From NCBI GenBank assembly GCA_004294135.1, contig RDZY01000009.1, positions 62,001 through 126,000 of the forward strand: a stretch of 64,000 nt of DNA, in the 5' to 3' direction. The stretch comes from Sphingobacteriia bacterium (GTDB lineage Bacteria; Bacteroidota; Bacteroidia; Chitinophagales; Chitinophagaceae). Below are positions 1 through 64,000 of this stretch, piece by piece. The translations under genes and the position numbers were made by a program. The notes under the pieces are model-generated. The model searched no databases. It saw nothing but the letters and a program-made list of their open reading frames with translations, and was not told where the DNA came from. Numbering within the stretch: position 1 is the stretch's first letter; every line of letters begins with the position of its first letter.

Positions 1-835
1 CTTCAATCAACAGTTTCACATCTAATTTACCCCTTGGGTAATCGAGACTTCTTAAGTTCCAAATCAATTTACGAATCAGCTTATCTTCTTTGTATACTGG
101 TAATAGAATGGTGTAAACAGGTAGACTATCATTTTCAATATTTTTCACCTCAGCCTTTGTAACCGTTTCTAGTAACTCATATTTAGATCCCTTCAAGGCA
201 ATATAAAGCTTGAATAAAATAGCGAATAAGAATATTCCACTAAATAGTAAGTTGATGAAAATAAATACAGAAATAAAGTTGATGGTGAGTAATGTAAATG
301 CAATCCCTATCAATGAAAAAATCACAACCAGTTGGGCATCTGTAAATGTGATGAGACCAGAACTCTCTGGATCTTTTCGCATGAGACTGAATACCGCTTC
401 TTTTACATAAAATTCACCTCTAAACTTGTGCACCATCCAAGTAATATCCAAGTCAGATGCCGCTACTAGTTTTACTTTAGTACCAAACTTAATTTCTAGT
501 ACCCCTAATAATTTCTCATCCAGCGGATCTGCAGCTGCAATAATTAGATTTCCTTTTCCATCATTGCGAATGGGCAGGTATAAAAAAGCATTTAAGTGCA
601 ATAAATCACATTCCGAAACAAAAGTTTCATCAATCACTTCATTGCGAATATCTATCAGTGGAAAACCAGAACGTTCTAAAAAAGAAACGTACTGTTTTCT
701 GGTAAGGAAGCCAAAGTTCAATGCTGCTTTAATATAAGCATATTCGAACTCTTCAGCAATTTCCTCAATCTGTTGCAGCTTAGCCGTTGTGAACAAGCCC
801 ACACTAATCATATTATTCAAAGCACAAACAGGCAT
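1..835 (-). CDS. Glycosyltransferase (GT2-like) with N-terminal MshEN/GSPII_E-N-like domain; C-terminal part lies outside the window
   Basis: Manual reverse translation from ATG at 835: MPVCALNNMISVGLFTTAKLQQIEEIAEEFEYAYIKAALNFGFLTRKQ...LIIAAADPLDEKLLGVLEIKFGTKVKLVAASDLDI...(TM helices)...LPVYTILLPVYKEDKLIRKLIWNLRSLDYPRGKLDVKLLIE. The latter is a GT2 start (LLPVYKE). The frame is open to the window edge. It is absent from the ORF track because it is truncated. Confidence 0.8.
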   Translation of the reverse strand, partial: MPVCALNNMISVGLFTTAKLQQIEEIAEEFEYAYIKAALNFGFLTRKQYVSFLERSGFPLIDIRNEVIDETFVSECDLLHLNAFLYLPIRNDGKGNLIIAAADPLDEKLLGVLEIKFGTKVKLVAASDLDITWMVHKFRGEFYVKEAVFSLMRKDPESSGLITFTDAQLVVIFSLIGIAFTLLTINFISVFIFINLLFSGIFLFAILFKLYIALKGSKYELLETVTKAEVKNIENDSLPVYTILLPVYKEDKLIRKLIWNLRSLDYPRGKLDVKLLIE

Positions 836-862
836 ATACGCAGGTAGTATTTAAGCTTACAA

Positions 863-2890
863 TTAAACGATTTCCTGAGATTTTTTAACACGCTTTCTTA
901 CGAAGAAGAATGATAATAACAGGAGTATTATTAATCCAGCCAAGATAAAATATTTATACTTATTCCAAATTAAAGCTAGGTTGTTTTTATCTCCTCTATA
1001 ACTTACCAATCCTGCATTATCTGGTAGCTTAAAGAAAAAATTACTTTTTCCTTTACTATTGGCTACGCAAACATTGCTCTCAATGGCTGAATACTGTGAT
1101 CCAAAACTTTTAATAACTCCTTCAAATGCATCACTTACTGCACTATCACCCAATGCACTAATGAGTAAGTGGGTAACCGATCCTTGTCGAAATATTTGTG
1201 CAATACCGCTACTAGAAAAATCATTAATTGAATAAGAAGTTTGTCCACTCACATCTTTGTACAATTGGAAATCTTTATTAAACTGGACTGGTAGATTTTT
1301 TTCAAAATTCTTTATGAAAGGATCATTCCGATGTAACAATGAAATTACATTGTAGTTATTTAGGTCGCTTAGAGTGGCTTTATCCGATGTAACAATTTCT
1401 GGAATAAAGAGGTAGTTGGCAACCAAAGTAGCGGTATTTAACTGGTGAATTAATTCACCCAAGGACGATGCCAAATAAGGAATCATAGAAGGCGTTACAA
1501 TCATTTGCAATGCCTTTTTTCTAAACTCACCTGGATAGTTGAAGAAATTGTAAAACTCATTTAGTTTTTCACCAGAGAATACTAGGTTAGATGTTTTGGT
1601 ATCAATAAATCCAAAGAAATTAGAGAAGCCTTCTTTACAAATATTACCAGCCCCATGAAAACGCATTTCTACTACCAACGAGTTGTTTTTAGTCAACAAA
1701 TACGGCTTGAGTTCTATATCACCTGAAAAACTTGTTTTATCGTGTAAGTCGGTACTGAAAACCAAATTGTCGTTCAGGTATACATTTAAAAATCCACGAT
1801 CTCCTTCTTTCAACATAGAGAGCATGGCTTCTAAGTGAAAAGTCAACTTCTTAGGTATCGCATTATAATCTGCCAATGAAAATGCATAGTTTGTTTTCAA
1901 TGCCCCAATACCTTCCATAATTCGAGGTGTTCCGCCCAGTTCTTCCAAAGAAAAGACGACTGGCAACTGGTTCTTATCAAAATAATTAGGAACTCCTGCG
2001 TCAACAATCATAGTATTAGAGAAGCTACTATTGATTATTTTATAATTGGTCAACGTATTAATCGCTTTTTTATAGCCTTCTGCATCTTTACCAGTAACCA
2101 CCAAAACGGTTCGGCCATCGCCCCAAGGATTTATATTGGCAATACATCCTTGTGCTGCCCCAAATTGAGGCAATAAATTTTTAATAAATGAAGGTAGTTT
2201 GCTATACTGACCAGTAATAATGGTATTTGCCAAGGTATCGGCTTCGCGATAATTAGTGGTAACGATTTCCTCCAGTGCCCCTTTTTGCTTTAACAACGCA
2301 AACAATACACCACCACTTAATAAATCGTCTAAATCTGCATTTATAGGCGTGGAGATTCTATCATACTCAAAAATGGTTTCTTTTAAACTGTGATAAAAAC
2401 TATTTTTCTCTTGTCGTGTCACATTTAAATAAGAAGAATTTCTTACTGTTAACCAGATCGCTGGATTGTCAATGTCTTGACAAAATTCATCCGACATAGC
2501 CAACTTTGCATCTATCCTTAATTTAATGAATCTTCCATCTGGCTGAACATAACGTTTATCTAAAGGAATAACAATGGTCATTACCGAATCAATGGCATTG
2601 GATGAAACCCGTTGGGTATATACTGGTTCATCTTTTAAGGAGATGGTAACGGTAGATTTATCTTCGCGCAAAACCTGAGAAGGCCTAATATACAGCACCA
2701 GTTTGGTATTGTTCACATCATCCCGAGGTTGCAATTTTACAAAATAGGTAAGTGCACCAGCAATACCAATAATTGATTCATTGCGATAGCCCATGGATTC
2801 AAAAGAACGCAGTTTAGCATCTTGTGCTATTATGCCAGATGCTACCATTAATAGGAGTGCAATCAGTAGGGATTTTGTTTTCATATTCAA
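863..2890 (-). CDS. BcsB-like (cellulose synthase regulatory subunit family) periplasmic protein with C-terminal TM
   Basis: 675 aa ORF with signal peptide and C-terminal TM helix followed by KKRVKKS; two carbohydrate-binding-like modules, as in the BcsB family; adjacent to a GT2. Confidence 0.7.
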   Translation of the reverse strand: MNMKTKSLLIALLLMVASGIIAQDAKLRSFESMGYRNESIIGIAGALTYFVKLQPRDDVNNTKLVLYIRPSQVLREDKSTVTISLKDEPVYTQRVSSNAIDSVMTIVIPLDKRYVQPDGRFIKLRIDAKLAMSDEFCQDIDNPAIWLTVRNSSYLNVTRQEKNSFYHSLKETIFEYDRISTPINADLDDLLSGGVLFALLKQKGALEEIVTTNYREADTLANTIITGQYSKLPSFIKNLLPQFGAAQGCIANINPWGDGRTVLVVTGKDAEGYKKAINTLTNYKIINSSFSNTMIVDAGVPNYFDKNQLPVVFSLEELGGTPRIMEGIGALKTNYAFSLADYNAIPKKLTFHLEAMLSMLKEGDRGFLNVYLNDNLVFSTDLHDKTSFSGDIELKPYLLTKNNSLVVEMRFHGAGNICKEGFSNFFGFIDTKTSNLVFSGEKLNEFYNFFNYPGEFRKKALQMIVTPSMIPYLASSLGELIHQLNTATLVANYLFIPEIVTSDKATLSDLNNYNVISLLHRNDPFIKNFEKNLPVQFNKDFQLYKDVSGQTSYSINDFSSSGIAQIFRQGSVTHLLISALGDSAVSDAFEGVIKSFGSQYSAIESNVCVANSKGKSNFFFKLPDNAGLVSYRGDKNNLALIWNKYKYFILAGLIILLLLSFFFVRKRVKKSQEIV

Positions 2891-2900
2891 GTATTTAGAA

Positions 2901-4268
2901 CTAAGCCAATTTAAATTTCAATTTAAAATAGTTTCCAACCGTTGCATTGCTTTCATAACTAAGCACCCCAGCCATACTTTCTGTGAGCTGCTTTGAAATG
3001 GAGAAACCCATACCAGACTGATTGGTTGCTAAATCAGGTTGGTTGGGACTGGTTAAACGGCCAAAATATTCATCTAATTTTTCTTTTCCTATGGGTTTGG
3101 CTTTGTTAATGATTTCAATAATACAAGACCCATCAGAGTCATTTGCATGAATACTTACCGAAGAACCTTTCTGGATAAACCTTATAACGTTAGAAAGCAG
3201 CTTGAACAGTATATGGCGCAAAAATATTTTATCGAGATTCACCATTACTTCTGCTGGTGAAAGGTGTACTTGAAGATTTACTTGCTTAATACTGGCAGCA
3301 TCTACCAATGAAATAGCTGCTTTTTCTACTTCCGGAATAATATCAAAAACCTCATATCGATATTCAATCTTACCCGTATCAGCTTCTGCTGAATCTGCCA
3401 GTTTTTGCGATAAATAATGGAGTTTTTCATTCCCCATTGTAATATAACTGAGAATTTCCTTCTGGTCGGTGGTTAAATTACTCGATTTCCGATTGATCAG
3501 GTCAATAGATATTTGATTCGATCCAATAAAATTTTTCAAGTCGTGAATCATAATATTGAGTGTATTCTGGCGATAATCACTCAACTCTTTCAATCGTCTA
3601 TTGGCTTCTTCAATGGTATGATGCTGGTCGTTTATTTTCTCATTCTGTTCCAACATTCTTCGATTTGACTCCTCAATGATCAAATTCTTCTCCGTTTCTC
3701 GGCGCACAATTTGATGTCTATTGTAGGCTATAAGACAGGCAAATGCTGCCACTAAAAAATAAACCCCGCCACCATTGGTAATTAAGCCACTGTACCCACC
3801 AGAACCATTGTTTAAGGAATACATGAGCAACACAATGGAAAAAGAAATAGCCACATGCAATTGGGCATAAATGGGTCGCCAGAATACCGTAGTATTCAAT
3901 AACAGCATCAAAATGGCTGCCAACAAATAATAGGGCAACGCTTTGGTAATGGGTACAATTCCACAAATAAGTGAGATCAATATGATATTAACGCCCACTA
4001 CCAAATTCAGCACCAATTCGTGCGACCACCTGTTTTTGGTACCAAATATGTAGAAGAAATAAGAAAGAATGAAAAAGATAAAACGAATGACCAACAAATA
4101 AATCCAGTCCTCTTTCATAAAAAGCACATCCAGCAACATGAATAGGGGCATAGAAAACAGCATCGTCCATATAGCAACATTGGAATAGTAAGCCCCCCGT
4201 TTATTCAATTCGGTAGTAAGCTTTTGTCGGTCTATATTTACATAAGGAATTCTATGATAATCGATCAT
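2901..4268 (-). CDS. Membrane sensor histidine kinase
   Basis: Multi-TM N-terminus, coiled coil, HDLKN H-box, HATPase region (GMGFSISKQLTESMAG). Confidence 0.85.
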   Translation of the reverse strand: MIDYHRIPYVNIDRQKLTTELNKRGAYYSNVAIWTMLFSMPLFMLLDVLFMKEDWIYLLVIRFIFFILSYFFYIFGTKNRWSHELVLNLVVGVNIILISLICGIVPITKALPYYLLAAILMLLLNTTVFWRPIYAQLHVAISFSIVLLMYSLNNGSGGYSGLITNGGGVYFLVAAFACLIAYNRHQIVRRETEKNLIIEESNRRMLEQNEKINDQHHTIEEANRRLKELSDYRQNTLNIMIHDLKNFIGSNQISIDLINRKSSNLTTDQKEILSYITMGNEKLHYLSQKLADSAEADTGKIEYRYEVFDIIPEVEKAAISLVDAASIKQVNLQVHLSPAEVMVNLDKIFLRHILFKLLSNVIRFIQKGSSVSIHANDSDGSCIIEIINKAKPIGKEKLDEYFGRLTSPNQPDLATNQSGMGFSISKQLTESMAGVLSYESNATVGNYFKLKFKLA

Positions 4269-4278
4269 ATATACTAAT

Positions 4279-5403
4279 ATGCAACAGGTAATGAACTATT
4301 CAGTGAAATTAAAATTTATTGCTCGAAGCACCTCCCTTTTTATCACCACTTTATTGACATTGCTCTTAGGCATTTCAAGCCTTCAAGCTCAATCGAATAA
4401 AGCATTGCGCGAGATCAGTCACCGACTGGGACAAGGGGTAAATATTTCTTTTTTAGAACAGTATTGGATGTCTCCCGATATACTCTATCAAAAAAAAATC
4501 GACCCTTTACTCGAATCAATTGCCACCCAAGGATTTAAAACCGTTCGCCTTCCGGTGGCATTCGACCATTTTATGGCAGATAGCTATGCTCAATTAAACG
4601 ATAATATACTAGAAAAATTGCACGAAATATATAAACGTTGCGAATATTTAAACCTAAATCTGGTAATTGTATATCATTATGGTAAACTCAGGAACGAAAA
4701 TAGGTATTCAGAAAACGATCGCATCATCCGCATTTGGAAGCAAGTAATGGCTTCTATGAAACTGTATTCTTGTTCGCACTTATTTTATGAGCTCTACAAT
4801 GAACCTACTACCGATATGGACGTGTGGAAGTCTTCCGCTTCTACCCTTATTAGAGAGTTGCGGAAAGAAGACAAAGATCGTATCTTTATTATAGGAGGTA
4901 CCAATTATAACGGCATCAATGAATTGTTGAATATGGGGCGACTGGCAGTGGATGACGGAAAAATTCTTTATACTTTTCATTTTTATGAGCCTTATATTTT
5001 TACCCATCAAGGGGCGGACTGGACGCCGGAAAAAACTTTTATTACTGGCTTCCCCTACCCTTATTCGGCTAGAAAAATGCCTGCACTTTACAATGCAACA
5101 CCCGATTCCCAGGTGGCTCAGGATTATGAAAGATACCCAAGAGAAGCCAATTATGAAGGTCTTTTAAAGCGATTAAAATGGATTAAAGAAGAAGCTGACC
5201 GTCTTAATTTACCACTTATCTGCACAGAAACGGGGGTCATAAATCTTGCTCCACCCAAATCAAAATCAGCGTACCTTAGCGATATTACCCGTATCATGAA
5301 AGATTTGGATATACCAGTGATGCTTTGGGATTTTAATGATAAATTTTCCATAACAAACGATCGCAATCGGGTAATAAAATCACTTCGTTCTTGGTTAAAA
5401 TAA
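4279..5403 (+). CDS. Glycoside hydrolase family 5 (cellulase/endoglucanase-like), secreted
   Basis: Signal peptide; YELYNEP (acid/base) and ICTETG (nucleophile) motifs of GH5. Confidence 0.85.
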   Translation: MQQVMNYSVKLKFIARSTSLFITTLLTLLLGISSLQAQSNKALREISHRLGQGVNISFLEQYWMSPDILYQKKIDPLLESIATQGFKTVRLPVAFDHFMADSYAQLNDNILEKLHEIYKRCEYLNLNLVIVYHYGKLRNENRYSENDRIIRIWKQVMASMKLYSCSHLFYELYNEPTTDMDVWKSSASTLIRELRKEDKDRIFIIGGTNYNGINELLNMGRLAVDDGKILYTFHFYEPYIFTHQGADWTPEKTFITGFPYPYSARKMPALYNATPDSQVAQDYERYPREANYEGLLKRLKWIKEEADRLNLPLICTETGVINLAPPKSKSAYLSDITRIMKDLDIPVMLWDFNDKFSITNDRNRVIKSLRSWLK

Positions 5404-5411
5404 TTTAATAT

Positions 5412-6308
5412 ATGCATGCAATCTTATCTATTAATGGAATCAGTAAAGCTTATGGTTCCATTCAAGCGCTTAAAAATGTTTCATTGGAAATACCCAAGGG
5501 AAGTGTTTTTGGTATTTTAGGTCCCAATGGAAGTGGTAAAACCACGCTGATGAGTATCGTACTCGATATTTTAAAAGCTGATAGCGGCAGCTATAGTTGG
5601 TTCAATCAACCCAACCATCCCACAGTGCGAAAAAGAATTGGAACCCTACTCGAAACTCCTAATTTTTATCATTACCTGTCCGCAGTTGACAACCTCAATA
5701 TTACCAATGCCATTAGTGGAAGGGGTTCTGCCGCAGCTATTGATGAAGTGCTTGAAATAGTTAAGCTTACCGAAAGAAAAAAAAGCAAGTTCAGTGCTTA
5801 TAGCTTAGGCATGAAACAGCGGCTGGCTATTGGTGCTGCTTTATTGGGGAACCCTGAAATTTTGTTATTAGATGAGCCCACAAATGGACTAGATCCGGTG
5901 GGCATTGCAGAAATCAGGGAGTTGATTATCCGGCTCGCTCAAAAAGGTATTACCATCATTATTGCGAGCCACTTATTAGATGAAATAGAAAAAATTTGTT
6001 CCCATGTAGCCATCTTAAAAAGAGGCAATCTACTCACAACAGGAACCGTGGATGAAGTACTTTCTAATGAAGATATTATTGAATTATCTGCTGCCAATTT
6101 AAGTGGATTGAAAAAATGCATCCAAGAAATGGGCGGATTCAGTAGTATTAAAGAATTAGAAAATCGTATACAAGTATTTTATCCAATTGGTACTGCCAAT
6201 ATGGAAGCACTAAACCAACACTGTTTTAATAAAGGCATCACCCTAAATTTGCTCCTCCACAAAAAGAAAAGCTTGGAGACCAAATTTTTTGAATTAACAA
6301 ACGACTAA
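5412..6308 (+). CDS. ABC transporter ATP-binding protein
   Basis: Walker A GPNGSGKTT, signature SLGMKQR, Walker B LLLDEPTNGLD. Confidence 0.95.
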   Translation: MHAILSINGISKAYGSIQALKNVSLEIPKGSVFGILGPNGSGKTTLMSIVLDILKADSGSYSWFNQPNHPTVRKRIGTLLETPNFYHYLSAVDNLNITNAISGRGSAAAIDEVLEIVKLTERKKSKFSAYSLGMKQRLAIGAALLGNPEILLLDEPTNGLDPVGIAEIRELIIRLAQKGITIIIASHLLDEIEKICSHVAILKRGNLLTTGTVDEVLSNEDIIELSAANLSGLKKCIQEMGGFSSIKELENRIQVFYPIGTANMEALNQHCFNKGITLNLLLHKKKSLETKFFELTND

Positions 6309-6318
6309 ACAAATAAAT

Positions 6319-7146
6319 ATGACTGCCTTACTGAAAATAGAATGGCTTAAAATAAAAAAATATCCTGCTTTCTGGTGGATGTTGGGAATTGTAACGCTTA
6401 CTTACCCGGGCATTAACCTGATGTTTTTTAATGTGTACGACAATATTACCAAGGGTAAAGAAATGGCCAATAATATAGCGAAAATGCTACTTGGAAACCC
6501 TTTTGCCTTTCCGGAAACCTTTCATACGGTCGCTTATTTTTCTTCTTTCTTTGTATTGCTTCCCGCTATTTTGGTCATCATGCTTATTACCAACGAGTAC
6601 CAATATAGAACACATAGACAGAATATTATTGATGGCTGGAGCCGCTACCAATTCATTGGCAGTAAGTTGATTGATGTAGCCATTATATCATCAATAGTAA
6701 CCTTGGTATTTATTTCCGTAGCAATTGGATTTGGTATTTATGCGGACGAATTAAGCTGGAATAGATGGGCTGAACAACTTCAGTATATTCCTTTGTTTTT
6801 TCTGCAAACTTTTGCTCAACTCTCCATTGCTTTTTTATTGGGCTATCTTGTAAAAAAAGCTTTTATCGCATTGGGTATTTTCTTATTCTATTACCTTATT
6901 ATAGAAAATATTTTAGTCGGCTTTTTAAAACTAAAACAAATTCCAATTGGTCGTTTTCTTCCTTTTGAAATGTCAGACGGCATATTAGTAGCTCCTGCTT
7001 TTGTGGGTAAATTTGGAGATAAGGCCAAAGAAGGTTATGAGCTGGCATTAACATTGGTATACCAACAAGTAATTGGCACCATTATACTCACTGCGCTTAT
7101 TTGGTTTATTTGTTTTAAAGTACACCAAAAAAGGAACCTCGCATAG
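6319..7146 (+). CDS. ABC transporter permease
   Basis: About 6 TM helices, directly downstream of the ATPase gene. Confidence 0.85.
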   Translation: MTALLKIEWLKIKKYPAFWWMLGIVTLTYPGINLMFFNVYDNITKGKEMANNIAKMLLGNPFAFPETFHTVAYFSSFFVLLPAILVIMLITNEYQYRTHRQNIIDGWSRYQFIGSKLIDVAIISSIVTLVFISVAIGFGIYADELSWNRWAEQLQYIPLFFLQTFAQLSIAFLLGYLVKKAFIALGIFLFYYLIIENILVGFLKLKQIPIGRFLPFEMSDGILVAPAFVGKFGDKAKEGYELALTLVYQQVIGTIILTALIWFICFKVHQKRNLA

Positions 7147-7158
7147 AAGCTGTTTGAG

Positions 7159-8085
7159 TTAATTATTTAGTTGAGTGAGTGCTTCATCAATGGTGGGATA
7201 GCTGAATACAAAACCTGCGTCTTCTATTTTTTTGCTGCTCACTGTTGTACTTTTCAGCACTTCAACACTCAATTCACCCAGTACTATTTTTAGCATAAAA
7301 CTGGGCATATAGAAAGGAAGGTAAAAAGCACCACAAATTTTTTGAGCCAGTAGTATAGTCAAGCTTTTATTAGTCACCGGGTGGGGAGCAACTGCATTAT
7401 AAATGCCTTGGATATGGTGGTGCTCCATGGCATAAATAAATTGATTGCAAACATCGTCAATATGCACCCAACTAATCATCTGCTTTCCACTACCCAGAAT
7501 GGCTGCTGTTCTAAATTGTAATGGTTTTTTAAACTCTTTCAATGCCCCTCCATGATTGCTAAGTACAATACCAATTCTTAGATTTACCAATCTTTTTCCC
7601 AATGCTTTAACTTGTTGAATACTTTCTTCCCATAGCATACAGGTTTCACCTAAAAAATCAGGATATGCAGAATCTGTCTCGACAAATTTTTCTGTTTGGC
7701 TGTTTTTATCAGGACCATACCACCCTATTGCAGATGCACTTATTACTGCTTGTACTTTATTGGGTATTTCTGTTAATGCTTTCACCAATAAAGCACCGCT
7801 TTGAGTTCTGCTATCGGCAATTTCTTTTTTTCTTTTTGCAGTCCACCTTTTATCCGCAACCCCGGCTCCGGCTAGGTGAATAATATAGTCGGCTTTTTGA
7901 ATGGCTTCCGCATCAATATATGAATTGGAGATGTCCCACGTATAGACCGTGGACTGTGAACCGTGAATCGTGGACTGTGGACTGTTGCGAGAAAGTATGG
8001 ATACTTCGTATCCCTTTTCTAAAAGCAGTTCTGTTAATCGCTTTCCTACCAATCCTGTTCCGCCTGTTATAAGTACGTTTGCCAT
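7159..8085 (-). CDS. TIGR01777-family NAD-dependent epimerase/SDR (YfcH-like)
   Basis: [29 protein letters not shown] and a [11 protein letters not shown]-type motif typical of the family. Confidence 0.9.
7945..7986. repeat. Heptanucleotide tandem repeat, 6 degenerate units, inside a CDS
   Basis: gaccgtg|gactgtg|aaccgtg|aatcgtg|gactgtg|gactgtt read directly. Confidence 0.9.
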
Positions 8086-8118
8086 ATTATTTCAACAATA
8101 TAATGAAAAGAATGTTGC

Positions 8119-8147
8119 AAAAAAAACCCTCTCGAATTTCAAGAGGG
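8119..8147 (-). terminator. Rho-independent terminator after ftsZ
   Basis: Minus strand: CCCTCT-tgaaattcg-AGAGGG followed by 8 T. Confidence 0.88.
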
Positions 8148-8173
8148 CTGTAAAACACTATATACTGAACGGG

Positions 8174-10051
8174 TTAGTCGGGCTTTTTACCATCCAAAAA
8201 ACTATTGATGGATGATATTTGAGTTTGGTTATTATCGTCTTTTCCTACGGTATATTTACTATAAAAATTTTCTACCGAAGTGAGTGTATTCCCAAACAAT
8301 TCCATATTCCTTCTTACATAAGCGGGAACGGCATCAAATTCTCCATTTACATCAGAGGTATTGCTGATATTAAAAGAAAGATTGCGCAATTTTTGAATTC
8401 TTTCTGCTGCTCTTTTTTTCTGTAGTTCTACATCATCAATAAACGAATCATCTTCCATTGCAGCAGGTGTATTAGCTGCAGTAATTGCAGCAATAGGCAT
8501 TTCTGTTTTCTCTACCAACTGCATATTAAAAATAGATTCTTCTTCTACAGCTATTGGCGGAGCAGGCATTTTTATTTCAGCTACAGTCACCACCGCTTTT
8601 TCTACTACTGGCATTGCTGCTTGTGTAGTTGCAGCATAAATATTAGCGGGCTTGCTCATTAAACCACTCGACTGCACTATAGTTGGTGCATCGTTTAATT
8701 GAAAATTCAAGTGCGCTTCTACCTCAAGAATAGCAGGTATTTCGGGCATCACTTCTTCCTTAATTGGAAGGGCCATTTCTGGGGTTAAATTAAGTTGTAA
8801 CACCATAGATTCCTTCTCTTCTTCAACCTCAAAAGCTGGTGCTGGTTTTTCAGCAAATACATGTACTGCTGGCATTTCAACATGAATCGCTTGCATGGTT
8901 GGAGCCAGCTCATCTATAATAGCAGCGGGCATTTCAGCTATAATTGGTGCTGGTGCTGCCACAGGTTCAACTATTGGTTTTAGTGTTGGGGTAGGAATTT
9001 TTTCTGTTTCCATACCCAAGGTCATCACTATTTTTTCTGGCTGTACTTCTGGTGCTTTTTGAACCACTGGTTTTGCAAATGGATCTTTCTGTTCAAAGCC
9101 TGTTGCTATTAAAGTAATGCCTATTTTTTTGTCGAGTGAAGCATCATAACCCATTCCCACAATTACGTCTGAGTTTTCACCCGCCTGCAAACGAAGGTAG
9201 TTATTGATGGTTTCCAACTCATCCATCGTACACTCATAATCTCCTTCTGCACTGTTAATATTAATTAGAATCCACTTAGCCCCTTTAATATCATTATCAT
9301 TCAGTAATGGTGATGCCAATGCTTCTTCAATTGCATGTTGTGCCCTATTTTCTCCTTCCACTTCTGCCTTACCTAGAATTGCTACACCCCCATTCTTCAT
9401 TACAGTGCATACATCGGCAAAATCTACAATAATATGTCCCCTAGAGTTAATTACATCGGTAATACATTTTGCAGCAGTAGCCAAAACATTATCGGCTTTA
9501 CAAAATGCTTCTTTCATTTTAAGGTTACCATATTGCATCCGCAATTTATCGTTGCTGATGATTAATAAAGTATCAACCAACGGCTTCAGTGCTTCAATAC
9601 CTTCTTCTGCTTGCTGGTGTCTACGGGGTCCTTCAAAACCAAAAGGAGTGGTTACAATGCCCACCGTAAGAATACCCAAATCTTTACAAATTTTGGCAAT
9701 AATTGGTGCCCCACCAGTTCCAGTTCCACCACCCATACCGACAGTAATAAACGCCATTTTGGTATTCACTTCCAAAATACGTTTGATTTCTTCTAATGAT
9801 TCTTCGGTGGCCATTTTTCCTATTTCAGGATTGGCACCTGCACCAAGCCCTTGGGTAAGATGTGGACCGAGTTGTATTTTATTGGGAATATTACTTTGCT
9901 CTATTGCTTTGGCATCGGTATTACAAATGATAAAGTCAACACCTTCAATATCTTGGGCAAACATAAAGTTTACTGCGTTGCTTCCACCACCACCAACACC
10001 CAACACTTTAATAATAGATGATTTCTGTTTGGGAAGATCAAAATGAATCAT
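8174..10051 (-). CDS. ftsZ: Cell division protein FtsZ with extended C-terminal linker
   Basis: Tubulin signature GGGTGTGGAPI, N-terminal GVGGGGSNAVN; last gene of the dcw cluster. Confidence 0.98.
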   Translation of the reverse strand: MIHFDLPKQKSSIIKVLGVGGGGSNAVNFMFAQDIEGVDFIICNTDAKAIEQSNIPNKIQLGPHLTQGLGAGANPEIGKMATEESLEEIKRILEVNTKMAFITVGMGGGTGTGGAPIIAKICKDLGILTVGIVTTPFGFEGPRRHQQAEEGIEALKPLVDTLLIISNDKLRMQYGNLKMKEAFCKADNVLATAAKCITDVINSRGHIIVDFADVCTVMKNGGVAILGKAEVEGENRAQHAIEEALASPLLNDNDIKGAKWILININSAEGDYECTMDELETINNYLRLQAGENSDVIVGMGYDASLDKKIGITLIATGFEQKDPFAKPVVQKAPEVQPEKIVMTLGMETEKIPTPTLKPIVEPVAAPAPIIAEMPAAIIDELAPTMQAIHVEMPAVHVFAEKPAPAFEVEEEKESMVLQLNLTPEMALPIKEEVMPEIPAILEVEAHLNFQLNDAPTIVQSSGLMSKPANIYAATTQAAMPVVEKAVVTVAEIKMPAPPIAVEEESIFNMQLVEKTEMPIAAITAANTPAAMEDDSFIDDVELQKKRAAERIQKLRNLSFNISNTSDVNGEFDAVPAYVRRNMELFGNTLTSVENFYSKYTVGKDDNNQTQISSINSFLDGKKPD

Positions 10052-10124
10052 AGTACGGAATTTGGGTTAGTCAATTTTCTTAAACGGGTATACTATAAAC
10101 GGTACTATCTGCAACTTTATTTTA

Positions 10125-11498
10125 TCAACGAATTACTTGGTCTTCTTCTTCTTTAAATAAATCAATTAAGTTGTTCTTGAATTTATCCCAGAAACGTTCT
10201 TTTCTAACCGTTATATCTACTGAAGTTGGCACTGGAGCAATTACTACTTCTTCCACTTCTACCAGTTTTTTCGTCAACCCTTCTGGCACGGCCACTTTAA
10301 CAAATTTCTCTTCAAAGTCTTTGTATTTATGGTCGTAATCGTTGTAACCTTTCAGTATTAAACCAATACAAGTTGCGTACATAGGTTTCTTCAACTCATC
10401 AATATGATTGGCTGCAAGGTGTTCATTAGGGAGACCAATACGTGCATTTAATCCTGTGGTATATTCTGTAAGTTGAATTAAATGTTTCAATTGAGAACCA
10501 CCACCTGTTAAAATAATACCTCCATTCAAAGCACGATGATCTAATCCCACTTGCTTTAAATGATAGGTCACAAAATCTAATATTTCACCCATCCTAGCTT
10601 GAATAATAGAAGCCAGATTTTTTACACTTATTTCTTTTGCTGGCATCCCTTTTAATCCCGGTATGGTAATATAGGCGTTGGCTTTTGCCTCATCTGCCAA
10701 TGCACTACCAAACTGCACTTTCATGGCTTCGGCTTGACTTTTTAATACCCCCAATCCGAGGCGGATATCATTGGTAATATTTTCTCCACCGAATGGAATT
10801 ACAGCCGTATGCTTTAAAATACCATCATAAAAAACAGCCAAATCACTGGTACCACCACCAATATCCAAAATGGCTACTCCTGCTTCCATATCAATTTCAC
10901 TCATCACCGCGCTGGCAGATGCCAAGGGTTGTAATACCAAGTCTTTCGTAATCAGTCCACTTCTATCCACTGCCCTATTGATATTGCGAATGGCATTTCT
11001 ATCACCCGTAATAATATGAAAATTTGCACCCACTTTCACACCGTTATAACCAATAGGATCTTTAATATTTTGAATACTGTCCACATGAAAATCCTGTGAA
11101 ATCACATCAATAATTTGGTCTCCTGCGGGAATAAATGTCTTTCGTTGGTTATTAACCAGTTGCTCAATTTCTGCACGAGTAATTTCCAAATCAGCGTCTT
11201 GACGAACAATATCACCCCGAGTTTGAAGGCTCTTAATATGGTGACCAGCTATTCCAACATATACTTCTTTAATTTCTAAATCAGGATTGCTTTGCGCACA
11301 GTTCTCTAATGCAGCTTGAATGGCTTTGATGGTTTGATCAATATTTAGTACTTGACCATGCTGAACACCATTGCTATTAGCGCGACCAAAACCGAGTATT
11401 TCCAACTTTCCATACTCATTTTTTCGACCCGCAATAGCAGCTATTTTAGTGGTTCCGATATCCAGACCAACAATGATCGGCGATTCATTGTGATTCAT
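10125..11498 (-). CDS. ftsA: Cell division protein FtsA
   Basis: GLDIGTTKIAAIAG, DIGGGTSDLAVF, GGIILTGGGSQL; upstream of ftsZ. Confidence 0.97.
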   Translation of the reverse strand: MNHNESPIIVGLDIGTTKIAAIAGRKNEYGKLEILGFGRANSNGVQHGQVLNIDQTIKAIQAALENCAQSNPDLEIKEVYVGIAGHHIKSLQTRGDIVRQDADLEITRAEIEQLVNNQRKTFIPAGDQIIDVISQDFHVDSIQNIKDPIGYNGVKVGANFHIITGDRNAIRNINRAVDRSGLITKDLVLQPLASASAVMSEIDMEAGVAILDIGGGTSDLAVFYDGILKHTAVIPFGGENITNDIRLGLGVLKSQAEAMKVQFGSALADEAKANAYITIPGLKGMPAKEISVKNLASIIQARMGEILDFVTYHLKQVGLDHRALNGGIILTGGGSQLKHLIQLTEYTTGLNARIGLPNEHLAANHIDELKKPMYATCIGLILKGYNDYDHKYKDFEEKFVKVAVPEGLTKKLVEVEEVVIAPVPTSVDITVRKERFWDKFKNNLIDLFKEEEDQVIR

Positions 11499-12403
11499 AA
11501 GGTATTTCTTTTACTTGTTAACGGAATTGGATTCTGTTTATTGTTTAAAGGCAGTAAGATTTTTGGTATCGTGTCTAGCTTGGTCGTATCTATTATTTGC
11601 ATCAACTTTATGGCAGCGGCTGAGTCGGCATACATTTGTGCCGTCCCTTTTTTAATACCTATCACTTGATTCTTGTATTGTATGTCTAGCTTTTCATAGG
11701 TATATATGCCTCGCTCTAGCCAGGCTGAACGATAAAATGCATTTAACTTTTTAAATTTCGCACGAATATCACTCGCATCTCCAAAGTACACTATATGATC
11801 TCCAATTAATGGAACTATTTCAAAATGATTTTCTGCACTGATATTGATTTGCGATATCTGCGCAGTAAAAAAAGAGTCAGCGTTTATATAAGCTGCCATT
11901 TCAATTATTTGTTTTAACAGCAGGCTGTCTTTTTGTTTCTGAATGGGTAAATTGGTAAATACTGGCACGCGCGCGCTGAGCTTGGTACTCAATGGAAGAA
12001 ATGATAGTGCTGTATCAATATAAAATGATGCGCCATTTACCTGAAATAATCTTGCAACGGGCTCTCTCTCTTCAATACTTACCTGAAGTACTTGAAGGTT
12101 ATCAAAAAACATTTCTGCATTTTTTACCCAGACATTTTGCTTCATCATGGACTCCATTTTACGCAGTTTGAGCCGCTGTACTGGTTGCCCAATAATATTT
12201 CCACCCATATTCAACATGGCCAATACATCGGTCTCATCAATAAACATATGTTTTTCGGCACCCACAATGGCTATATTAACACCTGCACATTTTTTATTAT
12301 TTTTCTGGTGCATGGCAGCACCCGTCAACACCATTGTTCCAATAACAATGAGTAGCCACAAAGTGGTTACCAATATTTTTTTCCATGGAAGCTTTTGTGC
12401 CAT
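11495..12403 (-). CDS. ftsQ: Cell division protein FtsQ/DivIB
   Basis: N-terminal TM, POTRA-like region, position between murC and ftsA; 4-bp overlap with ftsA. Confidence 0.88.
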   Translation of the reverse strand: MAQKLPWKKILVTTLWLLIVIGTMVLTGAAMHQKNNKKCAGVNIAIVGAEKHMFIDETDVLAMLNMGGNIIGQPVQRLKLRKMESMMKQNVWVKNAEMFFDNLQVLQVSIEEREPVARLFQVNGASFYIDTALSFLPLSTKLSARVPVFTNLPIQKQKDSLLLKQIIEMAAYINADSFFTAQISQINISAENHFEIVPLIGDHIVYFGDASDIRAKFKKLNAFYRSAWLERGIYTYEKLDIQYKNQVIGIKKGTAQMYADSAAAIKLMQIIDTTKLDTIPKILLPLNNKQNPIPLTSKRNTL

Positions 12404-12404
12404 A

Positions 12405-13763
12405 TTATGCTTTCAATATTTCTTTAATGGGCAATACCAAAGTGTCAATATCACCTGCGCCTGCCATTACCAATAATTCGGGTTGATTTTCTTTTACCCA
12501 ATTCAATAATGCTTGCTTTTCTAAAATTTGTTTCTCCGCCAATTGCATTTTATGGAGCAACATTTCACTGTTCACTCCCTCCATTGGCAATTCACGAGCA
12601 GGATAGATAGGCAATAAAATAACTTCATCCGCTTTATCAAGACTTTTGGCAAATCCATCGGCCTGATCCTTTGTTCTGCTAAACAGATGGGGCTGAAAAA
12701 CGAGCGTCAATTTTTTATCTGGAAAAATACTTCTCACACCCGATAGCAGTGCATTCAACTCATCTGGATGATGCGCATAATCGTCAATCAATACTTTTTC
12801 TGGAGTATTCAACGCATATTCAAATCTTCGGCGAACGCCTTTGAAATCAGCTATTGCTGCGCGAATTTTATCGGCATCAATGCCAATATATTTTGCGACT
12901 GCAACTGCGGCCAACATATTGTCAATATTATGAAGTCCCCCCATATTCAGTACTATATTCGGGATGGTCCATTCCCTAGCAACGATATTAAATTGATAAG
13001 CCCCATTTTTTACTATCAAGCTATTGATACTGATATCAGCAGCCTGGTTGTTATAATCATACGTAAATAAATGAGCAGCATTTAATTCAGCAGCGCGCTT
13101 TAATCCATATTTAGCTACAATGCATCCGCCTTCTTTAACTTTTTGAGAAAACTGTACAAAGGCTTTTTCCACTTCTGCTGCGGTACCATAAATATCTAGG
13201 TGATCGGGATCCATGGAAGTGATGACTGCAACATCGGGAAATAATTTTAAAAAGCTGCGGTCGTACTCATCGGCTTCCACCACCACTACATTTCTTTGGT
13301 GGCTCCAGAAATTGGTATTGTAGTTGGCTGCAATGCCACCTAGGAAAGCATTACAGCCGTATTCAGTATGTCGCAATATATGCGCTACCATAGAAGTAAC
13401 CGTAGTTTTACCATGTGTGCCAGCCACACAAATATTGAATGAATTGGCTGTTATCCATTGCAGAATATCACTCCGTTTTAACACGGTATATCCATTATCC
13501 CGATAAAAATTTAACTCCGCATGTTGTGCAGGTATTGCAGGTGTATACACCACCACATCTAGTTCCTTGGGTGCTTGGTTAATATCGTCTTCATAATGAA
13601 TGGAAATACCTTCTGCTTCCAATGCACGGGTTAATACGGTTGATGTTTTATCGTACCCACTTACACTTGCACCTTTTGAATGAAAATAACGGGCTATGGC
13701 ACTCATGCCAATACCACCAATGCCAATAAAATAAATTTTTTGTATTGTTGTTAACTCGTTCAT
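12405..13763 (-). CDS. murC: UDP-N-acetylmuramate--L-alanine ligase
   Basis: GIGGIGMSAIA, GTHGKTTVTSM, DDYAHHPDE. Confidence 0.97.
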   Translation of the reverse strand: MNELTTIQKIYFIGIGGIGMSAIARYFHSKGASVSGYDKTSTVLTRALEAEGISIHYEDDINQAPKELDVVVYTPAIPAQHAELNFYRDNGYTVLKRSDILQWITANSFNICVAGTHGKTTVTSMVAHILRHTEYGCNAFLGGIAANYNTNFWSHQRNVVVVEADEYDRSFLKLFPDVAVITSMDPDHLDIYGTAAEVEKAFVQFSQKVKEGGCIVAKYGLKRAAELNAAHLFTYDYNNQAADISINSLIVKNGAYQFNIVAREWTIPNIVLNMGGLHNIDNMLAAVAVAKYIGIDADKIRAAIADFKGVRRRFEYALNTPEKVLIDDYAHHPDELNALLSGVRSIFPDKKLTLVFQPHLFSRTKDQADGFAKSLDKADEVILLPIYPARELPMEGVNSEMLLHKMQLAEKQILEKQALLNWVKENQPELLVMAGAGDIDTLVLPIKEILKA

Positions 13764-14851
13764 ATAATATACTTCAGAATTTGATGAGCAATAAATGTAT
13801 CGGCATCACGCAAGCCTACTTTGCGAATATTTTGCGACAGTGAATTTTGTAATATTTTGTCAGCCGCCAACGCTATTACTTTATTTACCAATGCCACTGC
13901 CGCTTCACTGTCTTTCACCATAATGGCAGCCTGCTGGTTTACCAACTGCATGGCATTGGCCGTTTGATGGTCTTCTGCCGCAAACGGAAAGGGTACTAAT
14001 ATGGCTGGCTTTCCGGTAATGCACAATTCAGTTACCGCCATAGCGCCTGCCCTGCTGATTACAATATCTGCTGCTGCATATCCATATTCCATTTGCGTAA
14101 TAAAATCACTTACCCAAATATTTGGTTGATTGGCTGCGGCCTGCTTGTATTGTGCTGCATTGGTTTTACCCGTTTGCCAAATCAATTGTAAATGATTGAT
14201 TTCAAACAAATGCAAGTGATGCTTTAATGCCTCATTAATACTGGCTGCACCGAGACTACCACCTACTGCCAGTACGGTAGTTTTACCTGACTCCAATCCG
14301 AAAAACTGCAAAGCTTCAGATTGGTTAATGGGGTGATTGGCAATAGCATCTCGAACTGGATTTCCCGAGACTATTATTTTATCAGCGGGAAAAAAAACTT
14401 GCATACCCTTGGTGGCTACAAATATTTTAGTCGCTCTTTTTCCCAGCATGATATTGGCTTTACCAGCAAAAGAATTACTCTCGTGAATAAATGTGGGAAT
14501 TTTTCTACGCTGTGCATACCTTAAAACAGGGAAGGAAGAATATCCGCCCACTCCAATCACCGCATCGGGCTTAAAACCAAGTATGATTTTTTTTACTTGC
14601 AAAAAACTTTTGATCAACTTCCAAGGAAGTGTGAAATTTTTTAAGAAGGCAGAACGGTTAAAACCAGCTATATCCAATCCATCAATTTTAAAACCAGCCT
14701 GTGGAATTTTCTCCATTTCCATTTTTCCTTTTGCACCTACAAATAAAAATTCCGCATCGGGTAATTCTTTTTTAAGGGCATTGGCAATGGCAACGGCGGG
14801 AAATATATGTCCCCCCGTTCCTCCTCCTGCTATGATGAATTTTTTACTCAA
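13760..14851 (-). CDS. murG: UDP-GlcNAc:undecaprenyl-PP-MurNAc-pentapeptide GlcNAc transferase
   Basis: GGGTGGHIFPA, GGYSSFPVL, HESNSFAGKAN, GGSLGA. Confidence 0.97.
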   Translation of the reverse strand: MSKKFIIAGGGTGGHIFPAVAIANALKKELPDAEFLFVGAKGKMEMEKIPQAGFKIDGLDIAGFNRSAFLKNFTLPWKLIKSFLQVKKIILGFKPDAVIGVGGYSSFPVLRYAQRRKIPTFIHESNSFAGKANIMLGKRATKIFVATKGMQVFFPADKIIVSGNPVRDAIANHPINQSEALQFFGLESGKTTVLAVGGSLGAASINEALKHHLHLFEINHLQLIWQTGKTNAAQYKQAAANQPNIWVSDFITQMEYGYAAADIVISRAGAMAVTELCITGKPAILVPFPFAAEDHQTANAMQLVNQQAAIMVKDSEAAVALVNKVIALAADKILQNSLSQNIRKVGLRDADTFIAHQILKYII

Positions 14852-14863
14852 ATTAAATAAGTG

Positions 14864-16153
14864 TTAAACTGTTTTTACTACTGTTGTTTCTACTGGTGAC
14901 GATATTATTTTTCCTTCAAGCTGCTCTACATTTCTTGCTACACTCAATACAATACCAATGGCAGCACAAGTAAACAAAAATGAACTACCACCCATACTTA
15001 CCAAAGGGAGTGTTACACCAGTTACGGGAACAAGGTTTACGTTCACGGCCATATTGGCTACTGCCTGAATCACCAATGTAAAACTGAGTCCCAATGCAAG
15101 AAATGCGCCAAATGCATAGGGACAACGCCGGAAAATACCAATACAACGAAATAAAAAAACAAGGTAGATAAATATCATAAAAGCCCCACCCAGCAGTCCA
15201 TACTCTTCAATAATAATAGAATAGATAAAGTCGTTATAAGCCTGAGGCAAAAAATTTCTTTGTTGACTATTGCCGGGTCCCAATCCAATTAATATACTTC
15301 CATTAGCAATGGCTATTTTAGCTTGTTGTACTTGGTATGGAATTTCTTTGTCGCCCGCATACATAAAGTCCTGCACTCGTTTTACCCAAGTACCAAAGCG
15401 GCCCATTGATTTCATTTTCTCCGCCATAATTGGCTTGGCAATATCTTCTGTTTTCTTACCATCATAAGTAAGCATGGCAACAGAGATGATAAAAGCCACC
15501 GGTATCATTGCAATCATTACTGTTAATAAAATATGTTTCATACTCACCCTCCCAATAAACATGAGCAATAACGACGTAGCGCCAGTAAGCAATGCATTGG
15601 ATAAATTTGCAGGCATAATTAATCCGCAAATAATTAGTACTGGTGTTACCACAGGAATAAATCCTTTTTTAAAGTCTTTAATTACCTCCTGTTTTTTACT
15701 CAGCATTTTAGAGATGTACATAAACAGTGCCAGCTTAGCAAAATCACTGGTCTGTATGGTCATATTAATAATAGGTAATTTAATCCACCTACTCCCTTCA
15801 TTTATTTTTGCACCAAAAAATAAAGTGTATAATAATAATGGAATAGAAATTAAAAAAAGAAAAGTAGCCACTTTAGAAAAAAAACTATAGTTCACTCGGT
15901 GCAGAAAATAAATCACCAGCATACCCAGCATGGTGAAACTCAACTGCTTGAACAAATAGATATTCGTATTGCCTTTGTACATTTTATAGGCCAATGATCC
16001 GGTAGCACTGTACACAACTAAAATAGAAATAAGCGACAATACCACTACAATACCCCATATATATTTATCACCCCGGGTTCGGGTGATGAGCTGCTCCCGA
16101 ATGCCTTTAACAGTAGGCATTTGAGAGAATAGGGTGTCTTTTATTTCTGACAT
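14864..16153 (-). CDS. ftsW: FtsW/RodA/SpoVE family, FtsW
   Basis: About 10 TM; SEDS motifs GSRWI, ARFE-equivalent region, LPLVSMGGSS. Confidence 0.95.
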   Translation of the reverse strand: MSEIKDTLFSQMPTVKGIREQLITRTRGDKYIWGIVVVLSLISILVVYSATGSLAYKMYKGNTNIYLFKQLSFTMLGMLVIYFLHRVNYSFFSKVATFLFLISIPLLLYTLFFGAKINEGSRWIKLPIINMTIQTSDFAKLALFMYISKMLSKKQEVIKDFKKGFIPVVTPVLIICGLIMPANLSNALLTGATSLLLMFIGRVSMKHILLTVMIAMIPVAFIISVAMLTYDGKKTEDIAKPIMAEKMKSMGRFGTWVKRVQDFMYAGDKEIPYQVQQAKIAIANGSILIGLGPGNSQQRNFLPQAYNDFIYSIIIEEYGLLGGAFMIFIYLVFLFRCIGIFRRCPYAFGAFLALGLSFTLVIQAVANMAVNVNLVPVTGVTLPLVSMGGSSFLFTCAAIGIVLSVARNVEQLEGKIISSPVETTVVKTV

Positions 16154-16164
16154 ATTTTTTTAAT

Positions 16165-17505
16165 TTAAAGCTCTTTCACTGCTTCCTTAAACTGTACACC
16201 ACGATCTTCATAATTTTTAAATAAGTCAAAACTTGCACAAGCGGGACTCAACAATACCACATCATCTTTTGTGGCTAAACGAAAAGCTGCATTCACTGCT
16301 TTCTTAGCAGAATCTGTTTCAACAATTACTGGAACCAAATCTTTAAAAGCCGCAATAATTTTGCTATTGTCAACCCCCATACAAATAATGGCCTTTACTT
16401 TTTCCTTTACCAAATCTGCAATCAATCCATAATCATTGCCCTTATCCGTACCACCCAAAATAAGTACGGTAGGTTTGTTCATACTCTCCAACGCATACCA
16501 TGTGCTGTTTACATTGGTTGCCTTACTATCGTTAATAAATTCAACACCACGTACCATGGCTACAAACTCCATACGATGTTCAAGGCTTTGAAAATTATTC
16601 ACTGCTTCTCGAATTTTTTCTTTTCGTATACCAATAGTACACGCTGCAATTCCTGCTGCCATGGTATTAGAGTGGTTGTGTTTCCCTTTAAGGGCAAAAT
16701 CATAAATGCTCATGCTTACTCTTTCTTCTTGGATGCGCAGCATCATCTGGTCGCCCTTGATGTAGCCGCCTTTTTTTATTTCGTGTTTCATAGAGAATGG
16801 TAATGGGTTAGTATGGAGGGTTAGTTGTGCAATTTGTTGGGTAATTACTTCATCATCATCACAATAAATAAAGTAGTCGCTCATAGTCTGATTTTCTATG
16901 ACTCGAAATTTTGCCTTAATATAATTTTCAAATTGATAGTCATACCGATCCAAGTGGTCTTCGGTAATATTTAATAGGATGCTTATATCGGCACGAAATG
17001 TTTTAATATCATCTAATTGAAAAGAACTGATTTCTGCTATATACCATTCTTTAGGATCTTCGGCCACCTGCTTCGCAAATGAATACCCAATATTTCCTAC
17101 CAACGCACAATCCAATCCTGCTATCACGCAGATATGATACAACAATGCAGTGGTAGTACTCTTTCCATTGCTTCCAGTAATGGCAACTATTTTACTATTG
17201 CCTTTGTACCGATAAGCAAATTCTACTTCACTAATAATGGGGATGCCCTTTGCTCGAATGGCTTTTACCATTTCATTCTTTTCGGGTATACCGGGGCTTT
17301 TTACTACCTCATCAGCACTTAGAATTTTTTCAACATTATGGCTGCCTTCTTCAAATTCTATTGCATGCTGTTTTAATTCGGCACGATAAATTTCTTTGAG
17401 CTTACCACCATCACTCAAAAAAACATCATAGCCTTTTTGCTTAGCAAGCAAGGCAGCACCTACCCCACTTTCGCCGCCTCCTAATATGATGATCTTTGTA
17501 CTCAC
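16165..17505 (-). CDS. murD: UDP-N-acetylmuramoylalanine--D-glutamate ligase
   Basis: GGGESGVGAA, TGSNGKSTTTAL, NDSKATN, LLSPACASFDLFKNYEDRG. Confidence 0.97.
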   Translation of the reverse strand: MSTKIIILGGGESGVGAALLAKQKGYDVFLSDGGKLKEIYRAELKQHAIEFEEGSHNVEKILSADEVVKSPGIPEKNEMVKAIRAKGIPIISEVEFAYRYKGNSKIVAITGSNGKSTTTALLYHICVIAGLDCALVGNIGYSFAKQVAEDPKEWYIAEISSFQLDDIKTFRADISILLNITEDHLDRYDYQFENYIKAKFRVIENQTMSDYFIYCDDDEVITQQIAQLTLHTNPLPFSMKHEIKKGGYIKGDQMMLRIQEERVSMSIYDFALKGKHNHSNTMAAGIAACTIGIRKEKIREAVNNFQSLEHRMEFVAMVRGVEFINDSKATNVNSTWYALESMNKPTVLILGGTDKGNDYGLIADLVKEKVKAIICMGVDNSKIIAAFKDLVPVIVETDSAKKAVNAAFRLATKDDVVLLSPACASFDLFKNYEDRGVQFKEAVKEL

Positions 17506-17510
17506 TTTAT

Positions 17511-18827
17511 TTACCTAATTTTTAATGACATAACACTTAATACAACCAATAAAACCGTTACAATCCAAAAACGAACCGCAATCTTACTTTCATGAAATCC
17601 TTTTTTCTGGTAGTGGTGATGAAGGGGACTCATTAAGAAAACCCTTCTTCCTTCTCCATATTTTTTCTTGGTATATTTAAAATAACCCACTTGTATCATC
17701 ACACTTAAATTCTCTACAAGAAAAACGCCACAGAAAATTGGAATCAACCATTCTTTCCTTACAATAATGGCGAGTGAGGCTATAATTCCACCCAAAGCGA
17801 GACTGCCAGTATCACCCATAAATACCTGTGCAGGATAAGCGTTGTACCAAAGAAATCCAATACAAGCACCTACAAAAGCACCTACAAAAATGGTAAGCTC
17901 TCCCAAATTTGGGATATACATAATATTGAGATAGTCCGCAAACTTATAGTTACCACTTACATAAATAAACAAGAGTAAAGCCGCGCCAATAATAGCGCTT
18001 ACGCCCGCTGCCAGTCCATCTAACCCATCTGTTAAGTTTGCACCATTGCTTACAGCAGTGATGATTAAGGTCACGATAAGGATATAAATAATCCAAGTAT
18101 ATTTCTCTGCACCAGCTCCCATCCAACTGATTAATTTACTGTAATTAAACTCGTGATTTTTTACAAAAGGAATGGTAGTAATAGGTGTTTTTACTTTTAC
18201 AAATTTTCTTTCAATGCCATCCATTACGCGAATAATAATGGTAGTATCTTTTGCAAACCGCTCTCCTTGTTGCAATATATTTACTTTGCGCGCAGAGCCA
18301 ATCACTTCCCTTTCAACCGTTACTGCATTGCTAAAATAGAGTGTAGCACCAATGATGATGCCAAGGCCTACTTGTCCAATAATTTTAGAAATACCCGCCA
18401 ACCCATCACTGTCTTTTTTCTTATAAATACCGCCATTTAACAGGGCTTTTTTGCGCGCCCTTATTTTAAAAAGATCATCAATAAAACCAATCAATCCCAA
18501 CCAAACCGTACAAAGAATCATTAAGCGGATATATACTTTGTCTAGGTTGGCAAATAATAGGGTTGGAATTAAAATACTCAATAGAATAATAATACCCCCC
18601 ATGGTAGGCGTTCCTTTTTTCTGTTGCTCACCTTGCAAACCCAACTCACGAACCGATTCACCAATTTGTTTTTTCTGTAAAAAAAGAATGATGCGTTTGC
18701 CATATACCGTGGCAATAACCAGCGAAAGCAAAATAGCCATCGCAATTCTAAAAGTGAGGAACTGAAATAAACCAGCTCCGGGAATATCGAAGTATTGTTT
18801 AAGCCAGTTAAAAAGTTGGTATAACAT
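17511..18827 (-). CDS. mraY: Phospho-N-acetylmuramoyl-pentapeptide transferase
   Basis: [35 protein letters not shown]. Confidence 0.97.
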
Positions 18828-18836
18828 AAAATATTT

Positions 18837-20309
18837 TTAAGAATATTGATTTGAAAATGCTTCCTGCAAAACCAGTTTGTCATCAAAAGGATATTTTATG
18901 CCATTGATGTCTTGGTATTTTTCATGTCCTTTACCAGCCACCAACACAATATCTTCTGCACCAGCCATTTTTACTGCTTCTAAAATGGCTGCTTTTCTAT
19001 CTATGATGGTGATATACTTTCTTTTGGCAGCACTGGTAAGTCCATACTCCATATCATTCAAAATAGTTGTAGGATCTTCGGTGCGAGGGTTATCACTAGT
19101 CAATATTACTTTATCACTCAAATCGCAAGCAGCTTGTGCCATTAAAGGGCGTTTGGTTTTGTCGCGATCACCACCACATCCAACTACGGTAATAATTTGT
19201 TCGTAGCCTTTGCGCAATTTTTTAATGGTAGCCAACACATTCTCCAAGGCATCCGGTGTATGCGCATAATCAATAATACCGATTGTATTTTTTTTACTGA
19301 TGATATAATCAAATCTACCTTCTGCTCCACTCAATATACTCATGGCAGTCAGCACTGTTTGGTGTTCTTCACCGAGACAAATAGCAGCACCATATACAGC
19401 CAATAAATTATAGGCATTGAATTCGCCTATGAGTCTAAAATGGACTTCTGTATCATTCACCAACATTATTAAACCAGTGAGTGCATTCTCTAAAATTTTG
19501 CCTTTAAACGCAGCCAAAGTTTTTAAACTGTATAAATATTTACTAGCAGCCGTATTCTGCAACATGATTTCTCCGCGCTTATCATCAGCATTTGAAATGG
19601 CAAATGCAGTGGGAGCAAGCTGATCAAAAAAACTTTTCTTAACGCGTATATATTCATCAAAAGTTTTATGATAATCCAAATGATCATGGGTAATATTACT
19701 GAACAATGCGCCTGTAAATTGTAGCCCCGTAATTCTGTGTTGGTGAATAGCGTGACTGCTGCATTCCATAAACACATGGGAGCAACCTTTCTCCACCATT
19801 TCTTGTAACAGTGCATTCAAACTAATTGCATCAGGTGTAGTATGCGTAGCAGGAATAACGGTATCATTCACTTGATTTTGCACGGTGCTGATGAGACCGC
19901 AAGTATAGCCCAACTGTCTAAAAAGTTTAAATAAAACGGTAGCAATGGTGGTCTTCCCATTGGTACCCGTAACACCAACTAATTTTATTTTAGCAGAGGG
20001 ATGATGGTAAAAAGCGGTGGCCATTAATGCCGCAGCAATAGCTGAATTTTTTACTTGCACATAAGTAATTCCTTCCACTATTGTTGCGGGAAGGCTTTCA
20101 CATATAATGGCTGAAGCCCCCATTTCAATTGCTTTGGCAATGAAAGAGTGACCATCCGATTGAACACCATTGATGGCAATAAAAGCAGTGCCTGGTTTTA
20201 CTTTGCGAGAGTCAATCTCCACAGCAAGTACACCAACAGCAATATTTCCAATTGCTTGTTGAATGGTTGGTGCTGGTAAGAGTTGACTCAATGTTTGCAT
20301 AGTATACAT
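18837..20309 (-). CDS. murE: UDP-N-acetylmuramoyl-tripeptide synthetase
   Basis: GVTGTNGKTT, YAHTPDALEN, TSDNPRTEDP. Confidence 0.97.
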   Translation of the reverse strand: MYTMQTLSQLLPAPTIQQAIGNIAVGVLAVEIDSRKVKPGTAFIAINGVQSDGHSFIAKAIEMGASAIICESLPATIVEGITYVQVKNSAIAAALMATAFYHHPSAKIKLVGVTGTNGKTTIATVLFKLFRQLGYTCGLISTVQNQVNDTVIPATHTTPDAISLNALLQEMVEKGCSHVFMECSSHAIHQHRITGLQFTGALFSNITHDHLDYHKTFDEYIRVKKSFFDQLAPTAFAISNADDKRGEIMLQNTAASKYLYSLKTLAAFKGKILENALTGLIMLVNDTEVHFRLIGEFNAYNLLAVYGAAICLGEEHQTVLTAMSILSGAEGRFDYIISKKNTIGIIDYAHTPDALENVLATIKKLRKGYEQIITVVGCGGDRDKTKRPLMAQAACDLSDKVILTSDNPRTEDPTTILNDMEYGLTSAAKRKYITIIDRKAAILEAVKMAGAEDIVLVAGKGHEKYQDINGIKYPFDDKLVLQEAFSNQYS

Positions 20310-20315
20310 TTTTAT

Positions 20316-22427
20316 TTAGTTAAGCGAAAGTTGAACCCATTGTCCCCTTGCAATGGGCGCACCCGCTGCAATAGATTGATCGGCCACTTTACCTTTTCCA
20401 TTAATATTCACCATCAATCCCATGCCTTCGCAGAGATGGATGGCATCTTTTAAACCCATGCCTTTTAGAACGGGCATGGTAGAACCATTTATTGTTTTCT
20501 TTTGCAGCACAACCACTGCATTTTTATTTTGCAAGCTGCTCCACTCATCTGCCCTACCTGTTGAATCTTTAAATTGCCATTTCAGTTGAGTAGATAAATA
20601 GGCTAGGTCAGCTTTATATCCAATATATTGAAACGGAATACTGTCTTTTCTTTTGTTAGCGACTGTATTGGTATTATTACCCGTTAAATAAGTGCTGTAA
20701 AGTCTATCGGCAATTTCTTTAAATACAGGGCCTGCCACTGAAGCACCATAAAATACAGGAGCAAAGGGTTTATTTTTAATCACTACCACACAAGTATACT
20801 GCGGATTATCAGCCGGAAAATATCCCGCAAAAGAAGATTGATAAATTTTATTGGCATAACCTCTATTACCATCGGCAACCAATGCAGTACCTGTTTTGCC
20901 AGCAGCTTTATAAGCAGATCCTGCAAAGAGCGACTTAGCGGTTCCATCGGTACAAACTCCTTCAAGACAGGCTCTTAGCATGGCGATGGTAGCTGCACTG
21001 CATACTTGAGAATCTAACAGTGTGGGTTGAATTTCTTTCAATACAATTCCTTCTTCTTTAAAACTGCTCACCAAATAAGGGCGCATCATTTTACCATTAT
21101 TGGCCACTGCATTGTACAGCATGGTAGTTTGTAAGGGACTGATGGCAATATTATAACCAAAAGACATCCAAGGAATGGTAGTGGGGCCAAATAATCTACT
21201 GCCGGGGCGATAAATAGTAGGCCTGCGTTCACCCATTAAATCAATGCCAGTAATTCTATCCAAGCGCATTTTAGTAAGGTGATTTAGAAACTGGTTTGGA
21301 TTGCCCGCATAAAAAGCAGTCGCCATTTTAGCCATGGCAACATTAGAGCTCAATTCAAAAGCGTGCTTAACGGTCACGTTATTTTCACTATGTCTTTCCG
21401 AATCATACACTGTAATACCTGCAACTTTCCAAACACCATTTTCTAGGCTGATGGTTTGATTCAGGTTCACTTTTTTATCTTCCAGCAAAGCCATCATGGT
21501 GGCCAATTTAAAAGTAGAGCCGGGTTCACCCGGGCGAATGGCATAGTTTAAATCTTCCCAGTAAACACCATCTGATTTTTTACCAAGATTGGCAATGGCT
21601 TTCACCTTTCCAGTCTTTGTTTCCATTACAATGGCACAACCATGATCGGCATCATTTTTAATCATCATTTTCATGAGGGCCGATTCGGTAATATCTTGAA
21701 TAAAAACATCAATGGTACTTACAATATCTTTGCCCGTTTCTGGTTCAATTAAATAAGTATCATCTACTGGAACCCCTACCCCGCCTGCAATAGAGCGGAC
21801 AGTCTGCTTACCATTTCTACCCCTAAGAATACTATCGTAAGTCATTTCTAACCCAACTTTATTAGAATCTCTGGCAAGGCCAATGGTTCTAAAAGCGAGC
21901 ATTTGGTATGGGTTCAGGCGAATGGTTCTTTCATTGGCAATCATACCACTTTTATTGCGGCCCATTTTAAAGAGCGGAAATTTCCTCAGTGCGTCGTATT
22001 GTGTGAAGGAGATTTTTTTCTTCAGCATAAAATAACCGTCCTGTGCTTTATATCCTTGCTGAAGAATGGTTTTATATTCTAATGGAGTTTGGTCTTTAAA
22101 TAATTTAGATAAAGACGCACTCAGAGAATCAATATTCTCTCTAAACCTAGCTCCATTTTTTTCGCGGAGACTGGCAACTCGGAAGTCAATATAAATATCA
22201 AATTGAGGAATAGAAGTACTCAGCATTTGACCATCTTCACTGTAGATGGTACCACGCTCGGCTTCAATTTCATCAATGCGTTGGTGAAGGCTATCACTCA
22301 TACTTCTCCATTTGGCGCCTTCGAATTGTTGAATATAAACCGCTTTACCAAAAATGGCAATACAGGCAATTACCATCAGTATATAACTGAGGTAGACTCT
22401 CCATAGTATGTCGCGTTTTACTTCCAT
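20316..22427 (-). CDS. ftsI: Penicillin-binding protein FtsI/PBP3 with C-terminal PASTA domain
   Basis: SxxK in GSTFK, AGKTGTA motif, C-terminal PASTA-like segment (MPVLKGMGLKDAIHLCEGMGL). Confidence 0.96.
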   Translation of the reverse strand: MEVKRDILWRVYLSYILMVIACIAIFGKAVYIQQFEGAKWRSMSDSLHQRIDEIEAERGTIYSEDGQMLSTSIPQFDIYIDFRVASLREKNGARFRENIDSLSASLSKLFKDQTPLEYKTILQQGYKAQDGYFMLKKKISFTQYDALRKFPLFKMGRNKSGMIANERTIRLNPYQMLAFRTIGLARDSNKVGLEMTYDSILRGRNGKQTVRSIAGGVGVPVDDTYLIEPETGKDIVSTIDVFIQDITESALMKMMIKNDADHGCAIVMETKTGKVKAIANLGKKSDGVYWEDLNYAIRPGEPGSTFKLATMMALLEDKKVNLNQTISLENGVWKVAGITVYDSERHSENNVTVKHAFELSSNVAMAKMATAFYAGNPNQFLNHLTKMRLDRITGIDLMGERRPTIYRPGSRLFGPTTIPWMSFGYNIAISPLQTTMLYNAVANNGKMMRPYLVSSFKEEGIVLKEIQPTLLDSQVCSAATIAMLRACLEGVCTDGTAKSLFAGSAYKAAGKTGTALVADGNRGYANKIYQSSFAGYFPADNPQYTCVVVIKNKPFAPVFYGASVAGPVFKEIADRLYSTYLTGNNTNTVANKRKDSIPFQYIGYKADLAYLSTQLKWQFKDSTGRADEWSSLQNKNAVVVLQKKTINGSTMPVLKGMGLKDAIHLCEGMGLMVNINGKGKVADQSIAAGAPIARGQWVQLSLN

Positions 22428-22453
22428 TTTATTTTATAAAATCAATTTTATTT

Positions 22454-22786
22454 TTATTCATTTATCGGTTTAATTCTATTGGGCATTTCCTTGCTTATTT
22501 TTAATCCTATTGGTTCAGTAGCTTTAATAATTTGGGCTTCTTCTGTTTTGTACATCACTTCACTTTTTAGTGTTTTATAAGTGAATTGCAATTCTTTTAA
22601 CTCGTAGTTGATGGTATTGATTCTACGCACGGTTCTATCGGCCATATGTCCGTTGGCTATATATAGAACCGCCAGTACGGAGAGGAAAAGAAAGAAGGAA
22701 ATATTCTTTACAATCCACTCGTAGTTTAGCAAGCCACGTAAGGGATTACGGGCAGCAGGCTGCGGGTTTGTTTTGTTTTCAGTCAC
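22454..22786 (-). CDS. ftsL: FtsL-like cell division protein
   Basis: 110 aa, single TM plus coiled coil, position between mraW and ftsI. Confidence 0.8.
   Translation of the reverse strand: MTENKTNPQPAARNPLRGLLNYEWIVKNISFFLFLSVLAVLYIANGHMADRTVRRINTINYELKELQFTYKTLKSEVMYKTEEAQIIKATEPIGLKISKEMPNRIKPINE
22746..22773. repeat. Possible GC-rich heptad repeat in the ftsL 5' coding end
   Basis: ttacggg|cagcagg|ctgcggg|tttgttt; weak, about 3 units. Confidence 0.35.
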
Positions 22787-22820
22787 CAGGTACTATATTA
22801 TAAAAATCAAAAGAATCGTC

Positions 22821-22872
22821 TTCCTCCTACAATCTACCGTCTCATTCCTCCCACTGTCCACCTTCTACGGTC
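22821..22872. repeat. Degenerate heptad repeat with a 24-bp higher-order unit between ftsL and mraW
   Basis: ttcctcc tacaatc taccgtc (tca) ttcctcc cactgtc caccttc tacggtc. Confidence 0.7.
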
Positions 22873-23783
22873 TAACTCCTCTCCACCACCCTCAACTTCG
22901 CACTTCTACTTCTTTTATTGCGCTTCAATTCATCTTCACCGGCCGTAATTGGTTTTTTATTTACCGACTGGAAAATGGTATTTTTTGCAGCGGTTTCAAA
23001 AGGATGATCAATCAGCTCTTCAAAACTTCCTTGTTTAAAAAAATTCTTCACCAGTCTGTCTTCAATCGAATGAAAGGTAATAATAGCAGCCCTTCCGCCC
23101 GATTTAAGCACTTGGGGCAATTGTCCCAACATTTCTTTCAAAGCCCCCATTTCGTCGTTCACTTCCATTCGCAAAGCCTGAAAAACCTGGGCCAAATATT
23201 TATTCGGGTTGCCCATTACCACGTTATTGAGCAATGCTTTGAACTGCTCAATGGTAGCAAAGGGTAAATATTTTCTTTGTTGAACAATATGTTTGGCCAA
23301 TGTTTTTGAATTGGATACTTCTCCATATTGTTCAAATAATTTATGCAGTTGCAACTCCGTATAAGTAGCTATAATAGTAGCCGCAATATTTGTTTGTCTT
23401 CTATCCATGCGCATATCCATAGGCCCTTCAAATCGTATGGAGAAACCACGATCTCCTTCATCAAATTGGTGACTACTCACGCCCAAATCTGCCAATACCC
23501 CATCTACCTGTAGAATATTGTGCAAACGAAGAAAGCGATGCAGGTGACGAAAATTTTGTGGCACAAAAAGCATTCGATCATCTTTCGGAAGATTTTGTTC
23601 GGCGTCCGCATCTTGGTCAAACGCAATCAATTTTCCTTGTTTACCCAGCCTACTCAAAATACCCGCACTATGGCCACCACCCCCAAATGTGCAATCCACG
23701 TAAACCCCGTTGGGCTGAATATTCAATCCCTCAATGGCTTCATTAAAAAGCACAGGTATATGGTATTCATCGGTAGTAGGCAT
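22872..23783 (-). CDS. rsmH: 16S rRNA (cytosine(1402)-N(4))-methyltransferase
   Basis: HIPVLFNEAIEGL, DCTFGGGGHS, FHSIEDRLVKNFFK (MraW). Confidence 0.97.
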   Translation of the reverse strand: MPTTDEYHIPVLFNEAIEGLNIQPNGVYVDCTFGGGGHSAGILSRLGKQGKLIAFDQDADAEQNLPKDDRMLFVPQNFRHLHRFLRLHNILQVDGVLADLGVSSHQFDEGDRGFSIRFEGPMDMRMDRRQTNIAATIIATYTELQLHKLFEQYGEVSNSKTLAKHIVQQRKYLPFATIEQFKALLNNVVMGNPNKYLAQVFQALRMEVNDEMGALKEMLGQLPQVLKSGGRAAIITFHSIEDRLVKNFFKQGSFEELIDHPFETAAKNTIFQSVNKKPITAGEDELKRNKRSRSAKLRVVERS

Positions 23784-23784
23784 A

Positions 23785-24252
23785 TTAAGATTTATCCGAT
23801 TTTTTATCTACTTCCAGCATCACTTCTTGAGCGAGACTGCTGAATGCTTCTGGTGAAAAATCTTCAAAGAGCTGTTTGTATTTTGCTGCATCCCAAATCT
23901 CAAATCGGTCTAATGCCGCCGTAACCACGATGTCTTTAGATAGCTCGGCAAATTCTTTTAAGGAGGCAGGTAATAATAAACGACCCGCACTGTCCAGTTC
24001 AATTTCCGTGGCACCACCTAAAAACTGACGTCGGAATTGACGTACTTTTGGGTCAAAATCATTCAGTTGACTGATTTTGGCAATAATCAATTCCCAACTT
24101 TTTAACGGATATAATGTGAGACATTTTTCAAAGCCACGACCCAATATAAAGCTGCTCTCCCCCTCAGGCAACTGCTTTCGCAATCCTCCTGGAAGCAGAA
24201 ACCGCCCTTTGGCGTCTACTGTAGCTTCATATTCTCCGTGAAATCCGTGCAT
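23785..24252 (-). CDS. mraZ: Transcriptional regulator MraZ (start re-assigned to 24252)
   Basis: Two AbrB-like MraZ modules (GEYEATVDAKGRFLLPGGLR; GATEIELDSAGRLLLPASLKEFA). The ORF-track start at 24333 would read through the operator; MHGFHGEYEATVD at 24252 matches family N-termini. Confidence 0.95.
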   Translation of the reverse strand: MHGFHGEYEATVDAKGRFLLPGGLRKQLPEGESSFILGRGFEKCLTLYPLKSWELIIAKISQLNDFDPKVRQFRRQFLGGATEIELDSAGRLLLPASLKEFAELSKDIVVTAALDRFEIWDAAKYKQLFEDFSPEAFSSLAQEVMLEVDKKSDKS

Positions 24253-24274
24253 AAGTGAATAAATATTTTCAAGA

Positions 24275-24314
24275 TTACCACTTGTTGACACAAAATAACA
24301 CTTTTTCCCACTTT
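24275..24314 (-). promoter_or_regulatory. Putative MraZ operator: four GTG-centred direct repeats at exact 10-bp spacing
   Basis: CAC (GTG on minus) at 24279, 24289, 24299, 24309; minus strand aaGTGGGAaa aaGTGTTAtt ttGTGTCAac aaGTGGTAat. Confidence 0.75.
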
Positions 24315-24339
24315 TAAAGCAAATATGGAGCATCTGTAT

Positions 24340-24348
24340 TTATCCACA
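24340..24348 (+). promoter_or_regulatory. Consensus DnaA box TTATCCACA
   Basis: Exact match read at 24340-24348. Confidence 0.6.
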
Positions 24349-24431
24349 GGAGTGAAATCAGCTAGAATTCAATCACAGCATAGCTATAAGCAGAAACACC
24401 TGAATTGACTACTGTATAACCTGTGAATTGC

Positions 24432-24440
24432 TGTGGATAA
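24432..24440 (-). promoter_or_regulatory. Consensus DnaA box (TGTGGATAA on +)
   Basis: Exact reverse complement of TTATCCACA, inverted relative to the 24340 box. Confidence 0.6.
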
Positions 24441-24458
24441 GCCCTAAATAGAACTAAA

Positions 24459-25697
24459 ATGAGCCAAAAACACCCTGCCGAACTGGTAATAAGCGACTTT
24501 AACTATGATTTACCTGAAATAAAAATTGCGCGCTATCCTTTGGCCGAGCGAGATCAGAGTAAATTATTGGTGTACCAGTCTGGAAATATTGCTGAATCTA
24601 CCTACCAGCATTTACACCAAGCTTTACCTGAAAATGCGCTGCTCATTTTCAACAATACCAAAGTGGTAGAAGCCCGTTTGTTGTTTCAAAAGCCGACTGG
24701 TGGAATCATTGAATTGTTTTGTCTTGAGCCCGCTGATAGGTATCCAGATATCACCACCGCCATGCTGGAAAAAGGAAAAGTATTTTGGAAATGCCTAGTA
24801 GGCGGTGCAAAAAAATGGAAAGCTGGTTCGCTATTTTATACCACCATGAATGGGGAGGAAAAAATTACCATTGAAGCAAAAAAATCGGAGCAATTGAGCG
24901 ACCATTGCTTAATTGAATTTACTTGGAATGATGATACACTTTGCTTTGCCGCTTTGCTGCATATAGCAGGCTGTATTCCCTTACCGCCTTACCTAAACAG
25001 AAATGCAGAAGCAAGTGATAAAGATCGGTACCAAACCATTTATGCACAACACGATGGTTCAGTGGCCGCACCCACAGCAGGATTGCATTTTACCGAAGCC
25101 GTTTTCAATGCCCTTGCCTTAAAAAATATAAATACCAATTTTGTTACCCTGCATGTAGGTGCTGGTACTTTTAAACCAGTAAAAGCAGCCAGTATGAAGG
25201 ACCATGAAATGCACGCTGAATTTATTGATGTATTACCGACACTGATAAACGCCCTTATACTTCAATTAGATCATGGAATTATTGCAGTAGGCACCACTTC
25301 ATTGCGCACCCTTGAAAGCCTTTATTGGATGGGCGTAAAAACTTTTATCAACCCAGATTTACCAATCCATCAAATAGCACTTAGCCAATGGGAAGCCTAT
25401 GAATTAGCAGAGAAAAATATCGACGCAAAAACAGCCCTCAACGCCCTATTAAATTGGATGGAATTAAACAAACTAGCACAGTTGATTACTAAAACTCAAA
25501 TCATTATTGCGCCTGGCTATACGTTTAAAATAATAAAGGCACTTATTACTAATTTTCACCAACCACAAAGCACTTTATTACTCTTAATTGCAGCTATTGT
25601 AGGCGATGATTGGAAAAAAATTTATGCATATGCGTTGGAAAATGATTTTCGCTTTCTGAGCTACGGAGATGGTTCTTTAATTTGGGGAGTTAGATAA
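24459..25697 (+). CDS. queA: S-adenosylmethionine:tRNA ribosyltransferase-isomerase (QueA family)
   Basis: IFNNTKVVEARL, DRYQTIYA..GSVAAPTAGLHFT, LHVGAGTFKPV, YTFKIIKALITNFHQPQSTLLLL. Confidence 0.93.
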   Translation: MSQKHPAELVISDFNYDLPEIKIARYPLAERDQSKLLVYQSGNIAESTYQHLHQALPENALLIFNNTKVVEARLLFQKPTGGIIELFCLEPADRYPDITTAMLEKGKVFWKCLVGGAKKWKAGSLFYTTMNGEEKITIEAKKSEQLSDHCLIEFTWNDDTLCFAALLHIAGCIPLPPYLNRNAEASDKDRYQTIYAQHDGSVAAPTAGLHFTEAVFNALALKNINTNFVTLHVGAGTFKPVKAASMKDHEMHAEFIDVLPTLINALILQLDHGIIAVGTTSLRTLESLYWMGVKTFINPDLPIHQIALSQWEAYELAEKNIDAKTALNALLNWMELNKLAQLITKTQIIIAPGYTFKIIKALITNFHQPQSTLLLLIAAIVGDDWKKIYAYALENDFRFLSYGDGSLIWGVR

Positions 25698-25768
25698 AAA
25701 CTTTCTCACCTAAAGATTAATTAATATAGATGATCTTCAAAATTATTTAGAAGTTAATAGGGTTATTT

Positions 25769-26494
25769 TTAAACAAATTTAATCGCTGTATTCAGTCTAT
25801 CCGCTACGTTATCCCAATTAATGATATTAAATAAAGCATCCACAAAATCACCTCGTTTGTTTTTGTATTTTAGATAATAAGCATGTTCCCACACATCAAT
25901 CACAAGCAATGGAATTGCACCCCATTGCGTTAATTTTTCATGATTTTCACATTGCAATATGGTTATATTATCGGAATAAGGTTGATAAGCCAGTATGCCC
26001 CATCCGTTACCATCTACATTTTTAGCAGTTGCGGCAATATATTTTTTCAATTGATCAATTGAACCAAAACTCTTTTCAATTCTCTTTAGCAACTCACCAG
26101 TTGGCTCATTTTTTTTATTGGTAAGATTAGTCCAGAATATGGAGTGCAAAATATGAGAAGAAAAGTGATAGGATAATTTTTTTGTCCAGTAATCAACCGT
26201 TTCCATATTTCCATCTACAATAGCTTTTTGAATCATTTGCAAATCTTTGTTAGCGCCAGCAACAGCGCCGCCATGATGGAACTTATGGTGTAATTGCAAT
26301 GTTTCCGCATCCATATAGGGCTCTAAAAAGTTCACTCCGTAAGGCAAAGGCTGATGAAGGAAATTACCATTGGCATCTGTAAGTTTATCAATTCCATTAT
26401 TTTCTATATTTTGGGCATATATACCATTTGCACCTGCTAAAATGATAGAACTTGTTGTAAGTACCGAACCTTTTAAAAATGTTTTTCTATTCAT
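25769..26494 (-). CDS. Fe/Mn superoxide dismutase with N-terminal export signal (ChrC-like by context)
   Basis: SOD motifs LPYGVNFLEPYMDAETLQLHHKFHH, HILHSIFW, GNGWGILAY, DVWEHAYYLKYKNKRGDFVDALFNIINW; N-terminus MNRKTFLKGSVLTTSSIILAGANG; 4-bp overlap with chrA. Confidence 0.9.
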   Translation of the reverse strand: MNRKTFLKGSVLTTSSIILAGANGIYAQNIENNGIDKLTDANGNFLHQPLPYGVNFLEPYMDAETLQLHHKFHHGGAVAGANKDLQMIQKAIVDGNMETVDYWTKKLSYHFSSHILHSIFWTNLTNKKNEPTGELLKRIEKSFGSIDQLKKYIAATAKNVDGNGWGILAYQPYSDNITILQCENHEKLTQWGAIPLLVIDVWEHAYYLKYKNKRGDFVDALFNIINWDNVADRLNTAIKFV

Positions 26495-27660
26495 AGAATT
26501 ATTTTTATAATTATTCCTAAAATCGCCGCAATAGCAATGATAAATGGCTCTTGAACTTTTCTGATGTAAATTAGAACAAATACAGATGCTAGTGCTATTA
26601 AAGTTGTTGTAATATCAATAATACTTCTTGTAGCAATTACAATTACTGCACCCACTAAAGCTCCGATAACGGCGGCAGTAATGCCATCAACAAAAGATTT
26701 AATGCTTTTATTTCCAGCTATCTTTTTAAAATAAGGGGCAGGAAGTATTGTAAACAAATAACAAGGAAGGAACGTTGCCAATGCTGCAACACCAGCCCCA
26801 GGAAAACCTGCCACCAAATAACCAATAAAACCTACTGTAATAACAACGGGACCAGGTGTAATCATGGCAACCGCTACGGCATCTACAAATTGTTGTTCAG
26901 TAAGCCAATGATTTTCGGTAACAACTCCACCATGAAGAAATGGCACAATAGCTAACCCACTTCCAAAAACAAATGCACCTGCTTTAGTAAAAAAGACAGC
27001 TATTTTACCTAGTGTGTTCATTTCAAAATTCCAAAATCCAATTTGCAGGAGAACAAAGCCATTAGCCGTATTATTTATCAATCGTTTTGGTGGTGCTTTA
27101 ATAAACATGTATAGCAAACCCGCACCTACAAATAATAAAACTTCTTCTCGCTTTGTTATAAAAGTTAGAGTTGCTGCCCCAATAAAAAATAACCATAACA
27201 GCCAACTATTTTTAAACGATTGTACATTCAGTTTCCCAATTGTCTTTGTTACAAGTTTATAAGAACTCATAGCAATGATGCCGATTACAGCTGCGCCTAC
27301 CCCATAAAAAACAGCTTGCATCCACGGTAAGCCACCATATAGTTTATAAGCAATGCCTAGCAAAACTACCATGATAAAAGAGGGCAACACAAATGCAAGC
27401 CCAGCTAAAGTTGCGCCTAAAACACGATGATGGACAAATCCAAGGTAAATACCCAGTTGAGCCGCCAATGGACCTGGTGTTAATTGTGCTAATGCTAATC
27501 CTTGCTTATATTCTTCTTCTGAAATCCATTTCCGATTCTCTACTAAATCACGGTGCATATAACCTACCAATGCAACTGGCCCGCCAAAACCTGATGTGCC
27601 AAGTTTCAGAAAGTATATGACCAAATCTTTCAGAGAATAATTTATTTTGATATTACTCAT
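26491..27660 (-). CDS. chrA: Chromate transporter ChrA (two-domain)
   Basis: Duplicated domains with FGGPVALVGYMHRDLV..W and LTPGPLAAQLG / ITPGPVVITVGFIGY motifs. Confidence 0.92.
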   Translation of the reverse strand: MSNIKINYSLKDLVIYFLKLGTSGFGGPVALVGYMHRDLVENRKWISEEEYKQGLALAQLTPGPLAAQLGIYLGFVHHRVLGATLAGLAFVLPSFIMVVLLGIAYKLYGGLPWMQAVFYGVGAAVIGIIAMSSYKLVTKTIGKLNVQSFKNSWLLWLFFIGAATLTFITKREEVLLFVGAGLLYMFIKAPPKRLINNTANGFVLLQIGFWNFEMNTLGKIAVFFTKAGAFVFGSGLAIVPFLHGGVVTENHWLTEQQFVDAVAVAMITPGPVVITVGFIGYLVAGFPGAGVAALATFLPCYLFTILPAPYFKKIAGNKSIKSFVDGITAAVIGALVGAVIVIATRSIIDITTTLIALASVFVLIYIRKVQEPFIIAIAAILGIIIKIIL

Positions 27661-27688
27661 ACTTAAGTTGGTTTAAGAATCATGATAA

Positions 27689-28867
27689 TTACAACTGAAA
27701 CTTATACAACCGAGCCACTGCTTGCTGGTACTCCCATTCTGCCTGTAGATATTTATCATAAGCAATAAAATAAAAACTTTCATCATAAAAGTACTGAAGG
27801 ATGGTGATTTGCCCTAATGCGAGTGATTTATTTAATAATATGGTATTGTTTATTGTTGATAAAAATTCTTTATATAACTGAATAGTTTTGAATCTTATGG
27901 ATAGTTTTTCAAAGTACTGTTTATTTTCTGTTCGATGACCTAAGCGATGAGTTTCAGAACTGGAATTTGCATATTCAAGATTGGCTTTTGCAGCATTCAA
28001 TTTATTCTTATTCTCCCATAAAGAGATAGTTATTCCAGCATGAAGACCTTTGTAACTCTGGCCTAATATACTCTGTGAATGATACCCTGTTTCAATCTTA
28101 GGCAGGTTCATTGCTTTTTGTACTGCTATTTGCCTTTGCATTATTTCCTTTTCCTGTTCATAAACTTTTATAATGGGATCGTTCGCCTCAATCGTACTGT
28201 CTAATATTTCAAAATCAGGAATGGAAGCCATAATTGGATAAATAGTATCATTAATTACAAGGGGAATACCACCATTAAATTCTGAAATTTTTGTAAGTAA
28301 TACTTGTTTTTCATTTTCATTTAGTGCCGTTTCGTTTCCAATATTAAGCAACTGCAATTTTGCTTTGTTCACATCTAGAATTATAGCATCTCCTTTATCC
28401 ATTTTTTTTTTATAATCCTGTACCAACCTTTGAGTATTGATTAACCTGCGATTTAATTCCGCACCCTTTTTGTTTAAATAGATAATTTCCAAAGTGAGTA
28501 ATTTTGCTTCCAGTAAAATATCCTGTCTGTATACCTGCTGCTGCAAATTAGCCTGTTCTATCTGTTGACTAGATAGCTCTTTCTTACGTTTATAAACCAA
28601 TGGAAAATCCAATCGCTGCGTAATGCTAAAATCTTTTTGATTACCTGCGCCAACTGGTGAACCTAACAAATAATCATACTCAACCTGTGGGTCATACGGG
28701 GTTAACCCAGTTTTATATTCTGCCTGCTTTGCTTGCCAATATATTTTGTTGGACTGGATAGATTTGTTATTTCTTTCCACTTGGGTTACCACATTATCTA
28801 CATTATTTTGTGCAATTGCAGTAATTGTGAAAAAGGAGCTCAAAATATAAATTAAAAAACTTTTCAT
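27689..28867 (-). CDS. TolC/CzcC-family outer membrane efflux protein
   Basis: Signal peptide and long coiled-coil repeats; next to HME-RND genes. Likely start 28867 rather than 28903. Confidence 0.85.
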   Translation of the reverse strand: MKSFLIYILSSFFTITAIAQNNVDNVVTQVERNNKSIQSNKIYWQAKQAEYKTGLTPYDPQVEYDYLLGSPVGAGNQKDFSITQRLDFPLVYKRKKELSSQQIEQANLQQQVYRQDILLEAKLLTLEIIYLNKKGAELNRRLINTQRLVQDYKKKMDKGDAIILDVNKAKLQLLNIGNETALNENEKQVLLTKISEFNGGIPLVINDTIYPIMASIPDFEILDSTIEANDPIIKVYEQEKEIMQRQIAVQKAMNLPKIETGYHSQSILGQSYKGLHAGITISLWENKNKLNAAKANLEYANSSSETHRLGHRTENKQYFEKLSIRFKTIQLYKEFLSTINNTILLNKSLALGQITILQYFYDESFYFIAYDKYLQAEWEYQQAVARLYKFQL

Positions 28868-28868
28868 T

Positions 28869-31800
28869 CTATTTATTTTTTCTATTTGATATAAAGTAAA
28901 CAATGGGCACTATAAATAAATTCATTAGTGTGGAACTTAATAATCCTCCCAAAATAACTTTTGCCATTGGACTTTGTATTTCGTTACCAGGCAAATCGCC
29001 ACCTATTGCCAATGGAATAAGAGCAAGCCCTGCCGTTAATGCCGTCATGAGTATAGGACTTAATCTGTCTTTTGAACCTTGAATAACCGTATCATATAAA
29101 TTCATTCCTTCCGACTGTAATATTTTGTAATGTGATACTAAGAGTATACCGTTTCTTGTTGCCACACCAAAGAGGGTAATAAACCCAATAATTGCTGGAA
29201 TACTTAATATACCTGATGTTATCCATACACTTAATACACCACCGATTAAAGCCAGCGGAAGATTAAGTAAAATAATGGTTGAAATTTTTACACTTTTAAA
29301 CTCCATGTAAAGCAAGAAAAAAATAATTACAAAGGCAAGCAACGATGAAAGCAACAATGTTTTTGATGCTTCAGCTTCTGATTCAAACTGACCACCATAT
29401 TCAAGCCTATAACCTTCGGGTAGCTTAATATTAGCTTCAATCTTTTGTCTTATTTCATCCACTACACTTTTTTGATCGCGGCCTGCAACGTTTGCCGATA
29501 CTACTGTTTTACGTTGAACATTTTCCCGGTTAATTGTATTAGGGCCTGTTGTGGAAACAATACTGGCTACATAGTTAAGCGGTATTTTTTGCCCATCTTT
29601 TGTATCAATCAATGTGTTACTTATTTTTTCAAGGTTGCCCCTATTACTTTCATCAAAACGAAGTACCAAATCAAAACGCTTATTGCCTTCATACACTTCT
29701 GAAACTTTTTCACCTGCAAAAGCAATGTCTACAAATGCTGCAAATTCACCAATAGTAATGCCGTATTTACTCAACATACTTCTATTAGCCTTTATCTGTA
29801 CCTGTGGTATCTCTACCTGTTGCTCTACACTTAAATCTACCAAACCATTTGTGCCTTCAACAGCAGTTTTAATTTGGTTGGAAATAGAAAAAAGCTTGTC
29901 TAAATCTGTTCCAAATAATTTGATTGCAATATTTGCTCTCGTACCTGAAAGCATATGGTCTATTCGGTGACCGATGGGTTGACCGATAGTAATATTTGCA
30001 CCGGAAATACTGGCTAATTTATGCCGAACATCTTTCATAAATGCTGAGCGGCTTCGCTCTTTTAATACAAAAGGAGCGTCAATCTCTGAAGCATTAACAC
30101 CCTGAGCATGTTCATCCAGTTCTGCCCTTCCTGTTCTTCGTGTTGATATTTTTATTTCAGGAATTGATAATAAAGCCTTTTCAACATTTACGCCAATTTT
30201 ATTACTCTCTTCCAATGATATACCTGGTAGGCTTGTAGCACTCACTACCAAAGAGCCTTCATTAAATTCTGGCAAAAAACTTCTGCCAAATGTGGCCAAT
30301 AATATCAATGCACCAATAAATAAGACTATTGCAATGGCTATGATTGATTTTTTTAAATTCAATGCTCTTTTCAACCCTCCTTCATATACTTTGCTGAGGT
30401 TACGCACTATCCAGCTTTCCGCATGCTGTTTTTGCAACATTAGGTTGCTTGTTAACAAATAACTGCAAAGTACCGGTGTTATGGTAATAGCAACAATTAA
30501 TGATGCAAATAATGAAACAATAAAAGCAATACCCAACGGCGCTAACAACCTGCCCTCCATACCCGACAAAAAGAAAAGTGGAACAAATGCAACGATGATA
30601 ATAAATGTTGCATTAATAATAGAAGTTCGTATTTCCACAGAAGCATTAAATATCACATTTAGCTTATTCGTTTGTTCTGCTGCTGGTTTAGTTGCATTTT
30701 CTTTCAACCGTTTAAATACATTTTCTACATCTATAATAGCATCATCCACTAATGCGCCAATTGCGATAGCCATACCACCTAAACTCATCGTATTGATGGT
30801 AAATCCCAGCCACTTTAATATAAGAATGGCAGTAATTAAAGAAATCGGTATTGCAATTAGGGAAATAAAAGTAGGTCGCCAGTTCATCAAAAACAAGAAC
30901 AGGATAATGATTACAAATAGAGAACCTTCAATTAATGTTTTTTGAATATTACCAATTGATGCATTTATAAAATCTGCCTGTCTGAATATTTTTGTATTAA
31001 GGTCTAAATCTTGTGGTAATGTTTTCTTTAAATTAGCTAGAGCATCATCAATTTTTTTGGTCAGTTCTAAAGTATTTGTTCCAGGCTGTTTCATTACAGT
31101 CATTATAACCGCAGGATTACCTTTTAAAGAGCCGTCACCAATTTTAAAAGCAGAACCGATTTTTATTTCTGCCACATCTTCAATCTTTACAGGACTACCA
31201 TTTACTGTTTTTATCAGCGATCTTCCTAGCTCATTCAAATCATTGGTACGACCTATCCCTCTTACAATGTATTCGTTGCTATACTCACTCATAAAACCAC
31301 CAGCTGCATTTTTATTCGCTTCTTCCGATGCTTTTAGCAATTCAGTTAGTGATAAATTGTAATAACTCATTTTTTGTGGTGAAGCCAGTATCTGAAACTG
31401 TTTGTATTCTCCACCAATTACTACTACTTGTGAAACCCCGCCAATAGAAAGCAGTAATGGACGGATTTGCCAATCGGCAATAGTCCGAGTTTCCATTTTA
31501 CTGGTCGCAGTTCCAGTAACACTGATCAGCATAATTTCTCCCATAATGGAAGATTGTGGAGCCATCAATGGAGCATTTACACCAATGGGCAATTGATTAG
31601 ATACCACACTTATTTTTTCATTCACAATTTGTCTTGCTCTGTAGATATCCGTTCCCCATTCAAACTCCACCCACACAATAGAAATACCAGCTGAGGAAGA
31701 TGATCTTACCCTTCTTACATTGCCGGCACCATTTACTGCCGTTTCCACAGGAAAGGTCACTAGTTTTTCTACTTCTTCGGGAGCCATTCCATGTGCTTCT

Positions 31801-31955
31801 GTCAGCACAACAACGGTAGGTGCTGTTAAATCGGGGAATACATCCACTTCCATTTTGGCAGCTGTATATATACCTGTCAACAGCAATATAATGGATGCTG
31901 CAATGATCAGCACCCGGTTATTTAATGAGAATCGTATGATTTTGTTTAGCATCAT
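28869..31955 (-). CDS. Heavy-metal efflux RND permease (CusA/CzcA family)
   Basis: 1028 aa, VETAVNGAGNVRRVRSSSSAGISIVWVEFEWGTDIYRARQIVNEK, MAIAIGALVDDAIIDVENV; HME-RND hallmarks. Confidence 0.95.
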   Translation of the reverse strand: MMLNKIIRFSLNNRVLIIAASIILLLTGIYTAAKMEVDVFPDLTAPTVVVLTEAHGMAPEEVEKLVTFPVETAVNGAGNVRRVRSSSSAGISIVWVEFEWGTDIYRARQIVNEKISVVSNQLPIGVNAPLMAPQSSIMGEIMLISVTGTATSKMETRTIADWQIRPLLLSIGGVSQVVVIGGEYKQFQILASPQKMSYYNLSLTELLKASEEANKNAAGGFMSEYSNEYIVRGIGRTNDLNELGRSLIKTVNGSPVKIEDVAEIKIGSAFKIGDGSLKGNPAVIMTVMKQPGTNTLELTKKIDDALANLKKTLPQDLDLNTKIFRQADFINASIGNIQKTLIEGSLFVIIILFLFLMNWRPTFISLIAIPISLITAILILKWLGFTINTMSLGGMAIAIGALVDDAIIDVENVFKRLKENATKPAAEQTNKLNVIFNASVEIRTSIINATFIIIVAFVPLFFLSGMEGRLLAPLGIAFIVSLFASLIVAITITPVLCSYLLTSNLMLQKQHAESWIVRNLSKVYEGGLKRALNLKKSIIAIAIVLFIGALILLATFGRSFLPEFNEGSLVVSATSLPGISLEESNKIGVNVEKALLSIPEIKISTRRTGRAELDEHAQGVNASEIDAPFVLKERSRSAFMKDVRHKLASISGANITIGQPIGHRIDHMLSGTRANIAIKLFGTDLDKLFSISNQIKTAVEGTNGLVDLSVEQQVEIPQVQIKANRSMLSKYGITIGEFAAFVDIAFAGEKVSEVYEGNKRFDLVLRFDESNRGNLEKISNTLIDTKDGQKIPLNYVASIVSTTGPNTINRENVQRKTVVSANVAGRDQKSVVDEIRQKIEANIKLPEGYRLEYGGQFESEAEASKTLLLSSLLAFVIIFFLLYMEFKSVKISTIILLNLPLALIGGVLSVWITSGILSIPAIIGFITLFGVATRNGILLVSHYKILQSEGMNLYDTVIQGSKDRLSPILMTALTAGLALIPLAIGGDLPGNEIQSPMAKVILGGLLSSTLMNLFIVPIVYFISNRKNK

Positions 31956-31963
31956 TCATGATT

Positions 31964-33454
31964 TTAATGCTCATGCCCATGAGCTGGTAAAGCACCACTT
32001 GCTTGTGATAATTTAATTTGATAGCCACCTTTGGTTACAACCCGTTCACCTTCTGTTACACCAGTAATTACCTGAACCTTAAGTCCATCATTTACACCCA
32101 GTTTTAATTCTCTTTTTTGAAAACTTTCGCCTTGTGTTTGAACATACACATAAAAAACACCTTGTTCTTCCACCAATGCAGATACGGGTATCACCAATGC
32201 ATCATTAATAGGGCTTGTTTTTAAGAAAACTTCTGCGAAGGAACCAGGCAATATCCCCAGTTTACTGTTTATCTGAAAATGCACGGGAATAAATGGGGCG
32301 TTACCTGCTGTTGTTTTTCCTACTGCCAAAAGTTTGCCGTGTAGCTCTTTTGTGCTGTAAGTTAATTTATTCTGAATGATGGTAAAATTGGCTTCCTGAA
32401 TGCTATTGATTTTATCAGCATCTTTTAGTGATACATCCGCCTTTAAAATCAATCCCTGATTTTTGTTGATAATAGCCAATGGCTGTCCTAACGTTACAAA
32501 CTGCCCTTCGCTTACCATTATTCTTTTAATAAACCCATTGATGGATGAGGAAAGACCTTTTCCGCCGCTGTAATTGCGACTAAGATTATTAAGAACAATC
32601 TGTGCCTGCTCATACCTAAGCTGTGCCTGTTTATATTCACTTTGTATAATCAGTTTGTCTTTAATTAATTCAGTGGCTCTTTCAAATTCAGACTTTGCTG
32701 TTGTTAATTCTGCGGTTGCAGTTTGTTTAGCAGCATCTACATTTTCATATGCAATTTCGCCACCTGTAATAGTAAATATTGTTTGACCTGCACGGATAGC
32801 CGAACCAGTAACATTGTTATTCCCCAAAATTTTTACACTACCATTTGATTTAGCAGCTATAGTAACTTCATCACCAGGGGCAGATTGAATCTCACCTGTT
32901 GCCTTTATTACATCATATATGGTTTCTTTTATTACTGGGGTATTTGCAAACGCAACCTTCCATGCCTGTTCTTTTAGGTAGGAAATATCGCCACCACTTG
33001 TTACTTTGGATTGGGCTGCAATGGCAGTTTTTTCATCTGCATACACTTGTACACTATCAATGATAAATTGGTCGGTAAAGGCTGCGGTTTGAATGTCAAA
33101 AACCAATTTGCCTATGCCAGCCCGAGCAGGTTGCAATGCCAAACGAAAGATGCCAGGCGAACTGGGTGATATAGCTGAATTTTTTAACCCTTTATCAGCT
33201 TGTATCAAACTAACAGTTACAGTACCGTCCGTAAATGGCAGAAAGTAATCACCCAATAAGGTTAAGTGTGCTGCAAACTTTGAGGTTTGCCCCACAACTA
33301 AAGGCTTGAACTCTACAAAAAGTTCCGATTTGTTTGTATATAACGTATATGCAAGAGGCACCGAACTTTCTGCTACTACCCCTTCCTTTGCAGCTTTTTG
33401 ATTGCAAGCCATTATACCAACAGTCAACAGGCAGATTGCGATAAAATATTTCAT
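31964..33454 (-). CDS. RND periplasmic adaptor (CusB/CzcB family) lipoprotein
   Basis: Lipobox GIMAC, MFP core, C-terminal GHEH. Confidence 0.92.
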   Translation of the reverse strand: MKYFIAICLLTVGIMACNQKAAKEGVVAESSVPLAYTLYTNKSELFVEFKPLVVGQTSKFAAHLTLLGDYFLPFTDGTVTVSLIQADKGLKNSAISPSSPGIFRLALQPARAGIGKLVFDIQTAAFTDQFIIDSVQVYADEKTAIAAQSKVTSGGDISYLKEQAWKVAFANTPVIKETIYDVIKATGEIQSAPGDEVTIAAKSNGSVKILGNNNVTGSAIRAGQTIFTITGGEIAYENVDAAKQTATAELTTAKSEFERATELIKDKLIIQSEYKQAQLRYEQAQIVLNNLSRNYSGGKGLSSSINGFIKRIMVSEGQFVTLGQPLAIINKNQGLILKADVSLKDADKINSIQEANFTIIQNKLTYSTKELHGKLLAVGKTTAGNAPFIPVHFQINSKLGILPGSFAEVFLKTSPINDALVIPVSALVEEQGVFYVYVQTQGESFQKRELKLGVNDGLKVQVITGVTEGERVVTKGGYQIKLSQASGALPAHGHEH

Positions 33455-33580
33455 GCGTTAATTCTTATGTTTTTTAATGGTCTTCCCCAGAAATCGGGAC
33501 AAGCTATGGAATTCGAAAATTAACATTTTCGGTTGCTACCAAAATCTGTAATAGCTCATTTCATGATTGTTCTTTTAATA

Positions 33581-33618
33581 AGAGTAGCCGATAGCTATAT
33601 ATTTATATCGGCTACTCT
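33581..33618 (-). terminator. Intercistronic hairpin (perfect 13-bp inverted repeat) between the His-rich lipoprotein gene and cusB-like gene
   Basis: AGAGTAGCCGATA-gctatatattta-TATCGGCTACTCT, 5 nt downstream of the His-rich stop; no strong T-run. Confidence 0.55.
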
Positions 33619-33623
33619 ATTCA

Positions 33624-33845
33624 CTAATGAGAATGCTTTTTTTCGCCTGCGTGTGTATGGGCGGTTGTATCTTTTATTGTGGTATCGGCTGCATTGAATT
33701 CATGCTGCATTAGCTTAGAAGTATCATGGTCAGCATGGGTACTTCCGTCATCATGAGTATGAATATCTTTTTTCTCTGTTTCGTTGTTGCAGGAAGTTGT
33801 TAATATAAATGCAGAGATACTTGCAAATAGCAATATTTTTTTCAT
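33624..33845 (-). CDS. Small His/Asp-rich lipoprotein (putative metal-binding)
   Basis: 73 aa; lipobox LTTSC, then HTHDDGSTHADHD...HTHAGEKKHSH. Confidence 0.8.
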   Translation of the reverse strand: MKKILLFASISAFILTTSCNNETEKKDIHTHDDGSTHADHDTSKLMQHEFNAADTTIKDTTAHTHAGEKKHSH

Positions 33846-33901
33846 TATTGAAAATTAAATGATTGAATAAATAGTATAAACGCAAAGAACCTGAAAAGAA
33901 A

Positions 33902-34303
33902 TCAGGCAATACTAGCAGGGGGTGCTTTTAACAGAAAGAAGTAAGGACTTCTTTGTTGAATAGTAAGATGCTCTCTTCGCAATAGAGGGACTATTAAAGG
34001 CGGCTTTTCAAAAATGCTTAAAAAAATATTTGCCGACTTTATAGCGTAAGTTTGATATCCATTTTTATGCTCATCATATTTACTGAACTCACCACAAGTA
34101 TATTCTATTAAAGTCTCTCCAATATGTTGAAATAAATGGAACGAATTATTTTCATCACCACCATCTTGATTATCATCGTTGTGGTGGTGTACATGATGAT
34201 GCGCTGTATGTAGTGTATGATGTTGATGGGGAGTGAAATCATGCGCCAACAAAACCGTATAGGCTGTTGCTAGAAAAATGAATATGACGCATTTTTTGAA
34301 CAT
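33902..34303 (-). CDS. Small His-rich exported protein upstream of the HME-RND operon
   Basis: Likely start MFKKCVIFIFLATAYTVLLA at 34303; HQHHTLHTAHHHVHHHNDDNQD; C-terminus LLKAPPASIA. Confidence 0.75.
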   Translation of the reverse strand: MFKKCVIFIFLATAYTVLLAHDFTPHQHHTLHTAHHHVHHHNDDNQDGGDENNSFHLFQHIGETLIEYTCGEFSKYDEHKNGYQTYAIKSANIFLSIFEKPPLIVPLLRREHLTIQQRSPYFFLLKAPPASIA

Positions 34304-34470
34304 AGAACTGCAAAGATAGCTTTTATTTATACCAGTTGTGCATTGTAGACTGTTTAGCATTTCATGATATTATTAGAATAACTAATACGATGTCTTTTGA
34401 TTGCTATTGTGAGAAATTAGAAATTATTATAGAATTAGAAAATTAATGAAAAAGGATTGCTTAAAAACCG

Positions 34471-35886
34471 CTACCAACCACCGCCAACGGATTTGTAAAG
34501 GTTAATATTTACTTGCTGCTGTTGTTTGCAATTTTGCAATAAATCTAATTTGGCTTGTAACAAATTTGATTGTGCTACCAGCACTTCTAAGTAATTAATG
34601 CGATTGTTTTGAAATAATAAATCTGAAAATTTTATGGCACTGCTCAAAACAGCAACTTCTTGTTTTTTTAGATCAATAATTTCGTCAAGCAAAGCAATAC
34701 TTTTCATTTGGGTATATACTTCGGTAAAAGCGGTCAATACCGTTTCTTGATAATTATACAAAGCCGTAAGTTGTAATGCACTTGCTGTATTAAATTCTGC
34801 TTTAATGGCTGACTTGTTTAAAAGTGGTGCAACAATACCTCCTAATAAATTATATGCAATAGAGGGGGCACTGAATAATAATGTGGAACTATACCCTTGT
34901 AGACCTAATCTTCCGCCTATAGAAAAGGAGGGATAAAAAGCAGCTTTTGCGGCATTGATATCTGCACGGCTGGCAATTAATACTTGCTCAGCTGCGCGAA
35001 TATCCGATCTATTTTGTAATAGTTGTGAAGGAATGCCCTCACTGATTTTTTGCACCAACCAGTTGTCAATATCAATTGTATTGCGTTTTATAGATTGAGG
35101 ATAACGACCCAATAATAAATTAATATTGCTTTCAATATTTAAAATATTTTCGGTTAATTCTGTTGTAGAAACCTTAGCATTTAAAATTTGCGCCTCAAAC
35201 TGTTTCACTGCAAACTCATTAGTTTTGTTGCCTTCTTTTAAAACTTTTGTAACTGCTAAAAATTGTTCCTGTAAAATAATACTATTTTTTAGTATCTCAG
35301 TTTGCTTATCCAAAGCCATTAACACATAATAGTTGCTTGCAACTTCAGCAATCAGGTTTGTTACCAACCAATTTTTTCCTTCTACACTTGCTAAATATCT
35401 TGCTTGTGCAGCTTGTTTCTTGTTTTTGAGTTTGCCCCAAATATCTACTTCCCAATTGCTGCTAAAGCCAATTAAAAAATCTGGTAAGTGTTGAGGTATA
35501 ATTTTACCATCAACAATTTCTGTGGTTTTATTACCAGCCCATTCTTGGGTGTAATTGCCATACTTGGTAATGCCTGCACCTAAGTTTGCAGTTACAGTTG
35601 GCTTTAATAAACCTTTGTTGTATAGCAAGCTGGCTTTAGTAATTTGTATGTTTTGATAGGCTGTTAAAACATCTAAATTATTTTGAAGTGCTGTATCAAT
35701 TAATGCAATTAAATATTTGTCTTTAAAAAAATCTTTCCAATTTTTTTTAGCTTTATTAGTGCTGTCTGTTTGAGTTGCAAATTTATCAGGCATTGGTAGT
35801 AATGCTCTTTCGATGGGCAGTTGTATTGTTTTACAGCCAATGGTTAATATGGTTATAGATAAATAAAATATATAATTAATTTTCAT
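34471..35886 (-). CDS. NodT/OprM-family outer membrane efflux lipoprotein
   Basis: Lipobox TIGC, repeated OEP domain, last gene of RND operon. Confidence 0.88.
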   Translation of the reverse strand: MKINYIFYLSITILTIGCKTIQLPIERALLPMPDKFATQTDSTNKAKKNWKDFFKDKYLIALIDTALQNNLDVLTAYQNIQITKASLLYNKGLLKPTVTANLGAGITKYGNYTQEWAGNKTTEIVDGKIIPQHLPDFLIGFSSNWEVDIWGKLKNKKQAAQARYLASVEGKNWLVTNLIAEVASNYYVLMALDKQTEILKNSIILQEQFLAVTKVLKEGNKTNEFAVKQFEAQILNAKVSTTELTENILNIESNINLLLGRYPQSIKRNTIDIDNWLVQKISEGIPSQLLQNRSDIRAAEQVLIASRADINAAKAAFYPSFSIGGRLGLQGYSSTLLFSAPSIAYNLLGGIVAPLLNKSAIKAEFNTASALQLTALYNYQETVLTAFTEVYTQMKSIALLDEIIDLKKQEVAVLSSAIKFSDLLFQNNRINYLEVLVAQSNLLQAKLDLLQNCKQQQQVNINLYKSVGGGW

Positions 35887-35894
35887 TGTTAAAA

Positions 35895-37169
35895 TTATTT
35901 TTTTGTGACTAAAACTTTATCGATCCTTTGTCCATCCTTGTCAATTATTTCAAGAATATAATCATCAATTATTAGCCGATCGCCTACATTGGGCAGTTGG
36001 TTATTTTTATAAATAATAAATCCTGCAACAGTGGTAAACTTATTTTGACTTTCGTCATTAAAATCTATTTTAAAAAACTTTGCAAACTCAATGAAAGAGT
36101 ACTGCCCATCTACCAGCCAACTACTGTCATTTCGTCGGGTAATTTGATATTCATCTTGGTCATTTTCTGTAACATCACCAACTAAAGCATCTACCACATC
36201 ATCCATTGTAACAATGCCGGTATTAGTACCAAATTCGTTTACCACAATACCATAATGTGTCTTGTGTTTTTTAAACATTTCGAGCACTTTATAGGCATAG
36301 GTATTTTCGTTAAAGTAAAGTGGGGTTTTAATAAAGTCCTGAATAGAAAATTGTTCTTCGGTAGTGGGGGTAAATAAATCTTTCAGTAGAATAATGCCTA
36401 CAATATCTTCTAAGCTATTACCAGTACATACAGGATAGGCAGAATGTTTTTCTTGATTTATTTTTCCTTTAATTTCTTCCCAAGTATCAGTGGTGGTGAA
36501 ATACACTATTTCGCTACGGTGTGTAAACAATGTATTTACTTTTCTATCGCCCAATTCAAAAACACGAGCCACAATATCGTGTTCTATATCCTGTATTTCA
36601 CCACTTTCGGCACTTTCTTTAATAATCGATTTTATTTCCTCTTCACTTACTTTATTATCAGTTGATTTTTTAATGCCCATCAATTTTAAAAGCAGATTGT
36701 TTGAGTTAGTAAGTAGCCACACAAAAGGCGATGTAATGATGGATAGCATTTTCATTGGCATTGCCAACATCATTGCAATTGGTTCGGGAAAAGTCATCCC
36801 TAATCTCTTGGGCAATAATTCACCCAAAACAATAGATAAATAGGTTACAAAAACAACTATTACGCCTGTAGCAATGGGATGAGCATAGGGCTGCATTAGC
36901 TTATATTGCGATAAAAAATTACTTACGTTAGTAGTCAGATTTTCGCCACTATACACACCCAGCAAAATGCCAATTAGTGTAATACCAATTTGAACAGTAG
37001 ATAAAAACTTGGTTGGATTTTCTGATAATTCCAACGCTGTTTTTGCTGCTTTCCTGCCTTTCTTTTTGGCACTTTCTAATTTGAATTTACTTGAAGAAAC
37101 CAACGACATTTCGCTCATTGAGAAAATGCCATTGAGCAGTACCAGTGCAATAATAATTAGTATTTCCAT
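35895..37169 (-). CDS. CNNM/CorC-HlyC family protein (DUF21 + CBS pair + CorC_HlyC)
   Basis: N-terminal DUF21 TMs, CBS region VFELGDRKVNTLFTHRSEIVYF, C-terminal transporter-associated domain. Confidence 0.92.
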   Translation of the reverse strand: MEILIIIALVLLNGIFSMSEMSLVSSSKFKLESAKKKGRKAAKTALELSENPTKFLSTVQIGITLIGILLGVYSGENLTTNVSNFLSQYKLMQPYAHPIATGVIVVFVTYLSIVLGELLPKRLGMTFPEPIAMMLAMPMKMLSIITSPFVWLLTNSNNLLLKLMGIKKSTDNKVSEEEIKSIIKESAESGEIQDIEHDIVARVFELGDRKVNTLFTHRSEIVYFTTTDTWEEIKGKINQEKHSAYPVCTGNSLEDIVGIILLKDLFTPTTEEQFSIQDFIKTPLYFNENTYAYKVLEMFKKHKTHYGIVVNEFGTNTGIVTMDDVVDALVGDVTENDQDEYQITRRNDSSWLVDGQYSFIEFAKFFKIDFNDESQNKFTTVAGFIIYKNNQLPNVGDRLIIDDYILEIIDKDGQRIDKVLVTKK

Positions 37170-37172
37170 AAC

Positions 37173-40100
37173 TTAAATTGTTTCTGTGTAAGGTATTTCT
37201 TCGGCTTCTTTTTTAGTAAATTTTTCTGCAAGGGTGGCAAAAATATAGTACAAGCCTGGCACTATGATTACGCCAAACAGGGTGCCCAATAACATTCCAC
37301 CTGCTGCTGCCGAACCAATGGTTCTATTACCTACTGCACCTGCACCATTGGCAAACATCAATGGAATTAAACCTGCCACAAACGCAAAGGAAGTCATTAA
37401 AATGGGGCGTAAACGTAAAGTTGCTGCTTCAAGGGCTGCTTTAAAAGGCGTAGCTCCTTCTTTGTGTTTTATGGTTGCAAATTCAATAATTAGAATCGCA
37501 TTTTTTCCCAATAAACCTATCAACATAATCATTGCTACCTGTGCATAGATATTGTTTTCTAAACCCAGCATCCATAGAAATAAAAATGCACCGAATATAC
37601 CTGTGGGCAAAGAAAGTATTACAGGCAAGGGCAATAGGAAACTTTCGTATTGTGCTGCCAATAGTAAGTACACAAAAATTAAGCAAATCAAAAAAACATA
37701 AATAGCTTCATTGCCGGTAGCTACTTCATCTCTTGTAATGCCAGCCCAGTCTATATCAAAGCCTTTGGGTAATTTGGTTGCAGCTACTTCTTGTATAGCT
37801 TTAATGGCATCGCCACTGCTATAACCTGCTTTGGCTTCACCATTTAATTCTGCCGAAGGGAACATATTGTAACGTGTTATTTGGTCAACGCCATATACTT
37901 TTTCCATACTCATAAAAGCAGATACCGGCACCATTTCATCTCTGTTATTTTTTACATACAGTTTCAAAATATCGTCTGGCTTTGCCCTGTATTGTGGCAG
38001 GGCTTGCACCATTACTTTATAGGTTTGTCCAAACTTGATAAAGTTGGTAGCATACTCACTGCCTAATAAGGTTTGCAAGCTGCCCATTACATTATTGGTA
38101 GTTACCCCTTTTTGTGCAGCAGCATCTTCATCTATATGTAGCAGGAACTGTGGAAAGCTGGCATCAAAGATTGAGAAGGCAGAACCGATTTCGGGTCTTG
38201 CTTTAAGGTCGGCAATGAATTTATTGGTTACGATTTCCTGATTTTTGAGATTACCTTGCCCAGTTTTATCGAGCAAACGCAATTCAAAGCCACTTGCATT
38301 TCCATAACCTGGCACGGCAGGTGGTGGGAAAAATTCTAATTTGGCTGCTTTAATCTGTTTGGTTTTTTCTTTTAGTTCGCGAATCAAGTCAGTAACAGAT
38401 TTTGATCGTTCCTCCCATTTTTTCAGGTTGATTAAAAGTGTTCCATAAGTTGCACCTGTACCATCACTCAAAATATTTGTACCTGATAAACTGGTTACAC
38501 TTTCTATTCCTTCTATTTTTTGTGCAATTTTTTGAATGTCGTTTACTACAACTTTGGTTCTTTCCATAGTAGCACCTGCAGGGGTTGTAACACTAATATA
38601 AAAAGTTCCTTGGTCTTCGTTGGGAATAAAGCCAGAAGGGACAAATTTGGTTAATATACCTGTGGAAAAACAGAAGATAAGCAATACCGCAATGGTTACT
38701 ATTTTCCTGTTTATAATTTTAGAAAGCAGGTTTTTATATTTTCCTAGAATGCGGTCGTAAACGCTATTGAACCCATCAAAAAAACGGTTCAATACGTTTT
38801 TGCTTTTATATTGATGATGATTGTTTTTTAAAAATAAAGCACAAAGGGCAGGAGTTAATGTTAGAGCACCTAAGCCAGAAAGTACTATTGAAATTGCCAT
38901 TGTAATGGAAAACTGTTTGTAAAAAATACCTGCTGGTCCACTTAAAAAGGCAGTTGGTATAAATACTGCACTCATTACCAAAGTAATGGCAATAATTGCC
39001 CCACTTATTTCCTTCATTGCAGCTTCAGTTGCCCGTCTGGCTGTTAGTCCCTTTTCCATTTTGGCGTGTACCGCTTCTACAACCACAATAGCATCATCTA
39101 TCACAATGCCAATTGCTAAAACCAAAGCAAATAAGGTAATTAGGTTTAGCGAAAATCCAAAAAATTGCATAAAGCAAAATGTACCTATTAATGAAACGGG
39201 CACTGTTACAGCAGGAATAATGGTAGAACGCCAATCCTGTAAAAACAAAAACACTACCAACGACACCAATAAAAACGCCTCTATCAAAGTCTTAATTACT
39301 TCGTGAACCGAAGCATCTAAAAACCTTGACACATCATAGCTTACTTCGTAATCCATTCCTTTTTGAAAAGTGCTTGCTCTTAATTCTGTCAATCGTTTTT
39401 TTACGGCTGTAATTACTTCGCTTGCATTGGAACCTGGTAATTGTTTAAGCATTATGGATGCAGTTGGCTTGCCATTTAGTTTGGCTTCTACATCAAAATA
39501 AGTTGTACCAAATTCTACCTGAGCAATGTCTTTTATTTTTAAAATTTGTCCTGCCGTGGTAGATTTAATGGATATGTTTTCGTATTGCTCCTTGGTATTA
39601 AATTTACCTGTGAACTTTACTACATATTGCATTGCCTGCGCTTCCTTGTCGCTGCTTTCGCCAATCTTTCCCGGTGCCGCTTCAATATTTTGTTCTTCCA
39701 GTGATTTCATCACATCATCAACCGACATATTATAAGTAAGCATCTTATCAGGCTTTAGCCAAATACGCATGGCATATTCCCTAGCACCCACAATATCGGC
39801 ATAGCCAACCCCTTTAATACGCTTTAATTCTGCCAGTAAATTTATATCGGCAAAATTGTATAGAAATTTTTCTGTGACAGAAGTATCGGTACTGTAAATG
39901 TTTAAATACAGCAACATTGCGTTTTCTTCTTTGGCAATTTTAACACCGTTTTTTATTACCTCCGATGGCAATTCTCCCATTACGGCAGCAACTCTATTTT
40001 GAATATTCACAGCAGCTATATCTGGGTTAGTTCCTACTTCGTGAATGATTTGAATTACACCAACACCATCATTACCCGCATCGGTACTCATATATTTCAT

Positions 40101-40322
40101 ACCGGGCACACCGTTAATTGCTCTTTCAAGAGTTACTAAAGCTGCTTTTACAACAGTTTCAGCATTTGCACCAGTATATTCTACTGTTACGTTTACCTCG
40201 GGTGGTGCAATGCTTGGGAATAATGTCATTGGTAATTTTAGCATTGCTAAAATGCCCAGCAAGACTATAATAATAGATATTACAACAGATAATACGGGTC
40301 GGTGAATAAACTTCGTTGTCAT
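37173..40322 (-). CDS. RND multidrug efflux permease (AcrB/HAE1 family)
   Basis: 1049 aa; FIHRPVLSVVISIIIVLLGILAMLKLPMTLFPSIAPPEV, AIGIVIDDAIVVVEAV, GLLGKNAILIIEF. Confidence 0.95.
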   Translation of the reverse strand: MTTKFIHRPVLSVVISIIIVLLGILAMLKLPMTLFPSIAPPEVNVTVEYTGANAETVVKAALVTLERAINGVPGMKYMSTDAGNDGVGVIQIIHEVGTNPDIAAVNIQNRVAAVMGELPSEVIKNGVKIAKEENAMLLYLNIYSTDTSVTEKFLYNFADINLLAELKRIKGVGYADIVGAREYAMRIWLKPDKMLTYNMSVDDVMKSLEEQNIEAAPGKIGESSDKEAQAMQYVVKFTGKFNTKEQYENISIKSTTAGQILKIKDIAQVEFGTTYFDVEAKLNGKPTASIMLKQLPGSNASEVITAVKKRLTELRASTFQKGMDYEVSYDVSRFLDASVHEVIKTLIEAFLLVSLVVFLFLQDWRSTIIPAVTVPVSLIGTFCFMQFFGFSLNLITLFALVLAIGIVIDDAIVVVEAVHAKMEKGLTARRATEAAMKEISGAIIAITLVMSAVFIPTAFLSGPAGIFYKQFSITMAISIVLSGLGALTLTPALCALFLKNNHHQYKSKNVLNRFFDGFNSVYDRILGKYKNLLSKIINRKIVTIAVLLIFCFSTGILTKFVPSGFIPNEDQGTFYISVTTPAGATMERTKVVVNDIQKIAQKIEGIESVTSLSGTNILSDGTGATYGTLLINLKKWEERSKSVTDLIRELKEKTKQIKAAKLEFFPPPAVPGYGNASGFELRLLDKTGQGNLKNQEIVTNKFIADLKARPEIGSAFSIFDASFPQFLLHIDEDAAAQKGVTTNNVMGSLQTLLGSEYATNFIKFGQTYKVMVQALPQYRAKPDDILKLYVKNNRDEMVPVSAFMSMEKVYGVDQITRYNMFPSAELNGEAKAGYSSGDAIKAIQEVAATKLPKGFDIDWAGITRDEVATGNEAIYVFLICLIFVYLLLAAQYESFLLPLPVILSLPTGIFGAFLFLWMLGLENNIYAQVAMIMLIGLLGKNAILIIEFATIKHKEGATPFKAALEAATLRLRPILMTSFAFVAGLIPLMFANGAGAVGNRTIGSAAAGGMLLGTLFGVIIVPGLYYIFATLAEKFTKKEAEEIPYTETI

Positions 40323-40326
40323 CGTA

Positions 40327-41463
40327 TTATTGTTGTTTTTGAGGTTTAGAAATTTGGTTAAAGTCTTTCAATTCAGGAATGATTGCATCACCTTCTTTTA
40401 CTAATTGTACACCATCGTACAGCACTTTGTCTTTGGCAGATAAACCTTCTTTAACAACATACATATTGGCTAAACGCATTTGAGGAATAATTTTACGTTG
40501 CTCTACAATATTCTTTTCATTTACCACATATACATATAGGTTTTCCTGTACATCAAACGTAGATTGCTGTGGAATAAGAATGGCTTTAGAAAGAATATTA
40601 CTAACCAAAATTTTGCCCGATGAACCGTGTTTTAACCATTTTTGGGTATTGGGAAATTTTGCCCTAAAAGAGAGATTACCGGTAGCTGGATTTATTTCGC
40701 CGTCAATCGTTTCAATAATACCTTTTTGTGGCAATATATTACCATTGGATAGTTTTAGCTGAACAATATTATTCTTGGTATTTTGGGTAATATATTTTAA
40801 ATAGTCGTTTTCCGACACGTTGAAATAAACATACATTTCTGTATTATTAGAAATGGAAGTGAGCAATGCACCTTCTTCAATTAATGCACCCACTTTGTTT
40901 GGAATACGATTGATAACCCCACTAAAAGGTGCTTTGATTTCTGTAAAACTTAAATTAAGATTGGCTAATTTTATGGTAGCATTTGCTTCCTGAATTTTTG
41001 CAAGCACCGCCTCTTTTTTAGATTTTGCCAATTCCAATTCTGCTCTGGAAACTACATTGTTTTCCGTTAAAATGGTAGCACTTTTTATTTCAACCTCTGC
41101 CTGTTTCAGTTCGGCTTGTGCTACTGCAAGCTGTGCTTTTGCTTTTAAAATTTCTTGTTTGTATTCGCTGCAATTGAGTGAGAAAAGTAATTGACCTTGG
41201 CTTACTGTTTTACCTTCATCTACATAAAGTTTTTCAATAAAGCCTTTGACCCTAGCCCTTAACTCTACGTTTTGAATAGCTTGTATTTCTGCAACATATT
41301 CTTGTATGTAGTTAGAATCTGCAATAATTGGATTGATAACGGTATATTTTTCTTTTATTTCTTGTTTCTTGATTGATTTATTAGAACAAGCTATGATGCA
41401 CATACAAATTGTACATACTACTACTGATTGCAAACTATTTGCAATGCGATATTTGAATTTCAT
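40327..41463 (-). CDS. RND periplasmic adaptor (AcrA family) lipoprotein
   Basis: Lipobox CIIAC, biotinyl-lipoyl and alpha-hairpin pattern, APFSGVINR. Confidence 0.93.
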   Translation of the reverse strand: MKFKYRIANSLQSVVVCTICMCIIACSNKSIKKQEIKEKYTVINPIIADSNYIQEYVAEIQAIQNVELRARVKGFIEKLYVDEGKTVSQGQLLFSLNCSEYKQEILKAKAQLAVAQAELKQAEVEIKSATILTENNVVSRAELELAKSKKEAVLAKIQEANATIKLANLNLSFTEIKAPFSGVINRIPNKVGALIEEGALLTSISNNTEMYVYFNVSENDYLKYITQNTKNNIVQLKLSNGNILPQKGIIETIDGEINPATGNLSFRAKFPNTQKWLKHGSSGKILVSNILSKAILIPQQSTFDVQENLYVYVVNEKNIVEQRKIIPQMRLANMYVVKEGLSAKDKVLYDGVQLVKEGDAIIPELKDFNQISKPQKQQ

Positions 41464-41571
41464 TTTTGTTTTTTTGCTTAGATTATTTTACACGTTTATA
41501 GTTCAACGTAAATGAATACGCCAATTGAGCATAAATTATCATATACTCAAATTGCTAAATGTTTAAAATAA

Positions 41572-41940
41572 TTAAGCCTCGGGTGGTGGGGATTCAATGT
41601 CGAAGAAAATCGAATTGATTTGGCAGTACGTAAAAAAAGAGAATTTTTGTGTACTATTTTCTAAAAACTTATGTTTTGAAATGTAATCCGAAAAATTTAG
41701 GAGCCTTGGACAAGTAGTGAGATAATTGAAAGTTATTTGAGAATCATTTGCCATATCATCATCTTCATCGTCAGCGGTAGTATCTATACCTAAGGCAACA
41801 CTGATAAATTCGTATACGGTGTTTATATCTTCAACTTGGCTGTCTGTAGCTGCACTATACATATCTGCCTCATCTAAATGGGGAATAAGTGCGATATTTA
41901 AATGTGAAATAATTAATATAAATATAAGAATTTTTCGCAT
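41572..41940 (-). CDS. Small exported acidic protein heading the HAE1-RND operon
   Basis: Signal peptide MRKILIFILIISHLNIA; acidic DTTADDEDDDMAND; C-terminus IESPPPEA. Confidence 0.65.
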   Translation of the reverse strand: MRKILIFILIISHLNIALIPHLDEADMYSAATDSQVEDINTVYEFISVALGIDTTADDEDDDMANDSQITFNYLTTCPRLLNFSDYISKHKFLENSTQKFSFFTYCQINSIFFDIESPPPEA

Positions 41941-42046
41941 TGCAGTAAAGATAAGTCATTAAAAAATACTCCAAGATTATTTTAATATTAGTTTTAATTA
42001 CGCTTTCTTATACAAGATATCCCAAGACCAACCAATTAGAATTACC

Positions 42047-43372
42047 TCATTCAACTGCCAATGGCATTTCTACCGTAAAAGTGGTTCCTTTACCCAGCGT
42101 ACTTTCTACTTTTATTTTGCCATTATGTGCATCAATAACCGTCTTCACGTAACTCATGCCCAATCCAAATCCCTTTACATTGTGAATATTGCCAGTATGC
42201 GCACGGAAAAACTTTTCAAAAACCCTTTTGGTAGTCTCTTTATTCATGCCAATTCCATTGTCTTCTATTCTAATCACCAAATGCTTTTTGGTTGCATGGG
42301 TAGCAATGGTAATTTGCAGGCTCTCGGTGGAATATTTAATAGCATTATCAACCAAATTAGAAATTAAATTACTAAAATGCACTTCATCTCCATTTATATG
42401 GTCGTTGCTTGCATTCAACAACAACTGAATCTTACCATCCCTGTCTTGCAACTGTAGTTTAAAATTACTAATCGTTTGTTCAATAATAGCGTGAACAGAG
42501 AGTTCGGAAAGCTTTAAAACCAGTCGCTGCTTTTCTATAAAAGCAGCTTGCAGTATGGTTTCCACATGTTTGTTCATGCGGGTATTCTCTTCTTTAATAA
42601 TATTACTAAAATAAGTTGCTTTCTCTCTATTGTTTTGTACTTTTTCATTCCGCAGTGCGTCTACTGCCAATGAAATAGTAGCCAACGGAGTTTTAAATTC
42701 ATGCGTCATATTATTGATGAAATCACTCTTAATTTGAGAAAGTTTTTTCTGATACAATAACGACTTTACCGTGATATAAAAAGCCGCAATAATCACCAAC
42801 ATAAATGCGATCGCTCCCACAATAATCCAGCGCAATGAAGCCCATACTTGTTGCTCAATATTGGGGACAATAATAATGAGTTTTTCTAAGGCAGGTATGG
42901 TTTCAATTTCTGTATTCTCAGGCAATATTGCACAATAAACTGTTAGATTATTAATGGTATCCCAAAATTCTTTTTCATAACCTATAGAAAACATTTCATA
43001 ATCATCGTTCGGGTTGGTTACCGCAAATTCAAACTTTAATTTATTTAAGTTTCTTGCGTCAAATGCATTTCGAATTTTATTTTGAATTTCGACTGCCGCA
43101 AATTTTTCTTCTACCGTGGGTTGCCTAAAAAAATTAAGCGGAAAATTCCTGCCTAATGACAAGCTACTTCTTCCCGACAATTTGAGTGTTTGACCACTAT
43201 GGGTCTGCCTTCCCAATTCGTTTGCTACCGAAACACCTGCTTCATGTATTTTGTTGTTGAGCTGTGTTTTAGTTACTTCTAAAAGATTTTGGAACCAAGA
43301 GACCTGCAACAGAAAAAGTCCCAATAGGGAGAGTGTAATCAGTATAATAATAGCGGGGAAAGTTCTCTTCAT
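42047..43372 (-). CDS. Two-TM sensor histidine kinase
   Basis: HisKA FINNMTHEFKTPLATI; HATPase DNGIGMNKE..KGFGLGMSYVK. Confidence 0.95.
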   Translation of the reverse strand: MKRTFPAIIILITLSLLGLFLLQVSWFQNLLEVTKTQLNNKIHEAGVSVANELGRQTHSGQTLKLSGRSSLSLGRNFPLNFFRQPTVEEKFAAVEIQNKIRNAFDARNLNKLKFEFAVTNPNDDYEMFSIGYEKEFWDTINNLTVYCAILPENTEIETIPALEKLIIIVPNIEQQVWASLRWIIVGAIAFMLVIIAAFYITVKSLLYQKKLSQIKSDFINNMTHEFKTPLATISLAVDALRNEKVQNNREKATYFSNIIKEENTRMNKHVETILQAAFIEKQRLVLKLSELSVHAIIEQTISNFKLQLQDRDGKIQLLLNASNDHINGDEVHFSNLISNLVDNAIKYSTESLQITIATHATKKHLVIRIEDNGIGMNKETTKRVFEKFFRAHTGNIHNVKGFGLGMSYVKTVIDAHNGKIKVESTLGKGTTFTVEMPLAVE

Positions 43373-43379
43373 TGTGTTA

Positions 43380-43387
43380 CAAATATA
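43380..43387 (-). promoter_or_regulatory. Bacteroidota -7 element TATATTTG (TAnnTTTG) upstream of histidine kinase
   Basis: Minus strand TATATTTG just upstream of ATG 43372. Confidence 0.5.
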
Positions 43388-43490
43388 CTTTTAATTGTCC
43401 CTTTTTTCCAACACCAACTCCTTGACTATATTTTTTAACTTGCCATTGGGCTTTGTTTTTTTAAAATAAATTCCTTTCTTTTGTTATTCT

Positions 43491-44039
43491 ATGGAAATTA
43501 TACCCGGCATATTACTGTTATCAGACCCTTTTTTAAAAGACCCAAATTTTGTGCGCTCGGTGGTACTGGTATGCGAGCACAATGAAGAAGGTAGCTTTGG
43601 CTTTGTGTTGAGTAAACAAACCACCTATACATTGGGCGAATTGGTAGAACAAGCAGCAGGAATTAATATTCCAGTATATGAAGGTGGCCCTGTTGAAAAG
43701 AATACCCTTCATTTTATTCACCAGCAGCCTGATATTGCGGGCGAATCTGTGGAAGTGAAAAAAGGAATTTATTGGGGTGGAAATTTTGAGCAGGTGGTAG
43801 CAGCATTGAGAAGTGGATATTTAAAACCCACCGATATTAGGTTCTTCATGGGTTATAGCGGATGGAGTGCAAAGCAGCTTGAGGAAGAATACGAAGAAAA
43901 AAGCTGGATCTTGGCAGATGCCAGTCCAGCTACTATTTTTTCCACTAAAGAAGGGGAACTTTGGAAACAAAGCCTCCAGGATTTAGGAGGCGAGTACGCT
44001 AGGATGATTCATTATCCCAACGACCCCCAGTTGAATTAA
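43491..44039 (+). CDS. YqgE/AlgH family protein (UPF0301)
   Basis: PGILLLSDPFLKDPNFVRSVVLVCEHNEEGSFGFVLSK; GYSGWSAKQLEEE. Confidence 0.95.
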   Translation: MEIIPGILLLSDPFLKDPNFVRSVVLVCEHNEEGSFGFVLSKQTTYTLGELVEQAAGINIPVYEGGPVEKNTLHFIHQQPDIAGESVEVKKGIYWGGNFEQVVAALRSGYLKPTDIRFFMGYSGWSAKQLEEEYEEKSWILADASPATIFSTKEGELWKQSLQDLGGEYARMIHYPNDPQLN

Positions 44040-44287
44040 AGGGCTACTGCACCCTCCACCAAAACAGTGGCTTTATTATTCAATATTTCTACAAACCCAC
44101 TTTGAATGGTGAAGGAGACTGTTTCTTTCTTGTCTTTTAATATCTTTAAATTCCCTTTGCCCAGTGCACTTACCATAGGAGCGTGTTTGTTTAATACTTC
44201 AAACAATCCGCTAATACCGGGCAATTGTACACCATATACATCACCGCTGTACAGTTTTTTTTCGGGAGTAAGTATTTCTAGTATCAT
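44036..44287 (-). CDS. atpC: F1Fo ATP synthase epsilon subunit, short form
   Basis: LEILTPEKKLYSGDVYGVQLPGISGLFEVL..HAPMVSAL; downstream of atpD. Confidence 0.93.
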   Translation of the reverse strand: MILEILTPEKKLYSGDVYGVQLPGISGLFEVLNKHAPMVSALGKGNLKILKDKKETVSFTIQSGFVEILNNKATVLVEGAVAL

Positions 44288-44301
44288 GTTAAATTAATTA
44301 A

Positions 44302-45828
<1,527 letters not shown>

Positions 45829-45866
45829 TTAATAAACCAAACCGCTAAAGGTCTTTGATTTGGCGG

Positions 45867-45874
45867 CAAAGGTA
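45867..45874 (-). promoter_or_regulatory. Bacteroidota -7 element TACCTTTG upstream of atpD
   Basis: Minus strand TACCTTTG in the atpD 5' region. Confidence 0.5.
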
Positions 45875-45931
45875 AGGGGATGGAGGTAAAAAACGGGTGT
45901 AAGACGGCGTTTTTTTTCTGAACTGGGGAAA

Positions 45932-45959
45932 GACGGTGAACGGTAGATGGTCAACTATA
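45932..45959. repeat. Degenerate heptad repeat upstream of AI-2E gene
   Basis: gacggtg|aacggta|gatggtc|aactata. Confidence 0.75.
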
Positions 45960-45964
45960 AAGAG

Positions 45965-45972
45965 TATATTTG
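45965..45972 (+). promoter_or_regulatory. Bacteroidota -7 element TATATTTG upstream of AI-2E gene
   Basis: TAnnTTTG match 17 bp before ATG 45989. Confidence 0.5.
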
Positions 45973-45988
45973 GGATAAGATATTCTAA

Positions 45989-47053
45989 ATGAACCAAGAT
46001 CATAAGATAAACCGATATTTCTTCCTAGTAGTCATTCTATTATTCGCTGGCTTTTTACTCTTTAGCTTAAAATCATTTTTCACCGCTTTTTTGGCTGCAA
46101 TTATGTTTTATGTGTTGAGTAAACAACCAGTAGAATGGCTGATTAAAAAACATCGTTGGAAGAAAAGTTGGGCGGCATTACTGATTATTATCGTTTCGTT
46201 TTTCATCATCCTGCTACCCATTTCTTTAATGGCGGCCATGCTGTACAAAAAAGCGTTGACTGTTTCGCAGAATACCAGTCAAATTATTGAACCACTTAAA
46301 CAACTGGATGCGAACTTACAAGAGCGATTTCATTTTATTTTATTATCGGAAAAAAACCTAAATGGAATTCAATCTTTTCTGGCTGATTTTATTTCTTCAT
46401 TACTAAATCAGGGATTGAATTTATTAAGCGCCATTAGCATGATGTATTTTTTTCTATACTTTATGATTATTAATATCAATCGCATGGAAGCCGCCATCAT
46501 TTTTTACCTTCCTTTTAATCGGCAGAAAATAGAATTATTTGGGCAGGAACTAAAATCACAAACTTTCAGTAATGCCATCGGTGTTCCTTTAATAGCAGTA
46601 GTTATAGGGCTATTCGGGTTTCTGGCTTTTTCCATTATTCAATTCAATGAACCTGGGTTCTGGGCAGTAATTCTTGGATTCTCTTCCATCATTCCAATAG
46701 TTGGAACAGCCGTAGTATGGTTGCCCATCAGTATTTATTTATTTTCAAAGGGACAGATTTGGCAGGCTGTATTAATGATTGCTTGGGGGGCTTTACTATT
46801 AAGCGTACTGGATAATATCGTCCGCTTTTTATTGGCCAAAAAAATGGCCGATGTACACCCCATCGTTACGGTGCTGGGGGTAATTATTGGACTAGAATTT
46901 TTTGGTATAACAGGGCTGATCTTTGGACCTTTAATTATTTCTTATTTCATTATTCTATTAAAGATTTATTACAACGAATACCAGCAAATCGACCTTATGC
47001 CGAAGAAAAAAAAGACCACCCCTATGCCGTTTAAATTACCGTTTTTGAAGTAG
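45989..47053 (+). CDS. AI-2E family transporter (YdiK/TqsA-type)
   Basis: Multi-TM, GFSSIIPIVGTAVVWLP, DNIVRFLLAKKM, PIVTVLGVIIGLEFFGITGLIFGPL. Confidence 0.92.
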   Translation: MNQDHKINRYFFLVVILLFAGFLLFSLKSFFTAFLAAIMFYVLSKQPVEWLIKKHRWKKSWAALLIIIVSFFIILLPISLMAAMLYKKALTVSQNTSQIIEPLKQLDANLQERFHFILLSEKNLNGIQSFLADFISSLLNQGLNLLSAISMMYFFLYFMIININRMEAAIIFYLPFNRQKIELFGQELKSQTFSNAIGVPLIAVVIGLFGFLAFSIIQFNEPGFWAVILGFSSIIPIVGTAVVWLPISIYLFSKGQIWQAVLMIAWGALLLSVLDNIVRFLLAKKMADVHPIVTVLGVIIGLEFFGITGLIFGPLIISYFIILLKIYYNEYQQIDLMPKKKKTTPMPFKLPFLK

Positions 47054-47080
47054 ACGGTGTAAATGATACGGTGGATGAAT
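47053..47080. repeat. Degenerate heptad repeat filling the AI-2E/glpF convergent gap
   Basis: gacggtg|taaatga|tacggtg|gatgaat. Confidence 0.55.
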
Positions 47081-47784
47081 TAGAGACAGCTATAGAGTAA
47101 AGCTGCTGCAACAGCGCCTGCAATGGGCGCTACAACTGGTATCCAACTATAAGCCCAGTCGCTCCCACCCTTTCCCTGAATAGGCAATAAAGCGTGCACA
47201 ATGCGGGGACCAAAATCACGAGCCGGATTAATAGCATAACCCGTTGGCCCTCCCAAACTCAACCCGATTGCCAATACCAATAAGCCGACTGGAAGCGCGT
47301 CTAAAGAACCCAAGCTATTACTGCTTTTAGTAAGCAATAAAATGGACAACATAAAGACCATCGTCGCAAAAAATTCAGTCGCAAAATTCTGTGGTGTACT
47401 TCTAATAGCAGGTGTGTTACAGAATGCAGCTCTTTGCGCATCGGCATTGCCCGTGGCATTAAAATGCGCCCTATACATAATCCATACTATCAACGCTCCC
47501 AATATAGCACCCAATAACTGTGCAAGCAGATATATTGGCACCAAAGCCCATTCAAATTTTCCAATAACTGCTAAGGCAATCGTTACGGCAGGATTGAGGT
47601 GCGCGCCACTGCTGGATGCACTTGCATAAACCCCAATAAATACAGCCATAGCCCAACCAATTGTTATGGCCATAAACCCGCTGTTATTACCCTTGGTTTT
47701 ATCTAAAACCACATTCGCTACTACCCCGTTTCCCAAAGTAACCAGCAAAGCGGTACCTACTAATTCAGCCAAAAAAGCCGTCAT
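47080..47784 (-). CDS. glpF: MIP/aquaporin family glycerol facilitator
   Basis: HLNPAVT and NPARDFGPRI NPA motifs; next to glpK. Confidence 0.95.
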   Translation of the reverse strand: MTAFLAELVGTALLVTLGNGVVANVVLDKTKGNNSGFMAITIGWAMAVFIGVYASASSSGAHLNPAVTIALAVIGKFEWALVPIYLLAQLLGAILGALIVWIMYRAHFNATGNADAQRAAFCNTPAIRSTPQNFATEFFATMVFMLSILLLTKSSNSLGSLDALPVGLLVLAIGLSLGGPTGYAINPARDFGPRIVHALLPIQGKGGSDWAYSWIPVVAPIAGAVAAALLYSCL

Positions 47785-47860
47785 TCAATCAATTTAATTT
47801 GTGAATAGTCCCTCAATTTAAGCTATATATTCTGAGCGAGTATATTAAGAAGTTAATAAA

Positions 47861-49366
47861 TTATCCATGTATCATAGCCGCATTCACTGCCCTACTCCAT
47901 CCCTCCGCCAAAGCGTCTTTTGTTTTCAAATTCATGGTAGGCTCAAAAACCCTTTCTTTCTGCCAAAGCTCCTGTATTTCATCGGTACTACTCCAATAAC
48001 CAATGGCCAAACCCGCTAAATAAGCGGCTCCCAGCGCGGTAGTTTCTACGGTAGTAGGCCTAATTACTTTGGTCTGTAATAAATCACTCTGAAACTGCAT
48101 CAATAAATTATTGGCAGTGGCACCACCATCTACGCGCAACTCTTTAATAGAAATTCCGGAATCTGCTTCCATTGCTTTTAATACATCCATCGTTTGATAC
48201 GCTATACTTTCTAAGGCAGCTCGGGCAATATGCGCACTGGTTGTACCACGTGTAATACCAACAATAGTTCCCCTTGCATATTGATTCCAATAGGGCGCAC
48301 CCAATCCCGCAAATGCAGGCACCATATAAACGCCATCCGTACCAGCTACTTCTGCGGCAAGGGTTTCTACTTCAGCAGCGGTACGAATAATTTTAAGCCC
48401 ATCTCTTAACCACTGTACTACTGCGCCCGCAATAAATACGGAACCTTCCAATGCATAATGCGTAACCCCATTAATTTTCCAGGCAATGGTAGTAAGTAAA
48501 TGATGGGTTGATATTACTGGAGTTGTGCCTGTATTCATCAACATAAAACAACCTGTTCCGTACGTATTTTTTACCATCCCTGGCTGTGTACATTGCTGTC
48601 CAAATAAAGCAGCCTGCTGGTCGCCCGCTATACCCGCAATAGGCACTGGATTGGCTGTTAATATATTTTGAGTATAACCATAAACTTCGCTGCTGCTCTT
48701 TACAGTAGGAAGTATGGAAGCAGGAATATTAAATAGGTTCAATAAGTCCGCATCCCATTGCTCGGTATGGATATTAAACAACATAGTACGAGATGCATTG
48801 GATACATCCGTAACATGCACCAATCCGTTGGTCAATTTCCACACCAGCCAACTATCAATGGTTCCAAATAATAAATCACCAGCCGCGGCAGCGGCTCTAG
48901 CACCAGTAATATGATCGAGTATCCACTTTATTTTGGTAGCAGAAAAATAAGCGTCAATCACCAAGCCCGTTTTTTGTTGAATTAAAGCGGCGTTACCCGC
49001 TTCCTTCAGCGTATCACAATATTCGGCCGTTCTTCTGTCCTGCCACACAATAGCATGATAAATAGGGAGGCCCGTTTTTTTATTCCATACTACCGTTGTT
49101 TCACGCTGGTTGGTAATGCCAATAGCCGCAATATTTTTAATGCTTAATGAGGCCATCGTAATGGCTTCTGCTGCTACGCCAATCTGCGTACTCCAAATTT
49201 CATTGGCATCATGCTCTACCCAGCCGGGCTGTGGAAATAACTGTGTGAATTCTTTTTGTGCAGTGGCTATAATAGCACCGCTTTTATCAAAAACAATAGC
49301 GCGACTGCTGGTAGTTCCTTGATCTAAGGAAAGTATATATTGTGGCATGAAATCGTTTTTTATCAT
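47861..49366 (-). CDS. glpK: Glycerol kinase
   Basis: [58 protein letters not shown]. Confidence 0.98.
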
Positions 49367-50731
49367 CTACCTCCCCTTCAACCAAGGCATTGGATTCTGT
49401 GCAACACTCTTATCATTCATAATCATAAACAGAATTCCACCTTCCCCATCAATTGAAGTTCCAGATTTACCCAATACCGTTCCTGCTTTCACTTGTTGAT
49501 CGCGACCCACACTAAAAGAGGATAAATTTTTATAGCCTGTAAAATATTTTCCGTGACGAACTAATACCACCAATTCATCGGCCATTTCACCCACATAAAC
49601 TACTTCCCCATCGGCCACACAACGAACAGAAGAACCAACTGCTACCGCAATTTCAATACCATCCGATTTTTGTATCAACTTAGTCCCTGCATAGTTCTGC
49701 GTTCCAAATCCAACCGTAACAATACCATTCGAAACTGGCCAAGGCAATCTACCCCGATTGTTCTCGAAATTAATTGACATTTCCATGCCCTCGGGGGTAG
49801 ATTCTAGTGGGGAATAATTTCTGTCTTTAGCCGCCGACGTTACACCCGTATTAGCCTCATTGTTATTGTTGTTATTCTTAGGCGTTGAAGGTTTATTTGG
49901 TGTAATAGTGGAGTTGTTTTTTGCGGCTTCCGCATTTTTACTGGCTTGTAATTTACGGGCATCTTCAAGTGCTTTCAAACGCTTTGCTTCATCGCGTTTT
50001 TTGGCTTCTTCAATCTCTCTTCTAATAACCGCATTCATAGCCAAAGCAACTTTCTGCCGCTGCCCTTCTTTGTCCTTCAATTGCTTACTTATTTCCAACT
50101 CTTTTCCTTTCAAACCAACCACTACCTGATCTTGTTCTTTTTTATCATCTTGCAAAACCAGCAGTTGTTTATTCTGTACTTCCAGTGTACTTAAACGTTC
50201 TTTTTTATTGTTGCTGAGCACCCCTACTTTTTCTTGCAATAAATTTTCTGACTTCACAATGGTGCTGGCCTGTGTCTCCCTATTTTGTCTATAACTTTTG
50301 AGATAAGTAACACGCTTAATGGCGTCGTTAAAACTACCTGCAGAAAATAAAAAATTCAAATACGCATAACTACTCCTGTTTTTATAAGCAAAAACAATGC
50401 TTTTAGCATATTTTACTTTCAACGTATCCAATTCTTTTTTCAGTCGATATATATCACGTTCATTTAAAAAAATAGTTTCATCCAACTGCTTTACTTCCCT
50501 ATTAATACTGCCCACTAAGGCCTCACGCGCATTTATTTTTTTCTTGATGATGGCCAGTTGTTTCACCGAGCTCTTGGTATTTTTTTGGGTCTCTCGCAGC
50601 ATCTGATTCAATTCAGTAATTTCCCGCTCCAGGTTCTGTTTGGTCTTCTGCAATTCTTCTCGAGACTGAGCCAATAGCATCATAGTGCTGATCAGAAAAA
50701 AAATAATACCTAAGCCGATTTTTTTAAACAT
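49367..50731 (-). CDS. Murein hydrolase activator EnvC family (coiled coil + M23 domain)
   Basis: Signal peptide, long coiled coil, C-terminal M23/LytM-like domain. Confidence 0.9.
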   Translation of the reverse strand: MFKKIGLGIIFFLISTMMLLAQSREELQKTKQNLEREITELNQMLRETQKNTKSSVKQLAIIKKKINAREALVGSINREVKQLDETIFLNERDIYRLKKELDTLKVKYAKSIVFAYKNRSSYAYLNFLFSAGSFNDAIKRVTYLKSYRQNRETQASTIVKSENLLQEKVGVLSNNKKERLSTLEVQNKQLLVLQDDKKEQDQVVVGLKGKELEISKQLKDKEGQRQKVALAMNAVIRREIEEAKKRDEAKRLKALEDARKLQASKNAEAAKNNSTITPNKPSTPKNNNNNNEANTGVTSAAKDRNYSPLESTPEGMEMSINFENNRGRLPWPVSNGIVTVGFGTQNYAGTKLIQKSDGIEIAVAVGSSVRCVADGEVVYVGEMADELVVLVRHGKYFTGYKNLSSFSVGRDQQVKAGTVLGKSGTSIDGEGGILFMIMNDKSVAQNPMPWLKGR

Positions 50732-50784
50732 GGGTCAAAATTAAGGGATGCCTTCGGGTATAGAACGATTAAACCCTCAGTAAA

Positions 50785-51618
50785 TTACTTACGTTTATAG
50801 TTTTTAGGTAACTCAAACATATATTTTAACGGTTCATTTAGGCTAAACTCCTTAAAATCAAGGTTAATAGTGAGTCGCGACTTCTCAGAAACCACTATTT
50901 GCCGTTTAGTAGAAAACTGGTAAGTACCCATAGGCTGGTAATCAGAAAAGCTGATATCACAAGTACGATTCCGTTGCAAATCAATATCATCTAATTTGCT
51001 ATGGGTGATCCTGAAATCGTTGGTGGACAAGGTAAGTAAGTGCTTAAATATATCTCCAATCATCAACACCAATAAAGTAGAAGGCCCATCTTTATAAGAA
51101 ACAATATTTTGATTCATAAATACCGGATTACCAATCAGCAGATTCTGTAAGGTGAAGAAATCAAAAGGGATTTCAGTGGCTTCTTTTAAATAATCGATAG
51201 AGCGGTATTGGATGTATTTCTCCCCCACTTTCTTGACCAGTATTACCGAATCTTTTTTTATCTGCACTTGCAATCCCTCTGCAGCAATACCCAAAAACGA
51301 ACCCCTGATACGAATAAAAATAATACTGTCCTTAATCATACTTAGGTAGGCCATATAATTATCACTGTTCTCGGCACTTTCATACTCAATTTTTATTTTG
51401 GCATTAAAACTGTTGAAACTGATATTATTGGTGACTACTTTGGTCATGATATCCCTTACAATCTTAGCAGAATCCACCGTTGGCGTTTCATTAATTACAA
51501 TAATTTGAGTCGTATCTTTTTTATTGATGGCTTCTTGAATGGTAGCCACTTTCTTTACCGTTTTACAGGATATTCCTATTAAAAAAATGGCGATAAATAG
51601 TTTATAAAATTTCATCAT
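50785..51618 (-). CDS. DUF4292-like lipoprotein
   Basis: Likely start MMKFYKLFIAIFLIGISCK (lipobox) at 51618; pattern FNSFNAKIKIEYE. Confidence 0.75.
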   Translation of the reverse strand: MMKFYKLFIAIFLIGISCKTVKKVATIQEAINKKDTTQIIVINETPTVDSAKIVRDIMTKVVTNNISFNSFNAKIKIEYESAENSDNYMAYLSMIKDSIIFIRIRGSFLGIAAEGLQVQIKKDSVILVKKVGEKYIQYRSIDYLKEATEIPFDFFTLQNLLIGNPVFMNQNIVSYKDGPSTLLVLMIGDIFKHLLTLSTNDFRITHSKLDDIDLQRNRTCDISFSDYQPMGTYQFSTKRQIVVSEKSRLTINLDFKEFSLNEPLKYMFELPKNYKRK

Positions 51619-51668
51619 TGAATATGGTTTATTTATAGCGTTCAAGTATTGTATTTGAACCAGTGGCA

Positions 51669-52133
51669 TTAGCCATTTAAGGGGTTGTGTTCTGTTAAAC
51701 CTGTGCTTCCAAATCCACCAGCTCCTCTTATAGTTTCATCCAAGCTTTCAACCAGAAGCCAGTCAATTTTCTCCACCGTTTGCAAAACCATTTGCGCAAT
51801 ACGATTACCCGGTTCAATCGTCTGAACCTGCCCCGATAAATTTACCAGTATCACTTTAATTTCACCCCTATAATCTGCATCAATGGTACCGGGTGAATTT
51901 AAGCAGGTAATGCCTTGTTTTAAAGCAAGCCCACTCCTGGGGCGAATTTGAGCCTCATAATTAGCAGGTAATTCAATCTTTAAACCCGTAGGAATCAGCA
52001 CCCTTTCTAAGGAAGCAAGTTGAACTGGCACCTCAATATTGGCATATAAATCCATTCCAGAAGCCCCTTCTGTGGCATATTTAGGCAGTGGATATGGCGA
52101 TTCGTTTACAATTTTCACTTGTTTTACGTGCAT
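51669..52133 (-). CDS. dut: dUTP diphosphatase
   Basis: [51 protein letters not shown]. Confidence 0.98.
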
Positions 52134-52205
52134 TTTGCGAAGGTAGGGCGAGAAGTCTTATTTTTGGCTGCCTTCTAAAAAACATTCACCAAATGCAGAA
52201 ATCTG

Positions 52206-52874
52206 ATGCTGCCTAAAATTGTACAAAAAATTGCCGACAATAAAAGCAAGGATTCCCTTTCACATCAATTAAGGAGTAAAAGATTCTTGTTTTTTCAACA
52301 CTGCATTCAACAATTACCCAAGCCCATCCATATTTTAGATATAGGTGGTACCATGGCTTTTTGGCAGAGTATGAACTTTAATCCGCTCGATATTCGCATC
52401 ACCCTACTCAATTTAGAGCCTTCTTCTTCGGTATCATATCCCTTTGAATGCATTCAGGCTGATGCGACTAAGTTGACTCAATTTGGAGATCAGTCGGTCG
52501 ATATTGTCTTCTCCAACTCAGTTATAGAACACCTTTTTACTTGGGAAAATCAGCAAAAAATGGCCCAAGAAGTACAAAGGGTGGGCAAAAACTATTTTAT
52601 TCAAAGTCCAAACTATTGGTTCCCCATAGAGCCTCATTGGGTATTCCCCTGTTTTCAATACCTGCCATTTTGGGTAAAATGCTGGATGACCCAACAATTT
52701 GCACTCGGTCATATTGGTGCAATCAAAGATGCAGCAAGGGCTAGGGAGCAAGTAGCAGAAATTAAATTACTTTCTTTAAAGGAAATAAAGCAATTATTCC
52801 CTCATTCTGCGGTGTACAAAGAGAAATTCATGGGATTGAATAAATCCTTTATAGCGCACTCTTTTGGCATATAA
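52206..52874 (+). CDS. Class I SAM-dependent methyltransferase
   Basis: ILDIGGTMAFW, DIVFSNSVIEHL. Confidence 0.85.
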   Translation: MLPKIVQKIADNKSKDSLSHQLRSKRFLFFQHCIQQLPKPIHILDIGGTMAFWQSMNFNPLDIRITLLNLEPSSSVSYPFECIQADATKLTQFGDQSVDIVFSNSVIEHLFTWENQQKMAQEVQRVGKNYFIQSPNYWFPIEPHWVFPCFQYLPFWVKCWMTQQFALGHIGAIKDAARAREQVAEIKLLSLKEIKQLFPHSAVYKEKFMGLNKSFIAHSFGI

Positions 52875-52952
52875 AAGTTATTAAATTCACATTAATAAAG
52901 CACTATAACACCTCAATCGGGATAATTATTTACCTTCGCAGTCCCAGCGGCT

Positions 52953-54347
52953 ATGAAGAAAAACGTACGTTACTATCATATCACCCGGTATCTAGCAGAT
53001 GCCCTTGCAATTGTTGTTGCCTATATGGCATCATTGGCTACGCAGTATGGGGAAGTTATACATAGCTTTAGTATTGTTTTTGTAGCCCTCTCCATTTTTT
53101 TCTGGTATTTTATTTCTGTGGTGTCTAAATTATACGCCGACCGCCGTTCTAATAAATTTTCGGAAGAGATTATTTTTATTACATACAATATTTTATTGGT
53201 CTCCATACTCCTTAGCTCCTCGCTTTATTTTATTGAATTAAATCCAGCTTATTCGGCTAAATTCTTTGGCGTTTATTTGGCCTACCTTTTTATTTTTGTA
53301 TCTGCTACCAAATATTTTTTACGAAAAAGTGTGCACGCCGCACTACACCAAGGAAAATTATACGATAAGATTTTACTGGTCGGTTCCACACCAGCAGCCA
53401 TCAACTACTACGAAACCATCAACAAATATTATTATTATGGCTACCAATGCGTTGGTGTAATTGATGAGCATCCTACTAAAATTAATGGCAGCAAATACTA
53501 CGGAAATATTGATGCGCTAAGCAATGTATTGCGTACCGAAATTATTGATGAAGTAGTAATTGCCCTTCCCAATAGCGAGTACAACAATATACAACGTTGT
53601 ATGGAAGTATGCGATTATCACCGCACCAAAGTGCGGATACTTCCTGACTTACAACAGTACGCTTCTTCTGCCATTGCAGTAGATAATATTGGCCTAGTAC
53701 CCACCATTAGTGTAATAGAATTACCATTGGATAAATGGCAGAATAAAATATTGAAAAGACTTTTCGATATTGTTTTTTCCCTGGTGGTTTTCTTAACAGT
53801 AGGTATTATTCTATTCCCAATAATTGCCATCATCATCAAACTTACATCTAAGGGAAGGGTTTTCTTTAAACAAGAAAGATGGGGACTTAACAATGAAAAA
53901 ATCATCTGTTATAAATTCCGCTCCATGGTGCAAGAAAGCCAAGACCTAAATGAAGAAGGCAAATACCAACAAGCTCAAAAAGATGATCCGAGGGTAACTT
54001 GGATTGGAAAAATATTGCGACAAACCAACTTAGATGAATTACCACAATTCCTAAATGTATTGTTGGGAAATATGTCAGTTGTTGGGCCACGCCCCCATCC
54101 AACCCCACTGAATATAGAAAGTATGCATACCGTAGAAAATTATATGTTGCGACATATAGTATTGCCGGGCATCAGTGGTTGGGCTCAAGTAAATGGATCT
54201 CGTGGTGAAACAAAAACATCGAATGATATGCAGCAAAGGGTGAATTTCGATTTGTATTATATTCATAGGTGGACTTTCTGGCTCGATTGTCAGATCATTC
54301 TTCAAACCATTATTAATATTTTAAGAGGAGATCAGAATGCGTATTAG
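52953..54347 (+). CDS. Undecaprenyl-phosphate glucose phosphotransferase (WcaJ-like polyprenyl glycosylphosphotransferase)
   Basis: N-terminal TMs, CoA-binding-like middle, C-terminal KRLFDIVFS...FFKQERWGLNNEKIICYKFRSM...RQTNLDELPQFLNVLLGNMSVVGPRPHP. Confidence 0.95.
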   Translation: MKKNVRYYHITRYLADALAIVVAYMASLATQYGEVIHSFSIVFVALSIFFWYFISVVSKLYADRRSNKFSEEIIFITYNILLVSILLSSSLYFIELNPAYSAKFFGVYLAYLFIFVSATKYFLRKSVHAALHQGKLYDKILLVGSTPAAINYYETINKYYYYGYQCVGVIDEHPTKINGSKYYGNIDALSNVLRTEIIDEVVIALPNSEYNNIQRCMEVCDYHRTKVRILPDLQQYASSAIAVDNIGLVPTISVIELPLDKWQNKILKRLFDIVFSLVVFLTVGIILFPIIAIIIKLTSKGRVFFKQERWGLNNEKIICYKFRSMVQESQDLNEEGKYQQAQKDDPRVTWIGKILRQTNLDELPQFLNVLLGNMSVVGPRPHPTPLNIESMHTVENYMLRHIVLPGISGWAQVNGSRGETKTSNDMQQRVNFDLYYIHRWTFWLDCQIILQTIINILRGDQNAY

Positions 54348-55986
54348 GAAGACGGTAGACGGTAGACGGTGGGGCATTGCGCTGTTCTTTATGATCAGTT
54401 CTTTGGGGCTATATGCCCAAACAGTTTGGGAGAATCATCGAAGTGAAATATATCCTTATCTCTATCGCATGTCGCAAAAAGGACTGATTGATTTTCAAGA
54501 TATAATTCGGCCCGTTTCTCGCCTACAAATTGCCAATGCCTTAGATTCACTTCAAGCAAAAAAAATACAACTTAGCAGTATAGAACAAAAAGAACTGGCA
54601 TTTTATTTACAGGAATTCAAAGCCATTGAAGGCAGCGACGATGCAAAAATAAAGTTGATAAAAAAAGATGCCAACCAACGCTTGCGCGGTTTGTTCTTAC
54701 ACCATAAAGATTTTCAACTGAATGCAGATCCCTTCGGAAGTATTATGCAAGTGAGTGGAAGCGGTAAAAATTTTACGCAAGTAAGCAATGGCATTCAGTT
54801 TTGGGGACAAGCCAAAAAATTTGCATTCCAGTTCTCCTATCGAGATTTTACAGAGACGGGTAAGGGCATTGATACTTTTCGCAAAGAAAATCCAGAAACG
54901 GGTATCATCAAACTTTTCAACCCGAGTGCTACCAATCAAAACTTTAGTGAAATCAGAACCAATATCAGCTATACTTGGAACAATGGATCCATCAGCATCG
55001 GAAAAGATCATTTGTTATGGGGCTATGGCGAAAATGGAAGAATTGTGCTATCAGATAAAGCACCTACCGCCCCATTTGTCCGTTTTAATTACAAGCCCTT
55101 TAAATGGCTGCAATTTAATTACGCCCATACTTGGCTCAATTCAAATATGATTGATTCAAATGCCACTTATGGCACCAATAGTGGCGGTGTAAGTGGTAAT
55201 ATTCGCATCCGATATATTCCGAAATATATGGCAAGCCATACTATAATTTTCAAGCCCATCAAGGGTTTGGATATTGCAGTAGGAGAATCAATTGTGTACA
55301 GCGACGACCTTGATATTGGATTTTTTATTCCCATCAACTTCTTTAAAATTTACGATAATAACCGCAGCAATTACAGCATTAACGCGGGATCAAATGGTCA
55401 ATTTTTTACTCAAATAAGCTCTAGAAATCACCTCAAAAATACCCATCTTTACGCCTCCGTAATGATTGATGAAATTAGGGTAGCGCAAATATTCAATCGT
55501 GCAAAATCTAGGAATCAATTGGGTTATACCTTTGGCGCATCCGTAACAGATGCTTTTCTGCATTACCTAACACTGGGAGCAGAATATACCCGCATTAATC
55601 CATTTGTGTACAATAACTTATTACCCGCTCAAAACTATACCCAGTACGATTTATCACTCGGCGATTGGATGGGTAATAATGCAGATAGAATGACTTTATT
55701 CGCAAAATATACACCCCTGCCGCGACTAAAAACTTATGCCCGTTTACAATCCATTCGCAAAGGTGGAGCTGGCACCCTTGCGCAACAATATATTGCAGAG
55801 CCTCAGCCCGGTTTTTTATTCGACTTTCAAAAAAGCCGCACCGATCTTTTTTTACAAGCCAGTTATGAATTAATCAATAATTTTTACCTCACTGGCAGCT
55901 ATCAATTCCTAAAACAATCCCTCTCCAGTGGAATAAAAAATACCAATACCACCGTACAAGTAGGCATAAGTTATGGACTAAAATAG
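54337..55986 (+). CDS. Wzi-like capsule-assembly outer membrane protein
   Basis: Signal peptide; SISIGKDHLLWGYGENGRIVLSDKAPTAPFVRFNY; beta-barrel alternation. Confidence 0.75.
   Translation: MRIRKTVDGRRWGIALFFMISSLGLYAQTVWENHRSEIYPYLYRMSQKGLIDFQDIIRPVSRLQIANALDSLQAKKIQLSSIEQKELAFYLQEFKAIEGSDDAKIKLIKKDANQRLRGLFLHHKDFQLNADPFGSIMQVSGSGKNFTQVSNGIQFWGQAKKFAFQFSYRDFTETGKGIDTFRKENPETGIIKLFNPSATNQNFSEIRTNISYTWNNGSISIGKDHLLWGYGENGRIVLSDKAPTAPFVRFNYKPFKWLQFNYAHTWLNSNMIDSNATYGTNSGGVSGNIRIRYIPKYMASHTIIFKPIKGLDIAVGESIVYSDDLDIGFFIPINFFKIYDNNRSNYSINAGSNGQFFTQISSRNHLKNTHLYASVMIDEIRVAQIFNRAKSRNQLGYTFGASVTDAFLHYLTLGAEYTRINPFVYNNLLPAQNYTQYDLSLGDWMGNNADRMTLFAKYTPLPRLKTYARLQSIRKGGAGTLAQQYIAEPQPGFLFDFQKSRTDLFLQASYELINNFYLTGSYQFLKQSLSSGIKNTNTTVQVGISYGLK
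54351..54371. repeat. Heptad repeat (three near-perfect units) at CDS start
   Basis: gacggta|gacggta|gacggtg. Confidence 0.92.
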
Positions 55987-56016
55987 AAAATAGTTTTCCC
56001 TAAAAATTCAATCTTG

Positions 56017-56024
56017 TACCTTTG
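56017..56024 (+). promoter_or_regulatory. Bacteroidota -7 element TACCTTTG
   Basis: TAnnTTTG match 27 bp upstream of ATG 56051. Confidence 0.5.
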
Positions 56025-56050
56025 CCCAGTTCACCACAACCATAAAAAGC

Positions 56051-56698
56051 ATGTATTTACCCCTACCCTATAAAATAAATTACGATACAACACGCTTCAA
56101 TTTCAAAAGCATTATCACAGCCATATTAGGGCTTGGTACTGAGCCTTTAGAAAGTTTGCACAAAATGGAAACTTATGAATTAATGGTGAGGGAAAAAGAC
56201 CAGTCCACCATTTGGCATAAAAAATATTACGATCAATATATGCAGGATTTTTACCCCACTTATATTGCCTTAATAGAAACCTTAAAACAAGATCTGAATT
56301 ATTCGGAATTGATTTACCAAAAAATACCCACTTTCAGGGTTCAATTGGCCAATGGAAATATAGCTGTGGGAGAATGGCATAAAGACAAAGCTTATAATCA
56401 CGGAGAATCAGAAGTGAATTTTTGGCTTCCATTTGTAGATACCAACGAAAAGAATACCATCTGGATGGAGTCTAAAGAAGACAAGGGTGATTACCAGCCT
56501 TACACCGTTAAATACGGGGAGATATTGGTTTTTAGTGGTGCTAATTTGGTTCACGGAAACAAACAAAACGACAGCGAATTATCTAGGGTTTCCATTGATT
56601 TTAGATTGGTTGATCCAGTAAAATTTATTCCCAATACAGCAGGATCCATCAACATGAATACAAAATTTGATATTGGCGGATATTTTGATAAAATCTAA
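56051..56698 (+). CDS. Putative Fe(II)/2-oxoglutarate-dependent oxygenase (StrG/phytanoyl-dioxygenase-like)
   Basis: HxD in GEWHKDKAYNHGESEVNFWLPF, distal His in GANLVHGN, Arg in SRVSIDFR. Confidence 0.65.
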   Translation: MYLPLPYKINYDTTRFNFKSIITAILGLGTEPLESLHKMETYELMVREKDQSTIWHKKYYDQYMQDFYPTYIALIETLKQDLNYSELIYQKIPTFRVQLANGNIAVGEWHKDKAYNHGESEVNFWLPFVDTNEKNTIWMESKEDKGDYQPYTVKYGEILVFSGANLVHGNKQNDSELSRVSIDFRLVDPVKFIPNTAGSINMNTKFDIGGYFDKI

Positions 56699-56721
56699 TG
56701 ATTTAATGCCATATTTGTTGA

Positions 56722-57573
56722 ATGTCATTAGCAACAACAACCTATCAAAATAAAAATTTAGTAGTCATTACCTGGGATGGAAAATCTAACCCCATGCGGT
56801 ATATTTTGCAAGATTGTACCCCATTATTTGATATACTACTCTTCAATTACAGCGGAAAAGAAACGCTACAGATTATACCCAGTAATTGTATTTACTTGTC
56901 GGTGGCGACTGAAAATAAAGGTCAAATTTTTGAGCATATTCACCTTTTCTTAAACGCCTATCCAATAAAATACCATTATATAGGTATACTCGACGATGAT
57001 TTATTGTGCAGCATGCAGGACCTCAATAAATTATTATTTATAGCTACACTGGAAAACCTAGATGTATTTCAACCGAGTATAGCGCACGATAGTTTTTTTG
57101 ATCATCGGCAATTCATTCACAAACCGGGCACGGTATTGCAATGGGTAGATTGGGTAGAAATTATGGCGCCATTTTATAAAATGGAACTCTTTAATGCAGC
57201 TTACCCTTATTTTGAATTTACCATATCGGGGCAAGGGGTTGATGTGTACCTGATGCCAGCATTGCAACGCATCATGGGGCTTCCAAAGACCGCTGTGGTT
57301 CATGCAGTAATGATTAAACATTGCAGGCCTATTAGATCGGGTAAGCGAATATATTCAAATGGAAAAAGCAATTTGGAAGAAGTAGCAACCCTACAAGAAA
57401 AAGTAAAGGAATTGGTAGCGGCCAATGATCCAGCACTCTTTGATGTCTATTTCACAAAGCGGATCCTCAACAAAAAATATTACAATCGGGTTACCCTATA
57501 CGCTAAAGTATTGCGCATTAAAACCATGCTAAAAAATATTTACCACCAAATGGTAAATGCGAGTTATAGGTAA
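56722..57573 (+). CDS. DUF707-like putative glycosyltransferase
   Basis: LVVITWDGKSNPMRYILQ, YIGILDDDL, HxxMIKHCRPIRSG. Confidence 0.55.
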   Translation: MSLATTTYQNKNLVVITWDGKSNPMRYILQDCTPLFDILLFNYSGKETLQIIPSNCIYLSVATENKGQIFEHIHLFLNAYPIKYHYIGILDDDLLCSMQDLNKLLFIATLENLDVFQPSIAHDSFFDHRQFIHKPGTVLQWVDWVEIMAPFYKMELFNAAYPYFEFTISGQGVDVYLMPALQRIMGLPKTAVVHAVMIKHCRPIRSGKRIYSNGKSNLEEVATLQEKVKELVAANDPALFDVYFTKRILNKKYYNRVTLYAKVLRIKTMLKNIYHQMVNASYR

Positions 57574-57608
57574 CTTTTCAAGCTTAAAATAAAAAGTAGA
57601 AAATAATT

Positions 57609-57634
57609 TGTAACCTATTACGTAACAGGTTACA
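57609..57634. promoter_or_regulatory. 26-bp near-perfect palindrome, candidate HigA operator
   Basis: TGTAACCTATTACGTAACAGGTTACA (12 of 13 pairs), 8 bp before higB ATG. Confidence 0.7.
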
Positions 57635-57641
57635 TTTGTGT

Positions 57642-57920
57642 ATGATTGTCAGTATCCAACACAAAGGTCTCAGGCTACTTTGGACTAAGAATGATGCATC
57701 AAAACTGCCATCAATGCAAATAAGTAAAATAAAAAATATATTGACCTTATTAAATGCCGCTGAAACTGTTATTGACATGAATTTTGGAGGTTCAAATCTA
57801 CATTCACTAAAAGGCGAGTTTATGGGATATTGGTCTGTAAATGTTACTGGGAATTACCGAATTATATTTAAAATTGAAAATAGTAATGTGCACCTTGTTG
57901 ATTATTTAGATTATCATTAA
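57642..57920 (+). CDS. higB: HigB-like (RelE/ParE superfamily) toxin
   Basis: ATG at 57642; MIVSIQHKGLRLLWTKNDASKLP...LHSLKGEFMGYWSVNVTGNYRIIFKIEN. Confidence 0.92.
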   Translation: MIVSIQHKGLRLLWTKNDASKLPSMQISKIKNILTLLNAAETVIDMNFGGSNLHSLKGEFMGYWSVNVTGNYRIIFKIENSNVHLVDYLDYH

Positions 57921-57929
57921 AAAAATAGT

Positions 57930-58238
57930 ATGCTAAAACAAACAATGCCTCCAGTTCATCCAGGCGTGATTTTAAAAGAAATGTATATTGATCCGCTGGG
58001 AATAACTATTACAGATCTGGCTGCTCATTTAGAAGTAGCTAGAAAAACCATTTCCCAATTGGTAAATGGTCATATGGGGATTAGTGCAGAAATGTCACTT
58101 AGATTGGCTAAAGCCCTAAATACAACACCAGAATTATGGCTTAATCTACAGCGGAATTATGATCTATCAATTGCAATGAACAGCATTTCTCTTTCAAAAC
58201 TCCGACCCATTAGAAGGCCTATCCAGAAAGCATCATAA
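57930..58238 (+). CDS. higA: HigA-family HTH antitoxin
   Basis: PPVHPGVILKEMYIDPLGITITDLAAHLEVARKTISQLVNGHMGISAEMSLRLAKALNTTPELWLNLQ. Confidence 0.95.
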   Translation: MLKQTMPPVHPGVILKEMYIDPLGITITDLAAHLEVARKTISQLVNGHMGISAEMSLRLAKALNTTPELWLNLQRNYDLSIAMNSISLSKLRPIRRPIQKAS

Positions 58239-58252
58239 GCGGTAACTCCTTA

Positions 58253-59773
58253 TTACTTATTCCGTTCCCAAACTGTAAGCGGGGTAATATTTGCAGTTAC
58301 CCCGTAATATTTTACCACTTCAGTTGTGTATTCTGGATAATCGGGGAAATATTTTTTACGGAGCTTATATTCTGGATCCCGATCTAAATAAAACCGTTTT
58401 ACTGAATCTGCTTTTACCCCATTCATTGCATTCATTAATGCTTGGTAATGCTCCACCGAAATACTCCTACCCCTATAATTCACCAAGAAAGTGAAAGTCA
58501 TTTTTTGGGCTGCTGAATCACTTGCCAAATTCATCACTTTGGTATTGATCCAACTCGAATCAAAATACATATCGGAATAAAATGAGATCGTCGCTTTTTT
58601 TGCTGCCGTAAAGTAATAATCAAATGTGGGATGATGCGTAAAATAAATTTCTCTTACCCCCTGCTGTTCTAATTTTTCGACAAATAAAATTGTTTTTGCT
58701 ACCGGAATATTCCACGCATTTTTTGTAGTTCGCTGGTGGGTTATTACATGATAAGTCCCCCCCATATTTCCCAATATTATCATGGCTATTCCCATAAATA
58801 ATACCATTCTGAATTTTTTTCCAACTGCATGAATCATCAATAGGTTTCGAGTGGGTTCTAACAATACCAGATTCCTCAATTTACCTGCTATACCCAATAC
58901 CATAAATAATAGCGAGGCGATTAAAAAAGCAAGTAGATTTTTATTCTGCTTTATATTCATCCACTGTAAACACAATGTATAAATATATACCAATGCCATT
59001 CCCAGAATAGAAACAATACCCAATACCGTTACCGGAAATAAGCCTTGATTAGAAAAAGTGGCGGAGAGAAATGATAAAAGATTGGCTTTAATATCAAAGG
59101 TTTGGGGACTATCAGGCGAATCGTTTTTTGCATGCACCGTAATAAATAAAAAAAGCTGCCAGCCATATACCAATAAAAAAAATAAAGCTGGTACAACAAT
59201 CCGTTTCCACTTCTGCTTCCAATCTGTTTTATCATTTAGATAGTACAGTATAAAATATGGGATACTGAGAAAAATACCGATATATCCCAGAAAACAAATG
59301 ACACAAGAAATTCCAAAAAAATAATACCAATAATATTTTTTTTGGTACTGCGGAACCACCTGCAAAATAAGTAGTAAGGGCAAAACATAAGCATACCAAC
59401 GTATACTGGTACCCCAAAGCATTATAGCTGGATTTAACCCTATCAGTAAAAAAATTAAAATACGATTTCGCTTGCCTTCGGTATTCAATAACAAATAAAA
59501 AAAAGCAGTTAAAAATAAAAGCGCAGAAATCATTCTAACAGCAGTCCAGCTATGCGTAAGCTGGTAAAAAAAATGATTCAGTATATAAGAAAGTGGCGGA
59601 TGTACATCGGTACTTTGAATGATCCGAACAATAGCTTCCAAGCTGTTTTCGCGGATCAATCGAATATTAAAAAATTCATCATCATACCCAAAACTGGAAT
59701 GAGCAATATACAAATACAGACCTGCTATGCCCCCCATCAATATCCATTGTAGGTAAACAAAATACTGCTTCAT
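58253..59773 (-). CDS. GT-C-fold multi-TM glycosyltransferase-like protein (candidate polyprenyl-P-sugar dependent)
   Basis: About 10 TM; SFGYDDEFFNIRLI and DVHPPLSYILNHFF motifs typical of GT39/GT83-type GT-C. Start 59773 or 59812. Confidence 0.7.
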   Translation of the reverse strand: MKQYFVYLQWILMGGIAGLYLYIAHSSFGYDDEFFNIRLIRENSLEAIVRIIQSTDVHPPLSYILNHFFYQLTHSWTAVRMISALLFLTAFFYLLLNTEGKRNRILIFLLIGLNPAIMLWGTSIRWYAYVLPLLLILQVVPQYQKKYYWYYFFGISCVICFLGYIGIFLSIPYFILYYLNDKTDWKQKWKRIVVPALFFLLVYGWQLFLFITVHAKNDSPDSPQTFDIKANLLSFLSATFSNQGLFPVTVLGIVSILGMALVYIYTLCLQWMNIKQNKNLLAFLIASLLFMVLGIAGKLRNLVLLEPTRNLLMIHAVGKKFRMVLFMGIAMIILGNMGGTYHVITHQRTTKNAWNIPVAKTILFVEKLEQQGVREIYFTHHPTFDYYFTAAKKATISFYSDMYFDSSWINTKVMNLASDSAAQKMTFTFLVNYRGRSISVEHYQALMNAMNGVKADSVKRFYLDRDPEYKLRKKYFPDYPEYTTEVVKYYGVTANITPLTVWERNK

Positions 59774-59798
59774 GAATGAGATTAGCCTTTGCAATAGA

Positions 59799-61805
59799 TT
59801 ATAGTTTAGCAATCATAAATTCGGGTAAAATCTTGACTAGATTCCCAATTATTTTCCAATAAAAATTCGGATACAATTCAAAGCTCTGGTGATTGCCCAG
59901 TAATTTTTTAGCAATAGTAGCTGGGGCCACCGCATTGCTCGGTTGTGCTAAGTGAGCAGTCATTTTAGTTGTTACAAAGCCAGGCGTAACGGCCTGCACC
60001 AGAATGCCTTTGCTTTTTAATTCTTGCCGCAACCCAAATAGATAAGCATGAAAACCTGCTTTGGAAGATCCGTATATAAAATTAGATTTCCTGCCACGAA
60101 GTGCAGCAATAGAAGATAGTCCAATTATTTTTTTCAGCCTACCATCGTTGCTTTTCACCAATTCGTTGATGATGGAAACAGCACCCATATAATTCACCAT
60201 ATTAGCTTCGAGTAATATTTGTGGATTCTGGAATACCTGTTCATTACCTACCAATAAACCAGCAGCGTATAAAATAGTATGGGGCTGATATGGCAGCGAT
60301 GCTACCAAAAGAGGATGCGAAACAATATCAGCCGCATCAAAAGCATGAATACTTGCGTTTGCTTCCAAACCCTGTTCGGATACCCATATTTTAAGTGCCT
60401 CGGTATTCTTAGATGCCAATATAAAAAAAGCATTGGGATAAGCTTTTACCCACTCCAAAAGAATGGCTTTGGCAATATCACTGTTGGCGCCTAGTATTAA
60501 AAATACTTGGGAATAAGCTGTATGCAGTCGCTCCATTTGATAAGATATAAATTTATTGTTTTCAGCCAATTGATTGGGATACTGTGTAAGGTAATGCTGC
60601 ATGCTCAAACGCGCATCTTTGGTCAAGTAAATCCTCCCATTTAACGAGGTCACTATCTCGTCTAACTGGTCTAGTATAGTCCAAATTTTGGAATCGATTT
60701 TTATATCCAAAGCCAAGGTATACCCTTCCATAGGAAAATGAAGGTATCGGCTGTTGTGCGACTTGCCAAATAGCTTTAAAACGGCCAAAAAAGATCCCAA
60801 TCGGTGTGTAGAAAGTAGGGTTAATATTTTTTTTAATCCATTATAAGCGTCTACTTTAGGAATTACAAGCTGGTATTGTAGAAACCCTTTTTTTGAATAA
60901 ATTTTATTCCAATTATTTATTTTATCGAGTGGATAAAAATAATCATCGTAATGAATTATTTTATGTTGTGCATTGGAAGATGGCTTGTGGTAATAGATCC
61001 AATTAAAGCATTTTACAAAAAAATGATTCAATACCCATCCAGGAAAAAAGAAGGGAATATTCAACAAGGGCTTACCGTGCAGCACCAGAGATTTCTGCTT
61101 TACTTCATCAGCAGCAGCGTGCTCACCCAGTAAAAGTACGGATCTACCTATCTGTTCACCCTTGGCCAAACAATCAATCCATGCCACAGAATAAGTAGCA
61201 CCAGCATTGGCTTCAAAGTATGCAAAAATTTCTTGCAGATTGCGAGCTCTGCAAGCGGTTTGTTTAATAAAGGCAGTCGCTATTTTTTTCAGCACAATGG
61301 TCAGTTCAACAATAATACCAGTGGCACCCATGCCGCCAGCGGTCTGCGCAAATAAATCATCAGCAGCCGATAGCACCTGTATTTCACCAAATGCATCAAT
61401 CAGTTTAATACATTGCGTATGATCACTAAAAACACCATCAATATGGTGGTTCTTACCATGTATATCCGAAGCAAAAGCACCACCAATGGTAATGAATTTG
61501 GTGCCAGGAGATACGGGTAAAAAAAAACCTTTTGGAACAATTGTTTCAAGTATTTCAGAGAGTAATACGCCCGCTTGGCAAGTAATAATACCCGCTACTT
61601 CATCAAAAAAAATAATTTTATTCAATGCAAGTGTAGAAACCACGTTTTTACTGAGGGAAGCATCGCCATAACACCTGCCATTGCCACGGGCAATCAACTG
61701 CGGGTATTGTGCAATAGCCCGAATGATTTCATCGTATGAATTGGGTGCAATAAAGTTGCAAGTCCTGCTGGGATACAAGCCCCAGTTACTCAATTCCAAC
61801 TTCAT
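59799..61805 (-). CDS. DprE1-like FAD oxidoreductase fused to DprE2-like SDR
   Basis: N-terminal half: LIARGNGRCYGDASLS, ASDIHGKNHHIDG, RIYLTKDARLS. C-terminal half: ILGANSDIAKAI, SSIAALRGRKSNFIYGSSKAGFHAY (YxxxK). Confidence 0.9.
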   Translation of the reverse strand: MKLELSNWGLYPSRTCNFIAPNSYDEIIRAIAQYPQLIARGNGRCYGDASLSKNVVSTLALNKIIFFDEVAGIITCQAGVLLSEILETIVPKGFFLPVSPGTKFITIGGAFASDIHGKNHHIDGVFSDHTQCIKLIDAFGEIQVLSAADDLFAQTAGGMGATGIIVELTIVLKKIATAFIKQTACRARNLQEIFAYFEANAGATYSVAWIDCLAKGEQIGRSVLLLGEHAAADEVKQKSLVLHGKPLLNIPFFFPGWVLNHFFVKCFNWIYYHKPSSNAQHKIIHYDDYFYPLDKINNWNKIYSKKGFLQYQLVIPKVDAYNGLKKILTLLSTHRLGSFLAVLKLFGKSHNSRYLHFPMEGYTLALDIKIDSKIWTILDQLDEIVTSLNGRIYLTKDARLSMQHYLTQYPNQLAENNKFISYQMERLHTAYSQVFLILGANSDIAKAILLEWVKAYPNAFFILASKNTEALKIWVSEQGLEANASIHAFDAADIVSHPLLVASLPYQPHTILYAAGLLVGNEQVFQNPQILLEANMVNYMGAVSIINELVKSNDGRLKKIIGLSSIAALRGRKSNFIYGSSKAGFHAYLFGLRQELKSKGILVQAVTPGFVTTKMTAHLAQPSNAVAPATIAKKLLGNHQSFELYPNFYWKIIGNLVKILPEFMIAKL

Positions 61806-63145
61806 ATAAATTTTGCATTAATCTCATAAATATAAAGCATAATAAAAAGCACCAGTGTTACCAATAGTGGTTTGTTACTAATGATTTTTTCAACAGGATC
61901 ATCGGATATATTTTCATTGCTATCAAAATAAAAAAACAAGATGGCCGCAGCGGCAATATTCATTAAAAAGAAAAAATAGGGCGATTGAATAGCCAACACA
62001 AAATAAGCATGTACATTCAACAATACAATGGCGGCCATTGCAAAATTATACATGAGGTGTTGAAGCATCATGGCGTCTTCTTTGTTGTATTTTCTACCAG
62101 CTATACTGGAATTAGTTGAAAGCCTACATTCCAAGTATCTTTTATTCAAGCACAATGCAAGGATAGACAGGGTAAGCGTTGCAACAAACCAGCCCGTTAA
62201 TGGGGTTGCTGAAATAGATGCGCCATAAAATATACGAATCAGGTAGAAAGAGCAGAGTAAGAGCATATCAAAAAAACGAATTCGTTTTCCCCTCACAGAA
62301 TAAAAATAATTTAGGCCTAAGTATCCCAATAAAATAATGGTGGAGTGTACTGCTACTATTGCGCTTAAAGCTAGGCCAATACCCATTAATAAAAGCGCGA
62401 AAAAAACAGCGGGACTCACCGCCACATCTGCCGCAGCTAGTGGTCTTTTTTGTTTGAGCGGATGGCGTCTATCGTTTTCAATATCTAATAAATCATTCAG
62501 AATATAACAACCAGAGGCAATCAAAGAAAAGCAAATAAACCCGACTAATAAATACCCCAAAATATGCAGTTGGTAATTCCCCGATAATAAAAAAGGCATG
62601 AAAATAATTCCGTTTTTAATCCAGTTACGAGGGCGGATTAATTTGCAATAATCTGTGATGGAATTTTTTTGGGTATTGAGATCCTGTACCCTTATGGCGT
62701 GTTTGGCTTTAGCAAAAATGGGCTCATCGGCTTTGGAGTCGCCCATATAATCAAAATCATCACCCCATTTTTGGATGATAAAATCTAGTTTTTCCTTACC
62801 CTTTAAATTCCGTTCAACACTACCATCAATCGCATGAAAGAGTTGAAGTGGTGCTACTATTTTTTGTACGAAAAATAGGGGGCTGGCACTTACTACTACT
62901 ATTTTATCGTACTTTTTTTTATTGGTTTCCATCCATTGCAAAACGGCTGGATTAATGAGTAGGCTTGGGTTATAGTCAACCACCAGCTCTGAAAGCAATA
63001 GCTGCTTTAGTTGCAGTAAACTGCCGCGCCTTAAAAAAAAGTGTTGGAAAATAAAAAAGGGATTGCGAATCAACTTTCGAAAGAAAGCCTCTTTAAAAAA
63101 ATCATTTTTAAAGAAAGTTCCGTCGAAATCTATCACGCAAATCAT
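61802..63145 (-). CDS. HAD phosphatase fused to UbiA-family prenyltransferase (DPPR synthase-like)
   Basis: Start MICVIDFDGTFFKND at 63145 (ATGA overlap with upstream gene); HAD motif MGDSKADEPIF; UbiA NDLLDIENDRRHPLKQKRPLA. Confidence 0.88.
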   Translation of the reverse strand: MICVIDFDGTFFKNDFFKEAFFRKLIRNPFFIFQHFFLRRGSLLQLKQLLLSELVVDYNPSLLINPAVLQWMETNKKKYDKIVVVSASPLFFVQKIVAPLQLFHAIDGSVERNLKGKEKLDFIIQKWGDDFDYMGDSKADEPIFAKAKHAIRVQDLNTQKNSITDYCKLIRPRNWIKNGIIFMPFLLSGNYQLHILGYLLVGFICFSLIASGCYILNDLLDIENDRRHPLKQKRPLAAADVAVSPAVFFALLLMGIGLALSAIVAVHSTIILLGYLGLNYFYSVRGKRIRFFDMLLLCSFYLIRIFYGASISATPLTGWFVATLTLSILALCLNKRYLECRLSTNSSIAGRKYNKEDAMMLQHLMYNFAMAAIVLLNVHAYFVLAIQSPYFFFLMNIAAAAILFFYFDSNENISDDPVEKIISNKPLLVTLVLFIMLYIYEINAKFI

Positions 63146-64000
63146 TCGGCTAAAACGGGTCTGGATACACTTACTTGTTCCTGAATCCATTCATAGGTCT
63201 TTGTTAAACCTTCAGCCAAGGGACGGCTGGGAGCCCATCCTAATGCTTGTTTAATTAATTTATTGTCAGAATTGCGACCTCTCACACCCGTATAACTAAC
63301 GGGAATATTATTGATAGACAAGGGTTTATTGGCAATCTTCATTACCATCGCAGCCAATTGATTCAATGAAACCATTTCTTCGGAACCAATATTAACGGGG
63401 CCAATAAAATTCGATTCCATCAATCGCTCAACGGCTTCAAGGCATTCATCAATATAAAGAAAAGAGCGGGTTTGCAAACCATCACCCCATACATCAATAA
63501 ACCCATTTTCAGCAGCTTCGGCCACTTTTCTACAAATAGCAGCAGGGGCTTTTTCCTTGCCACCTACCCAAGTACCTTCGGGACCAAATACATTGTGAAA
63601 ACGAGCAATACGTATATCGAGACCATAATTTTTATTGAAAGCCAAGTAAAGTCGCTCACTGAATAATTTCTCCCAGCCATATTCACTATCAGGAGCCGCA
63701 GGGTAAGCAGAAGATTCAGCGCATTTTGGATTGGCAGGATCCATCTGGTTGTATTCGGGATAAATACAGGCCGAGGACGAATAAAATATTTTTTTAACCC
63801 CCATTTTATTAGCCTCACGAATAATATTCAAATTTATGGAAGCTGAATTGTGCATTAGATTGGCGTCGTTATCACCAGTAAAAATATACCCTGCACCACC
63901 CATATCAGAAGCCAATTGGTACACTTCATCAAAAGGCATATCCAAAATCTGTCGAACGAATTCCTGATCTGTGAGATCGCCAAGAATGAACTCATCGGCG
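63142..64000 (-). CDS. GDP-mannose 3,5-epimerase-like SDR (5' part beyond window)
   Basis: ASDMGGAGYIFTGDNDANLMHNSASINLNI, RFHNVFGPEGTWVGGKEKAPAAICRK, WGDGLQTRSFLYIDECLEAVERL, GVRGRNSDNKLIKQALGWAP; frame stays open (ADEFILGDLTDQEFVRQILDMPF) to 64000, so the ORF-track start at 63945 is not real. Confidence 0.85.
   Translation of the reverse strand, partial: ADEFILGDLTDQEFVRQILDMPFDEVYQLASDMGGAGYIFTGDNDANLMHNSASINLNIIREANKMGVKKIFYSSSACIYPEYNQMDPANPKCAESSAYPAAPDSEYGWEKLFSERLYLAFNKNYGLDIRIARFHNVFGPEGTWVGGKEKAPAAICRKVAEAAENGFIDVWGDGLQTRSFLYIDECLEAVERLMESNFIGPVNIGSEEMVSLNQLAAMVMKIANKPLSINNIPVSYTGVRGRNSDNKLIKQALGWAPSRPLAEGLTKTYEWIQEQVSVSRPVLAE

Follow-up and report, generated by a model that had tools for sequence, protein, structure and literature searches.

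Paired, spacing-locked DnaA boxes between mraZ and queA as putative operators of a replication and division regulon in Sediminibacterium

We consider the divergent region between mraZ and queA in a 64,000-nucleotide stretch of DNA (the whole of it is called the window here) from a genome of Sediminibacterium (Chitinophagaceae, Bacteroidota), the genus to which its closest named relatives belong. The region holds two inverted DnaA boxes with a spacing that is locked among relatives, and the same 9-mer recurs upstream of several replication genes. We propose, with a probability of about 0.7, that these boxes are operators through which DnaA would act on a regulon of replication and division genes, the spacing-locked pair being specific to mraZ-queA. 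DnaA probably helps to coordinate the timing of division with that of replication. The coupling of division to the initiation of replication in bacteria is an old open question; here the link would be written into conserved DNA that heads the entire division cluster, and it would offer specific sites to mutate and a set of genes under joint control. The features of the region are the following.

23785 to 24252, minus strand: mraZ, which opens the dcw cluster, start at 24252 (NCBIfam TIGR00242, over cut-off)
24277 to 24311, minus strand: MraZ-type operator, four GTGKN repeats in 10-bp steps (GTGGG, GTGTT, GTGTC, GTGGT)
24291 to 24298, minus strand: predicted -7 element of the mraZ promoter, TTATTTTG (conserved as TTAWTTTG; one mismatch to TAnnTTTG)
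24320 to 24323, minus strand: predicted -33 element of the mraZ promoter, TTTG (partly conserved; assigned by the Bacteroidota consensus TTTG / TAnnTTTG)
24340 to 24348, plus strand: DnaA box 1, mraZ-proximal, exact TTATCCACA, which is TGTGGATAA when read toward mraZ
24422 to 24430, minus strand: weak DnaA box 3, CAATTCACA (clade consensus CTATTCACA), in tandem with box 2 at a distance of 1 bp
24432 to 24440, minus strand: DnaA box 2, queA-proximal, exact TTATCCACA, 18 bp ahead of the queA start codon
24459 to 25697, plus strand: queA, divergent (NCBIfam NF001140 and TIGR00113, over cut-off)

A preliminary description of this DNA had reported two perfect inverted boxes, 83 bp apart, in the mraZ-queA intergenic region, and both the coordinates and the two gene identities hold. 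The two boxes match the high-affinity DnaA-box consensus TTWTNCACA, exactly twice, and are the sole exact copies of TTATCCACA, the form of the consensus quoted in PMC8203912, in the window. That description had also called for counting the word genome-wide and by intergenic location. The 2.6-Mb genome has 12 copies, against 40 of the reversed control word and ~32 expected from base composition, which is not a background frequency; eight of the 12 sites (7 of 11 loci) are intergenic at a coding density of ~93%. Boxes 1 and 2 form the only TTATCCACA pair within 100 bp in this genome, where ~0.005 such pairs are expected. Because the 9-mer is rare and this is its sole close pair, the pair is not a product of chance. 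As a separate observation, TTATCCACA is about threefold scarcer than its reversed word in the window's genome, as would be seen if selection removed stray high-affinity DnaA sites.

The next question is whether the pair is kept in relatives. A box, 70 to 95 bases and an inverted box are found in 47 of the 61 genus genomes (TTAT form in 29, TTTT form in 31), at a single place per genome, and the reversed control word gives no match in the same paired pattern across all 61. Several of the genomes lacking a match have one altered base or no mraZ match. The pair adjoins mraZ in 14 of the 15 loci checked, the remaining locus being truncated, and the sites are also seen in 76 mraZ loci of named genomes, including Hydrotalea flava and Segetibacter. 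Among 62 non-redundant loci both boxes are kept as TTWTCCACA with a nearly invariant core, and position 3 alone commonly varies, between A and T; the degeneracy is restricted to the position that the DnaA consensus tolerates, as expected under selection for that consensus. From start to start, boxes 1 and 2 are 90-93 bp apart at 59 of these loci and 102 bp apart at three; the standard deviation is 1.1 bp (the three outliers left out), against ~39 for how far box 2 lies from a QueA motif, and the DNA between the boxes mostly drifts, with low information content. Box 3 shows in the box-2 logo, where columns 22-30 are conserved. Boxes and spacing are retained across the genus and beyond, and the preliminary description, which had staked its reading on conservation and on a frequency other than background, is borne out on both. 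A block that is conserved in the TTTT-type subclade, AAGWAATRAACC, comes after the mraZ-side box.

In the wider class, TTWTCCACA stands at most 250 bp upstream of mraZ in 6 of 29 other genomes; in four of the six it shares the strand of box 1 and falls at -86 to -102. Upstream of mraZ in these 29 genomes, a set of five control words yields a single match in all, and a composition model puts the probability of chance at ~2e-8. Because these class relatives keep mainly the promoter-side position, box 1 is the more widespread element and the pair looks like an elaboration of the Chitinophagaceae.

We turn our attention to the other genes that carry the box. Exact sites favor intergenic positions in the window's genome and in the two complete genomes G017 and G010, and several of them are upstream of replication genes. 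In a sample of 1291 genes (1.56 Mb from two genomes, about half drawn around the origin), nine have a box within 200 bp upstream, including dnaE, dnaB, uvrB and the ppiD/oriC side. Within the genus, the box precedes gyrA at ~-126 to -132 in 12 of 13 genomes, G010 being the one without, and is kept there in 5 of 9 genomes from other families of the order. It lies at -51 to -68 before dnaE (13 of 13), at ~-120 to -130 before nrdJ, which encodes the class II ribonucleotide reductase (each of the 15 cases that include upstream sequence, some positions being shifted by the choice of start codon), and upstream of parE (3 of 3); dnaB has degenerate near-matches only (12 of 14). TTWTCCACA is absent near dnaA in eight genus genomes and at parC in eight loci, and its lack near dnaA in the genus loci examined rules out DnaA autoregulation through it. 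Exact boxes also precede further nucleotide genes, namely purK (window's genome and G017) and thyA (window's genome). Neither is taken as a firm regulon member, the positions being inconstant or the sites confined to one or two genomes, and the purK box-to-promoter distance falls outside the common pattern. Upstream of nrdJ, the DnaA box has beside it a second half in inverted orientation, conserved as TGTGCATAT or TGTTGATAT, and TTATCCCCA lies farther up, which suggests a multi-box operator. The class II reductase, present in most of the genus relatives examined, has no match in the window's genome, which may rely on a different class of ribonucleotide reductase or may have nrdJ in an assembly gap.

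The location of the boxes relative to the promoters can be compared once the Bacteroidota -7 and -33 elements are assigned by consensus. From alignments, the likely -7 elements are TATCTTCG (gyrA), TATTTTCG (nrdJ), GAnnTTTG (dnaE), TTAWTTTG (mraZ) and TAGATTTG (parE). The gap from box to -7 element is 29-31 bp at dnaE, 40-41 bp at mraZ, 41-42 bp at nrdJ, 49-50 bp at gyrA and 50 bp at parE (the last counted by hand from the sequences). These gaps cluster on roughly one helical face, with p ~0.004-0.016 in a circular test that is post hoc and covers five genes; box 1 would accordingly share its face with the single boxes at gyrA, parE, nrdJ and dnaE. At mraZ the 40-41 bp gap recurs in 71 mraZ matches, a fixed and conserved placement relative to the predicted promoter such as a DnaA-regulated promoter would have. 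The preliminary description had set one box at about the -35/-33 region; the box lies ~17 bp upstream of the predicted -33 element, a placement that suits an activator better than a blocker. The GTGKN repeats, with the 10-bp steps expected of an MraZ operator and conserved in the genus alignment, overlap the predicted -7 element and the spacer, and they resemble direct repeats (AAAGTG[T/G]) that have been described for MraZ of Mollicutes (PMC8475190). These repeats, box 3 and the wider set of box-bearing genes had gone unmentioned in the preliminary description.

The host protein and the origin also bear on the identity of the sites. The DnaA of this genome scores over the cut-off of TIGR00362, has an intact GGRDHTTV and can be aligned with 1J1V, the structure of domain IV from E. 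coli; the DNA-contacting residues, which we take to be R399, D433, H434, T435 and T436 of that structure, are all conserved, giving the canonical domain IV that DnaA boxes require. GC-skew minima with box clusters, mostly of weaker DnaA boxes, are located at 2.28-2.29 Mb in G017 (skew minimum 2.28 Mb, cluster 2.294 Mb, an agreement within ~15 kb) and at 0.950 Mb in G010, both at or near the ppiD-nadA interval, which holds the clusters. NadA is confirmed by its family model; ppiD is named from reading the sequence, over a short stretch that has no family match. This interval, away from dnaA, is the likely chromosomal origin (G017:C1:2294097-2294827 and G010:C1:949514-950031). The G017 candidate holds TTATTCACA-G-CTATTCACA, a tandem layout identical to that of boxes 2 and 3. 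The mraZ gene is at 2.99 Mb in G017 and 0.13 Mb in G010, ~0.7 and ~0.8 Mb from the skew switch.

Several other readings of the pair have to be weighed. Motifs of nine bases do arise randomly, but random origin would not hold them at fixed positions in dozens of species from which the control words are absent; rarity and conservation together exclude chance, for which we would allow a vanishingly small probability. The perfect complementarity of the boxes in the window could instead mean that they pair in RNA as a hairpin or attenuator. We dismiss this on the unmatched A/T changes: at least 10 of the 62 non-redundant loci combine a TTAT box with a TTTT box, uncompensated, and the homologous single boxes at other genes have no partner to pair with, which makes a hairpin very improbable. 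An equally slim prospect is that mraZ-queA is itself the chromosomal origin, as several DnaA boxes between two genes might suggest; it is excluded by the GC skew, which does not switch at this locus, and by the box cluster at ppiD-nadA, in two complete genomes.

Could TTWTCCACA be the operator of another transcription factor with a site like the DnaA box? Its absence at dnaA, and the fact that DnaA binding is deduced from sequence, leave some room for this. Yet the motif equals the DnaA consensus down to the A/T tolerance, recurs with its tandem layout in the candidate oriC, and marks replication genes in an organism with a canonical DnaA domain IV, and we regard another factor as improbable. 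Somewhat less improbable, though still unlikely, is that the pair mainly titrates DnaA or exchanges its nucleotide in the manner of datA or DARS, any effect on transcription being incidental. Several spacing-locked boxes far from oriC, unique to one locus per genome, are what such a site would look like; the single boxes at gyrA, nrdJ, dnaE and parE, with their similar placement relative to the promoter, and the retention of mainly the promoter-side position in distant class members (4 of 29, -86 to -102, same strand) are not.

Returning to the DnaA operators that we favor, the parts can be assembled into a model. Initiator DnaA would bind boxes 1 and 2 (TTWTCCACA) and the weak tandem box 3. 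At box 1 it would most likely contact RNA polymerase directly, activation being favored from the position. At the queA start, boxes 2 and 3 probably support a larger DnaA complex across the divergent region, in the form of a short loop or a cooperative bridge, which would modulate mraZ and may restrain queA. The negative arm would be MraZ on the repeats that overlap the promoter. DnaA would then set dcw transcription jointly with the genes of the replisome, topoisomerases and dNTP supply. The control of dcw transcription by DnaA that the preliminary description suggested is, as an inference, strongly supported by the conservation, the spacing and the shared replication genes, and it deserves to be widened to the other genes; the binding and its sign we infer. 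More tentatively, and at somewhat less than even odds, DnaA of the Chitinophagaceae may be a phased transcription factor for dnaE, dnaB, gyrA, parE, nrdJ and the whole dcw cluster; at mraZ-queA, a spacing-locked DnaA bridge and MraZ on one promoter would form a direct switch from initiation to division.

We close by comparing the region with known systems. The datA and DARS sites of E. coli are DnaA-control sites formed by non-origin clusters of DnaA boxes; the mraZ-queA cluster is likewise outside the origin, but its strong boxes are 83 bp apart and linked to a promoter. A Bacteroidota DnaA regulon is absent from the literature searched, which took in few of the subscription journals, and of 12 papers that contain both "DnaA box" and "mraZ", none has either term in its title or abstract. 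A review of DnaA mentions no Bacteroidota case of a link between division and replication (PMC8203912). In E. coli and Mollicutes, the MraZ operator consists of short GTG-containing direct repeats upstream of mraZ and serves autorepression (PMC8475190); here, unlike there, the repeats adjoin DnaA boxes, and two regulators would share the promoter.

For DnaA itself, three boxes upstream of E. coli ftsZ proved not to drive ftsZ transcription (PMC8203912), a caution against reading the mraZ-queA boxes as functional. The E. coli nrdAB promoter has DnaA boxes through which DnaA activates or represses according to its level and nucleotide (PMC8203912); the boxes before nrdJ are likewise upstream of a ribonucleotide reductase, although of class II and with another type of promoter. 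In B. subtilis, DnaA is bound at ftsL by ChIP, again an initiator site at a division-gene promoter, in another gene and phylum and with no paired architecture described (PMC8203912). The DnaA regulon of Caulobacter crescentus includes ftsZ, gcrA, mipZ, podJ, dnaB and the ribonucleotide reductase genes, and in it DnaA is a transcription factor that couples replication to division (PMC8203912). Both have DnaA boxes before division, replisome and ribonucleotide reductase genes; in Caulobacter ftsZ itself is the target and experiments exist, whereas the arrangement in these Bacteroidota, known from sequence alone, places a spacing-locked pair at the head of the dcw cluster.
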